A stretch of DNA of 64,000 nt from Martelella sp. NC20 (GTDB taxonomy: Bacteria > Pseudomonadota > Alphaproteobacteria > Rhizobiales > Rhizobiaceae). The number at the start of each line of letters is the position of its first letter. The stretch's first letter is position 1. Shown piece after piece: positions 1 through 64,000 of this stretch. The stretch is from NCBI RefSeq assembly GCF_013459645.1, contig NZ_CP054861.1, positions 5,522,824 to 5,586,823 of the forward strand, written 5' to 3'. The notes under the pieces were generated by a model. It was not told the DNA's origin. It was given only the letters and a program-made list of their open reading frames with translations, and searched no databases. The position numbers and the translations under genes are program-made.

Positions 1-352
1 CCGGAATGACAAATGGCAGCGCAACTTCGGCCGGCAGTTCAAGAAAGGGGGTGCGTCCCTTGTCGAAGCCGAGCGGCGAGGCATCCATGTCGCGGTAGGA
101 GACCGAGGAGGCCTGGTAGAGTTCCGTCTGCTCCAGCGTGGCGGACCCGGCGGAGCCGAGCGAGACCACGAGGTCGGGCGCGGCATCAGCGTGTTCCAGC
201 ATGGCAAGCGTTCTGGACAGTTGCACCGCCGCTTCCACCGGGCCGATGCCGGTCATCAGCGGCGCGATGCGGGCCTTGAGCCGCTCGCCATATTCGGCGG
301 ACGCGGCCATCACGAACAGCACGTGTTTGCCGGCGATCCGTTCGACCCGCAT
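1..352 (-). CDS. 5'-methylthioadenosine/S-adenosylhomocysteine nucleosidase, N-terminal part (runs off the window)
   Basis: The first 117 residues are visible; the C-terminus lies before base 1. The enzyme family hydrolyses the N-glycosidic bond of methylthioadenosine and S-adenosylhomocysteine in the cytoplasm, feeding methionine salvage. The sequence shows the family's N-terminal strand with AASAEYG (residues 16-22), the glycine-rich MTGIGPVEAA (33-42) and VSLGSAG (63-69). The start ATG overlaps the last base of the upstream thioesterase stop (TGATG), so the two are translationally coupled and share an operon. The assignment rests on these short motifs only, because the substrate-binding C-terminal half is missing. 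Confidence 0.75.
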   Translation of the reverse strand, partial: MRVERIAGKHVLFVMAASAEYGERLKARIAPLMTGIGPVEAAVQLSRTLAMLEHADAAPDLVVSLGSAGSATLEQTELYQASSVSYRDMDASPLGFDKGRTPFLELPAEVALPFVIP

Positions 353-801
353 CAGCCCGCAAACCCTTCCCGGTCGCGCAGCACCATGCATGTGCCCGAC
401 ATCGAGGCGATCAGCTTGGCGGGGCCGTCGCCGATGGCATAGCCCCGGCCGTCGGTAACGATGATGTTGCTGCCGGGCTTGGTGACCTCGCCGCGAAACA
501 GGAACCGGCCGCCCCTGCCCGGCGCCATCAGATTGACCTTGAACTCGATGGTGAGCAGCGAGGCGTCGGTATCGATCATGGTGTAGGCGGCATAGGTGCA
601 GGCCGTCTCCAGCCCGGCCGCGATCACCCCTGCATGCAGAATGCCATGCTGCTGGGTGAGTTTCTGGTCGAACGACAGCTCGATCTCGACCACGCCATGG
701 CTGATCCGCGTCAACTCCGCGCCGATCATGTCCATCGCGCCCTGACTTGCGAAACTGTTCACGATCCGGGCGTGAAAATCACCATGTTCGAAATCTGCCA
801 A
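352..801 (-). CDS. PaaI-family hotdog-fold thioesterase
   Basis: A 149-residue single hotdog domain, the normal length for small PaaI/YigI-like thioesterases, which hydrolyse acyl-CoA thioesters in the cytoplasm. The conserved QQHGILHAGVIAA stretch (about residues 50-62) matches the HGG-type signature of the family, followed by a long helix and an acidic/ASLLTIEFKVN strand (about 80-90) typical of PaaI. Coupled through a one-base overlap to the nucleosidase gene downstream. The substrate cannot be told from sequence. Confidence 0.85.
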   Translation of the reverse strand: MADFEHGDFHARIVNSFASQGAMDMIGAELTRISHGVVEIELSFDQKLTQQHGILHAGVIAAGLETACTYAAYTMIDTDASLLTIEFKVNLMAPGRGGRFLFRGEVTKPGSNIIVTDGRGYAIGDGPAKLIASMSGTCMVLRDREGFAG

Positions 802-870
802 TGCCTTGCCTTATGGATCGGGTGCCCGAACACCCAGGTTTGTCTTTGCCTCGGACCTCGCCGCACGGCC

Positions 871-1005
871 AATCTCCCCCCTTGAGGGGGAGATGCCCGG
901 CAGGGCAGAGAGGGGTGAAATGCCACCCCGAAATTCAGAATTGGCAGAAACGGTTCACCCCTCTCTGTCGCTTTCGCGACATCTCTCCCTCAAGGGGAGA
1001 GATTG
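871..1005. repeat. RIME-like intergenic palindromic element, copy 1
   Basis: The element begins and ends with palindromes: ATCTCCCCC/GGGGGAGAT around CTTGA on the left, and a related CTCCCTCAAGGGGAG hairpin on the right. Inside are perfect 13-bp inverted arms AGAGAGGGGTGAA (907-919) and TTCACCCCTCTCT, and a TCGCTTTCGCGA mini-hairpin. It fills most of the gap between the divergently placed thioesterase start and the TspO stop. Similar elements recur at 5364, 8326 and 33726. Rhizobial RIME elements have this architecture; the exact family name is inferred. Confidence 0.8.
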
Positions 1006-1088
1006 ACCGGAGCTCTCGCCGCCAACGCAAAACCATTTTCGCTCCCCGCAAACCTGCCACGCCTCTGCGCTTCCGACAAGCGGCAACC

Positions 1089-1547
1089 TCAGTTGAGGTA
1101 AATCAGCGCGGCATTGAGCAGCGTCGCGAAGGCGACCCAGAGGGCGTAGGGGACGAACAGGCCTGCCGAGAGGCGATCATGCTGCCGGGTCCGGGCAATG
1201 AAGGCGAGGATGGCGAGCAGCAGGACCAGTATGATGATCAGCGCCGGGACCATCATATGCAGGCCGAAGAACACCGGCATCCAGGCGAGATTCAGGACAA
1301 GCTGAACGACCCAGAGACCGAAGGTCGCCGGATGGGCCCTGCGGCTGAGGAAGCTGCGGGCGCCGGCCCAGCCGATGAAGACGTAGAGCACCGTCCAGAC
1401 CGGGCCGAACAGCCAGTCCGGCGGATTGAAGGGCGGCTTGGCGAGCGACGCATACCATTCGCCCGGCATGTTGAGGAAACCGGCCAGAAGGCCGGCGGCG
1501 GCGACGCCGACAATGAAGAGCGCGTGAATGGCTTTGCTGTTTTTCAT
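1089..1547 (-). CDS. tspO: TspO/MBR family tryptophan-rich sensory protein
   Basis: 152 residues, the usual TspO length, with five predicted membrane helices. The signature WYASLAKPPFNPPDWLFGPVW (residues about 28-48) and a later FVPYALWVAFATLLNAALI segment are typical of the family, which binds tetrapyrroles/porphyrins in the outer or inner membrane and affects heme-related stress responses. I chose the ATG at 1547; the upstream frame has no family-like sequence. It starts 19 bp after the DUF1513 gene, so it may be the last gene of the iron operon, which would fit a porphyrin-linked role (inference). Confidence 0.88.
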   Translation of the reverse strand: MKNSKAIHALFIVGVAAAGLLAGFLNMPGEWYASLAKPPFNPPDWLFGPVWTVLYVFIGWAGARSFLSRRAHPATFGLWVVQLVLNLAWMPVFFGLHMMVPALIIILVLLLAILAFIARTRQHDRLSAGLFVPYALWVAFATLLNAALIYLN

Positions 1548-1566
1548 GACCATATAGATAGCGCCG

Positions 1567-2661
1567 CTAGACCGAATTGCCAGTGAGGCGCACCGCATGC
1601 TGATCGAAGGCAGCGTCATGGCGCATGCCGGCAAATATCCCGTCATAGGTGCCAACGGCAAAGCCGTGCGCGGCGGAGGCGATGCCGGCGGCGTTTTCAA
1701 GCCTTCGGGTCGAGATCAGCCGGCCGCTCGCCTCCTCCAGCGTCACCACCAGGCCCTTCGGCGAGGTCAGGCCGATCAGCCCGTCGCGCGGGTTGGACGC
1801 AATCGCGCCGACATAATTGCCGAGACCGATCGTGACGTCCTCCGGCAGCGGGGTGAACGCAAGCGCCTCGCCTGGCGCGATATGGCCGATCAGCGGCGGC
1901 GTCTCGTTGCGCGGCCCCTCGAACTGGCAGGCAAACCAGATACGCCCTTCCGCCCCGATCGCCAGATGCCGGGTCGAAAGCTGGCTGAGGGCTGCGGGAA
2001 GCGCGTGTTTTTCGACAAGCGCGCCGGTTCCGGCGTCGATCAGCGCCAGCGACGGCTCCATATGGTCGAGATTGAGCTTGGTGCGGCCGAAATCCGGATG
2101 GGTCTCGATCCCGCCATTGGCGGCCACCAGAAACCGGCCGTCCGGCGTCACCGAAAGGTCGTGCGGGCCGATGCCATAGGTCGGATATTCGCCGATCCGG
2201 GCGTAATCCTGCCCGGCATCATAAATGCCGATCACGCCACGTCGGCTTTCGAAATCGTTCTCGCTGGCATAAAGCAACCGGCCATCCGGCGAGAACGCGC
2301 CATGACCGTAGAAATGCCGGTCGGCGACGGCGGTGATAATCGTCGCGGCGCTCGAGCCCGATGGCGACGTCACCAGAACGAAGGTGCCGGGCCTGCGGGC
2401 GAAGGCCGCCACCGCGCCGGTTGTCGGTGAAACGGTGAGACCGTGGATCCGGTCCGGCAGCGCGATCTCGGCGATGAAGCCGCCATCCTCTGCCATCAGC
2501 GCCAGCGCGAACCGTCCGTCCGGCGTTCTGATCCCCGTGGCAAAAACCGCATCGGCGCGCGTCAGGGCGAGGGCGGCGGGCGCGGAAAGCCCCGCGAGAA
2601 ACAGGGAACCGGCGGCCTTCACGAAATTGCGGCGATCGATCAGGGCCGAGCGGGCGGACAT
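1567..2661 (-). CDS. DUF1513 protein with Tat-type signal (beta-propeller-like, periplasmic)
   Basis: 364 residues. The N-terminus contains DRRNFVKAAGSLFLAGL (residues 9-25), a twin-arginine (RRxFVK) signal followed by a hydrophobic stretch ending in ALA, so export in folded form is expected. The remainder shows repeated strand-turn units with DGRFL/DGRLL/EGRIW motifs, as in WD40/NHL-like propellers, and matches the DUF1513 family that accompanies imelysin and di-heme oxidoreductase genes. Starts one base after the second imelysin gene ends. Molecular role unknown; an iron-handling function is inferred from the operon. Confidence 0.8.
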   Translation of the reverse strand: MSARSALIDRRNFVKAAGSLFLAGLSAPAALALTRADAVFATGIRTPDGRFALALMAEDGGFIAEIALPDRIHGLTVSPTTGAVAAFARRPGTFVLVTSPSGSSAATIITAVADRHFYGHGAFSPDGRLLYASENDFESRRGVIGIYDAGQDYARIGEYPTYGIGPHDLSVTPDGRFLVAANGGIETHPDFGRTKLNLDHMEPSLALIDAGTGALVEKHALPAALSQLSTRHLAIGAEGRIWFACQFEGPRNETPPLIGHIAPGEALAFTPLPEDVTIGLGNYVGAIASNPRDGLIGLTSPKGLVVTLEEASGRLISTRRLENAAGIASAAHGFAVGTYDGIFAGMRHDAAFDQHAVRLTGNSV

Positions 2662-2662
2662 G

Positions 2663-3736
2663 TCAGTCTCCGTCGGCGAAGGAAAAGCCAGCGCCGAGAC
2701 CGATCGCCCCGCCGTAATTATCGTTCAGCCGGACAATCAGGTCCCGCAGGTTGATGATCATGTAGTCGAGCTTGGCGCGCTGATCCGGATCGTCGAGCAC
2801 GAATTCGATATCCGGGCTCATGCCATCCGCCACGCCCTCAAGCGCGGAAAACAGGAAGTTGACCGAGGACACGATCGAGCGGACATCCTCGTCCAGCAGG
2901 TCTTCCATGCCGGCATCGTTCAAAAGCGCCTGCAGCGCATCAAGATTGGCGGCGATCGAGGGCCAGGTGTTTTGCGAGCGCCAGTAGATCGCGCGGGCGG
3001 CGAAGTTCGGCCCGTCCTCGCCCCGGTAGAAATATTCTATGCGCTGGTCGCGCACCGTTTCCGCGCCGTGGACGAGAATGCCGAGCAGCGCGGTCAGCGC
3101 CTCGTCATCGGTGCGAAACAGCGGGTTTTCGGGGCCGGGATGTTTCCAGGCATCGGCGACGCCGTCCTCGGCTTCCCAGGCCGCAATCAATTCACCGGCG
3201 ACACGATCCATGTTCGTGGCGATCGCCTCGCCGTAGCGGCAGCGGTAGGTGTCGGGAGCTTCCAACATGGTCTCGTACCGGGTGCCGAACAGCACGAATT
3301 CGAGTGCCAGCAGACCCTGCATCGCCACGCTCTTCTGCGGCAGATAGTCGGGGTCCAGCGCGCTTTCATCCTCTTCGACGATGGCCGCCTGCACCTGTTT
3401 CAGGCCGATGCTCTTGCGGTCGGGATAATAGAGGATGCGCTCGAAACGGTGATCCTCCAGCACCGGGCCGGTGCGCACGATCTCGATTGCGGACCAGGCT
3501 TCGACGGTATTGTCGAAGGCCGCCGTCGCGGCCTCATAGCTGGTCTCGTCTGGCGACGCGCAAAAGGCTTCGACCGCGCCTGAAAGCGTGGCCGTGGAGG
3601 CCGCGAAATTCTGGTAGCCGGGGCGGATAAAGCCATCCACAGCCTGTTCCAGCACGCCGGGAACGGCGTGCTCGTTCATGGCGGCGGCGCTGCCGGCGAT
3701 CAGGATGACAAACGTGGCGGCAAGGATCTGTTTCAC
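2663..3736 (-). CDS. Imelysin-like periplasmic protein (second copy, altered GxHxxE motif)
   Basis: 357 residues with a cleavable signal peptide (hydrophobic ILAATFVILIAGSAAA, about 4-19). The helical-bundle pattern and FxRPGYQNFAASTATL (37-52) match the imelysin/M75 family, whose members bind iron in the periplasm. The family's GxHxxE motif appears here as GLLALE (141-146), so the histidine is replaced by leucine, whereas the first imelysin of the operon keeps GYHAIE. Its start overlaps the stop of the di-heme oxidoreductase gene (ATGA). It may act as a structural partner rather than an iron-binding copy (inference). Confidence 0.82.
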   Translation of the reverse strand: MKQILAATFVILIAGSAAAMNEHAVPGVLEQAVDGFIRPGYQNFAASTATLSGAVEAFCASPDETSYEAATAAFDNTVEAWSAIEIVRTGPVLEDHRFERILYYPDRKSIGLKQVQAAIVEEDESALDPDYLPQKSVAMQGLLALEFVLFGTRYETMLEAPDTYRCRYGEAIATNMDRVAGELIAAWEAEDGVADAWKHPGPENPLFRTDDEALTALLGILVHGAETVRDQRIEYFYRGEDGPNFAARAIYWRSQNTWPSIAANLDALQALLNDAGMEDLLDEDVRSIVSSVNFLFSALEGVADGMSPDIEFVLDDPDQRAKLDYMIINLRDLIVRLNDNYGGAIGLGAGFSFADGD

Positions 3737-5262
3737 AGCGACTCCAGGAATTTGATCAGCGCGTCCCGGTCTTCCTTCGAGGCGTTGGCGAAATTGTCGC
3801 GCGCGGCTTCAGCCTCGCCGCCATGCCAGAGGATCGCCTCGGTGCGGTTGCGGGCGCGGCCATCATGCAGGAAGAAGGAATGATCGTTGACCACCTCTGT
3901 CAAGCCATTGCCCCAGAGCGGCGCGGTGCGCCATTCGCGGCCGGTGGCCATCGCCACCGGCTGGCCGTCTGCAAGCCCTTCGCCCATATCGTGAAGCAGG
4001 AAATCGGAATAGGGCCAGATCAGCTGGAAGCGATGCGCCGGATTTTCGGCCTCGCGGCTGGTGACGTATTTGGGCGTATGGCAGGCGGTGCAGCCGGCGT
4101 CGTAAAACACCTGCTTGCCGCGCAGCACCTCAGGGTCATCGACATCGCGCCGCGCCGGCACGGCGAGGTTTTCGGAATAGAAGGTGATGAGATCCATCAC
4201 CGGATCGGGCGCCTCGGTATCGCCGAGGCGCGGCTGTACGCCGGTGGGCATTGCCAGGCATGCTGCCTCCGCCTCGGAACAATCGCCGTAAGGGTTCGGC
4301 GCATCGGGCGAGGATACGCCGATATCGCCGCTGAGCGCGCCGGTGGACTGATCGCGGATCGTCGCGTTCTGCGCCTTCCAGCCGAAGCGGCCAAGCGTGA
4401 CCTCGCCCGTCACCGTATCGCTGACGATATTCGGTCGGCCGGAAATGCCGTCGCCATCCGCGTCTTCCGGGTCGGCATTGGCCAGAATATCGGCCGGATG
4501 GATCGCCTGCACGAGGCCAAGGCCGATCATCGGGTTCGCGACGCGGGGCGACAGCGTGGTATCCTCCCCCAGCGGCCCATAGGCAAGATCTTCGACACTG
4601 TAGGTCGGGTGACGCAGCGACACCACGGCGCCATCGCCGAGCGTCATCTCTTGCTCGGCATAATCGATCTGCATCCGCCCTTCGGCGGAAAGCCCCGGCA
4701 CCGCCAGATCCTGAAGCTGCCCGCCATAGACCGCGTCGGGAAAGTTGATGGTCTCGTAATTGTCGATGCGCGCCTGCTCCTCCGGCGTGCGCGCGGGGCG
4801 GGCAAGGCGCAGGAACATCGATGTCGCGTCGCTGTTGCCTTCGGGCGGATGGCCGCGTCCGTCCTTCAGATGGCAACTCTGGCACGAGCGCGCGTTGAAC
4901 AACGGCCCGAGCCCGTCGGAGGCCTGGGTCGAGGACGGCGAGGAAACCCAGAACTTTCGAAACAGCGCATTGCCGAGCTTGAAGGTTTCCTCCTCGGCGA
5001 AGGTGATGTTGGCGGAAGAATGCGAGAAACTGTCGCGGGTGACATTCGCCGTGCTGGTCGCGGCCCCGCCCTGCATGGTCTCGAAGGCTTCCGGCTTGGA
5101 AAAATCGTCCGTCGGCCGCGTGACCTTCTCGACCCGCGCCCTATCCCTGGCATCGAGGTCGGTGCGCTCGGTTGGTGGCGTCCAGTCGCCGGCAAGCGCT
5201 GTCGTAAAACACAAACAAGCGGCCACGGCCGCTGTCGAGATCACAAGAATATGCCGTTTCAT
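3733..5262 (-). CDS. Di-heme oxidoreductase (DHOR) family c-type cytochrome
   Basis: 509 residues from the ATG at 5262, which is followed at once by a signal peptide (HILVISTAAVAACLCFTTALA). Two CXXCH heme-c sites are present, CQSCH (127-131) and CTACH (391-395), as expected for the DHOR family of thiol/redox periplasmic cytochromes. The open frame extends upstream to 5427, but that part is encoded by a RIME-like repeat and is not family sequence, so it is rejected. An alternative ATG is at 5271. Lies between two imelysin genes; probably redox partner for periplasmic iron (inference). Confidence 0.87.
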   Translation of the reverse strand: MKRHILVISTAAVAACLCFTTALAGDWTPPTERTDLDARDRARVEKVTRPTDDFSKPEAFETMQGGAATSTANVTRDSFSHSSANITFAEEETFKLGNALFRKFWVSSPSSTQASDGLGPLFNARSCQSCHLKDGRGHPPEGNSDATSMFLRLARPARTPEEQARIDNYETINFPDAVYGGQLQDLAVPGLSAEGRMQIDYAEQEMTLGDGAVVSLRHPTYSVEDLAYGPLGEDTTLSPRVANPMIGLGLVQAIHPADILANADPEDADGDGISGRPNIVSDTVTGEVTLGRFGWKAQNATIRDQSTGALSGDIGVSSPDAPNPYGDCSEAEAACLAMPTGVQPRLGDTEAPDPVMDLITFYSENLAVPARRDVDDPEVLRGKQVFYDAGCTACHTPKYVTSREAENPAHRFQLIWPYSDFLLHDMGEGLADGQPVAMATGREWRTAPLWGNGLTEVVNDHSFFLHDGRARNRTEAILWHGGEAEAARDNFANASKEDRDALIKFLESL

Positions 5263-5363
5263 TTCCGTCATTTCATCACGGTCGTTACGGCCGTCCTTCT
5301 TTCCTGGAGCAAGGCCTGCGACCTCCCTTGCTTCAGCCGCGCGTGAAAAGCCTCGGCTATTCC

Positions 5364-5499
5364 AATCTCCCCCCTTGAGGGGGAGATGCCCCGACAGGGG
5401 CAGAGGGGGGTGCAGCGCCAGCCGCAAGTTCTGAGTTCATCGAAAGGGTTCACCCCTCTCTGTCGCTTTCGCGACATCTCCCCCTCAAGGGGGGAGATC
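5364..5499. repeat. RIME-like intergenic palindromic element, copy 2
   Basis: Same architecture and same orientation as the copy at 871: terminal ATCTCCCCCC..GGGGGAGAT hairpin, a GCCCC-GACA-GGGGC hairpin, an internal inverted pair of which the left arm reads AGAGGGGGGTG, a TCGCTTTCGCGA hairpin and a right terminal hairpin. It sits in the 300-bp gap between the first imelysin gene and the DHOR gene, which otherwise look like one operon, so its transcript would form strong stem-loops within the mRNA. Confidence 0.8.
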
Positions 5500-5562
5500 G
5501 TTATCGGTGGGTTCGCCATCGCACGACGGGCGCAGACGGCTGAACTGCCTATTATCCGTTCC

Positions 5563-6843
5563 CTACTGGAACACAGCTTCCGGCGCGTCAAGGCTGTCGG
5601 AGCCTTCCAGTTCGATCTGGCCAAGGTCCAGAGCGGCGATCGCGCGTTCGATCGAGGGCGTCTGGGCGACGAGGCCATCGATGGCGGCCTGGACTGTGGC
5701 GTTGCCTTCCGTATTGCCTTCGCCGATCATCTGGTCATAGGCTTCCACGGTCTCGGCGCGGACTGCCATGGCCGTCATCGCTTCGACGGTCGCAACCAGC
5801 TTCGCCTTGAGTTCCTCGTCCAGCGCCGGATCCTTCGCAGCCACCAGATCGGAAACCGAAGCGCCGGTCATTTCCGTGCCATCGACGCGGGTGTAATCGC
5901 CGGTATAGGCCTGAAGGATGCCGATCGCGTCGTTCAGATGCGAGGCATGGGTGTTGTCGGAGAAGCAATCATGCTCTTCTTCCGGATCGTGCAGCAGCAG
6001 GCCGAGCTTCATGCGCTCGCCGGCAAGTTCGCCATAGGAGAGCGAACCCATGCCCGTCAGGATCGCGGCGATGCCGGTGGTCGGGTCTTCGGTGACGTAG
6101 CTATAGGCCTCGCCACCCTGTTCCCAGGCCGCCACGATATCCTCGAGATCGGAAATCAGCAGTTCGGAGGCCGCGGTGATGTAGGCCGCGCGGCGATCGC
6201 AATTGCCGTTGGTGCAATCATCGCCGGTGAGGTAATCCGTGTAGGAGCGCTCGCCCGCGCCCGCATCCGTGCCGTTGAGATCCTGGCCCCAGAGCAGGAA
6301 TTCGATGGCGTGGTAGCCGGTCGCGACATTGGCCTCGATCTCGCCCGCTTCCTGCAGCGTATCGGAAAGAAGCGCCGGCGTGATCTCGCTGGCGTCAATC
6401 GTTTCGCCGTTGATCTTGATCTCCGGATTGGCAATGACATTGGCGGTGTAGAGCGAATTCTCGTCGCTTTCCATGCCATAGGAGGCATCGACATAGTCGA
6501 TCAGGCCCTCGTCCAGCGGCCAGGCATTGACCTTGCCTTCCCAGTCATCGACGGTCGGGTTGCCGAAACGGTAGACCTCGGTCTGCTGATAGGGAATGCG
6601 GGCCGCGATCCAGGCGTCCTTGGCGGCGTTCTGGGTCTCTTCGCTCGGATTTGCGATAAACGCCTGAATGGCCTCGTCCAGCGCCTTCGCCGTCGTCAGT
6701 GAATCCTGATATTTCGCAAGCGCAACATCGGCATAGTGCATGACCACCGCCTCGGACGTGACGTCGTCGGCAAATGCCGGGGCTGCGAGCATGGTCGAGG
6801 CAGCAAAGCCCGCCAGAAGGGCGCGCGTTCGGATCGTGTGCAT
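5563..6843 (-). CDS. Imelysin family (M75) iron-regulated periplasmic protein
   Basis: 426 residues from the ATG at 6843, preceded by a good GGAGAGGG ribosome site; the longer frame to 6900 is not used. A signal peptide ends near PAFADD. The protein has the imelysin pattern: an early Y-x-x-E/RxPYQQTEVYRFG segment, DDWEGKVNAWPLDEGLIDYVD, and the GxHxxE motif as GYHAIEFLLWG (176-186). Family members (IrpA, the EfeO M75 domain) bind iron in the periplasm and are induced by iron limitation. It is the first gene of the cluster that continues to DHOR, a second imelysin, DUF1513 and possibly tspO. Confidence 0.9.
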   Translation of the reverse strand: MHTIRTRALLAGFAASTMLAAPAFADDVTSEAVVMHYADVALAKYQDSLTTAKALDEAIQAFIANPSEETQNAAKDAWIAARIPYQQTEVYRFGNPTVDDWEGKVNAWPLDEGLIDYVDASYGMESDENSLYTANVIANPEIKINGETIDASEITPALLSDTLQEAGEIEANVATGYHAIEFLLWGQDLNGTDAGAGERSYTDYLTGDDCTNGNCDRRAAYITAASELLISDLEDIVAAWEQGGEAYSYVTEDPTTGIAAILTGMGSLSYGELAGERMKLGLLLHDPEEEHDCFSDNTHASHLNDAIGILQAYTGDYTRVDGTEMTGASVSDLVAAKDPALDEELKAKLVATVEAMTAMAVRAETVEAYDQMIGEGNTEGNATVQAAIDGLVAQTPSIERAIAALDLGQIELEGSDSLDAPEAVFQ

Positions 6844-6905
6844 TATGGGTCCCTCTCCTTCAATGACACTGTGAATGCCGACTACATGAAGGAAAAACAA
6901 ACTTG

Positions 6906-6939
6906 TGTCAAACAGTCCAGTTATAGAAAACCGGTTCTA
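6906..6939 (-). promoter_or_regulatory. Candidate promoter and inverted-repeat operator of the imelysin operon
   Basis: Reading the minus strand, TTGACA (6911-6906) is a perfect -35 hexamer; a -10 17 bp further on is weak (CATGTA). Just upstream lies the inverted repeat TAGAA-AACCGG-TTCTA (6924-6939). TAGAA/TTCTA arms recall the Irr iron-control element of rhizobia, but the six-base spacing is not one I can confirm, so the regulator is a guess. Confidence 0.4.
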
Positions 6940-6987
6940 GCGCGATCACGCGGAAGCCGCATTGCGTATCGTCAATTCTCGCAAATT

Positions 6988-8271
6988 TCAGCCTTTTTTG
7001 CGCAGAACAGCGCAGAAGAAACCGTCGGTACCGGTTACCGCCGGCGTCAGCGTCGCAAACCGTCCATCGGTGAAATGCGGGCGCTTTTCGGATGACGGGA
7101 AGCGCTCCTGCCAGAGCCCTTCAATGTCGACCGCCGTGAAATCGGCATGGCTGTCGAGAAAACCCGCGATCCGGGCCTGATTTTCATCGGGCAGCAGCGA
7201 GCAGGTGACATAGACCAGCAGCCCGCCCGGCTTGACGAAACGGGAGGCTGCGGCCAGCACCTCGTCCTGCTGGACGGTGCGCTCTTCGAGGTTCTTTTCC
7301 GACAGCCGCCATTTGATATCGGGCCGGCGCCGCCACGTGCCGGTGCCCGTGCACGGCGCATCGATCAGCACGCGGTCGAACGTCAGCCCCTCCAGCGCCG
7401 CGGCATCGTCATGAACCTGAACATTGCGGGTCCCGGCGCGACGAAGCCGCTCGATGATCGGCGCAAGCCGGGTGCGGTCGGCATCATAGGCGTGCACCTG
7501 GCCGGCATTGTCCATGTCGGCGGAAAGCGCCAGCGTCTTGCCGCCGCCGCCGGCGCAATAATCCAGCACCTGCTGGCCGGCATGGGCATCGACCAGCCGG
7601 GCCACGATCTGCGAACCCTCGTCCTGCACCTCGAACCAGCCCTTCTGGAAGGCGAGTTCGGCGGTGACGTTCGGCAGCCGGTCAGCCCCGCTGCCGGGGG
7701 GAATGCGCAGGCCCTGGGGCGCGGTCGCCGCAAGTTCGGCCCCTGCGCGCGCCAACGCCTTCTTCACCTTCTCCCGGTCCGCCTTCAGCGTGTTGACGCG
7801 CAGATCGAGCGGCGGCCTGAGGTTCAGCGCCTCGGCCTCGGCAAGCCAATGCTCGCCGAAATTCGCCTTGAACGCCGGCAGGATCCACTCCGGCAGGTCG
7901 GCGCGGACGTGGTCGGGAGCATCGACGAGCTTGCGGCTTGCAAAGGCGGCCAGCGCTGTCTCCGGCAGCGGCTCAGGCGCGAACTTGTCGCCCTCAAGCC
8001 GCTCGGCAAGGCTTTCCGGGGTAAAGCCCCATTGCCGGAACAACACCGCATGGGCGAGCGCCGCGGGACTTTCGTCATCCATGAGCCAGCCGTGGGAAAG
8101 CTTCAGCCGCAGCGCGTCATAGACGATATTGCCGATCGCCGCCCGGTCGCCGGAGCCGGCGAACCGGTGCGCGGTGCCCCAGTCCTTCAGCGCGCTGGAA
8201 ATCGGCCGCCTGCGCTCCTCGACCTCGGAAAGAACCTCGATTGCGCCCTGAAGACGTCCGCCGATGCGCAT
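6988..8271 (-). CDS. rsmB: 16S rRNA (cytosine-C5) methyltransferase, RsmB/NOP2 family
   Basis: 427 residues. The N-terminal half has the NusB-like helical region (residues about 1-140); the C-terminal half is a SAM-dependent Rossmann domain with motif I VLDYCAGGGGKT (235-246), motif IV DAPCTGTG (305-312) carrying the first conserved Cys and motif VI VTCSLLPDEN (355-364) carrying the catalytic Cys. These are the two cysteines of RNA m5C methyltransferases, which modify 16S rRNA C967 in E. coli. Other RsmB-like paralogues exist in rhizobia, so the target base is not certain. It is transcribed toward nothing convergent: the imelysin promoter follows. Confidence 0.88.
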   Translation of the reverse strand: MRIGGRLQGAIEVLSEVEERRRPISSALKDWGTAHRFAGSGDRAAIGNIVYDALRLKLSHGWLMDDESPAALAHAVLFRQWGFTPESLAERLEGDKFAPEPLPETALAAFASRKLVDAPDHVRADLPEWILPAFKANFGEHWLAEAEALNLRPPLDLRVNTLKADREKVKKALARAGAELAATAPQGLRIPPGSGADRLPNVTAELAFQKGWFEVQDEGSQIVARLVDAHAGQQVLDYCAGGGGKTLALSADMDNAGQVHAYDADRTRLAPIIERLRRAGTRNVQVHDDAAALEGLTFDRVLIDAPCTGTGTWRRRPDIKWRLSEKNLEERTVQQDEVLAAASRFVKPGGLLVYVTCSLLPDENQARIAGFLDSHADFTAVDIEGLWQERFPSSEKRPHFTDGRFATLTPAVTGTDGFFCAVLRKKG

Positions 8272-8325
8272 GGATTATGCTCCCCTGGGATTAGACTGAT
8301 TTAAGGTGGAAACGGCCACCTTTCC

Positions 8326-8464
8326 GATCTCCCCCCTTGAGGGGGAGATGCCCCGACAGGGGCAGAGAGGGGTGAACCGTGAGCCAATAGGTTCGGCGTT
8401 TCGGGATATGCCCCATACCCCTCTCTGTCGCTTCGCGACATCTCCCCCTCAAGGGGGGAGATTG
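8326..8464. repeat. RIME-like intergenic palindromic element, copy 3
   Basis: Third copy in the same orientation as those at 871 and 5364, with GCCCC-GACA-GGGGC hairpin, AGAGAGGGGTGAA left inner arm, a shortened TCGCTTCGCGA hairpin and matching terminal palindromes. It fills the gap between the ubiB stop and the rsmB start, both on the minus strand, and could act as a transcript boundary. Confidence 0.8.
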
Positions 8465-8526
8465 AAGGGGGCGATGCGGATAGCCCGGTCGCCAAACAGC
8501 AACCACATCACCAGAGCTCACACCCA

Positions 8527-10113
8527 TCAAAACACCGCAACCGAAGCCACCACGGCGAGATACACCAGCACCGCCGCGATCAGCCACAGCGCCACGCGGC
8601 CGGAGCGGGTGTGGCGGGCCTCGGCGCGGCCGATGGCCTCCGAGGTGCGCTCGTCGAAGCGCAGCCCCTTCTCGCTCATGGCGACGATCTCGTTGTGGAA
8701 TTTTTCGGTCTTGTCGGCGATTTCGGGGATCGCCTCGGCGATCTTCAGCACCGCCTGCATGCCATCGCGCATATCGGCGAGCACCCGGCGGGGGCCGAGA
8801 TTCTGCTCGATCCAGCGACCGACCACCGGTTCAGACGCCTTCCACATGTTGAAATGCGGATCGAGCATGCGCGCGACGCCCTCGACCACCACCATGGTCT
8901 TCTGCAGGTTGATGAGCTGGGTCTGGGTGGTCATGTCGAAGATTTCGGTGATCTCGAACAGCAGCGTCAAAAGCTTGCCCATCGAGATGGTTTCCGCCGA
9001 CTGGCCGTGGATCGGCTCGCCGATGGCGCGGATCGCCTGCGCGAACGAGGCCTTGTTGTGGTGCGACGGCACGTAACCGGCCTCGAAATGGGCTTCCGCC
9101 ACGCGCATGTAATCGCGGGTGATGAAACCGTAGAGGATTTCGGCGAGCACCCGCCGCTCCTTCTTTCCGAGCCGGCCGACAATGCCCATGTCGACGGCGA
9201 CGATCATGCCGTCATGGTCGACGAACAGATTGCCGGGATGCATGTCGGCATGAAAGAAGCCGTCGCGCAGCGTATGGCGCAGGAACGACTGGATCAGCGT
9301 CACCGCCAGTTTTTCCAGATCGTGGCCAGCAGCCTTCAGCCCGGCGACATCCGACATCTTGACGCCGTCGATCCATTCCATGGTGACGACATCGCGCCCG
9401 GTGCGCTCCCAGTCGACCACGGGCAGGCGAAACCCTTCGTCATGAACGGTGTTTTCCGTCATCTCGGAGATCGCGGCCGCTTCCAGCCGCAAATCCATCT
9501 CGATCCTGGTGGTCTGCTCCAGCGTGCGGGTGACATCGACGGGCCTGAGGCGCCGGCTGGAACGGACGAAACGCTCCTGCATGCGCGCGACCAGATACAT
9601 CGCGCCGAGATCCTCGTTGAAACGCTGACGAATGCCGGGACGGATCACCTTGACGGCGACCTTCTTCTCGCCCTCCGGCGTCTCGACCATCGCCGGATGC
9701 ACCTGCGCGATCGAGGCCGCGGCGATCGGATCGCCGAATTCGGTGTAGAGTTCATCGACGCTGCGCCCGAGCGAGCCGCGAATGGTCGCCTTGGACGCTT
9801 CCACCGGGAAGAACGGCATCCGGTCCTGCAACTGCGCCAGATCCTCGGCAAAGCCCGCGCCGACGACATCCGGACGGGTCGCCAGAAACTGGCCCATCTT
9901 CACATAGGAGGGCCCGAGCCGCGAGATTGCCTTGCCGAGCCTGTCGGAGCGCGCTTGTCTGCGCGCGCCCGGCCGGGCGAACGGCACCAGCATGGTCTTC
10001 ACCAGCCGGGCAAAGGGCGGCAGGCCTTCCGACGGCAGCGCGTTGATCACGCCTTCGCGGGCCAGCACCCAGCCGACGCCGAGAAGGTTAAGATAGGATC
10101 GAAGCGCGCCCAT
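8527..10113 (-). CDS. ubiB: Ubiquinone biosynthesis protein UbiB (ABC1/ADCK atypical kinase)
   Basis: 528 residues. The family-specific KxGQ motif is present as KMGQFLATRPD (72-82), followed by a protein-kinase-like fold with a VAVKVIRPG lysine strand (about 172-180) and the catalytic loop FFHADMHPGN (about 290-299) and DMG (about 311-313). The C-terminus ends in two closely spaced hydrophobic segments (about 506-528) that anchor it to the inner membrane. UbiB supports coenzyme Q biosynthesis, probably by ATP-driven extraction of lipid precursors. It follows ubiE by 9 bp in the same operon. Confidence 0.95.
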   Translation of the reverse strand: MGALRSYLNLLGVGWVLAREGVINALPSEGLPPFARLVKTMLVPFARPGARRQARSDRLGKAISRLGPSYVKMGQFLATRPDVVGAGFAEDLAQLQDRMPFFPVEASKATIRGSLGRSVDELYTEFGDPIAAASIAQVHPAMVETPEGEKKVAVKVIRPGIRQRFNEDLGAMYLVARMQERFVRSSRRLRPVDVTRTLEQTTRIEMDLRLEAAAISEMTENTVHDEGFRLPVVDWERTGRDVVTMEWIDGVKMSDVAGLKAAGHDLEKLAVTLIQSFLRHTLRDGFFHADMHPGNLFVDHDGMIVAVDMGIVGRLGKKERRVLAEILYGFITRDYMRVAEAHFEAGYVPSHHNKASFAQAIRAIGEPIHGQSAETISMGKLLTLLFEITEIFDMTTQTQLINLQKTMVVVEGVARMLDPHFNMWKASEPVVGRWIEQNLGPRRVLADMRDGMQAVLKIAEAIPEIADKTEKFHNEIVAMSEKGLRFDERTSEAIGRAEARHTRSGRVALWLIAAVLVYLAVVASVAVF

Positions 10114-10122
10114 GATGAATGC

Positions 10123-10899
10123 CTACAGTTTCCAGCCGGAATGAAGGGCAGCGATACCGCCGGAATAATTGGTGAATTTCACGCGCGAGAACCCGGCGCG
10201 CTCGATCATCTTCGCGAAATCGGCCTGATTGGGGAATTTGCGGATCGATTCGACCAGGTAGCGATAGGGCTCGCCGTCGCCGGCAATCGCCTTGCCGACG
10301 CGCGGAATGGCGTGGAACGACCACAGATCGTAGATCTTGTCGAGGATCGGTGCCTCGACCTCGGAGAACTCCAGCACCAGCAGCCGCCCGCCGCGTTTGA
10401 GCACCCGGTAGGCTTCCGCCAGCGCCTTGTCGATATGTGGCACGTTGCGGATGCCGAAGGCGATCGTATAGGCGTCGAATGTCTTGTCCTCGAACGGCAG
10501 GTCCTCGGCATTGGCCTCGACGAAGGTGAGGTTTTCGGCAATGCCCTTCTTGTGCGCGCGCTCCTCGCCGACGGCCAGCATCGAGCCGTTGATGTCGAGC
10601 ACGGTGGCGCGGGCGAAACCCTTCGACGCATCGACGATGCGGAAGGCGATATCGCCCGTGCCGCCGGCGACATCGAGGACATGATAATCGGGATCGGCGG
10701 GTGGATTGAGGCTTGCCACCATCGCGCTTTTCCAGGCACGGTGAAGCCCCGCCGACATCACGTCGTTCATGATGTCGTAGCGTTTGGCAACCTTGTGGAA
10801 CACGTCGTTGACGAGCGGCTGCTTGTCGCCGTCGGCGACACTTTTAAAGCCGAAGGAGGTTTCCATGCCGCCATTGGCGGTGGTCCGGCTATCCGTCAT
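10123..10899 (-). CDS. ubiE: Ubiquinone/menaquinone C-methyltransferase UbiE
   Basis: 258 residues. SAM-binding motif I is [12 protein letters not shown] (about 74-85); the UbiE signatures [17 protein letters not shown] (about 41-57) and later [13 protein letters not shown] and [11 protein letters not shown] are complete. The enzyme methylates the ring carbon in coenzyme Q biosynthesis. I chose the ATG at 10899 because it has GAGG eight bases upstream; the GTG nine bases earlier overlaps that site. Operon with ubiB; divergent from mutM. Confidence 0.96.
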
Positions 10900-11072
10900 T
10901 TTACGCACCTCACGCTTGAAGATGTTCCGTCTGCCCGTTTCGGCTTTCTCAGCCCGACCTGAATTGCTATATCGGGCCTAATATCGGGTCTGCCGCAGCG
11001 ATACACAACAGACGCCGTTGCGGCTATAAACCGAAACCCGGAAAAGCGAAACGCCAAAGGCTTAAAAATACC

Positions 11073-11954
11073 ATGCCGGAACTGCCGGAAGTCGAAACCG
11101 TTCGCCGCGGGCTTGCGCCCGCCATGGAAGGCCGCATCATCGAGAAGCTGGAACTGCGCCGGGCCGATCTCCGGTTTCCGTTCCCGAGGGATTTTTCCAA
11201 TGCGGTGAAGGGAAAGCGGATCGAAGCGCTGGGACGAAGGGCCAAATATCTGCTGATCGATCTCGAAGACGGCATGACAATCGTCGCCCATCTCGGCATG
11301 TCCGGCTCCTACCGCGTGGAAGCGGACGGCGCGGCGGAGACACCCGGCGACTTCCACCTGCCGCGAAATGCCGCAGCCGCCCATGACCATGTCATCTTCC
11401 ATCTCGAGGACGGGCGGGTGATCTACAACGACCCGCGCCGCTTCGGCTTCATGAAACTCGTCGCGCGCGCCGGGATCGAGTCGGATGCCAGCTTCAAGGG
11501 CCTCGGCCCGGAGCCGACGGGCAACAGCCTCGACGCGGATTATCTGGCAACCCGCTTTGCCGGCAAGACCCAGAGCCTGAAGGCCGCCCTGCTCGACCAG
11601 CGCAATATCGCGGGGCTGGGCAATATCTATGTCTGCGAGGCGCTGTGGCGGGCGGAGCTTTCGCCATTCCGCGCCGCCGGCCATCTGGTCACCCCGGCGG
11701 GCAGGCCGCGGGCGGGACTGACGCGCCTCGTCCCGGCCATTCGCGATGTGATCGCCGAAGCGATCGAGGCCGGCGGCTCGACGCTGCGCGACCATCGAAA
11801 GACCGACGGCACGCTCGGCTATTTCCAGCATTCCTTCTCGGTCTACGACCGCACCGGCGCGCCCTGCCGGCACGAGGGCTGCGATGGCACAATCGCCCGC
11901 GCCGTCCAGACCGGCCGCTCCACCTTTTATTGCCCGGCGTGCCAGAAGGGGTGA
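11073..11954 (+). CDS. mutM: Bifunctional DNA-formamidopyrimidine glycosylase/AP lyase MutM
   Basis: 293 residues. The N-terminus [13 protein letters not shown] carries the catalytic proline (after Met removal) and Glu3; [10 protein letters not shown] near residue 60 holds the conserved lysine; HFHL-type and NIYVCEALW segments follow; the C-terminal zinc finger is CX4C-X16-CX2C (Cys265, 270, 287, 290). It excises 8-oxoguanine and FaPy lesions by beta/delta-elimination. Divergent from ubiE with about 170 bp between, as in other rhizobia. Confidence 0.97.
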
Positions 11955-11958
11955 GGCC

Positions 11959-12951
11959 TCAGCGCTTGCCGATCGGGTGCAGCGCCGCGCCGTTGTCCTC
12001 GAAGGCGGTGATGTTGGCAAGCGTAGTGCGGGCGATGTTGTGGAGCGCCTCCTGGGTGAAGAAGCCCTGATGGCCGGTGATCAGCACGTTCGGGAAGGTC
12101 AGGAGCCGGGCGAACACATCGTCGCGGATGACCGTGGAGGAGAGATCGCGGAAAAACAGATCCTCCTCCTCCTCGTAGACATCGAGCGCGAGCGCGCCAA
12201 TGCGGCCGGATTTCAGCCCCTCGATGACCGCATGGGTATCGATCACTCCGCCGCGGCTGGTATTGACCAGCATGCGGCAGCGCTTCATCGATGCGATTGC
12301 ACCCTCATCGATGAAATGGCGGGTTTCCGGCGTCAGCGGGCAATGAAGCGTGAGGATCTCGGATTTTTCGAGAAGCTCGTCCTTGCCGACATAACGCGCG
12401 CCGAGCGCGACCGCCTCGTCACTGGGATAGGGATCGAAGGCCAGAAGCTCGCAGCCGAAGCCGGCAAAGGCGCGCATCACATTGCGGCCGATCCCGCCCG
12501 TGCCGACCACGCCGACGGTCTTGCCGTGAAGATCGAAGCCGAGCAGCCCGTTGAGGGCGAAATTGCCCTCCCGCACCCGGTTGAAGGCGCGGTGGATCTT
12601 GCGGTTCAGCGTCAGCACCAGCGCAAGGGTATGTTCTGCGATCGCATACGGGGAATAGGACGGCACCCGGGCGGCGGCGATCCCGAGGCGGTCGGCAGCA
12701 GTCAGATCCAGCCGGTTGAAGCCGGCGCATCTGAGCGCCACCAGTTCGACCCCGACAGCCTTCAGGACCGAGAGCGTGGATGCGCCGAGATCGTCGTTGA
12801 CGAAAGCGCAGATCGCCTTCGAGCCGGCGGCCAGTTTCGCGGTCGGGGCATGGAGCCCGGCCTCGGTGAAGACCAGTTCGTGCCGGCCCTCGTTCGCGGC
12901 CTTCAGAAAATCTTCGTCATAGGGCTTGGCAGAAAAGACTGTGACACGCAT
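11959..12951 (-). CDS. ldhA: D-lactate dehydrogenase-like 2-hydroxyacid dehydrogenase
   Basis: 330 residues from the ATG at 12951; the open frame upstream is not family sequence. NAD-binding motif VGVVGTGGIGRNVMRAF (about 146-162) sits after the substrate domain; the RCAGFNRLD (about 74-82) segment and catalytic Arg (SRGGVID), Glu (VYEEEEDLFF) and His (TGHQGFFT) are in order. The VYEEEEDLFFRD insert is characteristic of fermentative D-LDH (LdhA) rather than PGDH. It reduces pyruvate to D-lactate with NADH. Convergent with mutM, the stops being 4 bp apart. Confidence 0.88.
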   Translation of the reverse strand: MRVTVFSAKPYDEDFLKAANEGRHELVFTEAGLHAPTAKLAAGSKAICAFVNDDLGASTLSVLKAVGVELVALRCAGFNRLDLTAADRLGIAAARVPSYSPYAIAEHTLALVLTLNRKIHRAFNRVREGNFALNGLLGFDLHGKTVGVVGTGGIGRNVMRAFAGFGCELLAFDPYPSDEAVALGARYVGKDELLEKSEILTLHCPLTPETRHFIDEGAIASMKRCRMLVNTSRGGVIDTHAVIEGLKSGRIGALALDVYEEEEDLFFRDLSSTVIRDDVFARLLTFPNVLITGHQGFFTQEALHNIARTTLANITAFEDNGAALHPIGKR

Positions 12952-13094
12952 GGCGGTTCCTGTAGCTTGACGCGGGCCAGCCAAGTGTAGGGGCCTTTGC
13001 GACAATGGCAATGACAATGGCTGGCGGCAATCGCTGGCGGCAATCGCAGATTCGGTATTCTGTCGCCTTCCCCCCGATTTTGCGGGATTACGCA

Positions 13095-13123
13095 TTGACG
13101 GATCGTCGGTTTCGCTTTATATG
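13095..13123 (+). promoter_or_regulatory. Sigma70-type promoter of rpsT
   Basis: TTGACG (13095-13100), then exactly 17 bp, then TATATG (13118-13123). Both hexamers are close to consensus and sit about 120 bp before the rpsT start. Confidence 0.65.
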
Positions 13124-13246
13124 CCCGGCCACAGTATTTGAAAGCTCGATGAGCTTCATCAATTGCTCCCGTCACAAAAGCGAATGAGGCCTTTTACGGC
13201 GACCGCAACTGACGGAGCTTGCGTCAGAATTCGAAGAGAGACTTAT

Positions 13247-13513
13247 ATGGCCAATACAACTTCGGCGAAAAAGGCGACGCGCAAGATGGCCCGCCGTACT
13301 GCCGTCAACAAGTCCCGCCGCACTCGTGTCCGCGGCTATATCCGCAAGGTTGAGGAAGCGATCCTCGCCGGCGATCTCGATCAGGCAAAGGCCGCTCTGG
13401 CCGTCGCCGAGCCGGAACTGGCGCGCGCCGCCAGCAAGGGTGTTCTTCACCGCAACACCGCCTCGCGCAAGGTATCGCGCCTGGCCCGGCGGGTGAAGTC
13501 GATTTCGGCCTGA
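13247..13513 (+). CDS. rpsT: 30S ribosomal protein S20
   Basis: 88 residues, standard length. [30 protein letters not shown] is the family's basic helical N-terminus and the C-terminus ends [20 protein letters not shown]. It binds 16S rRNA in the small-subunit body. I chose the ATG at 13247; the upstream extension of the frame is not family sequence. It has its own promoter and terminator and lies before dnaA, a common arrangement in Rhizobiales. Confidence 0.98.
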
Positions 13514-13541
13514 GCCGAATTTGAAATCAAGCTTTTTGAAG

Positions 13542-13567
13542 AACCCGGCCCCGCGCCGGGTTTTTTG
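13542..13567 (+). terminator. Rho-independent terminator of rpsT
   Basis: Perfect stem AACCCGGC/GCCGGGTT with loop CCCGC, followed by TTTT and GTTT. It starts 28 bp after the rpsT stop. Confidence 0.9.
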
Positions 13568-14323
13568 TTTTGAGTTCATACACTTGTAGATTGTGACATC
13601 AACATTACAGACAGATGTCATAAAAATGACCAAAAAAATTTAGCTCTATCAAAGGTTTACGGGAGGTTCGCCGCATTTCCACCATTTTCGGGCCGCCGCG
13701 CCCGGCGCAAAAATGTAATCGGCAAAATTTATTTTCTCGGGCGACCCGTTCCATCCAATGTCAGTCATATCTGAATCTAATTGATTCAAAAGCGATTCTT
13801 TTCCACCCCTCTGCGGGAACGCAAACTCACTCGTAAGAGTCAATGCTGGAAGCGCCGAGTCGGCAAAAATTCCTTGTTGAAATTGTCGGTCGTTCTTGCC
13901 TAAATGCCTCCCGACAGCAAACGGAATGAGCTCCCGATCTCTTCGGGAGGGGCGTGTTCGACACAGGATGCGTTGTCTTCCCGGCGCTGGGAGCGGTTGC
14001 CTTGTGGCGCCGTTTTTCCAACAATCACAGGTTGCACTCCGGTTTTCACGCGAATTCCGGGATCGTTCCTGTGTGTCTTTTGCGAACGGCCAACGAGATC
14101 AGGGGGAGCATCACAACTTCAGGGCAGTATAGCTCCGGACATTTTGCAGCCTGCATTTTCCGATACGAGGATCGGATGGCGGGTGAGCGGCGGAAAGTCC
14201 CATTTCCGGCATTGAGCCGGACTACAACGCATGCCGGGAAGACACCGGCAGCAGGGCAAAACAGGCAGCGGGCGATTAAAAACAAGCGCGCGCCAGGGTG
14301 ATGACGTTTGAAAGGCGGCAACG
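13568..14323 (+). promoter_or_regulatory. Long dnaA leader (about 750 bp without a credible gene)
   Basis: No ORF here has family-like sequence or a good ribosome site. Visible structures are an inverted repeat TGACATC-N13-GATGTCA (13594-13620), five GANTC sites between 13773 and 13861, and a seven-bp hairpin CTCCCGA-TCTCT-TCGGGAG (13931-13949). Only one weak DnaA-box-like nonamer, TTTTCCACC (13799-13807), was seen, so it is not presented as a replication origin. The length and the elements suggest dnaA transcription control. Confidence 0.6.
13773..13861. promoter_or_regulatory. Cluster of five GANTC (CcrM) methylation sites upstream of dnaA
   Basis: GAATC at 13773, GATTC at 13783 and 13794, GAGTC at 13837 and 13857: five sites in 89 bp, against an expectation of about one per few hundred bases. 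CcrM methylates GANTC in alphaproteobacteria, and methylation state influences dnaA transcription in Caulobacter. Another GATTC is inside dnaA at 14369. Confidence 0.7.
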
Positions 14324-15874
14324 ATGAGAATGAGAATGGTAGCCTCTCGCACCGAGGGCAATGCGGGCGATTCGGAGGCCGGTGGACATGATGCAAAACC
14401 GGCGACAGCTGCCAGGAATTCCAACGGGGACGATATCTTCTTCGAACGTTGCTGCACCGCGTTGAAAGCCCATGTCGGCGGCGATGTCTATGCCAGTTGG
14501 TTCGGCCGTTTGAAACTGCATTCCTGCGACAAGGGCGTGGTCCGCTTTTCGGTGCCCACCGCCTTTCTGAAGTCGTGGATCAACAATCACTATCTCGATC
14601 TGATCACCGAGATCGCCCGCGCGGAACGTCCGCACGTGCTGAAGATCGAGATTCTGGTCCGTTCCGCGACCCGCGCTCCGCGCCAGCCGCTCACAAACGA
14701 GCAACCGAAGCCGATCGCCGCCAGCCCCGCTCCGGTATCGCGGCCGCTGATGCGCGCACCGGCCGGCCAGCCGCTGATGCCCGATCCCGAAATGCCGCAG
14801 GCGCGCGGCGCCAACACGTCGGGCCAGACCGTTTTCGGCTCGCCACTCGATCCGTTCTTCACCTTTGACAGCTTCGTCGAGGGCGCATCCAACCGGGTTG
14901 CCTTTGCCGCCGCCAGGACCATCGCCGAATCTGGCATGGCGGCGGTGCGCTTCAATCCGCTGTTCATTCACTCCTCGGTCGGTCTCGGCAAGACCCATCT
15001 TCTGCAGGCGATCGCGAACGCGGCGCTTGCCTCGCCCGACAAGCAGCGCGTGGTCTACCTCACCGCCGAATACTTCATGTGGAAATTCGCCACCGCGATC
15101 CGCGACAACGACGCGCTGACGCTCAAGGATTCGCTGCGCAATATCGACCTTCTGGTGATCGACGACATGCAGTTCCTGCAGGGCAAGATGATCCAGCACG
15201 AATTCTGCCACCTGATCAACACGCTGCTCGACAGCGCCAAACAGGTTGTCGTCGCCGCCGACCGCGCGCCGTGGGAGCTGGAATCGCTCGACCCCCGGGT
15301 GCGTTCGCGCCTGACCGGCGGCGTTTCGCTGGAAATGAACGGTCCCGACTACACGATGCGGCTGGAAATGCTGAAGCGCCGGCTTTATCTGGCGCAGCAG
15401 GAAGACGCCGCGATCGACATCGCCCCGGAAGTGCTCGAACATGTCGCCAGCAAGGTGACCGCGAGCGGGCGCGAGCTTGAAGGCGCGTTCAACCAGTTGC
15501 TGTTCCGCCGCTCGTTCGAACCCAACCTGTCGCTGGAACGCGTCGATGAGCTTCTGGTCCATCTTGTCGGAACCGGCGAGCCGAAGCGGGTGCGCATCGA
15601 GGATATCCAGCGCGTCGTCGCCCGTCATTATTGCGTCACCCGGCAGGAGCTCGTCTCCAACCGGCGCACGCGGGTGATCGTCAAGCCGCGCCAGATCGCG
15701 ATGTTTCTGGCCAAGACCATGACGCCGCGCTCCTTCCCGGAAATCGGCCGCCGTTTCGGCGGACGCGATCATACCACCGTGCTGCATGCGGTGCGCAAGA
15801 TCGAGGACCTTCTGGAGAAGGACAACAAGCTGTCGCAGGAGGTGGAACTTCTGAAACGGCTGATCAACGAGTAG
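14324..15874 (+). CDS. dnaA: Chromosomal replication initiator protein DnaA
   Basis: 516 residues. Domain I is residues about 37-110, followed by a proline-rich domain II linker (about 115-175). Domain III is the AAA+ ATPase with Walker A SVGLGKTH (218-225), Walker B LLVIDDMQ (276-283) and a sensor region [11 protein letters not shown]. Domain IV ends with the DnaA-box-binding signature [21 protein letters not shown] near residue 485. It opens the origin and regulates transcription. The first ATG codes MRMRMV; GGCGG precedes it; the N-terminal 35 residues are poorly conserved, so the start is slightly uncertain. Confidence 0.97.
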
Positions 15875-15970
15875 ACAGCGCCCGAGTTCATTACCTGAAA
15901 TCACGGCTGCGAGCGCTTAACGCATTGAGCAGCGATACTCTTTGGCCAGCGCACGCCGTGTGGCCTGGAT

Positions 15971-15989
15971 CCTCGGGTCAAGCCCGAGG
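15971..15989. repeat. Small GC-rich palindrome after dnaA
   Basis: CCTCGGG-TCAAG-CCCGAGG, a perfect seven-bp stem. This is a common rhizobial intergenic motif; no T tract follows, so it is not called as a terminator. Confidence 0.5.
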
Positions 15990-16025
15990 ACGCGGAGTGT
16001 GAGGACAGGTTCGTCACCGCTCGAT

Positions 16026-16051
16026 AAGCCCGGCCCCGCGCCGGGCTTTTC
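16026..16051 (+). terminator. Rho-independent terminator downstream of dnaA
   Basis: Stem AAGCCCGGC/GCCGGGCTT with loop CCCGC and a short T tract. The stem is nearly the same as that of the rpsT terminator. It lies about 150 bp after the dnaA stop. Confidence 0.8.
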
Positions 16052-16098
16052 TCATTCCTGCCGACTTGCTAAAGCAGACGGCAAACAGGAGAGACGTC

Positions 16099-16452
16099 AT
16101 GCTGGTCACGCTTTACGGAATCAGGAATTGCGACACGATGAAGAAGGCCTGGACCTGGCTCGACGCGCATTCCATTGCCTACGACTTTCACGACTACAAG
16201 AAGGCCGGCATCGACCGGGCGCATCTGGAGCGCTGGTGCGACGAAGCCGGCTGGGACAAGGTTCTGAACCGCGCCGGCATGACCTTCCGCAAGCTGCCGG
16301 AGGCCGACAAGACCGATCTCACCCGCGAAAAGGCGATCGGTCTGATGCTGGCCCAACCCTCGATGATCAAGCGGCCGGTGCTGGAAACGGACGGGGCGAT
16401 TACGCTCGGCTTCAGGCCGGACAGCTACGAAGCCCTTTTTGGCAAGGGCTAG
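16099..16452 (+). CDS. ArsC/Spx-family reductase (YffB-like)
   Basis: 117 residues from the ATG at 16099, preceded by AGGAGAG. The thioredoxin-like fold begins LVTLYGIRNCDTMKKAWTWL with a single Cys at 11 in a CxxM arrangement, as in the YffB branch of the ArsC family; the later RPVLE and GFRPDSYEALF segments also match. YffB members are thought to be glutathione-dependent thiol reductases rather than arsenate reductases. The next gene begins 3 bp later. Confidence 0.85.
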   Translation: MLVTLYGIRNCDTMKKAWTWLDAHSIAYDFHDYKKAGIDRAHLERWCDEAGWDKVLNRAGMTFRKLPEADKTDLTREKAIGLMLAQPSMIKRPVLETDGAITLGFRPDSYEALFGKG

Positions 16453-16455
16453 GCG

Positions 16456-16929
16456 ATGGCGAAGACCACGCAGGCGACCCGGTTTCTCGACAAGGCCGGC
16501 GTCGATTACACCATCCAGCAGTATGATTACGACCCCAATGCCTTCAAGGTCGGGCTTCAGGCGGCCGAAGCGATCGGCGAGGCCCCCGACCGGGTGCTGA
16601 AGACGCTGATGGCCATGGTTGATGGCAGGCCGGTCTGCGCGGTGGTGCCCTCCAATGCCGAAGTCTCGATGAAGAAACTCGCCACCGCCTTTTCCGGCAA
16701 GCATGCCGAGATGGCGGACCCGAAGACCGCCGAGCGGCTTTCCGGCTATCATGTCGGCGGCATCTCGCCCTTCGGCCAGAGAAAGCGCGTGCCGGTGGCG
16801 TTCGAGGAGAAGGCGCTTGCCGAGCCCTATGTGGTGATGAATGGCGGCCAGCGCGGTTTGCAGGTCAAGCTTGCGCCGGCCGACGCGGTGAAGGCGCTTG
16901 GCGCGGTAACGGCGGGCGTGATCGCGTAA
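16456..16929 (+). CDS. ybaK: Cys-tRNA(Pro)/aminoacyl-tRNA deacylase YbaK/EbsC
   Basis: 157 residues, standard length of the YbaK subfamily. The characteristic early 'A..FLdk.gv.y' opening, a lysine-centred RVLKTLMAMVDG (about 48-59), and YHVGGISPFGQRKRVPV (about 97-113) match. These proteins hydrolyse mischarged Cys-tRNA(Pro) in trans. Cotranscribed with the upstream ArsC-like gene (3-bp gap); convergent with the next gene, with only 3 bp between stops. Confidence 0.88.
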   Translation: MAKTTQATRFLDKAGVDYTIQQYDYDPNAFKVGLQAAEAIGEAPDRVLKTLMAMVDGRPVCAVVPSNAEVSMKKLATAFSGKHAEMADPKTAERLSGYHVGGISPFGQRKRVPVAFEEKALAEPYVVMNGGQRGLQVKLAPADAVKALGAVTAGVIA

Positions 16930-16932
16930 ACC

Positions 16933-17703
16933 TCAGATCGGGTCGCCGCGCGCCGCCTCGCGCGCTTTCGCCCGCGCTTCCGGCGTGAAGGCAGAACAGT
17001 CCGGGCTGGTTGCGATAACGCCGGCAAGGTCGTTTCGGGCAATGGCATCCTCCACGAAGGCGAGCCGGTCCCTGCCTTGCAGTTCGATTACCGCCTGACG
17101 CAGAATCGGGGCCGGTTCGTTCCCGTAACGGCGCTCCTGTCTGGCCTCAAGGTAGTACCGGATATCCGGATTGAAGCGGAAATCCAGCCAGTTGCGGCTA
17201 CGCAGCAGTTCCGGGATCGCGAAATAATGTCCGGTTTCGGCAAAACTGACGAGCTTGTGCAGAAGCTCCACCACACGGTCCTCAAGGATGGTTTCGGCGG
17301 GTCTGCCGAACCTGCCGCAGAACAGCCCGTCCAGACGGCTTTCGGAAGGGCGCAGGATATAAACCTCCCTGAGCGCCTCGCTGACAGTCTGCACGATGCA
17401 GAAAGCCGAGGCCGAACGCTCCGTTCGAAGCACATGCAGCTTCCATGCCTCAAGGCCGTCTTCGCCATCGTGTTTCAGCGCGTAATCCGGATACGTCCTG
17501 TTATAGATCAGGTAGTCGAAAGCCACCTGGGCGGCGCATCCGTCAAACCCCAACGCATTGATATCCGCGATCATTGCCAGATCTTCTTGCGCATACTCAT
17601 CGGGATAGGACGGATGGGGATGCGTTTCGAAAGACCAGCGATCTGCGGCGTGCGCCGGCTGCAGAATGGCCAGAAACAGCAAGACGATAGCCCCTAGCCG
17701 CAT
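16933..17703 (-). CDS. Hypothetical secreted protein
   Basis: 256 residues. The ATG at 17703 opens directly into a signal peptide (RLGAIVLLFLAILQPAHAAD), so I use it instead of the more upstream frame start. The mature part contains several Cys residues and a Trp/Tyr-rich middle; there is no motif I recognise. It ends in RAKAREAARG. It is convergent with ybaK, and its start lies 77 bp from the divergent orphan gene that follows. Function unknown. Confidence 0.65.
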   Translation of the reverse strand: MRLGAIVLLFLAILQPAHAADRWSFETHPHPSYPDEYAQEDLAMIADINALGFDGCAAQVAFDYLIYNRTYPDYALKHDGEDGLEAWKLHVLRTERSASAFCIVQTVSEALREVYILRPSESRLDGLFCGRFGRPAETILEDRVVELLHKLVSFAETGHYFAIPELLRSRNWLDFRFNPDIRYYLEARQERRYGNEPAPILRQAVIELQGRDRLAFVEDAIARNDLAGVIATSPDCSAFTPEARAKAREAARGDPI

Positions 17704-17779
17704 TTCACCCAATCCCCGCAAATCCCCGCTCCCGATGCAAGCACTACCATAGGCTTCCACAACAAGCGGAGCAATCAAT

Positions 17780-18196
17780 ATGCGTGAGCCTGAAAAAGAC
17801 CCGGAACAATGCCGCGTACGCCGGGATGCGGAAATTATGATCAACGAGCGGATCAAGAACAGTCTTGAGGTTTATAGAAATGCTGCTGAACTTCACGAGA
17901 AAGCAAAAACGGCCAGAGCCGATGCTCAAAATGAAATATACAAACTCCAGGCGTTGCAGGCAGCCGCTGCGGCGGCAGGCACAGCCCCTCATCCAGGATT
18001 GCGGACCGGCAGCAGTATAGCGGGAATAGCGCTGGATGTGATGATCACTCGAGCCGAAGAGAAGCTGCGCCTTGGCGATGGTGAGTACATGAAAACCAAA
18101 GCCCAGATGGAGGCCGCCAAACAAGCCCATGCAGATTGGCAAGACCGACTGACCGAGAATGCCAAACAATTGCGTGCATTGAACTGCGTCATTTAA
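17780..18196 (+). CDS. Small hypothetical protein, coiled-coil-like
   Basis: 138 residues, rich in Glu/Lys/Ala/Gln with long heptad-like stretches (about 22-70 and 90-125) and an alanine run ALQAAAAAAG. There is a Gly/Pro break (TAPHPGLRTGSSIAG) in the middle. No signal peptide and no family recognised. Base composition is less GC-rich than its neighbours, which suggests a recently acquired or weakly expressed gene. Confidence 0.5.
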   Translation: MREPEKDPEQCRVRRDAEIMINERIKNSLEVYRNAAELHEKAKTARADAQNEIYKLQALQAAAAAAGTAPHPGLRTGSSIAGIALDVMITRAEEKLRLGDGEYMKTKAQMEAAKQAHADWQDRLTENAKQLRALNCVI

Positions 18197-18290
18197 AGCC
18201 GGGATATCCCCAAAAAGCCGTGACTGCTTCAATTCCGTCGCAAAACGCATTAGACAGGTTCCGACAATTGCAAATCCATGCGAGGCGACG

Positions 18291-19547
18291 ATGAACGTTC
18301 AGACACGGCTTCCCCATCCCATCGATCTGGAAAAACTCGAAAAACTGGCCGAGGTCGCCGTCAAGGTCGGCCTCAACCTTGCCGAGGGGCAGGACCTGGT
18401 GATGACCGCGCCGATCGAGGCGCAGCCGCTGACCCGGCTGATCAGCCGCCATGCCTATCAGGCCGGCGCCGGCGTGGTGACCACGCTGTTTTCCGACCCG
18501 GAGGCGACGCTGGAACGGTTCGAGCACGGCCATGACGCGAGCTTCGACAAGGCCGCGGACTGGCTCTACGAGGGCATGGGCAAGGCGTTCGGCAATGGCG
18601 CGGCGCGGCTTGCGATCGCGGGCGACGATCCGATGCTGCTTGCCGCCCAGGATGCCGACAAGGTTGCCCGCGCCAACCGCGCCATGTCGACCGCCTACAA
18701 GCCGGCGCTGGAGAAGATCGCGGGGTTCGACATCAACTGGAACATCGTCTCCTACCCGACGCTTGCCTGGGCGAGGACGGTATTCCCGCAGGACCCCGAC
18801 GCGATCGCCGTCGCCAAGCTCGCCAAGGCGATCTACGCCGCATCGCGGGTGGACCGGCCCGACCCGGTCGGCGCGTGGCGCAAGCATAACGAGAACCTGC
18901 ATGCCCGTTCCGCCTTTCTCAACGCCAAGCGGTTCTCGGCGCTGCACTACACCGGCCCCGGCACCGATCTGACGATCGGGCTTGCCGATGATCACGAGTG
19001 GCATGGCGGCGCGTCGATGGCCAAGAACGGCATTATCTGCAACCCGAACATCCCGACCGAGGAAGTGTTCACCACGCCGCACCGGCTCAGGGTCGACGGC
19101 CATGTCTCGTCCACCAAGCCGTTGTCCCACCAGGGCACGCTGATCGATGACATCCGCGTCGAATTCAGCGAGGGCCGCATCGTCAAGGCTTCCGCCGCCA
19201 AGGGCGAAGCGGTGCTGAACAAGGTGCTCGACACCGACGAGGGCGCCCGCCGGCTGGGCGAGGTGGCGCTGGTGCCGCATTCCTCGCCGATCTCGGCCAG
19301 CGGCATCCTGTTCTACAACACGCTGTTCGATGAGAACGCCTCGTGCCACATCGCGCTCGGCCAGTGCTATTCGAAATGCTTCCTCAACGGCGACACGCTT
19401 TCGCCCGACGAGATCGCGGCGCGCGGCGGCAATTCATCGCTGATCCATATCGACTGGATGATCGGCTCCGACAGGATCGACATCGACGGGATCGACGCCG
19501 ACGGCAATGCCACGCCGGTGATGCGCGGCGGCGAATGGGCCGAGTAG
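18291..19547 (+). CDS. M29-family aminopeptidase
   Basis: 418 residues, typical length. Metal-binding residues of the M29 fold are recognisable in NIPTEEVFTTPHRLRVDG (about 258-275, containing Glu and His), a Glu in GEVALVPHSSPIS and the end segment SSLIHIDWMIG (about 381-391, His and Asp). The family are cobalt/zinc-activated cytoplasmic aminopeptidases (AmpS/PepS). It reads toward xseA; a palindrome lies between. Confidence 0.88.
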   Translation: MNVQTRLPHPIDLEKLEKLAEVAVKVGLNLAEGQDLVMTAPIEAQPLTRLISRHAYQAGAGVVTTLFSDPEATLERFEHGHDASFDKAADWLYEGMGKAFGNGAARLAIAGDDPMLLAAQDADKVARANRAMSTAYKPALEKIAGFDINWNIVSYPTLAWARTVFPQDPDAIAVAKLAKAIYAASRVDRPDPVGAWRKHNENLHARSAFLNAKRFSALHYTGPGTDLTIGLADDHEWHGGASMAKNGIICNPNIPTEEVFTTPHRLRVDGHVSSTKPLSHQGTLIDDIRVEFSEGRIVKASAAKGEAVLNKVLDTDEGARRLGEVALVPHSSPISASGILFYNTLFDENASCHIALGQCYSKCFLNGDTLSPDEIAARGGNSSLIHIDWMIGSDRIDIDGIDADGNATPVMRGGEWAE

Positions 19548-19574
19548 GCAACACTCCCAAACCTTCCGGACAAT

Positions 19575-19601
19575 AATCTCCCCCCTTGAGGGGAGAGATT
19601 G
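19575..19601. repeat. Solo RIME-type hairpin between convergent genes
   Basis: AATCTCCCCCCTTGAGGGG followed by AGAGATT is the terminal palindrome of the RIME-like elements without the rest of the element. It sits between the M29 aminopeptidase stop and the xseA stop and may act as a bidirectional terminator. Confidence 0.6.
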
Positions 19602-19622
19602 TGGGCGGCAAGGCTGCGGTGA

Positions 19623-21083
19623 CTAAAACAGGCTGCCCTGAGTGGGCGGTTTGGCGGGGATTTTTGGCTTTTTCTTAGGCTTTGGTGCAGGCGGGGCCTC
19701 CGACGGTGTGCCCCCCTCGCCCGTCACCGCCTTTACCCTTCCGTCGGCAAACTCGATCTCGACCGGCGCGCCGGACTGGATTCCAGCCGCGCGCGAGACC
19801 GGGCGGTTGTCCTGATCGCGGATCACCGCAAAGCCGCGCGCCAGCACATTGCGGTAGGACAGCGAGTTCAGCACCCGCTGCTGGCCGGCGATGGCGGCGC
19901 GATGGGTCTTCAGGCCGGCATCGACCGCGGTTGCCGCCCGGCGCGAAAGCACCGCTACCTTTTCACGGTCACGCGCGATCATCATCGTCAGGCGCTGGGG
20001 CGTTGCCGAAAGGCCGGAGGCGCTGCGCTCAAACGCCCGGCGCTTGTTGATGGTATTGAGTTCCAGCGCGCGGGTGCTTCTCAGCGCCGCCTCATCGAAG
20101 CGCCGTCGCGGCAGGGCCAGCAACTGATCGAGCGACGGCAGGCCGCGGACAAGCCCGGTCAGCGTCTGCCGGCGGAAATCCATCACCCGGGAAACGGCGC
20201 TTGCAAGCCGGGCTGCGAGACGGGCCTGATCGGCGACGAGGTCGGCCTTGACCGGCACGGCCCGTTCGGCCGCCCCCGTCGGCGTCGGGGCGCGGTAATC
20301 GGCGGCGTGATCGATCAGCGTCCAGTCGGTCTCGTGGCCGACGGCGGAGATCAGCGGGATCTTGCTTTCGTATGCCGCCCGCACCACCGCCTCGTCATTG
20401 AAGCCCCAGAGATCTTCCAGCGAGCCGCCGCCGCGCGCGACGATCAGCACATCGGGCTGGCGCACGGGAGCGTCGGGGCCGAGGGCGTTGAACCCCCTGA
20501 TGGCGGCGGCGACCGCATCGCCCGAACCATCGCCCTGGACCTTCACCGGCCAGACCACGACATGGACCGGAAAGCGATCGGCAATGCGGTGCAGGATATC
20601 GCGGATCACCGCCCCGGTCGGCGACGTGACCACACCCACGACACGCGGCATGAACGGCAGCTTCTTCTTGGCCGCCTCGTCGAACAGGCCCTCGGCAGCG
20701 AGCTTCCTGCGGCGCTCTTCCAAGAGCGCCATCAGCGCGCCGGCGCCGGCAGGCTCCAGCGCCTCCACCACGATCTGGTATTTCGAAGCGCCGGGGAAGG
20801 TGGTGACCTTGCCGGTGACGATCACTTCCATGCCCTCTTCCGGCTTGATCTTCAGCCCGGAAAATACGCCGCGCCAGATGACGGCATCGATCCGGGCGCG
20901 CTCGTCCTTGATCGAAAAATAGGCGTGACCCGAGGAATGTGGTCCGCGGTAGCCGGAGATTTCGCCGCGCAGGCGAATCCGTTCGAACCGGTCCTCGACC
21001 GTGCGTTTGATCGATCCGGAAAGCTCCGAAACGGTAAATTCCGTCAGGTTTGTCGCCGATTCGGCGTCGAAGGGATTGCTCAT
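19623..21083 (-). CDS. xseA: Exodeoxyribonuclease VII large subunit
   Basis: 486 residues from the ATG at 21083 (MSNPFDAES); the upstream frame part is discarded. An N-terminal OB-fold (about 15-110, with [23 protein letters not shown]) is followed by the nuclease core with [15 protein letters not shown] (about 148-162), [17 protein letters not shown] (about 214-230) and [10 protein letters not shown] (about 243-252). It degrades single-stranded DNA together with XseB. The C-terminus is a Pro/Lys-rich tail ([17 protein letters not shown]). No xseB in this window. Confidence 0.95.
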
Positions 21084-21207
21084 GGCTTTCAGTCTACCCG
21101 ATCCGCGTTTCCGTTGCACAATCGAACCTGTTTTCTCCCCGCAAATCCCCGCGGCGCGCGCGGCCCGCAGAATTAGGGCCGGTCAACGCAAGCCAAGGAG
21201 ACGCGTC

Positions 21208-21471
21208 ATGACAGACAGATTTGCATCCCGCCACGCAACGCTCACCAGCCCGGCCTATGACGGGTTCCCGATCACCACCGACGACGCCGAACCGGTGCTG
21301 GAGGTTACTCGCGCACTCTATGTCGGGATCGCCGGAGATCTTACCGCGACCTTCGCCTCCGGCGAGACCGTTACCTTCCAGAACGTGTCCGCGGGCACGA
21401 TCCTGCCCATCCGCGTCAGCCATGTCCTGGCCACCGGCACCACGGCAGATGCGCTGGTGGGACTGATATGA
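21208..21471 (+). CDS. Spike base protein of the RCAP_rcc01079 (GhsA-like) family
   Basis: 87 residues, starting at an ATG preceded by AAGGAG. The protein matches the NCBI 'spike base protein, RCAP_Rcc01079 family': an opening DRFASRHATLTSPAYDGFPIT, then DAEPVLEVTRALYVG, a strand ATFASGETVTFQNVSAGTILP and RVSHVLATGTTADALVGL. In Rhodobacter capsulatus the rcc01079/rcc01080 pair (ghsA, ghsB) builds the head spikes of the gene transfer agent and is located away from the main GTA cluster. Overlaps the next gene by ATGA. Confidence 0.75.
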   Translation: MTDRFASRHATLTSPAYDGFPITTDDAEPVLEVTRALYVGIAGDLTATFASGETVTFQNVSAGTILPIRVSHVLATGTTADALVGLI

Positions 21472-22826
21472 GACTGGGCGTCTCCATCGCGGCCAGCGGC
21501 GGCAGGCAACCGACGCCATTCTGGAGCGCCCCCGTCTATCTGGCGACCGCCGCGGATGGCAGCAACCAGCACGGCCCGGCCGCCATCCTCGACCTCCGTC
21601 AGGACCGTTTTGCCCTGTCGGGGGTGCCGGCAGGGGATGTCCCCCTGGCCTCGACGGCGGCGCTCACGGCTCTGTCGGCAAGGCAGCTCACGGATATTCT
21701 GGGCTTCACCCGCGCAGGCTCCGCCACCTATATCGATGCCGATGGCCTGCTCCAGCTGGCTGCGGCCGATCAGCCGCGCTTCGATTACACCCATGGGCGG
21801 CGTCAGTTGTTGCTGGAGGGGCCCGCGACGAATTTGCTGACCTATTCGAATGATTTGACCAATGCCGCATGGCTGAAGACCCGGGTCTCGGCTGCGAAGG
21901 CCGAGACCGGCCCATCCGGCGCACCCGATGATGCTTGCGCCATTGTCGCAGCCCCGGAGGCGGGAAGCCATTACATCTATCGGCCGGTCACATTTTCCGC
22001 CCAGCCCTACACCCTGACGCTGCGCGTGAAATACGCAGGCCATCGATGGTTTTACGTCCGCCTCTACGACGGATCGAACCTTCCTCTGGCCTCTTTCGAT
22101 CTTCTCAACGGCGTAGCCGGGAACACGTCCGGGGCGGTTGCCCGCACGATGACGGCGGACGAAAACGGGTTCTACAAGATCACCGTGACCGCGACGATGA
22201 CGGCCGGGACCGGCAATGTGCTCTTAGGCCTGAACGCGACGGACGCAGCCGGCATTGACGGCTGGACGCCGACCGGGGCGGAAAAAATCATCGTCTACGG
22301 AACCCAGCTGGAGGCTGGCTCCCATTCCACCTCCTACATTCCGACCAATGGAACAACCGTCACCCGACCCGCCGACAGGGCGCAATTGGCGGAGCCCGTT
22401 GCCGCACTGCTGCGGCGCGAGGAGGCGAGTGTGCTGGTGCAGGGCGAAGGAATTTCCGGCTCATCGCCATTTACCGGCGGCAGGCTATTGAGCGGGCCAG
22501 ACGGATCAGACGCAGTTTACCTACTGAACACACTCGGCACATCGATCAATGCCGCATCCCCAGTTATGGAACTCGCGACAGTAGCAGCGCCTTTGCCTGG
22601 CTTCGGGATCGCGGCGGGCTGGGACGGCTCCACTTTGAGTGGGAGTTACAACGCAGGAGCCGTGCAGAGCAGGTCCGGTATGCAAGAGGCGGTTTTGTCG
22701 ACCGCGTATCTTGGGCGCAACGAAACGGCCATTGCCTTCGCGGCCGGCTGGTATGACCAACTCATGATCTGGCCGTTCCGGATGACGGACGCCGATCTTC
22801 AGGCAAAGGCGGTGGCTTATGCATGA
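21468..22826 (+). CDS. Phage head-spike/fibre-type carbohydrate-binding protein (GhsB-like position)
   Basis: 452 residues. The N-terminal ~125 residues form an Ala/Thr-rich attachment region with FTRAGSATYIDADG; the core has LLLEGPATNLLTYSNDLTNAAW (about 117-138), a signature of phage tail/head-spike fibre proteins, followed by beta-rich carbohydrate-binding-like sequence to about residue 305 and a LamG/concanavalin-like C-terminal half (DQLMIWPFRMTDADLQ). Probably the fibre of a virion spike that binds surface polysaccharide. It overlaps both neighbours (ATGA and 8 bp). Confidence 0.72.
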   Translation: MRLGVSIAASGGRQPTPFWSAPVYLATAADGSNQHGPAAILDLRQDRFALSGVPAGDVPLASTAALTALSARQLTDILGFTRAGSATYIDADGLLQLAAADQPRFDYTHGRRQLLLEGPATNLLTYSNDLTNAAWLKTRVSAAKAETGPSGAPDDACAIVAAPEAGSHYIYRPVTFSAQPYTLTLRVKYAGHRWFYVRLYDGSNLPLASFDLLNGVAGNTSGAVARTMTADENGFYKITVTATMTAGTGNVLLGLNATDAAGIDGWTPTGAEKIIVYGTQLEAGSHSTSYIPTNGTTVTRPADRAQLAEPVAALLRREEASVLVQGEGISGSSPFTGGRLLSGPDGSDAVYLLNTLGTSINAASPVMELATVAAPLPGFGIAAGWDGSTLSGSYNAGAVQSRSGMQEAVLSTAYLGRNETAIAFAAGWYDQLMIWPFRMTDADLQAKAVAYA

Positions 22827-23154
22827 TGCTTTTCTGAAATTCACCGATCACGCTGAAGCGCTCGCCGCATTCGAGGCTCTCGGCCTCCAGCTCGATGCAC
22901 TCGCCTATCACGACACGGACCTTCCGGCAGGCATGCTGATCGTCAAGGCGGTGGGTTCTGCCTGTGACGGCCTGGTCCATGGGCCGACCGGCGAAAGCGA
23001 AACCGATGCCGAGGGCTTCGAGTATCCGGTGACGGCGGCCGTGCCGGGCTTCCACGTCAATATCCGGCTTGCCGATGGCGCGGAACTTCCCGAGGCGCTG
23101 TCGGCCTTCCTGGTCGCGCCGCAGCCGGAAACGCCGAGTGAACGGTTCGCATAG
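22819..23154 (+). CDS. Small protein of unknown function, third gene of the spike cassette
   Basis: 111 residues, acidic, starting within the last 8 bases of the fibre gene. No signal peptide or membrane helix; the pattern (FLKFTDHAEALAAFEALG, then VPGFHVNIRLADG) suggests a small alpha/beta domain. Position and tight overlap argue for a function with the spike proteins, as chaperone, adaptor or extra subunit. I do not recognise the family. Confidence 0.6.
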   Translation: MHDAFLKFTDHAEALAAFEALGLQLDALAYHDTDLPAGMLIVKAVGSACDGLVHGPTGESETDAEGFEYPVTAAVPGFHVNIRLADGAELPEALSAFLVAPQPETPSERFA

Positions 23155-23164
23155 TAGGCAAGTG

Positions 23165-23186
23165 GCCATGGCCTCACGGCCATGGC
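23165..23186. terminator. Hairpin between convergent genes
   Basis: GCCATGGCC-TCAC-GGCCATGGC, a perfect nine-bp stem between the spike-cassette end and the stop of the oxidoreductase gene. No T tract, so termination is only presumed. Confidence 0.4.
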
Positions 23187-23209
23187 GCGGCGGACGGATG
23201 CGCTGAAGC

Positions 23210-24199
23210 TCAGACCTCCGTCCAGCCGCCATCGGCATTGCCGGCCCGGTAGACGGCATCGATGAAACGCTGGTTGCGCACCGAATCCTCAAGCGTGAAC
23301 ACCGCCTCGTCCGCGCCCATTGCCGCCTTCGCAAAGGCCTCGACCTCGCATACATATTGCCGGCTGTCCTGGAAGCGGAAGGCCCGGGTTTCGCTGTGGT
23401 TGCGGTTGGAGAGCAGCACGGTTTCCTCGCCCCAGCGGTCGGCATTGAACGGCGATACCACCTCTATCAGGCCCTCCGTTCCGTGAAAGGCCATGGATTG
23501 GCGATTGGCGAGCTGGGTGGAGATGTAGAAGCTCAGTTCAAAGCCCGGAAATTCCGCCCGCACCGAGGCATAGATATCCGTGCCGAACTTTTCGTCATAG
23601 CGCACTGTGGCCTGAACGCGCGCAGGCTCCCGGCCCGTGGCAAAGCGGGTGGTGACCGTCGGATAGACGCCGATATCGGGCAGACCGCCGCCGCCGAGTT
23701 CGGGAATGTTGCGCATATTGGTCTCATCGCGCAGGAAATAGGTGAAAGCGCCCTGCACATGGACGAGTTCGCCGATCGCGCCTTCCGCAAGCAGCGCCCG
23801 GACCTTGCGCCACACCGGCGTATAGGTGACCATATAGGCCTCGCTGACCAGCACCTTGTTGCGGTCACGCGCGGCGATCACGGGCGCGATGTCGTCCGCC
23901 TTCAGCGCCAGCGGCTTTTCCACCAGAACATGCTTTCCCGCATCCGCCGCCTTGATCGCCCATTCGACGTGCTGGGAGGTCGGCAGCGGGATATAGACGG
24001 CGTCGATCACGTCGCTTGCCAGCATCTCCTCATAGGAACCGAAGGCGTGGGGCGCGCCGAAGCGCTCGGCCATTGCTCGCGCACGGCCGATATCGCGGCT
24101 CGCGATGGCCGCAAGCACACAGTTTTCCGCATCGACAATTGCCGGCACGACCAGTTCGCGGCCGATCTTGGCCGTCGACATAATTCCAAAACGCAACAT
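23210..24199 (-). CDS. Gfo/Idh/MocA-family oxidoreductase
   Basis: 329 residues. N-terminal Rossmann fold ([18 protein letters not shown]) and the EKP motif (94-96, in [10 protein letters not shown]) that carries the catalytic lysine; the C-terminal beta-sheet domain starts near residue 125. Members oxidise or reduce sugars and sugar derivatives with NAD(P)H, and the substrate is not deducible here. It is divergent from the aldo/keto reductase gene. Confidence 0.88.
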
Positions 24200-24338
24200 C
24201 GGGTCTCCTCACCTTTTTCGCGGGCCAGCATAAAAACCGGACGCGACCAGCGCAAGCGTTGCATCGCGGCGATTGCAAAGCATAGACTGGGCGCTATCTA
24301 GAATGCTGCACCGCCTTTTAACCATGCCGGAGGAAATC

Positions 24339-25289
24339 ATGCATAAACGAATTCTGGGCCGCACCGATATCGCCATTGGGCCGGTTGTGTTCGGGGGCAA
24401 TGTTTTCGGATGGACGGCGGACGAGCAGACCTCGTTTGCCCTGCTCGACCGCTTCGTCGATGCCGGCTTCAACGCTATCGATACGGCGGACGTCTACTCG
24501 AAATGGGTGGATGGCAACCAGGGTGGAGAGTCCGAAACCATCATCGGCAACTGGCTGAAGCGCGGCGGCGTCAGGCGCGAGGACGTGGTGATCATCACCA
24601 AGGTCGGCTCCGAAATGGCGCCGGACAGGAAGGGGCTCGGCGAGGGCTGGATCACTCAAGCCGTGGAGGAATCGCTGAAGCGACTCGGGACCGACTATAT
24701 CGACGTCTATCTGGCCCACTGGCCGGATGAAAACACGCCCTATGACGAGACCATCGGCGCTTTCACCCGACTACGGGAACAGGGCAAGGTCCGCGCGATC
24801 GGCGCTTCAAATCTCGATGCCGGGCAGCTTGGCGAGGCGCTGGCAGTGGCCGCGCATACCGGGCGGGCGGGCTATGACGTACTCCAGCCGGAATATAATC
24901 TCTACGCCCGCGCAGCCTTCGAGGGCGCGCTTGCCGACCTATGCGTCGAGCACGATATCGGCGTCATCACCTATTTCAGCCTCGCCTCCGGCTTCCTCAC
25001 CGGAAAATACAAATCGGCCGATGAGACGGAGGGGACCGCGCGCGGCGGCGGGGTCGCCAAATATTTCGACGACCGCGGCCGCCGGATTTTGAAGGCGCTG
25101 GAACAGGTCAGCACCGAAACCGGCGAGCATCCGGCCTCGATCGCGCTTGCCTGGCTGATGACACGACGCGGCGTCACCGCGCCGATCGCCAGTGCCTCGA
25201 AGCTGGAACAGATGGAGAGCCTGATCCGGGCGCCTCAACTCGAACTTTCCGGCGAGCATCTGCAGATCCTTCAGGAGGCGGGCGAGTGA
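24339..25289 (+). CDS. Aldo/keto reductase
   Basis: 316 residues from the ATG at 24339 (GGAGGAAA just upstream). The catalytic tetrad is visible: Asp48, Tyr53, Lys88, His127. TIM-barrel segments continue to SGFLTGKYKSADE and the C-terminal ASKLEQMESL NADPH-binding region. It reduces aldehydes or sugars with NADPH. It ends in a GTGA overlap with the next gene, so the two are cotranscribed. Confidence 0.9.
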   Translation: MHKRILGRTDIAIGPVVFGGNVFGWTADEQTSFALLDRFVDAGFNAIDTADVYSKWVDGNQGGESETIIGNWLKRGGVRREDVVIITKVGSEMAPDRKGLGEGWITQAVEESLKRLGTDYIDVYLAHWPDENTPYDETIGAFTRLREQGKVRAIGASNLDAGQLGEALAVAAHTGRAGYDVLQPEYNLYARAAFEGALADLCVEHDIGVITYFSLASGFLTGKYKSADETEGTARGGGVAKYFDDRGRRILKALEQVSTETGEHPASIALAWLMTRRGVTAPIASASKLEQMESLIRAPQLELSGEHLQILQEAGE

Positions 25290-25738
25290 CCGCCGCCGTG
25301 ATCCGCTCGGCCGCACCCACCGACAAGGCCGCATGGCTGACGCTCTGGCAGGGCTATCTGGCGTTTTATGGCACTGAGCTGGACGAGGCGGTGACCGCGA
25401 TGACCTGGAGCCGGATCATTGATCCGACAAGCCCGGTCTTCACCCGTCTTGCGGTTGTCGATGGCGTGATCGCGGGCTTTGCGACCTGCATCCTGCATCC
25501 GCGCACATGGGCGGTGGAGCCGGCCTGCTATCTGGAAGACCTGTTCGTCGACCCCGCAAGCCGGGGCAGCGGCGTCGGCCGCGCGCTGATCGATGACCTG
25601 ATCGCGACCGGCCGCCGCGATGGCTGGACCAATCTCTACTGGCACACCAATGACGACAACGCCACGGCGCGCCGGCTCTACGACAGTTACGACAAGGCCG
25701 ACGGCTTCGTCCGCTACCGGCTGCCGCTGCGAAAATGA
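25286..25738 (+). CDS. GNAT-family N-acetyltransferase
   Basis: 150 residues beginning at a GTG that overlaps the aldo/keto reductase stop. The acetyl-CoA binding segment LFVDPASRGSGVGRALIDDLI (about 88-108) and YWHTNDDNATARRLYDSY (about 116-133) are standard GNAT. The acceptor substrate is unknown. Confidence 0.85.
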   Translation: MTAAVIRSAAPTDKAAWLTLWQGYLAFYGTELDEAVTAMTWSRIIDPTSPVFTRLAVVDGVIAGFATCILHPRTWAVEPACYLEDLFVDPASRGSGVGRALIDDLIATGRRDGWTNLYWHTNDDNATARRLYDSYDKADGFVRYRLPLRK

Positions 25739-25750
25739 CGGCCGAGGCCG

Positions 25751-26380
25751 CTATTTCGTGCCGTACATCCGGTCGCCGGCGTCACCCAGGCCGGGGACGA
25801 TATAGCCCTTTTCGTTGAGATGGCTGTCGATCGCCGCGGTGTAGACCGCGACATCGGGGTGCGCCTTGCGGAAATTCTCGATGCCCTCGGGGGCGGCCAG
25901 CAGGCAGAGGAAGCGGATATTGGTGACGCCGCGCTCCTTCAGCCGGTCGACGGCGGCGATCGAGGAGTTGCCGGTCGCCAGCATCGGATCGACGACGATC
26001 ACCAGACGCTCGCCGATATCCTCCGGCGCCTTGAAGAAATATTCGATCGCCTCCAGCGTTTCATGATCGCGATAGACGCCGATATGGGAGACGCGGGCAG
26101 ACGGCACCAGATCGAGCATGCCTTCCAAGAGACCGTTGCCGGCGCGCAGGATCGAGGCGAACACCAGCTTCTTGCCTTCCAGCACCGGCGCTTCCATCGT
26201 CGTCATCGGCGTCTCGATGGTTTCCATGGTCAGTTCGAGATCGCGGGTCACCTCGTAGCACAGCAGCGTCGAAATCTCCCGGAGCAGACGCCGGAAGCTC
26301 GCCGTCGAGGTTTCCTTCTGCCGCATCTTGGTCAGCTTGTGCTGAACCAGGGGGTGATTGATGACCGTTACGCCGTCCAT
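25751..26380 (-). CDS. upp: Uracil phosphoribosyltransferase
   Basis: 209 residues, standard length. The PRPP-binding loop is [19 protein letters not shown] (about 128-146) and the uracil-binding end is [17 protein letters not shown]. It makes UMP from uracil and PRPP in pyrimidine salvage. The start follows a weak spacing of GGAAGACACC. Next to the purine salvage genes add and deoB on the same strand. Confidence 0.97.
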
Positions 26381-26478
26381 GGTGTCTTCCCGTCCTTTAT
26401 GCAGTGAAGCTGTTTATGGCGCAAAAGGCTTGCGCCCGGCAAGCATCGCGCCAACGAAAGCGTCCGGTTTTCACTGTT

Positions 26479-27441
26479 TCAGCCCGAAAGCCGCGTAAGC
26501 AGCCGTTTGCGGGTCGGTTCATCGACGAAGGCGGCCTCGATCGCCGTCCGCGTCATCGTGTCGATTTCTTGCCGCGAAAACCCCATCTCGTCGCGGGCAG
26601 CTTCGTATTCGCGGGCAAGCGAGGTGTGGAAGAACGGCGGGTCATCGGAATTGAGCGTGACTTTCACCCCCGCATCGAACAGCCGGCGCAGCGGATGGGC
26701 CGCCAGATCCGGATAGACGGAAAGCGCGATATTCGAGCCCGGACAGACTTCCAACACCACGCCCTCATCGGCAAGCCGGCGCACCAGATCCGGTTCCTCG
26801 ATGGCCCTGACGCCATGGCCTATCCTGTCGGGCCGGACGCAATCGAGCGCATCGCGCACCGAAAACGCGCCGCAGACCTCGCCCGCATGAATGGTGATGC
26901 CGAGCCCGCCATCGCGCGCGATATCGAAGGCGCGGGCGAAATCGGCAACCCGGCCCATGCGCTCGTCGCCGGCCATGTTGAAACCGGTCAGCAGCGGAAA
27001 ATCGCAGGAAACGGCATAGCGCGCGGCTCCCTCCACCTGCTCCGGCCCCATATGGCGCTCGCCGATCATGACCATGCGCGCCTCGATGCCGGTCTTTTCG
27101 CGCGCGGCCTCGATGCCGGCGGTGATCGCCCGCATGTAGCCATCCTTCGACAGGCCGGCGGACAGGCCCTGTTCCGGGGATACGAACAGCTCGGCATAGA
27201 TCGTGTTCGCCGTGGCCAGTTCGCTCAGATAGGCTTCGGCAAGGGCCGCGAAATCCTCCTCCGAGCGGAACACGTTCGCGATTGCCGCATAGCAGGCGAT
27301 GAAACTCGAAAAATCGTGCCAGACATAGCGTCCGCCGCTCAGATGGCGGGAAAGGTCGATGCCGTATTTTTCGGCAAGCCTGCCCGCCAGCGCCGGCGGC
27401 GTTGCCCCTTCGATATGACAATGAAGTTCGGCCTTGATCAC
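26479..27441 (-). CDS. add: Adenosine deaminase
   Basis: 320 residues. Zinc and catalytic residues are in the expected order: HCHIEG (7-12) at the N-terminus, [10 protein letters not shown], and near the C-terminus the [10 protein letters not shown] segment with the catalytic Asp pair. It converts adenosine or deoxyadenosine to inosine in purine salvage. The stop of deoB overlaps the start of this gene by 4 bp. Confidence 0.94.
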
Positions 27442-28658
27442 AGAAACGACCTCCCGTTCGTGCCGGGCGCGAGGCCCAGATGCGCCGCGATGCTCTCCCC
27501 GATATCGGCATAGCTGTCGCGCACGCCGAACGAACCAGGCCTCAGCCCCGGGCCGAAGACCAGCACCGGCACACGCTCGCGGGTATGGTCGGAGCCGCGC
27601 CAGGTGGGATCGCAGCCGTGATCGGCGGTCAGCACCACGATATCGCCGGGCTTCAGCCGTTCGGCGATATCGTTGATCCGGGCGTCGAAGGCCTCGAGGG
27701 CTGCGGCATAGCCCGGCACATCGCGGCGATGGCCGTAGAGCATGTCGAAATCGACCAGATTGGTGAACACGAGATCACCGTCATCCGCTTGCGCTATCGC
27801 CTCGAGGCTGGCATCGACCAGCGCTTCGTTGCCATCGCCCTTGTAGAGCCGGGTCACCCCCTTGCCGGCGAAGATATCGGAAATCTTGCCGACCGCCAGC
27901 ACCTTGCGCCCGGCCTCGCTCACCCGGTCGAGCAGGGTCCTGTCCGGCGGCTCGATCGAGAAGTCGCGGCGATTGCCAGTGCGCTTGAAGGTCTCGGCGG
28001 TCTCGCCGGCGAACGGGCGGGCGATGACCCGGCCGATATTGTAGGCATAGGTCAGTTGGCGCACGACGGCGCAAAGCTTCATCAGCCGGTCCAGCCCGAA
28101 GTGATATTCATGGGCGGCGATCTGGAACACGCTGTCGGAGGAGGTGTAGAAGATCGGCCGCCGGGTCCAGACATGCTCCTGACCATAGCGCTTGATGATC
28201 TCGGTGCCCGACGCGTGGCAATTGCCGAGACTGCCGGAAATGCCGGCCTCGGCGTAGATCGCCTCCAGGAGTTCCCGTGAAAAACAATCCGGCCCGTCGG
28301 GGAAATAACCCCAGTCGAACATCACCGGCGTGCCGGCGATCTCCCAGTGGCCTGACGGCGTGTCCTTGCCGCGCGAGACCTCGCTTGCCGCGCCGTAGCG
28401 GCCCAAGAACCGCTCGGACCGCTCCATGCCGGCCGGATAATTGCCGCTCGCAAGCTTCGCCGCCTCGATGAGCCCGAGTGCCGCCATATTGGGAAGCCGC
28501 AGCGGGCCTGAGCGCAGCCCTTCCCGGTCGCCGAGCCCGGCGGCGCAGAATTCGGCGATATGACCGAGCGTATCGGCGCCAAGATCGCCATAGGCGCGGG
28601 CATCCGGCGCGCCGCCGATGCCGAAGGAATCAAGAACGTAAAGAAAGGCGCGAGCCAT
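27438..28658 (-). CDS. deoB: Phosphopentomutase
   Basis: 406 residues from the ATG at 28658 ([20 protein letters not shown]), which matches the usual rhizobial N-terminus; an ATG nine bases earlier (28667) is possible. Metal-binding motifs are DSFGIGG, and near the C-terminus [18 protein letters not shown]. It interconverts ribose-1-phosphate and ribose-5-phosphate, linking nucleoside breakdown to the pentose phosphate pathway. Overlaps add by 4 bp. Confidence 0.95.
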
Positions 28659-28836
28659 GCGGTCCATTCCATATGATGCGTTTACGCATGTCTATCGCCT
28701 GCCCGACGGCTTGGCAAACCATCGGTGATAACGCGTTGCGGACACGCGAAATCCGAAACGGGAACACGTCCCGGCTGATATGTGTTTTATCAAATAGTAA
28801 CCATGTATTTTAACGCCGCGAGAAGGCAAGCGCGCC

Positions 28837-29004
28837 ATGATGACCGTCACCGAAGCAGCCAGAGCCAGAACCGTCATGCCGCAAAGATCTGAACGCCGCA
28901 ACGCCTTCGGTCAGAGCGCCGAATTCGCGCTTATCGCCGGCGTCGTGCTGGCGGCGATCATCGCGGTCGGCTTTGCGGCCTTCCGGTTTTACTCGGCGAT
29001 CTGA
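28837..29004 (+). CDS. Small Flp-pilin-like membrane protein (55 aa)
   Basis: A 55-residue frame with GAGAAGG before the ATG. Residues about 24-50 are FGQSAEFALIAGVVLAAIIAVGFAAFRF: an S-A-E-F followed by a hydrophobic helix, which resembles the Flp/Fap type IVb pilin pattern (short basic leader, Glu at the start of the helix). In many rhizobia tad/flp genes lie near deoB, but none follow here, and its end overlaps the convergent sulfotransferase stop by 16 bp. It could also be an unrelated small membrane peptide. Confidence 0.45.
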   Translation: MMTVTEAARARTVMPQRSERRNAFGQSAEFALIAGVVLAAIIAVGFAAFRFYSAI

Positions 29005-29750
29005 AGGCGCAGCCTTTCCGCCCATTCGTCATTGACCCGATCGGCGATCTTCCTGACGCCGGGCGAAGCGGCATCCGCCGCGCGCCCGCCAAGGCTGAGC
29101 GCCAGCAAGACGGTGCGTAGCGTCTCACGCGGTGAATGGGACAGCGCATCGTAATCGAGCCGCAGCGGTTCTATGTTCTCGCGCGAAAACCAGGCCTCCC
29201 ATTCGCGCTCATAACCCGTCATCGTGTCGTGCCATTTCATCAGCGCCGGGCCGTCATAGACCGGCTCGCGGTGCGGGGCGGTGCGCTCCAGTTCACCGCC
29301 GTCCGGCGCCACATGCCACAGCCCGGTCTGCTCCGCCTTCACGCAGGAGACAGCCTGGGCGACCTTGTCGGCGCGCGACAGATAGATGAACAGCGTGCGT
29401 CCGAACGCCGCCTCGACGCGGCTCACGTCGGAACCGAGGCCGGGATGAAGAACGGCGAGTTTTTCCGTGAAATAATCGAAGCTGCCGCGCTGCAGGCGGA
29501 GGCCGAACATGCCGGTATCGCCGCTGCCTTTGGCGATTGCCGCGGCGAACACGCGGGCGAGCGCCGCCCGTTCATGCTCGCCTTCGATTTCCGCAACGCC
29601 GTGGCTTTTCTGCCATGCGGCGAGCGACGGTCGGTGAAAATGGGAATCGGGATTGCCGCTGACGCCGGTGGCGGCAAGCAGCTTGCAAAGCAATGTGCTG
29701 CCGCTGCGCGGCGAGGTGCAGATGATGTAGCTATCGTATCGGGCGGTCAT
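28989..29750 (-). CDS. Stf0-type sulfotransferase
   Basis: 253 residues. The 5'-phosphosulfate-binding loop CTSPRSGSTLLCKLLAATG (11-29) is at the N-terminus, with SHFHRPSLAAW following; this is the Stf0 (trehalose 2-sulfotransferase) pattern. The mid-region SRADKVAQAVSCVKAEQTGLWH is also conserved in Stf0. It transfers sulfate from PAPS to a sugar; the acceptor is not certain. No PAPS-synthesis genes are nearby. Confidence 0.85.
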   Translation of the reverse strand: MTARYDSYIICTSPRSGSTLLCKLLAATGVSGNPDSHFHRPSLAAWQKSHGVAEIEGEHERAALARVFAAAIAKGSGDTGMFGLRLQRGSFDYFTEKLAVLHPGLGSDVSRVEAAFGRTLFIYLSRADKVAQAVSCVKAEQTGLWHVAPDGGELERTAPHREPVYDGPALMKWHDTMTGYEREWEAWFSRENIEPLRLDYDALSHSPRETLRTVLLALSLGGRAADAASPGVRKIADRVNDEWAERLRLQIAE

Positions 29751-29831
29751 GGCAGCTATCTATGGCGGCTATCTCTTGCAGCGATTGCACGGCCTGCATA
29801 GCACCATGCCGCTTCACCGACCACGGCTTTG

Positions 29832-31064
29832 TCAGCCCGCGCAAAGCCGCATCAATGCCGAAAGCATCAAGCGCGCGCCCTTTTCGATATCCGCCCATTC
29901 CGAATGCTCTTCCGGCGCATGCGAAATACCGTTGCGGCTCGGCACGAAGATCATCGCCGACGGGCAGAGCGCCGTCATCATCTGCGCGTCGTGGCCGGCG
30001 CCGGAAATCATCCGCCGCGCCGGGAGGCCGAGCCTACGCACCTCGGCCTCCAGCGTGTCGATCAGGCCGCGATCGAAAGCGACCGGAGCGATGAAACTGT
30101 TTTCCGCAATCGACAGACCAAGCCGATGTTTTTGCGCCACGGCCTGCGCGACCTCCGCGAACCGCGCCTGAAGCCCGCGCATGACACTTTCCGCGGCATC
30201 GCGGATGATTACGGTAAAGACCGCCTCGCCCGGTATGGTGTGCGGATGATTGGGGGAAAGCTCGACCTTGCCGATCGTGATGCGGGCGTCTGCGGAGCCC
30301 GAGGCCGCGATCATAGCCGGGATTTCGACGGCGATTTCGGCCAGCCCCGCAAAGGCATCGGCGCGCATATCCATCGGCGTGGTGCCGGAATGATTGGCGA
30401 TGCCGCCGAGCCGCACCTGAAGATTGACGATGCCGGTAGCACCCTCCGGCAGTCCGATGGCGATGCCTTCCCGCTCCAGCACGGGGCCCTGCTCGATATG
30501 CAGTTCGAGAAACGCCTTCACCGAGCCTTTCGGCCGCGCCGAGGCGAGCACCGCCTGCGGATCGAGCCCCTTCGCGGCCATTGCTTCGCTGAGCAATAGC
30601 CCATCGGCGTCGGCCGCCGCGCCCAGCCATTCCGGCGTGACCAACCCGGCTATTGTCTGCGAGCCGAGCATGCCGCCAAAACGGCCCTCCTCCTCGCTGG
30701 TCGCCACCACCTCGACCGGCACAAGCGGCCGGACGCCCGCTTCCTTCATCGCCCGCACGCATTCGAGCGCGACGGCAACGCCGAGCGCACCGTCGAAAGC
30801 GCCGCCATCGGCGACCGTGTCCAGATGGGAGCCGACCATGATCGAAGGCGCATCCGCCGCGCCGAAACGCCCGAACACCGAATTGGCGCCGTCCCGGCTG
30901 ACGATCAGCCCATCCGCCGCCATCGCGCGCGCGAACCAGTCCCGCACGGCCATATCCGCATCGCTGAAGCCGATCCGGTTGAAGCCGCCGCCTTGCGCGC
31001 GCCCGAAGGCATTGATGCCGTCGAGCAGGGTTTTCAGCCGCTCGCTGTTGATCCCGGGTCTCAT
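29832..31064 (-). CDS. M20-family Zn-dependent amidohydrolase (carbamoylase/allantoate amidohydrolase type)
   Basis: 410 residues from the ATG at 31064 with GGGAGG six bases upstream; the longer frame to 31124 is rejected. Metal ligands are recognisable: GSHLDTVADGGAFDGALGV (about 76-94) with His and Asp, then SEEEGRFGGMLGSQ (about 119-132) and later ELHIEQGPVLE. The subfamily hydrolyses N-carbamoyl-L-amino acids, ureido acids or allantoate. Close to an oligopeptide transporter, a GntR regulator and an acetamidase/formamidase, so a nitrogen-scavenging role is inferred. Confidence 0.86.
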   Translation of the reverse strand: MRPGINSERLKTLLDGINAFGRAQGGGFNRIGFSDADMAVRDWFARAMAADGLIVSRDGANSVFGRFGAADAPSIMVGSHLDTVADGGAFDGALGVAVALECVRAMKEAGVRPLVPVEVVATSEEEGRFGGMLGSQTIAGLVTPEWLGAAADADGLLLSEAMAAKGLDPQAVLASARPKGSVKAFLELHIEQGPVLEREGIAIGLPEGATGIVNLQVRLGGIANHSGTTPMDMRADAFAGLAEIAVEIPAMIAASGSADARITIGKVELSPNHPHTIPGEAVFTVIIRDAAESVMRGLQARFAEVAQAVAQKHRLGLSIAENSFIAPVAFDRGLIDTLEAEVRRLGLPARRMISGAGHDAQMMTALCPSAMIFVPSRNGISHAPEEHSEWADIEKGARLMLSALMRLCAG

Positions 31065-31088
31065 TCCGCCTCCCTTGCTGATCAATTC

Positions 31089-31132
31089 ATTATGATAAAT
31101 ATCGCGATATCGCAAATTCTTCATAATAAATA
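31089..31132 (-). promoter_or_regulatory. Candidate operator in front of the M20 hydrolase gene
   Basis: It contains the perfect 12-bp palindrome ATATCGCGATAT (31099-31110) and the 20-mer CAAATTCTTCATAATAAATA (31113-31132). A near-identical 20-mer (17/20) lies in front of the ABC transporter at 32085-32104. ATTATGA (31089-31095) and TCATAAT (31121-31127) form an inverted pair. Probably a site for the GntR-type regulator of this region (inference). Confidence 0.45.
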
Positions 31133-31214
31133 GGACCGCATGGCGTCGGAAGCGGTTTCACGGGTTCCGGCCCCGCCGGACGTTCTCCGGTGGGGCGGCC
31201 TCCATGCCGAGACC

Positions 31215-31319
31215 TAGAGTCTGTCAGGTTCAAATCGAACCAGACAGACTCTAGATTTATTTGTTTTCGTTTGTCTTTTCGGGAAAACCGGATTCCACTT
31301 TTCCCTGACAAACTCTAGA
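31215..31319. repeat. Rhizobial hairpin repeat with conserved tail
   Basis: The first 39 nt (31215-31253) are a near-perfect hairpin: TAGAGTCTGTC-A-GGTTC, loop AAATC, then GAACC-A-GACAGACTCTA, with one A/A mismatch. It is followed by a T-rich stretch, a hairpin TTTTCGGGAAAAC and a last segment TTTTCCCTGACAAACTCTAGA. I recognise this composite as a frequent intergenic repeat in Rhizobium/Agrobacterium, but the family name is not certain. Its end includes the stop codon of the DUF4142 gene. Confidence 0.55.
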
Positions 31320-31851
31320 ATGCGAGATCGGTGTGAGCCGTGTGGAGCATGTTGAGATGGGAGGCGATCAGCGGTACCAGAACGGTAGCAACCGTCTTCT
31401 GAACGCCTTGATGCGATGCGTTTTCCGCCTCGCGTTTCTGCACCGTGAGAAGCGATTTGTGATTATCGATCTGGTGCTGGATATAAGCCAGGTCGAAGGC
31501 GGGGCCCGGGTCCATCCGGTCGAGCGTATCGACCATTTGCGACAGCGTATCCGGGCGCGTGGGTCTCGAAGCGCCGGCATTCAGAAGCACGCCGGCAATC
31601 GCCTGGGCCTCCTCGGATTCCAGTTCGGCGAACTTGTAGACCACCGGGTGCACCGCCTTCCTGGCGGCCAGCTCGCTGATATCGCAGGAAAACAGATCGA
31701 GTTTCAGCGTCTGTTCGGCGTAATCCTCCGGCGGCTCATCCGCCAATGCCGAAACCGAGGCCGAAACCGAGGCCAGTGCGGTCATCGCCGCCGTCACGGC
31801 TCCGCCGATGAAAATATTGCGGCGGCATAACGCGATCGAAGTCATGTTCAT
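31315..31851 (-). CDS. DUF4142 (ferritin-like helical) secreted protein
   Basis: 178 residues. N-terminus CRRNIFIGGAVTAAMTALASV looks like a Tat or Sec signal (twin Arg, then hydrophobic). The mature part has the DUF4142 helical pattern, DLFSCDISELAARKAVHPVVYKFAELESEEAQAI and YIQHQIDNHKSLLTVQKREAE. Family role is unknown; some members are linked to stress. It is not obviously connected to the neighbouring transporter. Confidence 0.65.
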   Translation of the reverse strand: MNMTSIALCRRNIFIGGAVTAAMTALASVSASVSALADEPPEDYAEQTLKLDLFSCDISELAARKAVHPVVYKFAELESEEAQAIAGVLLNAGASRPTRPDTLSQMVDTLDRMDPGPAFDLAYIQHQIDNHKSLLTVQKREAENASHQGVQKTVATVLVPLIASHLNMLHTAHTDLAF

Positions 31852-32061
31852 TGCCTTTCATCATCGTCCATCAGCTTTCATGTGAGCCCCGCTCACAGTC
31901 ATTGTCAGAGTGGGCTGCTAGTTGGCGATTTGAAGGCGGAATGCCTTTGTCATGGATCTCCGGATGCTCGCGGCCACCTGTTCGCCTCTGCCGCACCATC
32001 GCCTTAAATAATTGAAAAATTTGGATTTAGGGAAAATTCCCAGCTGCGCCATCTGGAATTA

Positions 32062-32104
32062 TCATAATCAATCCTTGTCAATTACAAATTTTTCATAATT
32101 AATT
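32062..32104 (+). promoter_or_regulatory. Candidate operator/promoter of the oligopeptide ABC operon
   Basis: TCATAAT occurs at 32062-32068 and again at 32093-32099, the second within the 20-mer CAAATTTTTCATAATTAATT (32085-32104). This 20-mer is 17/20 identical to the one at 31113-31132. The AT-rich stretch ends about 30 bp before the SBP gene. The rest of 31852-32061 shows no gene. Confidence 0.45.
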
Positions 32105-32135
32105 AAGAAAACCACCAACAGAGGAGAACCGATCG

Positions 32136-33695
32136 ATGAAACGCCTTCTCGCAGCCGCGCTGGCTGCCGCGTCGCTCGCCTTCGGCGCGCCGGCGATCGC
32201 CCAAACGCCACCCAATGTTCTGATCGTCGGCCAGATCGCCGAACCGAAATCGCTCGACCCCGCCACCGACACCGCCGTCAACGACTTTCGCATCCTCGTC
32301 AACATGTATGACGGCCTGGTGCGCTACAAGGACGGCACGCTTGAGGTCGAGCCTGCGCTTGCGACAAGCTGGGACATTTCGGAAGATGGCAAGACCTACA
32401 CCTTCAAGCTGCGCGAGGGCGTGAAGTTCCACGACGGTTCGGATTTCAACGCCGAGGCGGTGAAGTTCAACTTCGACCGCATGCTGAACGAGGACAACGA
32501 GTATTACGACACCGGCCCGTTCCCGCTCGCTTTCTTCTTCTCCTCGATCGACACGGTCGATGTCGTCGACGACATGACCGTGAAGTTCACGCTGACCGAA
32601 CCTTACGCGCCCTTCCTCTCCAACCTCGCCTATCCGACCGGCCTGATCGTGTCGCCGGCGGCGGTCAAGGAATACGGCAAGGATTTCGGCCGCCACCCCT
32701 CCGGCACCGGCGCGTTCAAGTTCGAGGAATGGGACCCGAACGCCAAGGTGGTGGTGTCGAAGAACGCGGACTACTGGGACGGCGCGCCGCCGCTTGAGGC
32801 CGTGGTGTTCCGTCCGGTCACCGACGCCAATACCCGCGTTGCCGAGATGCTTTCGGGCGGTCTCGACGTGATGGTCGAGGTGCCGCCGGATGCGCTCTCG
32901 CAGTTTTCCGGCAATGACAATTACAAGGTCTATGAGCAGGCCGGCCCGCATGTCTGGTTCCTGATCCTGAACATGAAGGACGGCGTCTTCGCCGACAAGA
33001 AGATCCGCCAGGCCGCCAACTACGCGATCAACAAGGAAGCCATCGTCAACGATATCCTGCAGGGCACGGCCGACGTCGCCGCCGGCCCGACGCCGCCGGC
33101 TTTCGCCTGGGCCTATGACGACAGCCTGTCGCCCTACCCCTACGACCCGGAAAAGGCCAGGGCGCTGCTTGAGGAAGCCGGCTATGACGGTTCGGAACTG
33201 ACCTTCTACGTCACCGAGGGCGGTTCGGGCATGCTGGAGCCGCAGGCGATGGCGACCCAGATCCAGGCCGATCTCGAAGCTGTCGGCATTCCGGTCAAGA
33301 TCGAGACCTATGAGTGGAACACCTTCCTCGGCAAGGTCAATCCCGGCCTCGAAGGCAAGGCAGACATGGCCGAGATGGCGTGGATGACCAACGACCCGGA
33401 CACCCTGCCTTATCTGGCGCTGCGCAGCGAAGCCTTCCCCGACAAGGGCGGCTTCAACTCCGGCTATTACGCCAATCCGGAAGTCGACAAGCTGCTGGAA
33501 GAAGCCCGCACGTCCACCGATCAGGCAAAGCGCGCCGAACTCTACAAAAAGATGCAGGCGATCGTGCAGGACGACGCCCCGTGGGTGTTCGTCGCCAACT
33601 GGAAGCAGAACGCCGTCACCAAGGCGAGCGTGGAAAACTTCAAGCTCCAGCCGTCGTTCTTCCTGCTGCTGCAGAAGGTCGCCAAGCCGAACTGA
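32136..33695 (+). CDS. Oligopeptide-type ABC transporter substrate-binding protein (family 5)
   Basis: 519 residues with signal peptide (about 1-22, ending AIAQ). Family 5 signatures: EPKSLDPATDTAVNDFRILVNMYDGLVRYKDGTLEVEPALATSWDISEDGKTYTFKLREGVKFHDG (about 36-102 in the mature numbering), then DVMVEVPPDALSQF and LNMKDGVFADKKIRQAANYAIN. It captures peptides, amides or similar ligands in the periplasm for the permease/ATPase genes downstream. The 222-bp gap to the next gene holds a RIME-like element. Substrate is not determined; the region suggests N-carbamoyl or amide compounds. Confidence 0.92.
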   Translation: MKRLLAAALAAASLAFGAPAIAQTPPNVLIVGQIAEPKSLDPATDTAVNDFRILVNMYDGLVRYKDGTLEVEPALATSWDISEDGKTYTFKLREGVKFHDGSDFNAEAVKFNFDRMLNEDNEYYDTGPFPLAFFFSSIDTVDVVDDMTVKFTLTEPYAPFLSNLAYPTGLIVSPAAVKEYGKDFGRHPSGTGAFKFEEWDPNAKVVVSKNADYWDGAPPLEAVVFRPVTDANTRVAEMLSGGLDVMVEVPPDALSQFSGNDNYKVYEQAGPHVWFLILNMKDGVFADKKIRQAANYAINKEAIVNDILQGTADVAAGPTPPAFAWAYDDSLSPYPYDPEKARALLEEAGYDGSELTFYVTEGGSGMLEPQAMATQIQADLEAVGIPVKIETYEWNTFLGKVNPGLEGKADMAEMAWMTNDPDTLPYLALRSEAFPDKGGFNSGYYANPEVDKLLEEARTSTDQAKRAELYKKMQAIVQDDAPWVFVANWKQNAVTKASVENFKLQPSFFLLLQKVAKPN

Positions 33696-33725
33696 TCGGC
33701 TCTACGGGGCCGCATAGCCCCCATC

Positions 33726-33863
33726 AATCTCCCCCCTTGAGGGGGAGATGTCGCGAAAGCGACAGAGAGGGGTACAGGGCATAAGCCGCATACTCCGTGC
33801 TCTCGGAGAGGGTTCACCCCTCTCTGCCCCTGTCGGGGCATCTCTCCCTCAAGGGGAGAGATC
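33726..33863. repeat. RIME-like intergenic palindromic element, copy 4 (inverted)
   Basis: Same element as at 871, 5364 and 8326, but in the opposite orientation: the TCGCGAAAGCGA hairpin is now on the left and the GCCCC-TGTC-GGGGC hairpin on the right. It lies between the SBP gene and the first permease gene of the same operon, so its stems may separate SBP mRNA from the rest, as often seen in ABC operons. Confidence 0.8.
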
Positions 33864-33917
33864 GAAGAGAAGACGACAGGCGCTTTGCACAGCTTCCCAT
33901 CCCACGGAGAACACGCC

Positions 33918-34862
33918 ATGGCACATTACATCCTGCGGCGGCTACTGGCTGTCATTCCGGTGCTTCTCGGCCTCACCGTGATCGTGTTCGCGATCATGGC
34001 GATGATCCCCGGCGATCCGGCGACGGCCATTCTGGGCTCCTATGCGACGCCTGAAAATGTCGACCGCATCAACCGCGCGCTCGGCCTCGACAAGCCGCTG
34101 GTGCAGCAATATTTCATCTGGCTCGGCAATATTCTCCATGGCGATTTCGGCCGGTCCTACACCCAGAACCGTCCGGTCCTCGACATCATCACCGAGCGCT
34201 TCGGCAATACGCTGATCCTGGCCGGCACATCGCTGGTGCTCTGTTCCATCCTCGGCCTTCTGGCCGGCATCGTCTCGGCGGTCCGCCAGTATGGCCTCAC
34301 CGACAAGCTGGTGACGCTGTTCGTGCTGATCGGCATTTCGGTGCCCTCGTTCTGGCTCGGCCTGCTGTTGATTCTGGTCTTCGCGGTCAAGCTGCAATGG
34401 CTGCCGGCAAGCGGCATGTACGCGATCTATGGCGGCGGCGGGCCGCTCGATCTCCTGAGACACCTGATCCTGCCGGCGTTCACGCTCTCTGTGGTGGCGA
34501 CCGGCGTGGTGGCGCGGCTGACCCGCACCGCGATGCTTGAAGTGCTGCGCCAGGACTATATCCGCACCGCCCGCGCCAAGGGGCTGAAGGAGCGCCGCGT
34601 GATCATGCGCCACGCCTTCAAGGCGGCGCTCGTCTCCGTCATTCCGGTGCTCGGCATCCAGGCCGGCTTCGTGCTCGGCGGCGCGGTCTATATCGAGACC
34701 GTGTTCCAGTGGCCGGGCATCGGCTCGATGCTGGTGACCGCGATCTCCACCCGCGACCTGCTGACCGTTCAGGGCGGGGTTCTGATCGTGGCGGCGGCCT
34801 ATGTGCTGTTCAACCTCGCCGCCGACGTCGTCCAGACCATGCTTGATCCGAGGTTGCGCTGA
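33918..34862 (+). CDS. Oligopeptide ABC transporter permease (DppB-like)
   Basis: 314 residues from the ATG at 33918. Six predicted membrane segments; the EAA-type loop is recognisable in TARAKGLKERRVIMRHAFKAALVSVIP (about 225-251). N-terminus YILRRLLAVIPVLLGLTVIVFAIMAMIPGDP is the usual DppB/OppB start. Its stop and the next start overlap by one base (TGATG). Confidence 0.93.
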   Translation: MAHYILRRLLAVIPVLLGLTVIVFAIMAMIPGDPATAILGSYATPENVDRINRALGLDKPLVQQYFIWLGNILHGDFGRSYTQNRPVLDIITERFGNTLILAGTSLVLCSILGLLAGIVSAVRQYGLTDKLVTLFVLIGISVPSFWLGLLLILVFAVKLQWLPASGMYAIYGGGGPLDLLRHLILPAFTLSVVATGVVARLTRTAMLEVLRQDYIRTARAKGLKERRVIMRHAFKAALVSVIPVLGIQAGFVLGGAVYIETVFQWPGIGSMLVTAISTRDLLTVQGGVLIVAAAYVLFNLAADVVQTMLDPRLR

Positions 34863-36796
34863 TGACCGACGCCGCGATAGCCGCTCCCCCAAAGAAGAAG
34901 AAAAGCAGCCGCCCGACCGCGATCAAGCTGCTGCTCAACAACACGCTCGCCACCACCGGGCTGATCGTGCTGACGCTGATCGTGCTGGTGGCGCTGGCCG
35001 CCCCCATCCTGCCGTTGCAGCCGCCGAACGTGACCGATCCATCCGTGCGCCTGCTGCCGCCGCTTTCCGACGGCCATCTTCTGGGCACCGACGCGCTCGG
35101 CCGCGATCTGCTGTCGCGGCTGATCTGGGGTACCCGCGTCAGCCTCGCCGTCGGCGTTTCGGCGACCCTGATCGCGGCGTTTTTCGGCTCGCTGATCGGC
35201 CTTGTCGCCGGCTATGCGGGCGGGCGCACCGACAATATCCTGATGCGCGGCATCGATATGGTCATGGCCTTTCCCTATATCCTGCTGGCGCTCGCGATCG
35301 TCGCGGTGCTCGGCCCCGGCCTGTTGAATGCGCTCTATGCCATTGCCGTCGTCAACATCCCGTTCTTCGCCCGCAACATTCGCGGCATGACGCTCGGCCT
35401 GTCGCGGCGCGAATTCGTCGATGCGGCCCGGCTTTCCGGAAAGTCGCACTTCGCGATCCTGTTCGGCGAGGTGCTGCCAAACGTGCTGCCGGTGATCATC
35501 ATCACCATGTCGACCACGATCGGCTGGATGATCCTGGAGACCGCCGGCCTTTCCTTCCTCGGCCTCGGCGCGCAGCCGCCGCAGGCCGATCTCGGCTCGA
35601 TGCTGGGCGACGGCCGCAAGGTGCTGTTCACCGACGCCCATGTGTCGATGGTGCCGGGCCTGATGATCTTCGCCCTCGTGATGAGCATCAACCTGTTCGG
35701 CGACGGCATCCGCGACGTGCTCGACCCCCGGCTGAAATCCGGCGCGCTCGCCCGCCCCGGCGCCCGCACCGCCGTCAAACGCGATGCCGCGCCCGACCGG
35801 AAGCCGCGCGAAAACGCCGTCCTCGACGTGCAGCAGATGCGCACCGAATTCCATGTCGGCGGCAGCATCTACAGGGCCGTCGGCGGCGTCGACCTGCATC
35901 TCCGGCAAGGCGAATGTCTCGGCCTCGTCGGCGAGAGCGGATCGGGGAAATCCGTGACCGCCATGTCGCTGATGGGCCTCGTGCCGACGCCGCCCGGACA
36001 AATCGCGGGGGGCGCTGCATGGTTTGCCGGCGAGGACCTGTTTGCCGCAAGCGACGAGCGCATCCGCCAGTTGCGCGGCGGCGCGGTCTCCCACGTATTC
36101 CAGGACCCGCTGTCGACGCTGCATCCGCTGTTTACCGTCGGCGATCAGTTGATCGAGGCCATCCAGGCGCACCAGCCGCTGTCGAAATCGGAAGCCCGGA
36201 AAAAGGCCACCGACCTGCTGCAATCGGTGCGCATCCCCAATGCCGGCGAGCGGCTGAACGCCTTTCCGCACGAACTTTCCGGCGGCATGCGCCAGCGGAT
36301 TTCGATCGCGATGGCGCTGGCCAATGACGCAAAGCTGATCATCGCCGACGAGCCCACCACCGCGCTCGATGTTACCGTGCAGGCGCAGATCCTCGAACTG
36401 ATGAACGGGCTGCGCAAGGAGCGCGACACCGCGATCCTGTTCATCACCCATGATTTCGGCGTGGTCTCGGCGATCTGTGACCGGGTGGCGGTGATGTATG
36501 CCGGGCGCATCGTGGAGACCGGCACCACCGAGGAAATCCTCGCAAACCCCGCCCATCCCTATACCGCCAAGCTGATCGACTGCGTTCCGGTGCTGGGCCA
36601 ACCCGAACGGCGGCTCGATGCGATCAAGGGCCGCCCGCCGGTCGTCAACGACCTGCCCGACGGCTGCGCCTTCGCCGATCGCTGTCCCTATGTTCAGGAC
36701 GACTGTCTGAAGGGCGACATCCCGATGCTCTCCTTCGGCGATGAGCGCGGCGCGCGCTGCATCCATCCGCTCAACCGGGAGACCGCCGATGCCTGA
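34862..36796 (+). CDS. Fused DppC permease - DppD ATP-binding protein
   Basis: 644 residues. Residues about 1-290 are a DppC/OppC-type permease (GTDALGRDLLSRLIWGTRVSL, then DAARLSGKSHFAILFGEVLPNVLP), followed by a flexible Pro/Arg linker (about 293-318) and a full ATPase with Walker A GESGSGKS (357-364), LSGGMRQR (472-479), Walker B LIIADEP (492-498) and a zinc-like oligopeptide C-terminal region GCAFADRCPYVQDDC. Fusions of this type are known and obligate 1:1 subunit stoichiometry. Confidence 0.92.
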   Translation: MTDAAIAAPPKKKKSSRPTAIKLLLNNTLATTGLIVLTLIVLVALAAPILPLQPPNVTDPSVRLLPPLSDGHLLGTDALGRDLLSRLIWGTRVSLAVGVSATLIAAFFGSLIGLVAGYAGGRTDNILMRGIDMVMAFPYILLALAIVAVLGPGLLNALYAIAVVNIPFFARNIRGMTLGLSRREFVDAARLSGKSHFAILFGEVLPNVLPVIIITMSTTIGWMILETAGLSFLGLGAQPPQADLGSMLGDGRKVLFTDAHVSMVPGLMIFALVMSINLFGDGIRDVLDPRLKSGALARPGARTAVKRDAAPDRKPRENAVLDVQQMRTEFHVGGSIYRAVGGVDLHLRQGECLGLVGESGSGKSVTAMSLMGLVPTPPGQIAGGAAWFAGEDLFAASDERIRQLRGGAVSHVFQDPLSTLHPLFTVGDQLIEAIQAHQPLSKSEARKKATDLLQSVRIPNAGERLNAFPHELSGGMRQRISIAMALANDAKLIIADEPTTALDVTVQAQILELMNGLRKERDTAILFITHDFGVVSAICDRVAVMYAGRIVETGTTEEILANPAHPYTAKLIDCVPVLGQPERRLDAIKGRPPVVNDLPDGCAFADRCPYVQDDCLKGDIPMLSFGDERGARCIHPLNRETADA

Positions 36797-37784
36797 GGCC
36801 AACGAAACGCTGATCGCCATCGATCGGGCCGAGCGCATCTTCGGCGGCGGCAAGACGCTGTTCGGAAAGAAACTCCCCGCCGTCCATGCCGTTCAGGATG
36901 TCACCCTCGACGTGAAGAAGGGCGAGACGCTTGGCATTGTCGGCGAATCCGGCTGCGGCAAGTCGACGCTTGCCCGCCTGCTCTCCGGCCTCGACCTTCC
37001 GACCGGCGGCAGGATCACCTTCGAGGGCCGCGATCTCGCCCATGAAGCGCGGAAGCATCCGCGCGCGCTTGCCCGCCAGATACAATATGTGTTTCAGGAC
37101 CCGGTCTCCTCGCTCAACCCGCGCAAGAAGATCCGCACCATTCTGGAAGCGCCGCTGATCCACCTTCTGAACATGAACAAGGCGGCGCGCGGGAAGCGGC
37201 TGGAAGAGCTGATGGACGCCGTCAATCTCGCACCCGAATTCCTCGAGCGCTATCCGCATGAATTCTCCGGCGGGCAGGCGCAGCGCATCGGCATCGCCCG
37301 TGCGCTCGCCGCCGATCCCGAGGTGATCGTGCTCGATGAGCCGGTGTCGGCGCTCGACGTCTCGGTGCAGGCGCAGGTACTCAACATTCTCGACGACCTG
37401 AAGAGCCGGTTCGGGCTCACCTACCTGTTCATCAGCCATGACCTTTCGGTGGTGGAATCGATCTCGGACCGGGTGGCGGTGATGTATTTCGGACGGATCG
37501 TGGAACTGGGAACCCGTGACGCGGTGTTTGCCGAGCCGCTCCATCCCTACACCCACCTGCTACTTAACTCCGCGCCCGCGCCGGGCCGCAAGGCGGTTTC
37601 GGGCGGCGACAGCGAGGCGGAGCTTCCGGACCCCTACAACCCGCCGAAAGGCTGCGCCTTCTTCGCCCGATGTCCCAACGGGACGGAGCATTGCACAACG
37701 CGTGTTCCCCCGATAGATGAGACGCAAGGGCGACCCGGTCACGAAGCCGCCTGCTTCCATCCGATGATGAAAAGGACGGCATGA
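36789..37784 (+). CDS. Oligopeptide ABC transporter ATP-binding protein (DppF-like)
   Basis: 331 residues starting within the end of the fusion gene. Walker [10 protein letters not shown] (52-60), signature FSGGQAQR (159-166), Walker B VIVLDEP (179-185), and the C-terminal cysteine-rich [15 protein letters not shown] region of the OppF/DppF family. The insert [10 protein letters not shown] ahead of the core is seen in the F-type. Overlaps the regulator gene by ATGA. Confidence 0.93.
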
Positions 37785-38554
37785 CCAGACCCAGCCTTGA
37801 AAGCCGCCAGGCCTTTGCGCCGCCATTTGCGGAGAAGAAGCGCAAGCGGCCGGATATCATCGCCGACATGGTGCGCGAGCGGATGATCGAGGCCGGGCTT
37901 GAGCCCGGAGACCGGCTGCCTGCTGAATGGCTGGACCCGGAGCAGCTTTCGGCCTCGCGCGGCACCGTGCGCGAAGCGCTCAAGATCCTCGAATTCCAGG
38001 GCATGATCGCGAGCAAGACCGGGCCCGGCGGCGGGATTTTCGCGCGCGCGGTGGCGCCCGGCGAGGCGATCCAGACCGTCACCAACCTGTTCCTGCGCGC
38101 GCCGCCCTCGATTTCCGATATCTACGCGCTGCGCAAATCGCTGGAGCCGGAACTGGCGGCGGAGGCAGCGCTTCATCTGCCCGACGAGGCGATTGCGGGC
38201 CTGCAGGCCACGATCCGGCTCTACGAGGCGGAACCGAAATCCGCCGATGAGGAATATGTCCAGCGCCTTGCCGAACTCGACTTCCACGCCGAACTCTCGC
38301 GCCATGCGAAAAACCCGGTACTCGGCTTTGCCTGCGGCCTGCTGCTGAACCTTCTGCGCGACCTGCCGGAATGCCGCGCAATCTACCAGACGCCCAATCC
38401 GGGCCTGCGCGAGACCGGGGTTTTCTACCAGATCGAGCTGATCAAGGCGATCCGCGGCCGCAACCCGGACCGGGCCCGCAAGATCATGGCGGAACATATG
38501 GCCGAGGCCGAGGCTTATATGCTGGAGCGGGCGCGGTTGAACCGGGGCGGCTGA
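37781..38554 (+). CDS. FadR/GntR-family transcriptional regulator of the oligopeptide operon
   Basis: 257 residues. An N-terminal winged helix with DIIADMVRERMIEAGLEPGDRLPAEWLDPEQLSASRGTVREALKILEFQGMI (about 26-77) is a classical GntR head; the C-terminal FCD helical domain (about 95-245) contains the conserved His/Asp pattern for a carboxylate/metal ligand. Last gene of the ABC operon (ATGA overlap). Likely controls the operon and, by the shared 20-mer, the M20 hydrolase gene. Confidence 0.9.
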   Translation: MTRPSLESRQAFAPPFAEKKRKRPDIIADMVRERMIEAGLEPGDRLPAEWLDPEQLSASRGTVREALKILEFQGMIASKTGPGGGIFARAVAPGEAIQTVTNLFLRAPPSISDIYALRKSLEPELAAEAALHLPDEAIAGLQATIRLYEAEPKSADEEYVQRLAELDFHAELSRHAKNPVLGFACGLLLNLLRDLPECRAIYQTPNPGLRETGVFYQIELIKAIRGRNPDRARKIMAEHMAEAEAYMLERARLNRGG

Positions 38555-38596
38555 GGCGGGGCAGTTGCATAGCGCGCGGCTGACGTGCTCCAACTA

Positions 38597-38736
38597 TTCT
38601 CTCCCGCCTGCGGGAGAGATACCCCCGACAGGGGGAGTGAGGGTGAAACAACATTTCGTCCCGCAAGGGCGATCGTGAGGAGGGTCTCCCCCCTCACTCC
38701 CCCTTTCGGGGTATCTCTCCCCTCCGGGGCGAGAGG
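38597..38736. repeat. Second-type intergenic palindromic repeat
   Basis: Built of a left CTCTCCCGC-CT-GCGGGAGAG hairpin, a CCCCC-GACA-GGGGG hairpin, a CTCACTCCCCC segment matching GGGGGAGTGAG of the left half, and a right CTCTCCCCTCC-type hairpin. The plan is similar to the other RIME-like elements but the sequence differs, so it is a separate subfamily. Between the GntR and the acetamidase genes. Confidence 0.7.
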
Positions 38737-38796
38737 ATTTGGGGGCTATGCGGCGCGGGGCGCTGCATCAGTCGGAAACCGCGACGGGAGCACACC

Positions 38797-39729
38797 ATGA
38801 TCCGCACCATCCATTCCCACGAAGGCCATCTCGGCTGGGACCGCGCGATCAAGCCAGTGCATTATGCAAAGTCCGGCGAGACCATCGCCTTTTCCTGCCG
38901 CGACGCCGGCAATGGCCATTATCATCACGACAGCAGCGCGGCCGACATCCTCACCGCCGATCCGGCGACCATCAATCCGCTGACCGGCCCGGTCTATGTC
39001 GAGGGTGCGAAACCCGGCGATGCGCTGAAGGTGACGATCCGCGAATTCTCGCCCTCAGGCTTCGGCTGGACCGCGATCATACCGGGTTTCGGCCTGCTGT
39101 CGGATCAGTTCACCCAACCGAAACTCAAGCTCTGGGATTACGACACGGCGGCCCGAAAACCCGCCGTCTATAACGATATCGCCACGGTCCCGCTCCACCC
39201 GTTCATTGGCACCATCGGCGTGGCCATGGCCGAGCCCGGCAATCATTCGGTGATCCCGCCGCGCCGCGTCGGCGGCAATTTGGATATCCGTGACATCGCC
39301 GCAGGGACCACGCTCTATCTGCCGGTGGAGGTCGAGGGCGCGCTGCTGTCGCTCGGCGACACCCACGCCGCCCAGGGCGATGGCGAGGTCTGCGGCACGG
39401 CGATCGAAAGCGCGATGGATGTCTCGGTCACGGTGGAAGTGATCAAGGGGGCAGCGCCGAAAACCCCGCATTTTTCCACGCCCGGCCCGATCGCCCGCCA
39501 TCTCGATGCCGCCGGCTACGAGGTCACCACCGGCATCGGCCCCGACCTGATGGCGGCTGCCCGCGATGCCGTTTCCGCGATGATCGACCACCTGTCGCGC
39601 ACCCGCAAGCTTGCCCCCGAGGACGCCTACATGCTCTGCTCGGTCGCAGGCGACCTGAAGATCAGCGAGATCGTCGATGCGCCGAACTGGGTGGTGTCGT
39701 TTTATTTTCCAAGGATCGTATTCGGCTGA
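38797..39729 (+). CDS. Acetamidase/formamidase family protein
   Basis: 310 residues, the shorter form typical for bacterial members. FmdA-type motifs: HSHEGHLGWDR (about 7-17), VYVEGAKPGDALKVTI (about 66-81), PPRRVGGNLDIRDIAAGTTLYLPVEVEGALLSLGDTHAAQGDGEVCGTAIE (about 152-202, with the conserved Asp/His metal-binding patch) and YMLCSVAGDLKISEIVD. It hydrolyses short amides to ammonia and carboxylate. It follows the regulator with a palindrome between; likely part of the same nitrogen-acquisition system. Confidence 0.9.
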   Translation: MIRTIHSHEGHLGWDRAIKPVHYAKSGETIAFSCRDAGNGHYHHDSSAADILTADPATINPLTGPVYVEGAKPGDALKVTIREFSPSGFGWTAIIPGFGLLSDQFTQPKLKLWDYDTAARKPAVYNDIATVPLHPFIGTIGVAMAEPGNHSVIPPRRVGGNLDIRDIAAGTTLYLPVEVEGALLSLGDTHAAQGDGEVCGTAIESAMDVSVTVEVIKGAAPKTPHFSTPGPIARHLDAAGYEVTTGIGPDLMAAARDAVSAMIDHLSRTRKLAPEDAYMLCSVAGDLKISEIVDAPNWVVSFYFPRIVFG

Positions 39730-39799
39730 TCGCCGGCAAGGATGCGCAGTTTCCACACGTCGGAGCGTCCTTTGTGCAGAGACACACGGCGCTCTGTCC

Positions 39800-40270
39800 T
39801 CAATAGTCTACGAACTCGAAACAGAGTTCTATTGCTCCGCCATTGTCGCCGAGACTTCTGTCGCTGTCATTGATCCGGAATGCGTAAAACGCATGAGGCG
39901 CCGAATAGAGTTCATCGGCTTCTTCGTCGAGTAACTGCACAAAACTGTCGAGACTCATGACCTCGTCGTTCATCTCGACAAGCATGGCGCCGAACGGAAG
40001 CGAGGTTTCATACTTATACTGTTCATAAGGCTGAAGCGCCTGCGCCGCACTGCCGGAATGCCCGAAAGGGCCGACAGGATCGTAATTCACGGCATCGACG
40101 GACCAGGCTCCCCTCCACCCGGCATCGAAGAAAAATCCGCCTTCACTCTCCATCGTCTGCCAGCCCTTGCGGGCATCAACCGTCAAGCATTCGGTCGCGG
40201 CTTCCGCTGACGCGGCCCCGAGGAAGCCCATCAGGCAGGCCGCGACGACCGCCCCTCTCAATACCTTCAT
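39800..40270 (-). CDS. Hypothetical secreted protein
   Basis: 156 residues from the ATG at 40270, preceded by AGGGGG; a GTG six bases earlier is inside that site. Signal peptide KVLRGAVVAACLMGFLGAASAEAA. The mature part has two Cys (CLTVDARKGWQTMESEGG and a C-terminal LCFEFVDY) and is rich in aromatic residues and Asp. No family recognised. It lies with its end facing the acetamidase end. Confidence 0.6.
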   Translation of the reverse strand: MKVLRGAVVAACLMGFLGAASAEAATECLTVDARKGWQTMESEGGFFFDAGWRGAWSVDAVNYDPVGPFGHSGSAAQALQPYEQYKYETSLPFGAMLVEMNDEVMSLDSFVQLLDEEADELYSAPHAFYAFRINDSDRSLGDNGGAIELCFEFVDY

Positions 40271-40367
40271 CCGCACCCCCTAGCCCAACCGCTGGGCGTT
40301 CAAGAATAGCATCGAACCCGCGAACGGCAAGTCGGTGCGCGCTGTCCCTGAAGGCAACGAAGATGCC

Positions 40368-41561
40368 TCAGGCATGCCCCGCATGATGCGGATGCGCCGG
40401 ATCGTCGATCTTCTCGCTTTCGACGTCGGTGGAGAGTTCCTGCTTGGCCTTGCCGGTGGGCTGGCGGGTGAAGCCGGTCATCGGGCCGGACTGCTGGAAG
40501 TCGCGCTTGATCTCGACGTCGGAGGTCAGGTAGGCGGTGATCATCTCGGCGATAGACCGCAGCGCATGCATGTGGATGCGCTCATAGCCGTGCGAGGCGT
40601 CGACGCCGAAGGCGATCAGGGCGGTGCGCACATCCGCGCCCGCCTCCACCGCACTTGCCGAATCCGAACGGTAGTAGCGGAACACGTCCTTCTGGTAACG
40701 GATATCATTGACCTTGCAGACATCGACCAGCTTCTTGGTCAGGTGCCAGTCGAACGGCCCGGTCTGGTCGGCCATCGCGATCGTCACGCCGAATTCGGAG
40801 GAGTTCTGGCCCGGCGCAGACGTGCCGTTGTCGATCGAGACCAGCGAGGCGACCTCGGGCGCGACGATCGAGGAGGCGCCGACGCCGACTTCCTCGGCAA
40901 TCGTGAACAGCCAGTGGCTGGCGACCGGGGTTTCGACATTCTCATCCTGCATCGCCTTCAGCGCCGCGAGCATCAGCGCCACGCCGGCCTTGTTGTCGAG
41001 ATGGCGCGAGACGATGAAGCCATTTTCCAGGAATTCGGGCTGCGGATCGATCGCGACGATATCGCCGATCTCGATGCCGAGACGGTCGAGGTCGGCTTCG
41101 TCGCGGGTCAGCGCATCGACGCGCAGCTCGACATATCGCCAGCCGATCGGCAATTCGTCGATTTCATTGTTGAAGGTATGACCGGACGCCTTCAGCGGCA
41201 GGATGGTGCCGCGATAGGACCCCTTTTCGGTGAAGATCGTGGCCCGCGCCCCTTCGGCAAACCGCGCCGACCATGTGCCGATCGGCACCAGTTCCAGCCG
41301 GCCGTTGGATTTCAGATATTTCACCTGCGCGCCGAGCGTATCGACATGCGAGACCACGGCGCGCGCGCCGCGACTGTCGACGCCGCGCCTGACGGCGCGG
41401 ATCGCGCCGCGCCGGGTCAGTTCCACGGAGAGGCCGAGCTTTTCCAGTTCTCCGGTCACGAAACGCACGATGGGGTCGGTATAGCCTGTCGGTGAGGGGA
41501 TCGCGAGCAGCGACTTCAGAATGTCGGACAGGTAATCGGCGTCGATCGTCAATCGTTTCAT
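40368..41561 (-). CDS. M42-family peptidase of the NAGGN osmoprotectant system
   Basis: 397 residues. Metallopeptidase residues: VVSHVDTLGAQ (about 68-78) with His/Asp, SRHLDNKAGVALM (about 184-196), TIAEEVGVGASS (about 224-235). The C-terminal tail EKIDDPAHPHHAGHA is His-rich. It belongs to the M42 branch always found beside NAGGN biosynthesis genes. It starts 3 bp after the synthetase gene, so it shares the operon; its actual peptide or osmolyte substrate is not known. Confidence 0.85.
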   Translation of the reverse strand: MKRLTIDADYLSDILKSLLAIPSPTGYTDPIVRFVTGELEKLGLSVELTRRGAIRAVRRGVDSRGARAVVSHVDTLGAQVKYLKSNGRLELVPIGTWSARFAEGARATIFTEKGSYRGTILPLKASGHTFNNEIDELPIGWRYVELRVDALTRDEADLDRLGIEIGDIVAIDPQPEFLENGFIVSRHLDNKAGVALMLAALKAMQDENVETPVASHWLFTIAEEVGVGASSIVAPEVASLVSIDNGTSAPGQNSSEFGVTIAMADQTGPFDWHLTKKLVDVCKVNDIRYQKDVFRYYRSDSASAVEAGADVRTALIAFGVDASHGYERIHMHALRSIAEMITAYLTSDVEIKRDFQQSGPMTGFTRQPTGKAKQELSTDVESEKIDDPAHPHHAGHA

Positions 41562-41564
41562 CTG

Positions 41565-43379
41565 CTACTCGTTCCTGTGGGCCTCGCGCACCGAATGGCG
41601 GACGCCGGCCGGCATTGAAAGCGGGAACAGCAGGTCGACAAGCCGTTCGGCCGTCGGCTGCGGCTCGTGATTGGCAAGCCCCGGCCGCTCATTGGCCTCG
41701 ATAAAGGCATAGTCCGGGTTTTGCGGGGACTTGATCATCAGGTCAATCCCCACCACCGGAATATTGATGGCGCGCGCGGCCGAAATCGCCGCGTCCACGA
41801 GCTTCGGATGGACGATATCGGTGACATCGTGAATGGTGCCGCCGGTGTGCAGGTTGGCGGTCCGGCGCACGCGGATCTCAGTGCCAGCCGCCGGCACATC
41901 GGCGAAGGTATAGCCGGAATCGCGCACCGTACGCTCGGTCTCGGCATCGAGCGGTATCGAGGATTCGCCGCCGGTGGCGGCCATGCGCCGCGCGCTCTGG
42001 CTTGCGATCAACTGTTCGATCGACGATTTTCCATCGGCCACGATATGGGCCGGGCGACGCACGGCGGCGGCCACCAGCCGGTAGTTGATCACGATCAGGC
42101 GCAAATCCTCGCCTTCGACCATTTCCTCGATCAGCACCGTATCGCAATAGGCCTTGGCGTCCTTGACCGCGTCCTGGAGCGCCTCGAATGTCGAAATGCC
42201 GACGGAAATGCCCTTACCCTGCTCGCCGCGCGCGGGCTTGACCACGAGATGGCCGGCATCCTCCAGAAAGCCGCGGATCGCCTCCTCGCCGGCATCCGAC
42301 GTCATCTGGCGCGGCACCTTCACGCCCGCCTCTTCCACGAAGCGGCGGGTCACGGATTTGTCGTCACAGATCGACATCGCCACCGAAGTGGTCAGTTCCG
42401 TCAGGCTTTCGCGGCAATGGATCGAGCGGCCGCCATAGGACAGCCGGAAGAAGCCGCCCCTGGCATCGGTGATTTCGGCCGAGATACCCCGGCGGCGCGC
42501 CTCGGTGACAATCAGCCGGGCATAGGGATTGAGCGCCTCGTAATCCTCCTCCTCCGGCCCGGTGAACAGTTTCTCGTTGATCTGGTTCTTGCGCTTGACC
42601 GTGAAGAACGGCACGCGTTTGAAACCGAGCTTCTCGTAAAGCCGGATCGCCGGATCATTGTCGTGCAGCACGGAGAGATCGAGATAGGAAGCGCCGCGCG
42701 CGATGAAATGCTCGGCGAGCCGGCGCACCAGCGCCTCGCCGATGCCGCGCTGTCGGGCCTGCGGGTCGCTCGCCAGACACCAGAGCGACGCTCCCTTTTC
42801 CGGATCGTTGAACACCCGCGAATGGTCGATGCCCGTCACCGTGCCGAGAATATTGCCCTGGTGCTCGTCTTCGGCGACGAAATAGGAGATCGAGCGGGCA
42901 TCGCGCTGACGCCAGAAGAAATCCGGTCGCACCACCACCATGCCGCGCGCGGCGTAGATCCGGTTGATCGCCTGGGCGTCGATCTCCGATGTCAGCCGGC
43001 GGATGAAGAAACCCTGCGGCGGCTTGGAGGCCGGCCGGTATGTGGAAAGTTCAAGCCGGAAGGTATGCGAGGGGTCGAGAAACACCTCCTGCGGCGCATT
43101 GGCCAGAACCACATGCGGGTCGCGGACATAGATCGCGATATCGCGGTGGTCGGGCACCTCGGCGCGCAGCGTCTCGATCAGGAGCTTGGTATCGGAAAAC
43201 GTCTGGCCGAACACCACCCGCCCCCAGCCGCAATCGATCGAGGCATCGGCCGTCATGCCGCCGTGCTCCTCGCCGCCGGGGATCGGCGGCTTCATGCCTT
43301 GCGAACGCATCCGCTTCAGGCGATGCGCATAGGCGTCGCGGCTGCGGTGTTCGTCCCTGGAGCCTTTGTCCGAACTCAT
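41565..43379 (-). CDS. ngg: N-acetylglutaminylglutamine synthetase (GNAT + ATP-grasp)
   Basis: 604 residues from the ATG at 43379. Two domains: a GNAT acetyltransferase (about 115-260, with SDPQARQRGIGEALVRRLAEHF and LSVLHDNDPAIRLYEKLGF) and an ATP-grasp ligase (about 340-590, with HLVVKPARGEQGKGISVG, VEGEDLRLIVINYRLVAA and FIEANERPGL). The fusion acetylates and ligates glutamine to give N-acetylglutaminylglutamine, which the amidotransferase AsnO amidates to NAGGN, an osmoprotectant. Sits 10 bp after asnO. Confidence 0.92.
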   Translation of the reverse strand: MSSDKGSRDEHRSRDAYAHRLKRMRSQGMKPPIPGGEEHGGMTADASIDCGWGRVVFGQTFSDTKLLIETLRAEVPDHRDIAIYVRDPHVVLANAPQEVFLDPSHTFRLELSTYRPASKPPQGFFIRRLTSEIDAQAINRIYAARGMVVVRPDFFWRQRDARSISYFVAEDEHQGNILGTVTGIDHSRVFNDPEKGASLWCLASDPQARQRGIGEALVRRLAEHFIARGASYLDLSVLHDNDPAIRLYEKLGFKRVPFFTVKRKNQINEKLFTGPEEEDYEALNPYARLIVTEARRRGISAEITDARGGFFRLSYGGRSIHCRESLTELTTSVAMSICDDKSVTRRFVEEAGVKVPRQMTSDAGEEAIRGFLEDAGHLVVKPARGEQGKGISVGISTFEALQDAVKDAKAYCDTVLIEEMVEGEDLRLIVINYRLVAAAVRRPAHIVADGKSSIEQLIASQSARRMAATGGESSIPLDAETERTVRDSGYTFADVPAAGTEIRVRRTANLHTGGTIHDVTDIVHPKLVDAAISAARAINIPVVGIDLMIKSPQNPDYAFIEANERPGLANHEPQPTAERLVDLLFPLSMPAGVRHSVREAHRNE

Positions 43380-43389
43380 CGGCCTCCCC

Positions 43390-45165
43390 TCAGATGTCGT
43401 GTGACTGCAGCCACATTTCCAGAAGCGCGACCTGCCACAGTTCCGAACCGCGCAGCGGCGTGATGTGGCCGATCGGATCGAGGAACAGGTCATCGAGATA
43501 GCTCTTCCTGAACAGCCCGCGCTCGCTGGAAACCTGGCTGGTCAGGACGTCGCGCACCATGTCCAGATATTCGCCCGAGATATATTTGAGCTGGGGCACG
43601 GGGAAATAACCCTTCTTGCGGTCGATCACCTCGTGGGGAACCACCAGCCTTGCGGCGTCCTTCAGCACGCCCTTGCCGCCGTCATTGAGCTTGAACTCCG
43701 GCGGGATCGAGGCCGCAAGCTCGGCAAGCTCATGGTCGAGGAACGGCACGCGCGCCTCCAGTCCCCAGGCCATCGTCATATTGTCCACCCGCTTGACCGG
43801 GTCGTCAACCAGCATGACCTGGCTGTCGAGGCGCAGCGCCCGGTCGACCGGGCCTTCGGCGCCGGCGGCCATCAGATGGCTTTCGACGAAGGCGCGGCTG
43901 ACATCCTCCTCGGCCAGCCATTCGGGCGAAAGGTGGCGCGACAGCTTGGCACGGTCGCGGTCGAAGAAGCCCCTGGCATAGTCGCCCACGACATCGTTGG
44001 AATTTTCGAGCGGCGGATACCAGTGATAGCCGGCGAAGATCTCGTCCGCGCCCTGGCCGGACTGGACCACCTTGATATGTTTGGAGACCTCGCGCGACAG
44101 CAGGAAGAAACCGATATTGTCGTAGGAGACCATCGGCTCCGACATCGCGTGGATCGTGTCGGGCAGCGCGCTCATCAGTTCCGAGGACGGCACGAAGATC
44201 TTGTGATGATCGGTCCCGAAACGCTCCGCGATCAGGTCGGAATAGGAGAACTCGTCGCCCTTTTCGCCATTGGCTTCCTCGAAGCCGATCGAAAAGGTCA
44301 TCAGGTCCTTCTGCCCCTCTTCGGCGAGCAGGCCGGTGATGATCGAGGAATCGACGCCGCCCGACAACAATACGCCGACCGGAACGTCTGACACCATGCG
44401 GCGCTTGACGGCGGTGCGCAGCGCGTCCAGCACCCGGTCGCGCCATTCCTCACGCGTGAGCTTGGCGGTGGCGGCGTCGCGCTCGTGTTTCGGCGACCAG
44501 TAACGGATATCCTCGAACGAGCCGTCCGGCTCGAAGCAGCGGGTGGTGGCCGGCGGCAGCTTGCGCACGCCCTTGACGATGGTATGCGGCGGCGGAACCA
44601 CGGCGTGGAACGACATGTAGTGATGCAGCGCCACCGGATCGACAGTCTTGTCGATGCCGCCACCCTTCAGAAGCGCCGGCAACGTCGAGGCAAAGCGGAT
44701 ATTGCGGCCGCTCATGGCGTAATAGAATGGCTTGATGCCGAAACGGTCACGGGCGATCATCGCCTTGCCGCTGTCGCGCTCGACAATGGCGAAGGCGAAC
44801 ATGCCGTGGAACCGCTTCACGCAATCGCGGCCCCAGGCATGATAGGCTTTCATGATGACCTCGGTGTCGCCGGTGGAGAAGAACCGGTAGCCCTTGTCCT
44901 CCAGCTCGCGCCTGAGCTCCGGGTAATTGTAGATGCAGCCGTTGAACACGATGGTGAGACCGAGCTCGGGATCGGTCATCGGCTGGGCGGCCTTTTCGGA
45001 AAGGTCGATGATCTTCAGACGCCGGTGACCGAAGGCGAAGCGCCCCTGTGCGAATATCCCGCTGCCGTCCGGCCCGCGCGGCGCAAGCGCTGCGGTAATA
45101 CGGGCCACGGCTTCGGAATCTGCTAGTGTTCCATCGAATCTGATCTCTCCGGCAATACCACACAT
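43390..45165 (-). CDS. asnO: N-acetylglutaminylglutamine amidotransferase (AsnO)
   Basis: 591 residues. The ATG at 45165 gives MCGIAGE, putting the class-II glutaminase nucleophile at Cys2; the extension upstream is not used. Glutaminase elements: RGPDGSG (30-36) and FNGCIYNYPELR (74-85); asparagine-synthetase ATP loop LLSGGVDSSI (266-275). It amidates the terminal carboxylate of N-acetylglutaminylglutamine. First gene of the NAGGN operon; divergent from a MarR gene across a large inverted repeat. Confidence 0.94.
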   Translation of the reverse strand: MCGIAGEIRFDGTLADSEAVARITAALAPRGPDGSGIFAQGRFAFGHRRLKIIDLSEKAAQPMTDPELGLTIVFNGCIYNYPELRRELEDKGYRFFSTGDTEVIMKAYHAWGRDCVKRFHGMFAFAIVERDSGKAMIARDRFGIKPFYYAMSGRNIRFASTLPALLKGGGIDKTVDPVALHHYMSFHAVVPPPHTIVKGVRKLPPATTRCFEPDGSFEDIRYWSPKHERDAATAKLTREEWRDRVLDALRTAVKRRMVSDVPVGVLLSGGVDSSIITGLLAEEGQKDLMTFSIGFEEANGEKGDEFSYSDLIAERFGTDHHKIFVPSSELMSALPDTIHAMSEPMVSYDNIGFFLLSREVSKHIKVVQSGQGADEIFAGYHWYPPLENSNDVVGDYARGFFDRDRAKLSRHLSPEWLAEEDVSRAFVESHLMAAGAEGPVDRALRLDSQVMLVDDPVKRVDNMTMAWGLEARVPFLDHELAELAASIPPEFKLNDGGKGVLKDAARLVVPHEVIDRKKGYFPVPQLKYISGEYLDMVRDVLTSQVSSERGLFRKSYLDDLFLDPIGHITPLRGSELWQVALLEMWLQSHDI

Positions 45166-45295
45166 GGTCTGGTCGGTCGCTCCTTTAGAATGGCGGCCCG
45201 ATTCGGCCGGGCGCATAGGTCAAAGCGCCGGCGCGGTCGTCGCGCGGCGCACTGTTTCATCCATCGCGAGCCGGAGCCCGCGCGTTGGGGTTGTG

Positions 45296-45347
45296 TTTAA
45301 TTACAACAGAAATCATTTGAGTTCAAATGATTTCTGTTGTAATTAAA
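45296..45347. promoter_or_regulatory. 52-nt inverted repeat between asnO and marR (candidate operator)
   Basis: Two 25-nt arms (45296-45320 and 45323-45347) are perfectly complementary around a GT centre. The outer part of the left arm reads TTTAATTACAACAGAAAT and the right arm ends in CTGTTGTAATTAAA. It ends seven bases before the MarR start, leaving no Shine-Dalgarno sequence, so a transcript starting inside it would be leaderless or nearly so. MarR-family dimers bind shorter palindromes, so two dimers could bind here. Confidence 0.75.
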
Positions 45348-45354
45348 TGCCCTG

Positions 45355-45837
45355 ATGATGGACAACAACCCCGATATAGCGATCAAAAACGCCGATGCCG
45401 TGATGAAGGCGATCCGCCGCATCGCCCATGCGATCGACATTCGTTCGAAACGGATCGGGCGCGAGACCGGGCTGACCATCCCGCAGATCGTGGTGCTGAA
45501 GGCCGTCAGCGACCAGGGCGCATTGACGACGGCGGCAATTTCGAAACAGGCCGATCTCAGTCCGGCCACCACCGTCACCATTCTCGACAAGCTCGAGGCC
45601 AAGGGATTGATCACCCGCATCCGCTCGACCAGTGACCGGCGCACGGTACAGGCCAAACTGACGGAAACGGGTGCGCGCACGCTTGAGGCAGCGCCGTCGC
45701 TTTTCGCGGATGGCTTTGCCTCCGACTTCGCCACCTTTACCGGCGGCGAGCAGCAAAGCATCGTCGCAGCCTTCAGGATGGTTGCGGATCTGCTTGATCG
45801 CGAAGACGCGGGAAAGCCTGACAGCATGGCGCGCTGA
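45355..45837 (+). CDS. MarR-family transcriptional regulator
   Basis: 160 residues beginning ATG ATG (second Met at 45358 equally likely). The winged helix contains TAAISKQADLSPATTVTILDKLEAKGLITRIRSTSDRRTVQAKLTETG (about 60-106), with the conserved DRR wing. Immediately after a 52-nt inverted repeat, so it probably represses itself and may control the divergent NAGGN operon; the inducer is not known but may be linked to osmotic stress. Confidence 0.9.
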   Translation: MMDNNPDIAIKNADAVMKAIRRIAHAIDIRSKRIGRETGLTIPQIVVLKAVSDQGALTTAAISKQADLSPATTVTILDKLEAKGLITRIRSTSDRRTVQAKLTETGARTLEAAPSLFADGFASDFATFTGGEQQSIVAAFRMVADLLDREDAGKPDSMAR

Positions 45838-45843
45838 TCCCGT

Positions 45844-46110
45844 TCAGTGGTTTCTCAGCGCCCTGATCAAGTCCTGCTTGCTCATCTTCGACCGGCCCTC
45901 GACGCCGATCTCGCGCGCGCGATCATAAAGGTCATCGCGCGTCCACTCCTCGTAGGGGGACGCCTCGCCGCCCTTTTTCGAGGGTTTCATGCGGTCGTTG
46001 GCTTTTGCATTGGCAATGCGCGCGGCCTTTTCCTTGGAGGCTCCGTCGCGCCGCAAAGCCTTGTAGGTATCCTCGTCCTTGACCGAGGCTTCATTTCTCG
46101 CGGCAACCAT
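45844..46110 (-). CDS. DUF7218-type Rho-N/SAP-like small protein
   Basis: 88 residues from the ATG at 46110, so the longer open frame is not needed. A highly charged N-terminus with KALRRDGASKEKAARIANAKAN is followed by a SAP/Rho-N-like helix-turn-helix end: SPYEEWTRDDLYDRAREIGVEGRSKMSKQDLIRALRNH. Family members are small stress-associated proteins, possibly nucleic-acid binding. Convergent with the MarR gene, whose stop is 6 bp away. Confidence 0.75.
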   Translation of the reverse strand: MVAARNEASVKDEDTYKALRRDGASKEKAARIANAKANDRMKPSKKGGEASPYEEWTRDDLYDRAREIGVEGRSKMSKQDLIRALRNH

Positions 46111-46172
46111 GTCATCAATCTCCGATCGAACTTCTGAGGGAACGACGGAGACCGGCTTTTGGTTCCGGGCGA

Positions 46173-46427
46173 CTACCGGTCGGCGCGCGCTTCCGCGCCG
46201 TCGACGATCGCGCGGATCGTGTCGGCGACCCGGTACTGGAAGGCGAAGGCCTCGTCCGGTTCGAAGCCCGGGTCCTCCTCCTGGCCCTTGACCGTCAACA
46301 GCCCGTCGAGGGCGCGGCGGAAGACCGAATAATCCTTGCCCTCCGCAAGGGCCGCGGCAAGCGCGATCAACACCTCCTGATGAGCCGCCATCTGCGCTTC
46401 CAACCGATCCAAACGATGTTCCGACAT
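46173..46427 (-). CDS. Small hypothetical protein
   Basis: 84 residues from the ATG at 46427. Mostly helical; begins SEHRLDRLEAQMAAHQEVLIALAAALAEGKD with heptad-like spacing and ends FAFQYRVADTIRAIVDGAEARADR. No domain recognised. Likely real because the codon use matches neighbours. The next gene downstream on this strand starts 62 bp away. Confidence 0.5.
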   Translation of the reverse strand: MSEHRLDRLEAQMAAHQEVLIALAAALAEGKDYSVFRRALDGLLTVKGQEEDPGFEPDEAFAFQYRVADTIRAIVDGAEARADR

Positions 46428-46564
46428 AGTTTCCTCGCTTTCCCGTGTTGCATAAAAGAGGTACACAGCGCACAGCAAAATGCAATGCCGATCACCGCTT
46501 GCCGGAACCAAGCGCTGCCCGCGGCGTTTGCCAGACATCACATCAATGTTTGCAGGAGCCTTGC

Positions 46565-47170
46565 TTGTCACCCGCCGCCTCGTCCGAACGCGAGTTTCAC
46601 TCGCTGACGGAGATCGTTGAACAAACCATGGAAGAAGCGGGGGACGGCCATATTTCGGTGGACCATCTCATGTCCTCCTTCGGCCATGCCTCGTTCGTGC
46701 CGCTTCTGGTCCTGCCGGCGCTGGTGCTGATCACGCCGCTGAGCGGGGTGCCCGGTCTTTCGACCGTATGCGGTTTGATCATCATGATGATCGCCGCCCA
46801 GCAACTCGTCGGTCACAGCCAGATCTGGCTCCCCCGCTGGATCCGCAACAGGCAGGTAAATAGCGATAAGCTGCATCCCGCCATGCGGAGGCTTCTGCCG
46901 CTGACGCGCCTCATCGACAGGGCCGCACGCGAACGCCTGACCTTCCTGTTCAAACCTCCGTTCCTCTGGCTGCTGCCGCTTTCCTGCGTGATCTTCGGCG
47001 CAATGATGCCGCTGATGGAGTTCATCCCGTTCTCGTCATCCCTCATCGGCGTCGCCGTCACGCTGATCGCATTCTCGATCCTGACCCGCGACGGCATCTT
47101 CGCCCTCTTCGCCCTCGTTCCGTTGGGCGTGGTGATCTGGGGCGTCACGAGCGTCCTGTCGTCGCTCTGA
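46565..47170 (+). CDS. exoD: ExoD-family exopolysaccharide synthesis protein
   Basis: 201 residues if translation begins at the TTG at 46565, which has AGGAG six bases upstream; no ATG is in a better position. The family core is LTEIVEQTMEEAGDGHISVDHLMSSFGHASFVPLLVLPALVLITPLSGVPGLSTVCGL (about 12-69), then three further hydrophobic segments. ExoD affects exopolysaccharide output and alkaline tolerance in Sinorhizobium. The exact start is uncertain. Confidence 0.82.
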   Translation: MSPAASSEREFHSLTEIVEQTMEEAGDGHISVDHLMSSFGHASFVPLLVLPALVLITPLSGVPGLSTVCGLIIMMIAAQQLVGHSQIWLPRWIRNRQVNSDKLHPAMRRLLPLTRLIDRAARERLTFLFKPPFLWLLPLSCVIFGAMMPLMEFIPFSSSLIGVAVTLIAFSILTRDGIFALFALVPLGVVIWGVTSVLSSL

Positions 47171-47275
47171 AGGTCTGGCGTCCGACCCGGAAGATCCGGT
47201 TCCCGTATCCAAGCTTTCCGGGTCATCGCAATCAGGCGACCGACCTTGACGACCCGGAGATCCTCGCCCTAATCC

Positions 47276-48691
47276 ATGACCTCGCTTCTCGCACCGGATC
47301 ACCCGGCTGCAATCGACGGACTGAAAATCAGGGAACAGGTCATCGTGGAGAATACCGCCGGTCGGGTTTCGCGCCCCTTTCAGGTCACGCACCGGCAGGT
47401 TTTCACGATCGCGCTGCCGATGATGATCGCTCATTTCTCGACGCCACTGGTCAGCCTCGCCGCGACCGGCGTGGTCGGTCAGTTGCGCGATCAGGTGCTG
47501 ATCGGCGGCGTGGCGCTTGCCGCAGTGATCTTCGATGTCCTGTTCGTCACCTTCAATTTTCTGCGCGGCGCGACCACGGGCTTTACCGCGCAGGCCGTCG
47601 GCGCCGGCGACCGCCGCCTCGAGCAGCGCATGCTGCTTGGCGGCATCCTGATCGCGCTGGCTGCTGGCCTTCTCATCCTGCTCTTTCATGTGCCGATCGG
47701 CCATCTGGGTCTGGCAGCGCTTGATGCCGACGGCGCGGTCGGCGAGGCGGCATGGACCTATTATGCCTGGCGGGTCTGGTCGGCGCCGTTTGCGCTGTTC
47801 AATTTCGTGGTGTTCGGCTGGGTGATCGGCCGGGGGGAAGCGGTGACGGCGCTGCTACTGCAGGTGGTCCTGAACGCCCTCAACCTGTTTCTGGCTTTCG
47901 CCGGCGTATTGTGGCTCGGTTTGGGGCTTGCCGGAGCCGGGGCCGCAAGCCTGATCGCGGAGGGGCTGACGGCCGCGATCGGCGCGATCCTCATCCTACA
48001 GCGCACCGACCGGCAGCTTTGGGAGTGGCCCGATCTTTCCACCGTCAAGCGCATGTTCTCGGTCAATCGCGACATGATGATCCGCTCGTTCGCCCTTCTG
48101 ATCGGCCTATCCTTCTTCACCCGCCAGTCGGGCGTGCTGGGCACCGAAATCCTGGCCGCCAATACCGTGCTGCTGCGCTATTACTTCCTCGGCGTTGCCT
48201 TTCTCGATGGCTTTGCGACCGCCGCTGAACAGCTCGCGGGGCGAGCGGTCGGCGCGTTCTACCGCCCGGCCTTCGATCGCGTCATCAAGCTCACCACGCT
48301 CTGGGGCATTGTGATGGCGCTGCTGGTGTCGGCAGCCTTCTTCCTGACCGGCCCCGCCGTGGTGGCCCTGATCGCGCCGATCCCCGAAACGCAGGCGCTC
48401 GCCAACACCTACCTGCCCTATGCCGCGATCATGCCGCTCATCGGCGTCATCGCGTTCCAGATGGACGGCGTGTTCATCGGCGCCACATGGTCGCGCGAGA
48501 TGCGCACGCTGATGCTGGTGTCGCTGGCGTGCTATTTCGCCGCCTGGGCCGTGCTGCAGCCGCTGTTCGGCAATCACGGCCTCTGGATCGCGATGCTGCT
48601 GTTTCAGGGCGTACGCTCGATCGTCTTCCGGCTGATGCTGCCGAAACTGGCGAACCGGACCTTTTCCGCCTCCGGCGCGCAACGCCTCTGA
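47276..48691 (+). CDS. MATE-family efflux transporter (DinF-like)
   Basis: 471 residues, about twelve predicted membrane helices. The opening TIALPMMIAHFSTPLVSLAATGVVGQLRD matches the first MATE half; a second related half follows around residue 240 (SVNRDMMIRSFALLIGLSFF). It exports drugs or metabolites by H+ or Na+ antiport. The ATG at 47276 has no clear ribosome site; a GTG at 47345 is an alternative that would remove the first 23 residues. Confidence 0.9.
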   Translation: MTSLLAPDHPAAIDGLKIREQVIVENTAGRVSRPFQVTHRQVFTIALPMMIAHFSTPLVSLAATGVVGQLRDQVLIGGVALAAVIFDVLFVTFNFLRGATTGFTAQAVGAGDRRLEQRMLLGGILIALAAGLLILLFHVPIGHLGLAALDADGAVGEAAWTYYAWRVWSAPFALFNFVVFGWVIGRGEAVTALLLQVVLNALNLFLAFAGVLWLGLGLAGAGAASLIAEGLTAAIGAILILQRTDRQLWEWPDLSTVKRMFSVNRDMMIRSFALLIGLSFFTRQSGVLGTEILAANTVLLRYYFLGVAFLDGFATAAEQLAGRAVGAFYRPAFDRVIKLTTLWGIVMALLVSAAFFLTGPAVVALIAPIPETQALANTYLPYAAIMPLIGVIAFQMDGVFIGATWSREMRTLMLVSLACYFAAWAVLQPLFGNHGLWIAMLLFQGVRSIVFRLMLPKLANRTFSASGAQRL

Positions 48692-48715
48692 CCCATCCGG
48701 GAGCGCTGAAGCCCT

Positions 48716-49699
48716 TCAGCCCCAGACCGTGCCGAACAGCCGCATCCAGTTGCCGCCGAGGATCTTTTCGATGCGGGCTTGCGACCAGCCCCGGCGCTGC
48801 ATTTCCGCGGTCAGGTTCGGGAATTCGTCATTGCGGCGGATTCCTTCCGGCTTGGTAATCTTCGCCGAGCCGAATTCGGTCAGCGTACGGCCGGTGCCCT
48901 TGTCCTTGTTGGCCCACAACAGCCATGGGCCCGGACGCGGCCGGTTGTGGTTGAAGTCCGTGCCGATCGCGACATGGTCCTCGCCGACCAGATCCAGCGT
49001 GTATTCCATGGCGTCGATCACATCGGCAACCGTCGCGTCGTTGCCCCTGGCAAGGCCGGGCGCAAACAGCGAGGTTCCGATGACGCCGCCCTTTTCGGCG
49101 CAGGCCTTGAACACCTCATCCGGCTTGTTGCGCGGCACATCCTTCAGCCCGCGCGGCAGGCAGTGGGTGATGGCAACCGGCTTTTGCGAACAGGCGATCG
49201 TATCCAGCGACGTCTGGATGCCGACATGGGACAGGTCGATGAGAATGCCGCATCGTCCCATCTCGTCGACCGCCTCGCGCCCGAAACCGGTCAGGCCGCT
49301 GTCCTTTTCCTCAAGATAGCCGGCGCCGAACAGGTTCTGGGTGTTATAGGTCAACTGCATGATGTTGACGCCGAGATCCTTGAAGATGCCGAAATAATCC
49401 AGCCGGTCCTCGACCGGCGAGGTGTTCTGCCAGCCGAAAATGATCCCGACCTTGCCTTCCGCCTTGGCGCGGCGGATATCGTCCAGCGTCCTGACCGGCA
49501 TGGCGATATCGGCGTTTTCGGCAAGCTTCTGCTTCCACATGATCACATAGTCGATGCCGCCGCGGAAATTCTCCCACAGGACGGAGGAAGCGCTGATCGC
49601 AGTCACGCCGCCGCTCCGGGCTTCCAGCAGGATGTCGCGATTGAAATCGGAGCATTGCAGCGCGTCGATGACGATCGAGGAGGAATGGAGTTCGTTCAT
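48716..49699 (-). CDS. M19-family (membrane dipeptidase-like) protein, atypical metal site
   Basis: 327 residues from the ATG at 49699. The M19 barrel is clear: ILIDLSHVGIQTSLD (about 154-168), AITHCLPRGLKDVPRNKPDE (about 175-194), GTDFNHNRPRP (about 255-265) and the terminal ILGGNWMRLF. The usual N-terminal HxD zinc pair is not there: the strand reads IVIDALQCSDFN. It may act on something other than dipeptides. Follows the flavin monooxygenase gene and is the last gene of that operon. Confidence 0.78.
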   Translation of the reverse strand: MNELHSSSIVIDALQCSDFNRDILLEARSGGVTAISASSVLWENFRGGIDYVIMWKQKLAENADIAMPVRTLDDIRRAKAEGKVGIIFGWQNTSPVEDRLDYFGIFKDLGVNIMQLTYNTQNLFGAGYLEEKDSGLTGFGREAVDEMGRCGILIDLSHVGIQTSLDTIACSQKPVAITHCLPRGLKDVPRNKPDEVFKACAEKGGVIGTSLFAPGLARGNDATVADVIDAMEYTLDLVGEDHVAIGTDFNHNRPRPGPWLLWANKDKGTGRTLTEFGSAKITKPEGIRRNDEFPNLTAEMQRRGWSQARIEKILGGNWMRLFGTVWG

Positions 49700-49716
49700 G
49701 GCAGTTTTCCTAAAAT

Positions 49717-51147
49717 TCAGGCCGTGACGGTGAGGTCGCTCGCAAGCCATTCCTCGCCGGTCATGTCGGGCACATCATAGTCGCGGAAGCGGGCGAGATG
49801 GATTTCGGCGTCTTCCGCCATGAACGAGCGCACAAGGCCGGAGGCAAGCCTACGCGCGCCTTCGCTCGAGGACGGAATGCCGGAGGTCACCTTGCCGTGA
49901 CTGGGCACGGAGGGATAGGCAAAGCAGGTGAGTTTCGAAAGCGCCGGGCAGGCCCCTTCCGTCTTTGCGGTGAAGGCGAAGTCGGGTCCGAGATAGGGAT
50001 GGGCGGCAAGACCGGGATTTTCAGCCGATTTTTCCGGGCCCATGACATCGCCCCATGTGCGGATATGCGGCGCGAAGGTTTGAAGCTCCGGCCGCTCGGC
50101 CAGATCGATGCCGAAGCCGGTGGCGAAAATGGCGACATCGGCCTCAAGCGCGCCTTTGGGCGTGACCACGCGGATGCCGTCCGCGGTTTCCTCAACCGCG
50201 GTGACCGGCGCGCCGACATGGAGAAAGGCGTTGCCGTGGCGGGCGACGCGCTCGACCGAGTGTTTCGGCGGAGGAACGGGAAAACGGTCGCCCTCGTTCA
50301 TGATCTCCCACTTGACCCGGTCGGGAAGGCCGACATAGCCGGACGTCATGCCGCGCGAACCGGTTCCGGTGAACTTGTCGATCACCGGAATGGCGGGGCG
50401 GCGCACCAGCAGGTCGAGCCGCGCGCAGCCTTGCTCCAGCGCGGTCGCGGCATTGTCCATGGCCGAGGCCCCGGCCCCAACCACGATGACGCGCTTGTCC
50501 TTCAGCGTTTTCGTGTCGAAGACATCGGCGGAATGATAGACCTTGCCCTTCGGGATATGGCGCGCGCAAGCCGGAAGGCGCGGCGCGCCCATGGCGTCAA
50601 GCCCGGTGGCGATCACCACCCGGCGGGCGAGCGCCGGCCCATTCGTCGTCGTCAGGCGCAGCAGATTGCCCTCCGGCGCGATCCCCGCGACATCGCAGTC
50701 GTTGACGACATCCGCCCCGGTCACCCGGGCGAACCAGTTCATATAGTCCATCCAAATGGTGCGCGGCGCGAGATCCATGCGGTCCCAGGCCTTCCCGCCC
50801 CATTGCGCCTCGAACCAGGCGCGGAAGGTCAGCGCGGGAATGCCCATGGCGGGGCCGGCGGCGGCCTTGACGGTGCGCAGCGTCTCCATTCGCGCATAGG
50901 TGATCCACGGCCCCTCCCGCCCCTTCGGCGCCCGGTCGAACAGGCGGACATTGGAAATCCCCTCCATCCGCAGGGCAAGGTTGGCGACAAGGCCGCACAA
51001 TCCGGCCCCGATGATCGCCACATCGAGGACCTCGGCGCCATCCGGGCCGCCCGTCGCCGGCATCCATGCCTTGGGAGGCAGGTTCAGCAGTGTGCGCTGC
51101 CGCTCAAGTTCGGCTTCCAGCGCCACAAGGCCAGAGGTTTCCGTCAT
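49717..51147 (-). CDS. Flavin-containing monooxygenase-type FAD/NAD(P) oxidoreductase
   Basis: 476 residues. Two Rossmann sites: DVAIIGAGLCGLVANLALR (about 42-60) for FAD and RVIVVGAGASAMDNAATAL (about 219-237) for NADPH, with the FMO-like KGKVYHSADVFD (about 200-211) between. FMOs oxygenate soft nucleophiles such as sulfur or nitrogen. It lies directly after the LysR gene and before the M19 gene on the minus strand, so it probably acts in the same pathway as the divergent TRAP operon. Confidence 0.82.
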   Translation of the reverse strand: MTETSGLVALEAELERQRTLLNLPPKAWMPATGGPDGAEVLDVAIIGAGLCGLVANLALRMEGISNVRLFDRAPKGREGPWITYARMETLRTVKAAAGPAMGIPALTFRAWFEAQWGGKAWDRMDLAPRTIWMDYMNWFARVTGADVVNDCDVAGIAPEGNLLRLTTTNGPALARRVVIATGLDAMGAPRLPACARHIPKGKVYHSADVFDTKTLKDKRVIVVGAGASAMDNAATALEQGCARLDLLVRRPAIPVIDKFTGTGSRGMTSGYVGLPDRVKWEIMNEGDRFPVPPPKHSVERVARHGNAFLHVGAPVTAVEETADGIRVVTPKGALEADVAIFATGFGIDLAERPELQTFAPHIRTWGDVMGPEKSAENPGLAAHPYLGPDFAFTAKTEGACPALSKLTCFAYPSVPSHGKVTSGIPSSSEGARRLASGLVRSFMAEDAEIHLARFRDYDVPDMTGEEWLASDLTVTA

Positions 51148-51166
51148 TCGGGTTCAGTTCCTTGCG

Positions 51167-52153
51167 TTACACACCGGAGCGTTCCAGCGACCGGACATCC
51201 GAGGGGTCGTGAAACACGCAGTCTGGTATTGTCGTCGAACAGGCAGCCTCGAAACCTGCCACGAAAGAAAGAAGTTCGCTCGGAAGCACCCGACCGGCGG
51301 CGCTGAAAAGGCCCCAGACATAGGGCAGGTCCACGGCAAGCGGCCGGATCGACACGCCCTCGACGGGAATGCCGAACGCCGTGACCGGATCGATGATGGC
51401 GATGCCGAGCCCGGCGCGGGCGGCCATCATCGCGTTGAGCGACGAATTGGTGACGATCTCGGCGGCGGGGACAATGCGATCCCGCTCCAGAGCGCCGTTG
51501 ATCTTGCCGCGGATGCGATAGGCATTGCCGACGGTCAGCAGCCGCGTTACGGCAAGGCTTTCAAGCGGCAGCGGTTCGCTGACATCGAACGGGCCGCCTT
51601 CGGCAATGGCGGCCACCAGCCGGGAGCCGCAGATCACCTTTGCCTCCAGCGTGGCATGTTCGAGCGGCAGGGCGGAGATGCCGAAATCCGCCGTCCGGCT
51701 GGTAAGCGCGCGCGCGACATGCTCGGCATTCATGGTCTCGATATTGACGACGCCGGGCAGGTCGTCGCCCATATGCGCCAAAGTGGGGCTCAACAGCCCG
51801 CCCGCCATGGTCGGCGTTGCGGCGATATCGATCGCCGCGATGCGGCCGTCCCGGATGGCCGCGGCGCGTTCGCGGATCTGGTGCAGGCCCGACATCAGAC
51901 GCTGCACTTCATCGTAGAACTGGAGGCCCCGTTCGGTCGGCGATATGCGCGGCCCGTTGCGATGGAACAGCGGGAAGCCCACCGAATCCTCCAGCTCCCT
52001 GATCTGCCGGGTCACGGCCGGCTGACCGATGCCAAGCTGTCTGGCAGCCGCCGTCATAGAGCCGCAGGCCATGGCGGCCTGGAAGGCTTCCAGCGTCTTC
52101 ACATCAGAAATTTTATCATTCGATATTGACATATTGAACTCATCATTATCCAT
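51167..52153 (-). CDS. LysR-family transcriptional regulator
   Basis: 328 residues. The N-terminal winged helix: DVKTLEAFQAAMACGSMTAAARQLGIGQPAVTRQIRELEDSVGFPLFHRNGPRISPTERG (about 17-77). The C-terminal PBP2-type co-inducer domain spans about 100-300. The start could also be the second Met (52132). It lies between divergent genes and is likely to regulate both the FMO/M19 genes and the TRAP-to-desulfhydrase operon. The AT-rich intergenic stretch includes ATAT-GTG-ATAT at 52154-52164. Confidence 0.9.
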   Translation of the reverse strand: MDNDEFNMSISNDKISDVKTLEAFQAAMACGSMTAAARQLGIGQPAVTRQIRELEDSVGFPLFHRNGPRISPTERGLQFYDEVQRLMSGLHQIRERAAAIRDGRIAAIDIAATPTMAGGLLSPTLAHMGDDLPGVVNIETMNAEHVARALTSRTADFGISALPLEHATLEAKVICGSRLVAAIAEGGPFDVSEPLPLESLAVTRLLTVGNAYRIRGKINGALERDRIVPAAEIVTNSSLNAMMAARAGLGIAIIDPVTAFGIPVEGVSIRPLAVDLPYVWGLFSAAGRVLPSELLSFVAGFEAACSTTIPDCVFHDPSDVRSLERSGV

Positions 52154-52259
52154 ATATGTGATATTGGCAAGTGCAGATTAAGTCATCGATGCGCAACACG
52201 CCGTCAAGCGGCGATGCGCGGCAAACGCAACGACACGATAAAAACAGAGGAATAGCAGC

Positions 52260-53270
52260 ATGTCTTTGATAACACGCATCGCGGGTATCGCGACGATCGC
52301 CATCGGGACCATCGCCCTGGCGCAGCCTTCATCAGCAACCGAGGTCTGGCGACTGAGCTCGATGATGACGCCCGACAGTTTCGAGGGCAAGGCCTACCAG
52401 AAATTCGCCGATCTGGTGTCCGAATACACCGATGGCGACATCGAGGTGAAAATCTATCCCAATGAGCAGATCGGCTCGATGGATTCGGTCATCGAGCAGC
52501 TCAGCCAGGGGATCATCCAGCTCGCCCCGTCGAGCCTGTCCTTCATGTCGCGCTGGGAAGACAGCATCCGCTATGCCTCGGCGCCGTTCCTGTTCGACAA
52601 TTACGATCAGTGGTCGAATTTCATCGATGGCGAGTTGTTCCAGTCTTGGCTCGGCGCGGTGAACGAAAAGGCCAACATCACCATTCTCGGCAGCATTCCG
52701 GACATGCCGCGCGGCACGTTCCGCACGCTCCTGTCCAACAAGCCGATCGCGTCGGTCGACGACATCAAGGGCTTGAAGCTGCGCCAGTTTCAGGATCAGC
52801 TGGTCATCGATGCGTGGACCTATCTCGGCGCGGAAGTGCGCGTCCTGCCCTGGGGCGAGGTCTATGACGGCATCAATCGCGGCATCGTCGACGCCGTGAC
52901 ATCTCCGGCGGAACTGATCGAATCGACGCGGTTCTATGAAGTCGCGCCCTATATCATCAGGACCGACGAATATCCGCAGGCCGTGGCATGGATGATGAAC
53001 GCCAATGCCTGGGACAAGCTCACGGGCGAGCAGCAGGAAGCCTTCGAACGCGCGCACCAGGAAGCGGCCGCCTATGCCCGCCAGTTGCTGGAAGAGCAGG
53101 CCACGACGCTGAAGTCTGACCTGGAATCGAAGAAGGGCGTCACCGTGAACTTCGACTTTGACACCACGCAGTTCAGCGACAAGATGGCCGCTTTCTATCA
53201 GGACCGCGCCGACAACGGCGAACTACCGGCCGGCCTGATCGAAGCCGTTCAGGCCGCAAAGCAAGAGTGA
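52260..53270 (+). CDS. TRAP transporter substrate-binding protein (DctP)
   Basis: 336 residues. Signal peptide about 1-26. TRAP-type features: EVWRLSSMMTPDSFEGKAYQKFADLVSEYTDGDIEVKIYPNEQIGS (about 28-73), VDDIKGLKLRQFQD (about 165-178) with the conserved Arg that binds a ligand carboxylate, and VLPWGEVYDGINRGIVDAVTSP (about 196-217). It captures a carboxylated solute. First gene of an operon running to the Cds1-like gene. Confidence 0.92.
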   Translation: MSLITRIAGIATIAIGTIALAQPSSATEVWRLSSMMTPDSFEGKAYQKFADLVSEYTDGDIEVKIYPNEQIGSMDSVIEQLSQGIIQLAPSSLSFMSRWEDSIRYASAPFLFDNYDQWSNFIDGELFQSWLGAVNEKANITILGSIPDMPRGTFRTLLSNKPIASVDDIKGLKLRQFQDQLVIDAWTYLGAEVRVLPWGEVYDGINRGIVDAVTSPAELIESTRFYEVAPYIIRTDEYPQAVAWMMNANAWDKLTGEQQEAFERAHQEAAAYARQLLEEQATTLKSDLESKKGVTVNFDFDTTQFSDKMAAFYQDRADNGELPAGLIEAVQAAKQE

Positions 53271-53275
53271 TCGTG

Positions 53276-53797
53276 ATGCGGACGCTTGACGGCCTTCTTG
53301 ACGCCATCGCCAGCCTCTTCAAGGGGCTGGCAACCCTCTGTCTCGCCGTCATGGTCGCCCTGAACCTGTTCAACGTCGCCTTCCGGGCGGTGTTCGATCA
53401 TGCCTTCGGCTGGATATTCTCCTGGACGCTGCTGCTGTTCGTCTGGATGCTGCTGCTCGGCTTCTTCGTCTACATGCGCAACCGCCGCGATGTGGTTGTC
53501 GACATTTTCATGTCGCGCCTGCCGCCGTTATGGCGCCGGATCGGCGGATTGTTCGCCTGTCTTGTCGGCATGGCCGTCATGATCGCGATCCTGCGCGCAG
53601 CCCCGGCGCTGATCGCCTTGCAGCGCGCGCCGATGGATGGCACCGGCCTTCCGATCTGGACCCAGTCGCTGCCGCTGTTCATCTCCTCGGCGCTGGTTTT
53701 CCTGCACTTTCTCTTATCCTTCATCGAGATCGCCACGGGCCGGGTCGAAGCCTTTCCGCGCGACATCGAACCGGTGGAAAAAGGAGCGGTCGAATGA
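53276..53797 (+). CDS. TRAP transporter small permease (DctQ)
   Basis: 173 residues from the ATG at 53276; the GTG at 53267 overlaps the DctP stop and is the alternative start. Four membrane helices with the DctQ pattern: VMVALNLFNVAFRAVFDHAFGWIFSWTLLLFVWMLLLGFFVYMRNRRDVVVDIFMSRLP (about 28-86). Its stop overlaps the DctM start by ATGA. Confidence 0.9.
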   Translation: MRTLDGLLDAIASLFKGLATLCLAVMVALNLFNVAFRAVFDHAFGWIFSWTLLLFVWMLLLGFFVYMRNRRDVVVDIFMSRLPPLWRRIGGLFACLVGMAVMIAILRAAPALIALQRAPMDGTGLPIWTQSLPLFISSALVFLHFLLSFIEIATGRVEAFPRDIEPVEKGAVE

Positions 53798-55083
53798 TCC
53801 TCGGTCTGATCGTCATCGGCGGCTTCGTCCTGCTGATGCTTCTCGGCGTATCGGTTACAATCGCCATCGGCGCCGGGGCCATCATCGGTCTCTACTGGGC
53901 CGGTTTCGGGGATATGGGCCTCGTCATCCCGCAACAGATTCTCGACGGCGCGGCGAAGCCCGCGCTTCTGGCCATCCCGTTCTTCGTGCTGGCGGGCAAC
54001 CTGATGAACACGATCGGCCTGACCGACCGCATCTTCAATTTCTGCCTGGCGCTGATCGGCCATTTCCGGGCCGGCCTCGCCTATGTCAACGTCATCGCCT
54101 CGCTGCTGTTTGCAGGCGTATCCGGGGCGGCGACCGCGGATATCGCCGGCCTCGGCCAGCTTGAAGTCAAGGCGATGCGCGAGCGCGGTTATTCGCTCGA
54201 ATTCTCCGCGGCCCTCACCGTCGCGACCTCGCTTGTCGGGCCGATCGTCCCGCCCTCGATCAGCCTGATCGTTTATGCCTGGCTTGCCAACCAGTCGGTG
54301 GCCCGGCTGTTTCTCGCCGGCATCGTTCCCGGCATCCTGGTCGCGCTGGCCTTCATCCTCTATATCCGTTTCATCTCGATCTGGACGCCGATGCCGCGCG
54401 AAAAACGCGCCAGCATGCGCGATCTGCGCCGCGCCACGATCGAGGGATTGCCGGCTCTGATTGCGCCCGCGATCATTCTCAGTTCCATCATCTTCGGCTT
54501 TGCCACGGCGACGGAAGCGGGCGTGATCGCCTGCGGCTATTCGCTGCTGATCGGCATTTGCTATCGCTCGGTCACCTGGGAGGGCGTCCGCAATGCACTG
54601 GTTGAAAGCGCCGTGCTTTCGTCGCTGATCATGATGATCATCGGCTTTTCACAGATCATGGGCTGGCTGTTTGCCTTCGAACAGGTGCCGCAGGCCTTCG
54701 CCTCGGGCATTCTGGAGGCGATCAGCAAGCCGTGGGTGTTCATGGGGTTCACCATCGTGCTGCTGATCATTATCGGCTGCTTCATGGAGGCGACGCCGGC
54801 CAAGATCATCCTCCTGCCGCTGTTGCTGCCCGCCGCCGATGCCTTTGGCATCGACCGGGTGCAGTTCGGCATGGTGATCACCCTTGCCCTGCTTCTGGGC
54901 ATCGCCACGCCGCCCCTTGGCGTCGGGCTCTATCTGATGTCGGCTGTTTCGGGCGTGCGCTTCGAAAAGCTGGCGATCTCTATCCTGCCACTGCTGATCC
55001 CGCCGATCATCGTGCTTGTCCTGCTGGCGACCGTGCCGGCGATCACGCTCTGGCTCCCCAATCTCATCATGGGACCACAATGA
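53794..55083 (+). CDS. TRAP transporter large permease (DctM)
   Basis: 429 residues, about twelve membrane helices. Family sequences: ALLAIPFFVLAGNLMNTIGLTDRIFNF (about 56-82), VNVIASLLFAGVSGAATADIAGLGQLEVKAM (about 98-128), VGPIVPPSISLIVYAW (about 148-163) and FMEATPAKIILLPLLLPAAD (about 329-348). Uses a Na+ or H+ gradient. Overlaps both neighbours by ATGA. Confidence 0.94.
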   Translation: MILGLIVIGGFVLLMLLGVSVTIAIGAGAIIGLYWAGFGDMGLVIPQQILDGAAKPALLAIPFFVLAGNLMNTIGLTDRIFNFCLALIGHFRAGLAYVNVIASLLFAGVSGAATADIAGLGQLEVKAMRERGYSLEFSAALTVATSLVGPIVPPSISLIVYAWLANQSVARLFLAGIVPGILVALAFILYIRFISIWTPMPREKRASMRDLRRATIEGLPALIAPAIILSSIIFGFATATEAGVIACGYSLLIGICYRSVTWEGVRNALVESAVLSSLIMMIIGFSQIMGWLFAFEQVPQAFASGILEAISKPWVFMGFTIVLLIIIGCFMEATPAKIILLPLLLPAADAFGIDRVQFGMVITLALLLGIATPPLGVGLYLMSAVSGVRFEKLAISILPLLIPPIIVLVLLATVPAITLWLPNLIMGPQ

Positions 55084-55568
55084 CAATACATCATGCCCGG
55101 CCCGACGCGCTGGATCGCGCCGGCGGCCTTGCCGAAAACGACGCCGTCTTCGCCCTTCGCGCGCTTCGCCCTGAATTCCTCAACGGCGCGGAGGATTGCC
55201 GCGTGGCCGTTCTCGCCCCTGAAGACGATCTCGGTCTCTCTCCGGCGCTGCGCGCGGCAATCGCCCGTCGGGTGGCGCTGACGGCCGGCAATGAACGGCT
55301 GCTTGCCGAATATCCGGTCCCCGGGGAGAAGGCCCTTGCACAGCTTTCGCGCGGCAAGATGCCGGACGATGGCCGCCTTGCCGCGATCGCCGCCCATACA
55401 GACATGATCGCCGCCGATCCAGGACAAAGCACCCGCGAAAGCCTTGACGCGCTGCTTGCGGCCGGTTTGACCGTGCCGCAGGTGGTCGCACTTTCAGAGC
55501 TTCTGGCCTTCGCATGCTTTCAGATCAGGGTCGCTCACGGTCTTCACCTGCTGGAGCAATCAGCATGA
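55080..55568 (+). CDS. CMD-domain protein (Avi_7170-like family)
   Basis: 162 residues, start overlapping the DctM stop. Helical protein of the carboxymuconolactone-decarboxylase superfamily: ALRAAIARRVALTAGNERLLAEYP (about 55-78), DGRLAAIAAHTDMIAADPGQSTRESLDALLAAGLTVPQVVALSELLAFACFQIRVAHGL. No CXXC pair, so not a peroxidase by itself. In other genomes this type is paired with the next gene (Avi_7169-like) as it is here. Confidence 0.8.
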   Translation: MTIHHARPDALDRAGGLAENDAVFALRALRPEFLNGAEDCRVAVLAPEDDLGLSPALRAAIARRVALTAGNERLLAEYPVPGEKALAQLSRGKMPDDGRLAAIAAHTDMIAADPGQSTRESLDALLAAGLTVPQVVALSELLAFACFQIRVAHGLHLLEQSA

Positions 55569-56152
55569 GCGCTCTCGGAGCCATCCGCATCAAGCCGCTC
55601 ACCTGGCATCCGCATCTGCCGCCGGTGGAAGTCGAACACGCCACGGCCGAACAGTTGGAAGCGATGAAGGTGACGCCGTCGGCGAAGAAGGTTTCGCCCT
55701 ATGTGCGCACCCTCGCCCACGATCCGGAAAGCTATGTCGCGCGCACGACGCTGTTCAATGCGATCATGTATGCCGAGGGCGGTCTGCCGCGCGCCGAACG
55801 GGAGCTGGGCGCGCTTGCCGCCTCCGGGGTCAATGGCTGCCGCTACTGCGCCAATGTCCACGCCCGTCAGCATATCCGCCTCTCCGGCTCCTCGTCCGTG
55901 ATTGCCGCGCTGTGGACGGAAAACCGGGAGGCGCTGTCCGCCCGCGATGCCGCGATCGTCGATTTCGCCGAAGCGCTGACGGCGACGCCGCCGCGCGCGG
56001 ACGGCACGCATATCGAGAATCTGAAGGCCGCAGGCCTCGAACCTTTCGAGATCATCGACCTCATCCATGCTATTGCAATCTTCGGCTGGGCCAACCGCCT
56101 GATGCATCCGCTCGGCCATTCAGACAATGAAGACAAGAGGACCTCGTCATGA
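55565..56152 (+). CDS. Alkylhydroperoxidase AhpD-type protein (Avi_7169-like)
   Basis: 195 residues. AhpD signature GVNGCRYCANVHARQH (about 89-104) with Cys92, Cys95 and His99, the redox pair used to reduce peroxides. The N-terminal PLTWHPHLPPVEVEHATAEQ and the ending IDLIHAIAIFGWANRLMHPLG are family sequence. ATGA overlaps on both sides. It probably protects the pathway from a peroxide or acts on a peroxide product. Confidence 0.87.
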   Translation: MSALGAIRIKPLTWHPHLPPVEVEHATAEQLEAMKVTPSAKKVSPYVRTLAHDPESYVARTTLFNAIMYAEGGLPRAERELGALAASGVNGCRYCANVHARQHIRLSGSSSVIAALWTENREALSARDAAIVDFAEALTATPPRADGTHIENLKAAGLEPFEIIDLIHAIAIFGWANRLMHPLGHSDNEDKRTSS

Positions 56153-56523
56153 AAGCCATTTCCACCGCAAACGCTCCGGCCGCAATCGGCCCCTACAGCC
56201 AGGCCATCCGCCAGGGCGATCTGCTGTTCGTATCGGGCCAGCTGCCGATCGACCCGGCAACCGGCGCGTTCGTGGAAGGCGGCGCGGTCGAGCAGGTGCG
56301 GCAATGCCTGAAGAATATCGCGGCCATCGCCACTGAGGCGGGAACAGACCTGACGAAAACGCTCAAAACCACCGTGCTGCTGACCGACCTTTCCGGTTTC
56401 AACGATGTCAATGCGGAATACGGCAAGGCTTTTTCCGAACCCTTCCCGGCGCGGGCCTGCTATGAAGTCTCGGCCCTTCCGAAGGGTGCGCTGGTCGAGA
56501 TCGAAGCGATCATCGGGATCTGA
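56149..56523 (+). CDS. ridA: RidA-family 2-iminobutanoate/2-aminoacrylate deaminase
   Basis: 124 residues. Family motifs: AIGPYSQAIRQGDLLFVSGQLPIDPATG (about 11-39), VLLTDLSGFNDVNAEYGKAFSEPFPARACYEVSALPKGALVEIEAI (about 76-121). The catalytic arginine is Arg102, so it is an archetypal RidA that hydrolyses 2-aminoacrylate and other enamines. Its start overlaps the previous stop by ATGA and a cysteine desulfhydrase-like gene follows by 3 bp, giving a clear metabolic reason for its presence. Confidence 0.92.
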   Translation: MKAISTANAPAAIGPYSQAIRQGDLLFVSGQLPIDPATGAFVEGGAVEQVRQCLKNIAAIATEAGTDLTKTLKTTVLLTDLSGFNDVNAEYGKAFSEPFPARACYEVSALPKGALVEIEAIIGI

Positions 56524-56526
56524 CCC

Positions 56527-57648
56527 ATGAGCAGCAACAGCCTGTTGGCCGACAGTCTTTCGATCGCACTGCCCGCCTGCGCCGAACGCGCCTGGGCGCG
56601 CCGCGCCATCGGGCTGTTGCAGGGGGACGCCCGGCGTTCCGCCGACACCCACCTGATCAAGCCGGTTTTCCCGGGCCTTGCCGGCCTGTCCGTCTATCTG
56701 AAGGATGAAAGCACGCATCCGACCGGCAGCCTGAAACACCGCCTCGCCCGCTCGCTGGTTCTCTACGGCATCTGCAACGGGCATATCCGCGAGGGCACGA
56801 CGCTGGTCGAGGCGTCGTCGGGTTCCACGGCGGTGTCCGAGGCCTATTTCGCCCGGATCCTGCATCTGCCGTTCATCGCCGTGATGCCGCGCACGACGTC
56901 GCGCCAGAAGATCGAGGAAATCGAGCGCTTCGGCGGCCGCTGCCACCTGGTCGAGCGCTCGGGCGAGGTCTATGAGGCGGCGCAGCGGATCGCCGGTGAA
57001 ACCGGCGGCCATTATCTCGATCAGTTCACCTTCGCCGAGCGCGCCACCGACTGGCGCGGCAACAACAATATCGCCGAGAGCATTTTCGCGCAGATGGAGA
57101 ACGAGGAGCATCCGACCCCCGAATGGGTGGTGATGAGCGCCGGCACCGGCGGCACATCGGCCACGATCGGCCGCTACATCCGCTACCGCAACCTGCCGAC
57201 GCGGCTCTGCGTCGTCGATGTCGAGAACTCGGTGTTTTACGACAGCTATGTCAGCGGCGACCGCACCGTCAGCCGCGATGACGGCTCCAGGATCGAGGGC
57301 ATCGGCCGTCCGCGCGTCGAGCCATCCTTCCTGCCGACGGTCATCGACCACATGATCCGGGTCCCCGATGCGGCATCGCTTGCGGCCATGCACGTGCTCT
57401 CGCAGCGCATATTCCGCCAGGTCGGCGGTTCGACGGGTACGAATTTCTTCGGCCTTTGCCAGATCGCGGCGCAGATGATGCAGGAGAAGCGCGAAGGCTC
57501 GCTCGTCACGCTGATTTGCGACAGCGGCGCGCGCTATGCCGACACCTATTACAATCCCGACTGGCTGAAGGAAAACGACCTCGACATCGCCCCCTACGTC
57601 GATCAACTCGACCGGTTCCTCGATACCGGCCAGTTGCAGCCCGCGTGA
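56527..57648 (+). CDS. PLP-dependent L-cysteine desulfhydrase-like protein (Cds1 type)
   Basis: 373 residues. The PLP lysine is Lys70 in [21 protein letters not shown] (61-81) and the phosphate/substrate loop is [10 protein letters not shown] (about 96-105). The whole pattern ([38 protein letters not shown], then [19 protein letters not shown]) resembles the mycobacterial L-cysteine desulfhydrase Cds1 rather than CysK. The products would be H2S, ammonia and pyruvate through 2-aminoacrylate. Last gene of the TRAP operon. Confidence 0.85.
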
Positions 57649-57714
57649 GCGGCACTATGTGTAGAGGAAAATCTGGCGGGGCATGCGGGATAGCGATGAG
57701 AACTATGTCTACGC

Positions 57715-58383
57715 GGCGTTGTCAGGTAAACCTGTATTGCCTTTGCCTGCGTTTTCGGTTGGGCGTAAATTTCGACGATGCAGACACCAGATATCAGTTT
57801 CAAGCGTCACCGTTTCCCGCCTGAAATCGTTGCTCACGCAGTTTGGCTTTACCTGCGGTTCAATCTGAGCCTGCGTGAAGTTGAGGAAATCCTGCTCGAG
57901 CGTGGTATCGACGTTTCCTATGAGACGGTCCGCCGCTGGATCGCCAATTTCGGACCCCAGATCGCTAGCAACTTGCGGCGGCCGCAAGCCCGCCCCGGCG
58001 ATGTTTGGTATCTGGACGAAGTCGTTGTGAAATGCGCTGGAACCAAGTTCTGGCTCTGGCGCGTGGTCGACCAACATGGCACCGTTCTCGAAGAAGTCTT
58101 GCAAAAGCGACGCGACAAAAGGGCTGAGAATAACCACCTGCCGTTTCGAAAACGGGAACGAACCATGCAAGGCCACCGGTCACCGGGAGCGTTGCAGCGG
58201 TTCGTCGCCATGCACTCCGCTACCCGCAATTGCTTTTCAGTTCCGTCCCGCCGTCGTGCCGCACAAACAATTCGCTACCATCGCCTCGAAGCGTTCGATG
58301 CATGGAAAACTGCGGCCTGCATCGCCTAAAAATTCTGGAGCCGCTGGCCTTTCTCGGCCTGGCAAACTTAACGTGACAATGCC
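57715..58383 (+). mobile_element. IS6-family element, internally deleted remnant
   Basis: Ends are recognisable: left GGCGTTGTCAGGTAAAC (from 57715), right end reading inward GGCATTGTCACGTTAAG (58383 downward), imperfect inverted repeats. Flanking bases do not show an obvious 8-bp target duplication. The 669-bp length is short for IS6 (about 800 bp), which agrees with an internal deletion in the transposase. It sits between the cysteine desulfhydrase gene and the ABC permease gene. Confidence 0.75.
57778..58329 (+). pseudogene. IS6-family transposase with in-frame internal deletion
   Basis: 183 residues remain out of about 230. Zinc-ribbon-less N-terminal DNA-binding part and the DDE core begin normally; the first catalytic Asp is Asp80 in VWYLDEVVVK. 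After RRDK (residue 114) the frame jumps to RAENNHLPFRKRERTMQG, so about 50 residues including the second catalytic Asp (in the VTDGLRSY-type segment) are missing; the third acidic residue Glu117 is retained. It is not expected to be active. Confidence 0.8.
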
Positions 58384-58390
58384 CCTTTAC

Positions 58391-59383
58391 CTATTCTGCA
58401 TTCCGGACGCGCAACTGGTCGAACGTGACCGCCAGGATTAGAACGACGCCGCGGGTGATCTCCTGCCAGAAACTCGAAATGTCGAGCAGCGTAAGGCCGT
58501 TATTGAGGGTTCCGAGGATCAGCACCGCAAGCACCGTACCCCAGACGCTGCCGCGCCCGCCGTAGAGGCTGGTGCCGCCGAGGATGATCGCCGCAATCAC
58601 CGTCAGTAGCTGGGAGCCCGCCGCGTTGGGGGCCGCGGCACCCAGCATGGCGGCAAGCACGATGCCGGCAAAGGCGCCGACCGCCGCCGAGATCAGATAG
58701 AGTACGAGTTGCACCCGGCCGACATGGATGCCCATGATCCGGCTCGCATCGGGATTGCCGCCCGAGGCATAGATTTCGCGGCCGAACCGGGTCTTGCTCA
58801 TGACCCACCATGTGGCAATCGCAAGCAATGCCATCAGCAGCAGCGGCACCGGTATGCCGGCCAGCCGGCCGGAACCGAGCCAGTTGAACCCCGGAACGAT
58901 CAGCGGCTTGCTGAGACCGCCGGTCAGCACCAGGGCGGCGCCGGTATAGATGCTCATCGTGCCCAACGTGACGATGAGGGGATTGAGCCTGAGCCGGGTG
59001 ACGAGCACGCCGTTGAGGCCGCCGAGCGCCACGGCCACCGCTATCGCGATCGCGCTTGCGGCCCAGATGTTGATCCCCATCGAATAAAGCAGCGACACGA
59101 CGACGCCGGATAGACCGGCGACCGCGGCCACCGACAGATCGAGCGCGCCGGCCACGATCAGCGGCGTACCGGCAATCGCCATCAACCCGATCACCGACAT
59201 GTTGAGCCCGATCGACATCAAGTTGCGTGACTGCAGAAAATACGGGGAAAGCAGGCTGAACACGACGAAGATAAGGACGTAGAACGCCCCCAGCAATGCA
59301 ACGCCCGCGCATTCACGCCCCATAAGGTCCTTCAGGCCGTTCCGGGGCGCCTTCCCGTCCGTGCCGCTTGCAGAAGCCTTCAT
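58391..59383 (-). CDS. Ribose-type ABC transporter permease (RbsC family)
   Basis: 330 residues from the ATG at 59383. Typical eight-to-ten-helix permease with IAGTPLIVAGALDLSVAAVAGLSGVVVSLLYSMGI (about 69-103) and IILGGTSLYGGRGSVWGTVLAVLILGTLNNGLTLLDISSFWQEITRGVVLILAV (about 262-315). The longer frame to 59470 is not family sequence. It is divergent from the regulator and other ABC genes, which is an unusual layout; an IS6 remnant ends 8 bp from its stop. Confidence 0.9.
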   Translation of the reverse strand: MKASASGTDGKAPRNGLKDLMGRECAGVALLGAFYVLIFVVFSLLSPYFLQSRNLMSIGLNMSVIGLMAIAGTPLIVAGALDLSVAAVAGLSGVVVSLLYSMGINIWAASAIAIAVAVALGGLNGVLVTRLRLNPLIVTLGTMSIYTGAALVLTGGLSKPLIVPGFNWLGSGRLAGIPVPLLLMALLAIATWWVMSKTRFGREIYASGGNPDASRIMGIHVGRVQLVLYLISAAVGAFAGIVLAAMLGAAAPNAAGSQLLTVIAAIILGGTSLYGGRGSVWGTVLAVLILGTLNNGLTLLDISSFWQEITRGVVLILAVTFDQLRVRNAE

Positions 59384-59447
59384 TTCTCTCCTCCCGGAAA
59401 CCTTCAATGTCGGGACTTGACTAGCCGGGATTCCTTGGTTAGTCAAT

Positions 59448-59464
59448 AAGTGGACAGGCCACTT
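59448..59464. promoter_or_regulatory. Inverted repeat between permease and FadR-type gene
   Basis: AAGTGG-ACAGG-CCACTT, a perfect six-bp dyad with five-bp spacer. It lies in the intergenic region shared by the divergent permease and regulator; a FadR-type repressor site is likely but not proved. Confidence 0.45.
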
Positions 59465-59570
59465 GGTCATTTAACGACACAGCCTGGGCAATTTAAATCC
59501 TGATCGGGAGGACGGGGTCATTCTGAATGATGCTGACATCACACCCATTTCCAGAACGGGCGTCTCGGAT

Positions 59571-60260
59571 TTGCTCGTGGAGCAGATTCTCGGCTTCGTG
59601 AAGGCAGGGCGTCTGCGTCCGGGCGACAAGCTTCCCTCGGAGCGTGATCTCGCCGAACGGTTCGGCGTCAGCCGCCCAACGGTGCGCGAGGCCATGCGCG
59701 GACTTTCCGTGCTGGGCGTGCTCGAGATCCGCCACGGTGGCGGGGCCTTCGTCACCGAACTCGATGCAGCGGACCTGCTCAAGCCGCTTAATTTTTTCCT
59801 GTCGCTTTCGGATGTTTCGGTCGAGAGGCTTTATGAGGCGCGCGTCCTGATCGAGGGCGAGCTTGCCGCGCTTGCCGCAAAGCATGCCGACGACGCGCTG
59901 TGCGAGGCGCTCGAGGAGCTGATCGCCGGCCAGATCGAGGTTATCGAGGATGTCGATGCCTATCTGGCGCTCGATTCCGCCTTCCATGAGCGTCTGGCCG
60001 TGGCCTCGGACAATCCGTTCCTGGCGCGCGCGGCGCAGAGCATGAATGTGCTCGGCATCGAATTCCGCCGGGCCTCCGCCGAAGCCGGTCATGCGCAGAG
60101 CCGGTCGATAGAGGACCATCGCCGCATTCTCGCTGCCCTCAAGAGCCGGAAACCGGACGCCGCCCGCGAGGCCATGCGCGCGCATATGCAGCAGGTCTAC
60201 ACCACCACCCGCAGGGCGCTCGACGAAGTGTCCGCGAACAATTCCGACAAGAAGGACTGA
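59571..60260 (+). CDS. FadR/GntR-family transcriptional regulator
   Basis: 229 residues from the TTG at 59571, which is the first recognised start in frame; the frame continues open upstream to about 59520 (NDADITPISRTGVSD before it), but without an ATG or GTG. The winged-helix head (ILGFVKAGRLRPGDKLPSERDLAERFGVSRPTVREAMRGLSVLGVLEIRHGGGAFV) is complete; the FCD domain follows from about 75. In this family 15-20 residues normally precede the head, so a rare start (ATT/CTG at about 59521-59526, behind GGGAGG) is plausible. Confidence 0.82.
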   Translation: MLVEQILGFVKAGRLRPGDKLPSERDLAERFGVSRPTVREAMRGLSVLGVLEIRHGGGAFVTELDAADLLKPLNFFLSLSDVSVERLYEARVLIEGELAALAAKHADDALCEALEELIAGQIEVIEDVDAYLALDSAFHERLAVASDNPFLARAAQSMNVLGIEFRRASAEAGHAQSRSIEDHRRILAALKSRKPDAAREAMRAHMQQVYTTTRRALDEVSANNSDKKD

Positions 60261-60264
60261 AGAC

Positions 60265-61224
60265 ATGTCGCGCCGGGTCGTGGTCACCGATTACACCTTT
60301 CCCGACCTTAAAAGGGAAACCGCCGCCGCGGAGGCCGCGGGTTACACGCTCGAGGCCTTCCAGTGCCGGACGGCCGACGAGGTCGCCGAGGCGATCGCCG
60401 GCGCGGCGATGGCGCTCGTCCAGTTCGCGGCGGTTGACCGCCGCGCCATCGCCGGGATGGCAAGCGGCGCTGCCCTGGTGCGCTACGGCATCGGCTTCGA
60501 CAATATCGACGTCGCCGCCGCGCGCGAGTTCGGCATGAGTGTCGGCTACGTCCCCGACTACTGCACCAGCGAGGTGGCCGAGCATACCTGCGCCAGCCTT
60601 CTTGCCCTGTTGCGCAAGCTGCACACGCTCGACAGATCCGTGCGCGCCGGCAAATGGGAAGCGGTGCGCGCCGCCAAGCCGGTGCTGCCATTCGGCAAGA
60701 CCGTGGTCGGCTTCTTCGGCTTCGGCCAGATCGGGCGGGCGGTGCATGCCAACCTTTCCGGCCTCGGCTTCACCTTCATGGTTGCCGATCCGGCGCTGTC
60801 GGAGACGGATGCGGCGGCCCTCGGACTTTCGAAAGTGTCCGCCGATGACCTGTTCCGCAGCGCCGACGCCATCTGCCTGCACGCGCCGGCAACGCCCGCG
60901 ACACGTCACTTCGTCAACGCCGATCGGCTGTCGCAGATGCGGCCCCATGCCGTGATCGTCAATCCGGCGCGCGGGGCGCTGATCGACGAGGCAGCACTTG
61001 CGGCGGCACTTGCCGAAGGCGTGATCGGCGGTGCAGCACTCGACGTGTTCGAACAGGAACCGCTTGCAGCGGATTCACCGCTGCGCGAGGCGCCCAACCT
61101 TCTGCTTTCTCCCCATGCCGCCTGGTATTCGGAGGATGCGATCGACCGGCTGCAGGAACTGGTGGCCGCCGACATAACCAATCACCTTTCCGGCAGGAAC
61201 CTGCGCAAGCCCGTGCCCGCCTGA
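60265..61224 (+). CDS. C-terminal-binding-protein-like 2-hydroxyacid dehydrogenase
   Basis: 319 residues. NAD-binding motif VVGFFGFGQIGRAVHANLSG (about 147-166). Active-site residues in order: NPARGALIDEA (Arg), DVFEQEPL (Glu) and SPHAAWYSED (His, with the WYSE that marks the CtBP branch). It oxidises or reduces a 2-hydroxy/2-keto acid with NAD(H). Four bp after the regulator stop, so they share an operon. Confidence 0.9.
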   Translation: MSRRVVVTDYTFPDLKRETAAAEAAGYTLEAFQCRTADEVAEAIAGAAMALVQFAAVDRRAIAGMASGAALVRYGIGFDNIDVAAAREFGMSVGYVPDYCTSEVAEHTCASLLALLRKLHTLDRSVRAGKWEAVRAAKPVLPFGKTVVGFFGFGQIGRAVHANLSGLGFTFMVADPALSETDAAALGLSKVSADDLFRSADAICLHAPATPATRHFVNADRLSQMRPHAVIVNPARGALIDEAALAAALAEGVIGGAALDVFEQEPLAADSPLREAPNLLLSPHAAWYSEDAIDRLQELVAADITNHLSGRNLRKPVPA

Positions 61225-61271
61225 GATGCGTGTTCGCATAAACCAATGAAATGTTTCGTATGGAGGAAATG

Positions 61272-62426
61272 ATGACATTTCGCAGCATGCTGATCATCGG
61301 AGTTTCACTATTGGCACTTCCAGCCTATGCGCTGGAGCCGGGCGATCTTGCCGGACAGAGGCTGAGCGAGGCCGACTATCAGGCCCTCGTGGACGCCGCC
61401 AGCAAGGTCACGCCGCCGAAGAACGGCGATAGCTACACCTTCGGCTTCGCCAATCTCGGCCGCAACGCCCCGTTCTTCCTCAACGTGGAAAAGGGGATTC
61501 TCGAAAACGCCGAACTCGCCGGCGTCAAGGTGCTGGTCACCGACAACGCCTTCGACGGCGCGACCGCGCTTGCCAATGCGCAGAGCTATGTGCGCCGCAA
61601 TGTCGACTACGTGATCGAATTCCAGACCGACGCCAATTTCGGCCCGACGATCATGACCAATTTCAACCAGGAGAACATCCCGGTCACGGCGATCGACATT
61701 CCGATGCCGGGTGCGACCTTCATGGGCGCGAACAACCCGCGTTCGGGCTTCATGGGCGGGGCCTATCTCGGCCAGGCCGCCCGGGAGAAATGGGGCGACG
61801 ACAAGGTCGAGACCGGCTATCTGGTCATCGGCGAATTACCGCAGTCGGGCGCCATTCCGGCGATGCGCACCGACGGTCAGGTCGCGGGCTTCCTTGCCGA
61901 ATATCCCGGTTTTCCCGAGGATCACATCATCAAGATCGACACCAAGGGAACGCTGGAGGAAGGATTCCGCGTGATGAACGACCTCATCGGCCGGATCCCC
62001 GAGGACGCACCGATCCTGGGTCTTGCGATCAACGACCAGTCGATCCTTGGCATGCTGCGCGCCGTCGAGCAGGCCAACCGCGGCGACGAGGCGATGTTCG
62101 TCGGCATGGGCGCCGACGAGATTGCGGCGATGGCCGCCGCCCCGGCCTTCATCGCCTCCGTCGGCTATTTTCCGGAGAATTACGGCAACTATCTTGTGCC
62201 GCTCGCGCTGATGGAGCTTGCCGGCAGGGAATTGCCGCCGGCAGTGCTGGTCACCCATGAAATGGTGACCCGCGGCAATCTCTGCCAGTTCTATCCCGAT
62301 AGCCAGTGCGCGGACGTGAACGAGATAGACTTCGCATTCCCGGCCGAGGCCTTTGCCGCACATCTGAAGGTTCAGGCCGAAAATCCCGACCTGTCGGATT
62401 ACCAGGACCTGATTCCGTCCGAATGA
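61272..62426 (+). CDS. Ribose-type ABC transporter substrate-binding protein
   Basis: 384 residues. The ATG at 61272 has GGAGGAA at a suitable distance; the ATG three bases earlier is too close. Signal peptide TFRSMLIIGVSLLALPAYALEP. Periplasmic-binding protein fold of the LacI/RbsB type, with IEFQTDANFGPTIMTNFNQENIPVTAIDIPMPGATFMGANNPRSG (about 117-161). Two Cys near the C-terminus (CQFYPDSQC). Substrate unknown, probably a sugar or polyol. Confidence 0.88.
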   Translation: MTFRSMLIIGVSLLALPAYALEPGDLAGQRLSEADYQALVDAASKVTPPKNGDSYTFGFANLGRNAPFFLNVEKGILENAELAGVKVLVTDNAFDGATALANAQSYVRRNVDYVIEFQTDANFGPTIMTNFNQENIPVTAIDIPMPGATFMGANNPRSGFMGGAYLGQAAREKWGDDKVETGYLVIGELPQSGAIPAMRTDGQVAGFLAEYPGFPEDHIIKIDTKGTLEEGFRVMNDLIGRIPEDAPILGLAINDQSILGMLRAVEQANRGDEAMFVGMGADEIAAMAAAPAFIASVGYFPENYGNYLVPLALMELAGRELPPAVLVTHEMVTRGNLCQFYPDSQCADVNEIDFAFPAEAFAAHLKVQAENPDLSDYQDLIPSE

Positions 62427-62480
62427 AAGAAAAAGGCGGGTCCCGTTCGCGGGGCCCGCGTCTTGCGGAGGAGATTTGTC

Positions 62481-63977
<1,497 letters not shown>

Positions 63978-63987
63978 ACGGACAAAA

Positions 63988-64000
63988 AGGGAGGAAGGAC
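63988..64000 (+). promoter_or_regulatory. Strong ribosome-binding site at the window end
   Basis: AGGGAGGAAGGA near the last bases, placed as for a gene that starts just outside the window, most likely the next gene of the sugar transport operon. Confidence 0.5.

Follow-up and report, generated by a model that had tools for sequence, protein, structure and literature searches.

What do the ten genes gathered around a single LysR gene in Martelella sp. NC20 do? The question arises in a window of 64,000 nucleotides, the whole stretch of DNA that was analysed, for which the first-pass annotation had proposed uptake and degradation of organosulfur or cysteine-derived compounds. We found all ten genes intact at positions 48716-57648, where it had placed them. 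LysR, a flavin monooxygenase (FMO) and an M19-like gene lie on the minus strand, and TRAP P-Q-M, CMD, AhpD, RidA and Cds1-like genes on the plus strand. We favour, at a rough probability of 40%, a LysR-controlled system for the uptake and breakdown of S-substituted cysteine, free or N-blocked; we infer its substrate, reaction steps and CMD-AhpD complex. The features are as follows.

47276..48691, plus strand: MATE-family transporter (Pfam MatE 76 bits, cut-off 24.9), beyond the coordinates first annotated
48716..49699, minus strand: M19-like amidohydrolase with a degenerate metal site (Pfam PF01244 257 bits, cut-off 26)
49717..51147, minus strand: class B flavin monooxygenase-like enzyme (FMO), from motifs and fold
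51167..52153, minus strand: LysR-type regulator (Pfam HTH_1 and LysR_substrate), first gene of the minus-strand unit
52154..52259, no strand: divergent intergenic region separating LysR from the TRAP operon (MAFFT alignment of 10 regions, window included)
52260..53270, plus strand: TRAP solute-binding protein, DctP family (PF03480 206 bits)
53267..53797, plus strand: TRAP small permease, DctQ (PF04290)
53794..55083, plus strand: TRAP large permease, DctM (PF06808; TIGR00786 372 bits)
55080..55568, plus strand: CMD, an AhpD-fold protein without CxxC (pseudo-AhpD; AlphaFold2 model, Foldseek)
55565..56152, plus strand: AhpD-like protein with a complete E...CxxC...H motif (TIGR01926 168 bits, cut-off 81.8)
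56149..56523, plus strand: RidA-type enamine/imine deaminase (TIGR00004 158 bits, cut-off 106.25)
56527..57648, plus strand: Cds1-like PLP enzyme (NF052478 572.3 bits, cut-off 600)

As had been noticed, most plus-strand junctions overlap, by 4 bases at P/Q, Q/M, M/CMD and AhpD/RidA, and likewise at CMD/AhpD if the ATG at 55565 is the AhpD start; 3 bases separate RidA from Cds1. The comparison of gene order in other genomes, which had been suggested as a check, was run. Another four Martelella genomes (L032, L033, L034, L146) show the identical order, and the complete set recurs in the same order in Labrenzia sp. OB1 (L042) and Palleronia (L073). Since six other genomes keep it, the arrangement is more than chance. 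In the alignment of the divergent region and the 5' end of LysR, a putative CATTATCCA...GGCAAG-like block is common to several genera, and the same alignment suggests that the true LysR start may be an internal ATG near 52132.

The MATE gene is probably part of the system, as an accessory exporter. A gene 86-88% identical to it lies directly 3' of AhpD in three Martelella genomes with the order FMO-HCCA-CMD-AhpD-MATE (L141, L142, L145), and the MATE gene adjoins the ortholog cluster in L146 and in L147, the same strain as L032. In L119, a MATE match in two tblastn pieces is located 3' of AhpD; L148 and L149 gave no match to the gene.

FMO and a mismatched AhpD-type pair form the tightest unit, which is more widely spread than the full ten-gene set. 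CMD scored 60.6 bits on TIGR04029 (cut-off 100.75) and had no Pfam match at E 1e-5. Its AlphaFold2 model (pLDDT 93) retrieved only AhpD/CMD-family structures at Foldseek ranks 1-37, with probability 1.00 and a best E of 0.0096. In all 37 loci compared, the AhpD gene keeps E...CxxC...H and the aligned segment of CMD has no CxxC. Only two whole CMD frames hold a CxxC: L040, where CMD and AhpD are fused in a single reading frame and the motif falls in the AhpD half, and L041, where it lies upstream of the aligned part. When CMD alone was used to draw loci, 23 of the 32 contained the FMO family, six a luciferase-like monooxygenase (LLM), two a doubtful one and one none; the LLM is of the TIGR04027 type, and two that were scanned score 541 and 548 bits (cut-off 413). 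In Pantoea, Rhizobium tumorigenes, Neorhizobium and Thioclava, the FMO gene lies right beside CMD-AhpD and is read in the same direction. The pair had been thought to deal with peroxides, a role that is one possibility only and for which the motif counts gave no specific support. Since the pair tracks flavin monooxygenases, it may rather handle the monooxygenase product.

The FMO was assigned to the class B flavin monooxygenases from its two Rossmann GxGxxG/A motifs (GAGLCG at 47, GAGASA at 224), the G(x3)H(x4)F signature in GKVYHSADVF at 201, FATGF at 341 and its fold. It scores under the cut-off of all six NCBIfam families matched. The closest folds to its model (mean pLDDT 79) are the amino-acid N-hydroxylases PvdA, KtzI, DesB and SidA.

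Relatives of CMD and AhpD beside one flavin monooxygenase are also described by the families TIGR04027, TIGR04029 and TIGR04030 (LLM_KPN_01858, CMD_Avi_7170, perox_Avi_7169), and six loci show them beside an LLM (L043, L044, L125-L128). However, these families have an LLM where our cluster has an FMO, and CMD and AhpD of the window (AhpD with 148.7 bits on TIGR04030, cut-off 233.15) fall under the cut-offs of those models. No LLM-type monooxygenase was found in the cluster, and the host genome has no TIGR04027 match over the cut-off, with three weak ones elsewhere. We found no function in print for these three families; in the passage concerned, K. pneumoniae KPN_01858 appears only by name, as a monooxygenase whose level is raised when iron is limiting (PMC7194016). 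E. coli YciW resembles the fused L040 in joining CMD-like and AhpD-like halves in one protein, with weak, remote matches to both parts (28% over 99 and 21% over 132 residues) and no FMO within the surrounding 13 kb. Two AhpD-like domains with a different cysteine spacing have been described for YciW (PMC11429811), and a CysB motif and cysteine tolerance have been reported (PMC10821248).

The statement that no described pathway has this gene set stood in so far as the literature searched assigned no function to the FMO-CMD-AhpD core. Against it, a similarly named set has been printed for Mesorhizobium, where an opine dehydrogenase, a flavoprotein involved in K+ transport, a peroxidase-related enzyme and a polar amino acid ABC transporter bear neighbouring candidate numbers and are associated with growth in nickel (PMC5315480). 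This serpentine-soil set resembles, by names only, the FMO-AhpD-amino-acid ABC-opine dehydrogenase genes of L111, and in the passages concerned it consists of nickel-adaptation candidates only, with no chemistry proposed (PMC5315480).

Many neighbours of the core have a sulfur character. The window Cds1-like protein belongs to the same family as M. tuberculosis Cds1, which converts cysteine to H2S and pyruvate (PMC8389258), and is probably an L-cysteine desulfhydrase, judging from its sequence. It misses the NCBIfam equivalog cut-off just as the L120 relative does (567.4 bits). K70, SSGST at 97-101 and GTGGT at 206-210 are invariant in 10/10 sequences; we take them to be the lysine and phosphate-binding motifs of fold-type II PLP enzymes. 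Thus, family and motifs agree with the desulfhydrase first proposed, and only the score falls just short. The RidA-Cds1 pairing, which had been singled out as biochemically sensible, recurs even in loci without FMO or CMD. Cds1 is found in nine loci and a SufS-like desulfurase in five (in L072 with CMD elsewhere in the record), never both together; RGGCAC is invariant in all five SufS-like proteins, and L143 carries SufS-like-FMO-CMD-AhpD on one strand. A BisC-type S/N-oxide reductase occurs in L084 (no FMO in the stretch), L116, L117 and L120, and those of L084, L117 and L120, which were scanned, reach 722-769 bits, below the cut-off of 1017. L076 and L111 contain a Blh-like (persulfide-dioxygenase-like) protein (535 and 546 bits, cut-off 625) and a TauE exporter. 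These neighbours support the organosulfur or cysteine catabolism first suggested; its peptidase step is doubtful and its peroxide role unspecific.

HxD is the canonical metal-ligand motif of M19 dipeptidases. The M19-like protein (start at 49699 by alignment, 327 aa) belongs to this family, with a Pfam match that starts at profile position 38. In 11/11 aligned sequences, window included, HxD is replaced (D13-x-L15) and the bridging Glu, as seen in 3id7, is Q92; H159, H180 and D249 are retained. Since the usual metal ligands are missing throughout, the ordinary dipeptidase role once envisaged is doubtful. The TRAP transporter is complete, with all three subunits recognised by Pfam, and the top PDB relatives of its DctP protein are generic DctP proteins. 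Transporters vary among the CMD/FMO loci, so substrates may vary too. Near some loci, we also observed HyuA caprolactamase-like genes (L112 and L113, both scanned) and opine dehydrogenase genes (L111, L112, L119).

In the favoured reading, the substrate would be an S-substituted cysteine, either free or N-blocked (dipeptide, acyl, opine-like), imported as a carboxylate by the TRAP transporter. FMO would oxygenate the sulfur or an adjacent position, releasing the S-substituent, presumably as an aldehyde, and leaving a sulfenate. The CxxC-bearing AhpD with its catalytically empty partner CMD would return the S-oxygenated product to a thiol, and the M19-like amidohydrolase may use non-standard chemistry to take off the N-blocking group or a similar adduct. 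Cds1 would convert the freed cysteine to H2S and 2-aminoacrylate, RidA would turn the latter into pyruvate and ammonia, and the MATE protein could export a by-product.

The S-alkylcysteine salvage of B. subtilis (ytm-ytn) has, like our cluster, a transporter and a local regulator, and its monooxygenases CmoO and CmoJ are of the LLM class. CmoO/CmoJ take S-modified cysteine by a flavin route to a sulfenic acid, which needs reduction, and on to cysteine (PMC10863075), as we propose here for a flavin monooxygenase with cysteine as the product. However, our cluster has a class B FMO, the CMD/AhpD pair and a desulfhydrase, and NCBIfam and Pfam revealed no N-acetyltransferase or deacetylase among the ten genes. 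Eleven plasmid CMD regions with incomplete annotation tables (L073, L076, L077, L079, L110-L115, L121) contain one GNAT (L110, 5.5 kb away) and one M20-type hydrolase (L113). N-acetylation and deacetylation are given as crucial in all described cases of S-modified cysteine (PMC12757645). In the yxe (scm) pathway for S-(2-succino)cysteine, an S-modified cysteine is oxygenated (PMC9706529), with YxeK a homologue of CmoJ and DszA (PMC10863075). Unlike our cluster, this and the 2SL lyase pathway acetylate, cleave and deacetylate, and AhpD, RidA and Cds1 are not mentioned in the parts describing them. Since the described B. subtilis routes N-acetylate, the route proposed here would be a new variant.

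Several observations weigh against the proposed route. Of the 42 distinct CMD loci, only 8 have RidA-Cds1; BisC enzymes reduce N-oxides too, and the resemblance to YciW is remote. FMO relatives reach beyond the loci with the CMD pair, with CMD in 1/10 regions drawn class-wide by FMO, and transporters vary. The fold of FMO near the N-hydroxylases leaves room for a non-sulfur reading. In it, FMO would N-hydroxylate or N-dealkylate an amino compound, which could be an amine, an amino acid derived from a lactam, or an opine, perhaps one that binds metal; AhpD/CMD would remove flavin-leaked peroxide, and Cds1-like and RidA would be a general beta-eliminating deaminase pair. The caprolactamase-like and opine dehydrogenase genes noted above speak for it and against the sulfur route, as do the L111-like gene names tied to nickel-rich soil (PMC5315480). 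The FMO model and the M19 relative 2i5g point the same way; the latter is presumably P. aeruginosa PA5396, beside dimethylglycine genes. We nevertheless regard this reading as rather unlikely, since a role without sulfur would not readily account for the SufS-like, Blh-like, TauE, Cds1 and BisC genes nearby.

Class B FMOs of garlic oxidise S-allylcysteine, and FMO might likewise only make an S-alkylcysteine S-oxide, which Cds1-like would beta-eliminate to 2-aminoacrylate and R-SOH, with RidA clearing the enamine and AhpD/CMD reducing R-SOH or a thiosulfinate. This alliinase-like scheme gives each enzyme in the plus-strand operon a task and accounts for RidA beside Cds1 and for a thiol redox enzyme. 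It is unlikely, however, as Cds1 is absent from 33 of the 42 CMD loci, the BisC-type reductase beside FMO (L116, L117, L120) would reverse the step, and the Cds1-like score is near a cysteine-specific model (572 of 600). Very unlikely are two independent units with a common regulator region, of which FMO/M19 would serve one substrate and TRAP-RidA-Cds1 a second. L081 does hold TRAP-RidA-Cds1 with M19 and without FMO or CMD, and L082 and L083 hold a TctABC-type transporter (called by eye), an MtaA-like protein (scanned in L083 and L081), RidA and Cds1; but M19 and TRAP stay with RidA-Cds1 in L081, and FMO and CMD-AhpD lie together in the four lineages named above.

Beyond the favoured S-substituted cysteine system, FMO-CMD-AhpD could be a widespread machine for oxidative C-S cleavage without N-acetylation, fed with natural N-blocked substrates (dipeptides, lactams, opine-like) by transporters that can be exchanged for one another. 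The LLM would give way to a class B flavin enzyme and the deacetylase to a peptidase-like or amidohydrolase gene; a sestrin-like heteromer, pairing an active with an empty AhpD subunit, would capture the sulfenate and reduce it, and RidA-Cds1 or SufS-like/Blh/TauE would dispose of sulfur. In this full breadth, the idea is improbable. If the proposals are true, a CMD/AhpD pair so far known only from hypothetical families would gain a function, perhaps with a lead for the role of E. coli YciW in cysteine metabolism, and one Mesorhizobium soil-adaptation candidate set would gain a testable idea. An M19 subfamily annotated as dipeptidase has lost its usual metal ligands. Plant-associated and coastal bacteria would have a route for S-modified cysteine that relies on a class B flavoenzyme and needs no N-acetylation. 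Legume hosts are rich in S-substituted cysteine compounds, and the FMO-CMD/AhpD core recurs in plant-associated and coastal bacteria, according to their listed isolation sources.

In the first-pass annotation, the ten genes at 48716-57648 were read as a candidate uptake and degradation system for organosulfur or cysteine-derived compounds. We found all ten intact and arranged as two divergent units, in a host genome of 6.1 Mb. Among named organisms, its nearest relatives at this locus belong to Martelella. The main features of the region are as follows.

48716-57648, both strands: ten-gene cluster
Minus-strand unit: LysR, class B flavin monooxygenase-like protein (FMO), M19-like amidohydrolase
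Plus-strand unit: TRAP P, Q and M, AhpD-fold protein without CxxC (CMD), its E/CxxC/H partner (AhpD), RidA, Cds1-like PLP enzyme (putative L-cysteine desulfhydrase)
Upstream side, 24 bases from the M19 stop: MATE transporter gene
52120-52190, LysR 5' end: CATTATCCA...GGCAAG-like block, kept across genera
57778-58329, immediately 3' of the Cds1-like gene: partial IS240-type transposase frame (Pfam DDE_Tnp_IS240, 41/139 positions matched)
Downstream of the ten-gene set: ABC permease gene

The overlapping starts and stops described earlier were seen in the plus-strand unit, where 4-base overlaps extend as far as RidA and a gap of 3 bases separates RidA from Cds1. The MATE gene was counted in because a MATE gene comes after AhpD in three other loci (L141, L142, L145). 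Since the block at the LysR 5' end is conserved across genera, its position suggests that LysR starts at an internal ATG near 52132 and that the block is a candidate regulatory site.

The first-pass annotation proposed looking for the gene order in other genomes, and we found it conserved in the Martelella loci L032, L033, L034 and L146. Labrenzia sp. OB1 (L042) shares this order, and Palleronia (L073) has it in mirror image. On this recurrence we rejected a chance cluster. An FMO ortholog at 84% identity or more was present in 5 of the 13 Martelella genomes searched, the window's own among them, and the remaining eight have an FMO relative at 38-44% only. All 11 loci with an FMO at about 69% identity or more (the window, L032-L035, L039, L042, L072, L073, L079, L146) carry M19 and TRAP genes, and 10 of them have CMD in the same stretch. 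The exception is L072, whose record has its CMD copy in L115.

The loci were counted from CMD, since a count based on FMO would mislead: its family is broad, with no fewer than 2574 proteins at E up to 1e-40. CMD alone drew 32 loci: 13 from a search of genome contigs, 12 plasmid records (taken by CMD match out of 42 and picked against near-duplicates) and seven genomes (of eight with a match; the remaining one is that of the window). The window FMO family was found in 23 of the 32, and a TIGR04027-type luciferase-like monooxygenase (LLM) in six, of which two were scanned and both exceeded the cut-off. Two more have a doubtful LLM (L123, where the match is circular as the query was taken from L123 itself, and L124, only 33% identical), and one has neither enzyme. 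With L073, L076, L077 and L079 (FMO-drawn) and L084 (Cds1-drawn) the count is 37; L084 and L114 showed no FMO or LLM within their stretches. Five more distinct Martelella CMD loci (L141, L142, L143, L145, L146), all with FMO, bring it to 42; L147-L149 repeat strains already counted, and L144 is without CMD. Some of the loci counted come from close relatives, so they are not independent (L037 and L038, for example, are two strains of one species).

FMO-CMD loci were found in 15 named genera: Martelella, Labrenzia, Stappia, Yoonia, Monaibacterium, Pacificibacter, Pseudooceanicola, Palleronia, Salipiger, Thioclava, Ketogulonicigenium, Rhizobium, Neorhizobium, Microvirga and Pantoea. Because an FMO of this type (E up to 1e-60) is present in only 21 of 337 genomes class-wide, we estimate, rather than compute from a control, that a 20 kb neighbourhood would seldom contain one by chance, in about 1% of cases or less. 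Starting from FMO, CMD was present in only 1 of 10 class-wide regions, drawn from 20 other genomes with an FMO match.

The E, CxxC and H residues of AhpD are present in all 37 loci, and no CxxC was found in the aligned part of CMD in any of them. In one of the 37, from Stappia sp. BW2 (L040, 9896-11011), a single reading frame encodes CMD first and then AhpD. This fusion supports the view that the two proteins would form a physical pair. For the CMD model (pLDDT 93), structure matches 1-37 were all of the AhpD family at a probability of 1.00, although the best E-value was no lower than 0.0096. Its structural matches include the debrominase Bmp8, a precedent for an AhpD fold doing thiol chemistry on small molecules. 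One active plus one empty AhpD-type subunit, as may exist here, would resemble the two-domain layout described for sestrins and YciW (PMC11429811); similarity to YciW is remote.

The neighbours of this core are interchangeable. Transport is of the TRAP type in window-type loci and of the amino-acid ABC type in R. etli L076, Pantoea L077, L110 and L121, R. tumorigenes L111, Thioclava L115 and Rhizobium L118. Near the L076 locus there are also genes for a cation diffusion facilitator and for a repressor of the metal-sensing type. Judged by the binding protein, it is of the peptide ABC type in L037, L038, L040, L041, L084, L112-L114, L116, L117 and L120. Substrates could not be read from the binding proteins: the best PDB relatives of the TRAP protein are generic DctP entries, and the amino-acid ABC proteins gave weak, ambiguous matches to Lys/Arg/Orn and cystine models. 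The hydrolase slot holds M19-like, M24-like, proline-iminopeptidase-like or HyuA-like proteins, and L072 has a ChaC-type gene (glutathione breakdown family) 6 kb from M19.

RidA and Cds1 occur together in L032, L033, L034, L036, L042, L073, L120 and L146, and Cds1 without RidA in L084. A SufS-like enzyme is present in L039, L072, L076, L111 and L143, and no locus among those counted has both Cds1 and the SufS-like enzyme. All five SufS-like proteins retain RGGCAC, the loop that bears the catalytic cysteine. L076 and L111 also have a Blh-type dioxygenase and a TauE exporter, which would fit cysteine burnt for carbon or nitrogen with export of sulfite. A BisC-type S/N-oxide reductase stands immediately before CMD in L116, L117 and L120 and beside Cds1 in L084, and in L119, L141, L142 and L145 FMO and CMD are separated by a gene for an HCCA-isomerase-like protein that has a DSBA domain.

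We consider it likely that the cluster serves organosulfur catabolism, and this part of the earlier interpretation is supported; the peptidase-like role it suggested for the M19-like protein is doubtful. The HxD of catalytic M19 enzymes is absent from the relatives and from PDB 2i5g, which also have Gln at the position of the 3id7 Glu. The 11 aligned sequences of this subfamily, annotated as dipeptidase, lack both HxD and Glu ligands. Given the absent metal ligands, an ordinary dipeptidase role is unlikely and the label is unsafe; our guess is that the protein acts on an adduct such as an amide or hemiaminal. No paper connecting PA5396 with dipeptidase was found in the literature searched, and the host genome has no second M19 match.

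Functionally, the nearest counterparts are the B. subtilis routes that handle S-modified cysteine. There, CmoO forms a sulfoxide, CmoJ cleaves it to a sulfenic acid and an aldehyde, and reduction follows (PMC10863075). Every known case is reported to depend crucially on acetylation (PMC12757645). In contrast, the Martelella set has neither acetyl steps nor LLM enzymes, and has a flavin monooxygenase and an explicit cysteine-to-H2S end. We tentatively propose uptake and oxidative cleavage of an S-substituted cysteine, reduction by AhpD/CMD, and then Cds1/RidA (probability about 0.42); the thiol-redox pair would act at the step needing sulfenate reduction. The first-pass annotation was aware of no described pathway with exactly these genes, and the literature searched, outside which most subscription journals lie, gave no account of what they do as a set.

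Alternatively, FMO might act on an amine, an opine or a lactam-derived amino acid, with AhpD/CMD countering leaked peroxide. The FMO itself reached no NCBIfam cut-off and had weak PDB sequence matches only, leaving it without a family name; the folds nearest to its model, part of which is below pLDDT 50, are amino-acid N-hydroxylases, which favors such a substrate. So do gene names resembling those of L111 in a Mesorhizobium association study, whose candidates linked to nickel growth include, with neighbouring numbers, an opine dehydrogenase, polar amino-acid ABC genes and proteins named flavoprotein involved in K+ transport and peroxidase-related enzyme (PMC5315480). The L111 FMO, AhpD, ABC and opine dehydrogenase match these candidates by gene name, and CMD is unnamed in the available text on them. 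The match may indicate an opine or metal link left unexplained by the sulfur reading. Because of this study, we lowered the estimate for S-substituted cysteine cleavage slightly, from 0.45, and raised that for the amino-compound alternative by as little, which leaves the latter unlikely. In PMC7194016, K. pneumoniae KPN_01858 is mentioned by name and no more.

A second FMO relative in the host genome (G000:C1:275032-276291; 34-35% identical) adjoins cytosine-deaminase-like and Pot-type ABC genes, and neither CMD nor AhpD was found in its stretch. In L074, L075 and L096, where no CMD-AhpD was found within the stretches, an HCCA-isomerase-like gene adjoins FMO, and M19 comes next in L074 and L075.

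The substrate of RidA is 2-aminoacrylate. Cds1 of M. tuberculosis converts cysteine to H2S and pyruvate (PMC8389258). Cds1 is widespread alone, with matches at E up to 1e-60 in 31 of 297 genomes from the order; RidA stood beside it in 3 of 9 Cds1-drawn regions (L081-L089), and CMD-AhpD was present in 1 of 9. In L081, L082 and L083, a RidA-Cds1 pair without FMO or CMD adjoins a TRAP or TctABC-type transporter and an MtaA-like protein (methylcobalamin methyltransferase family).
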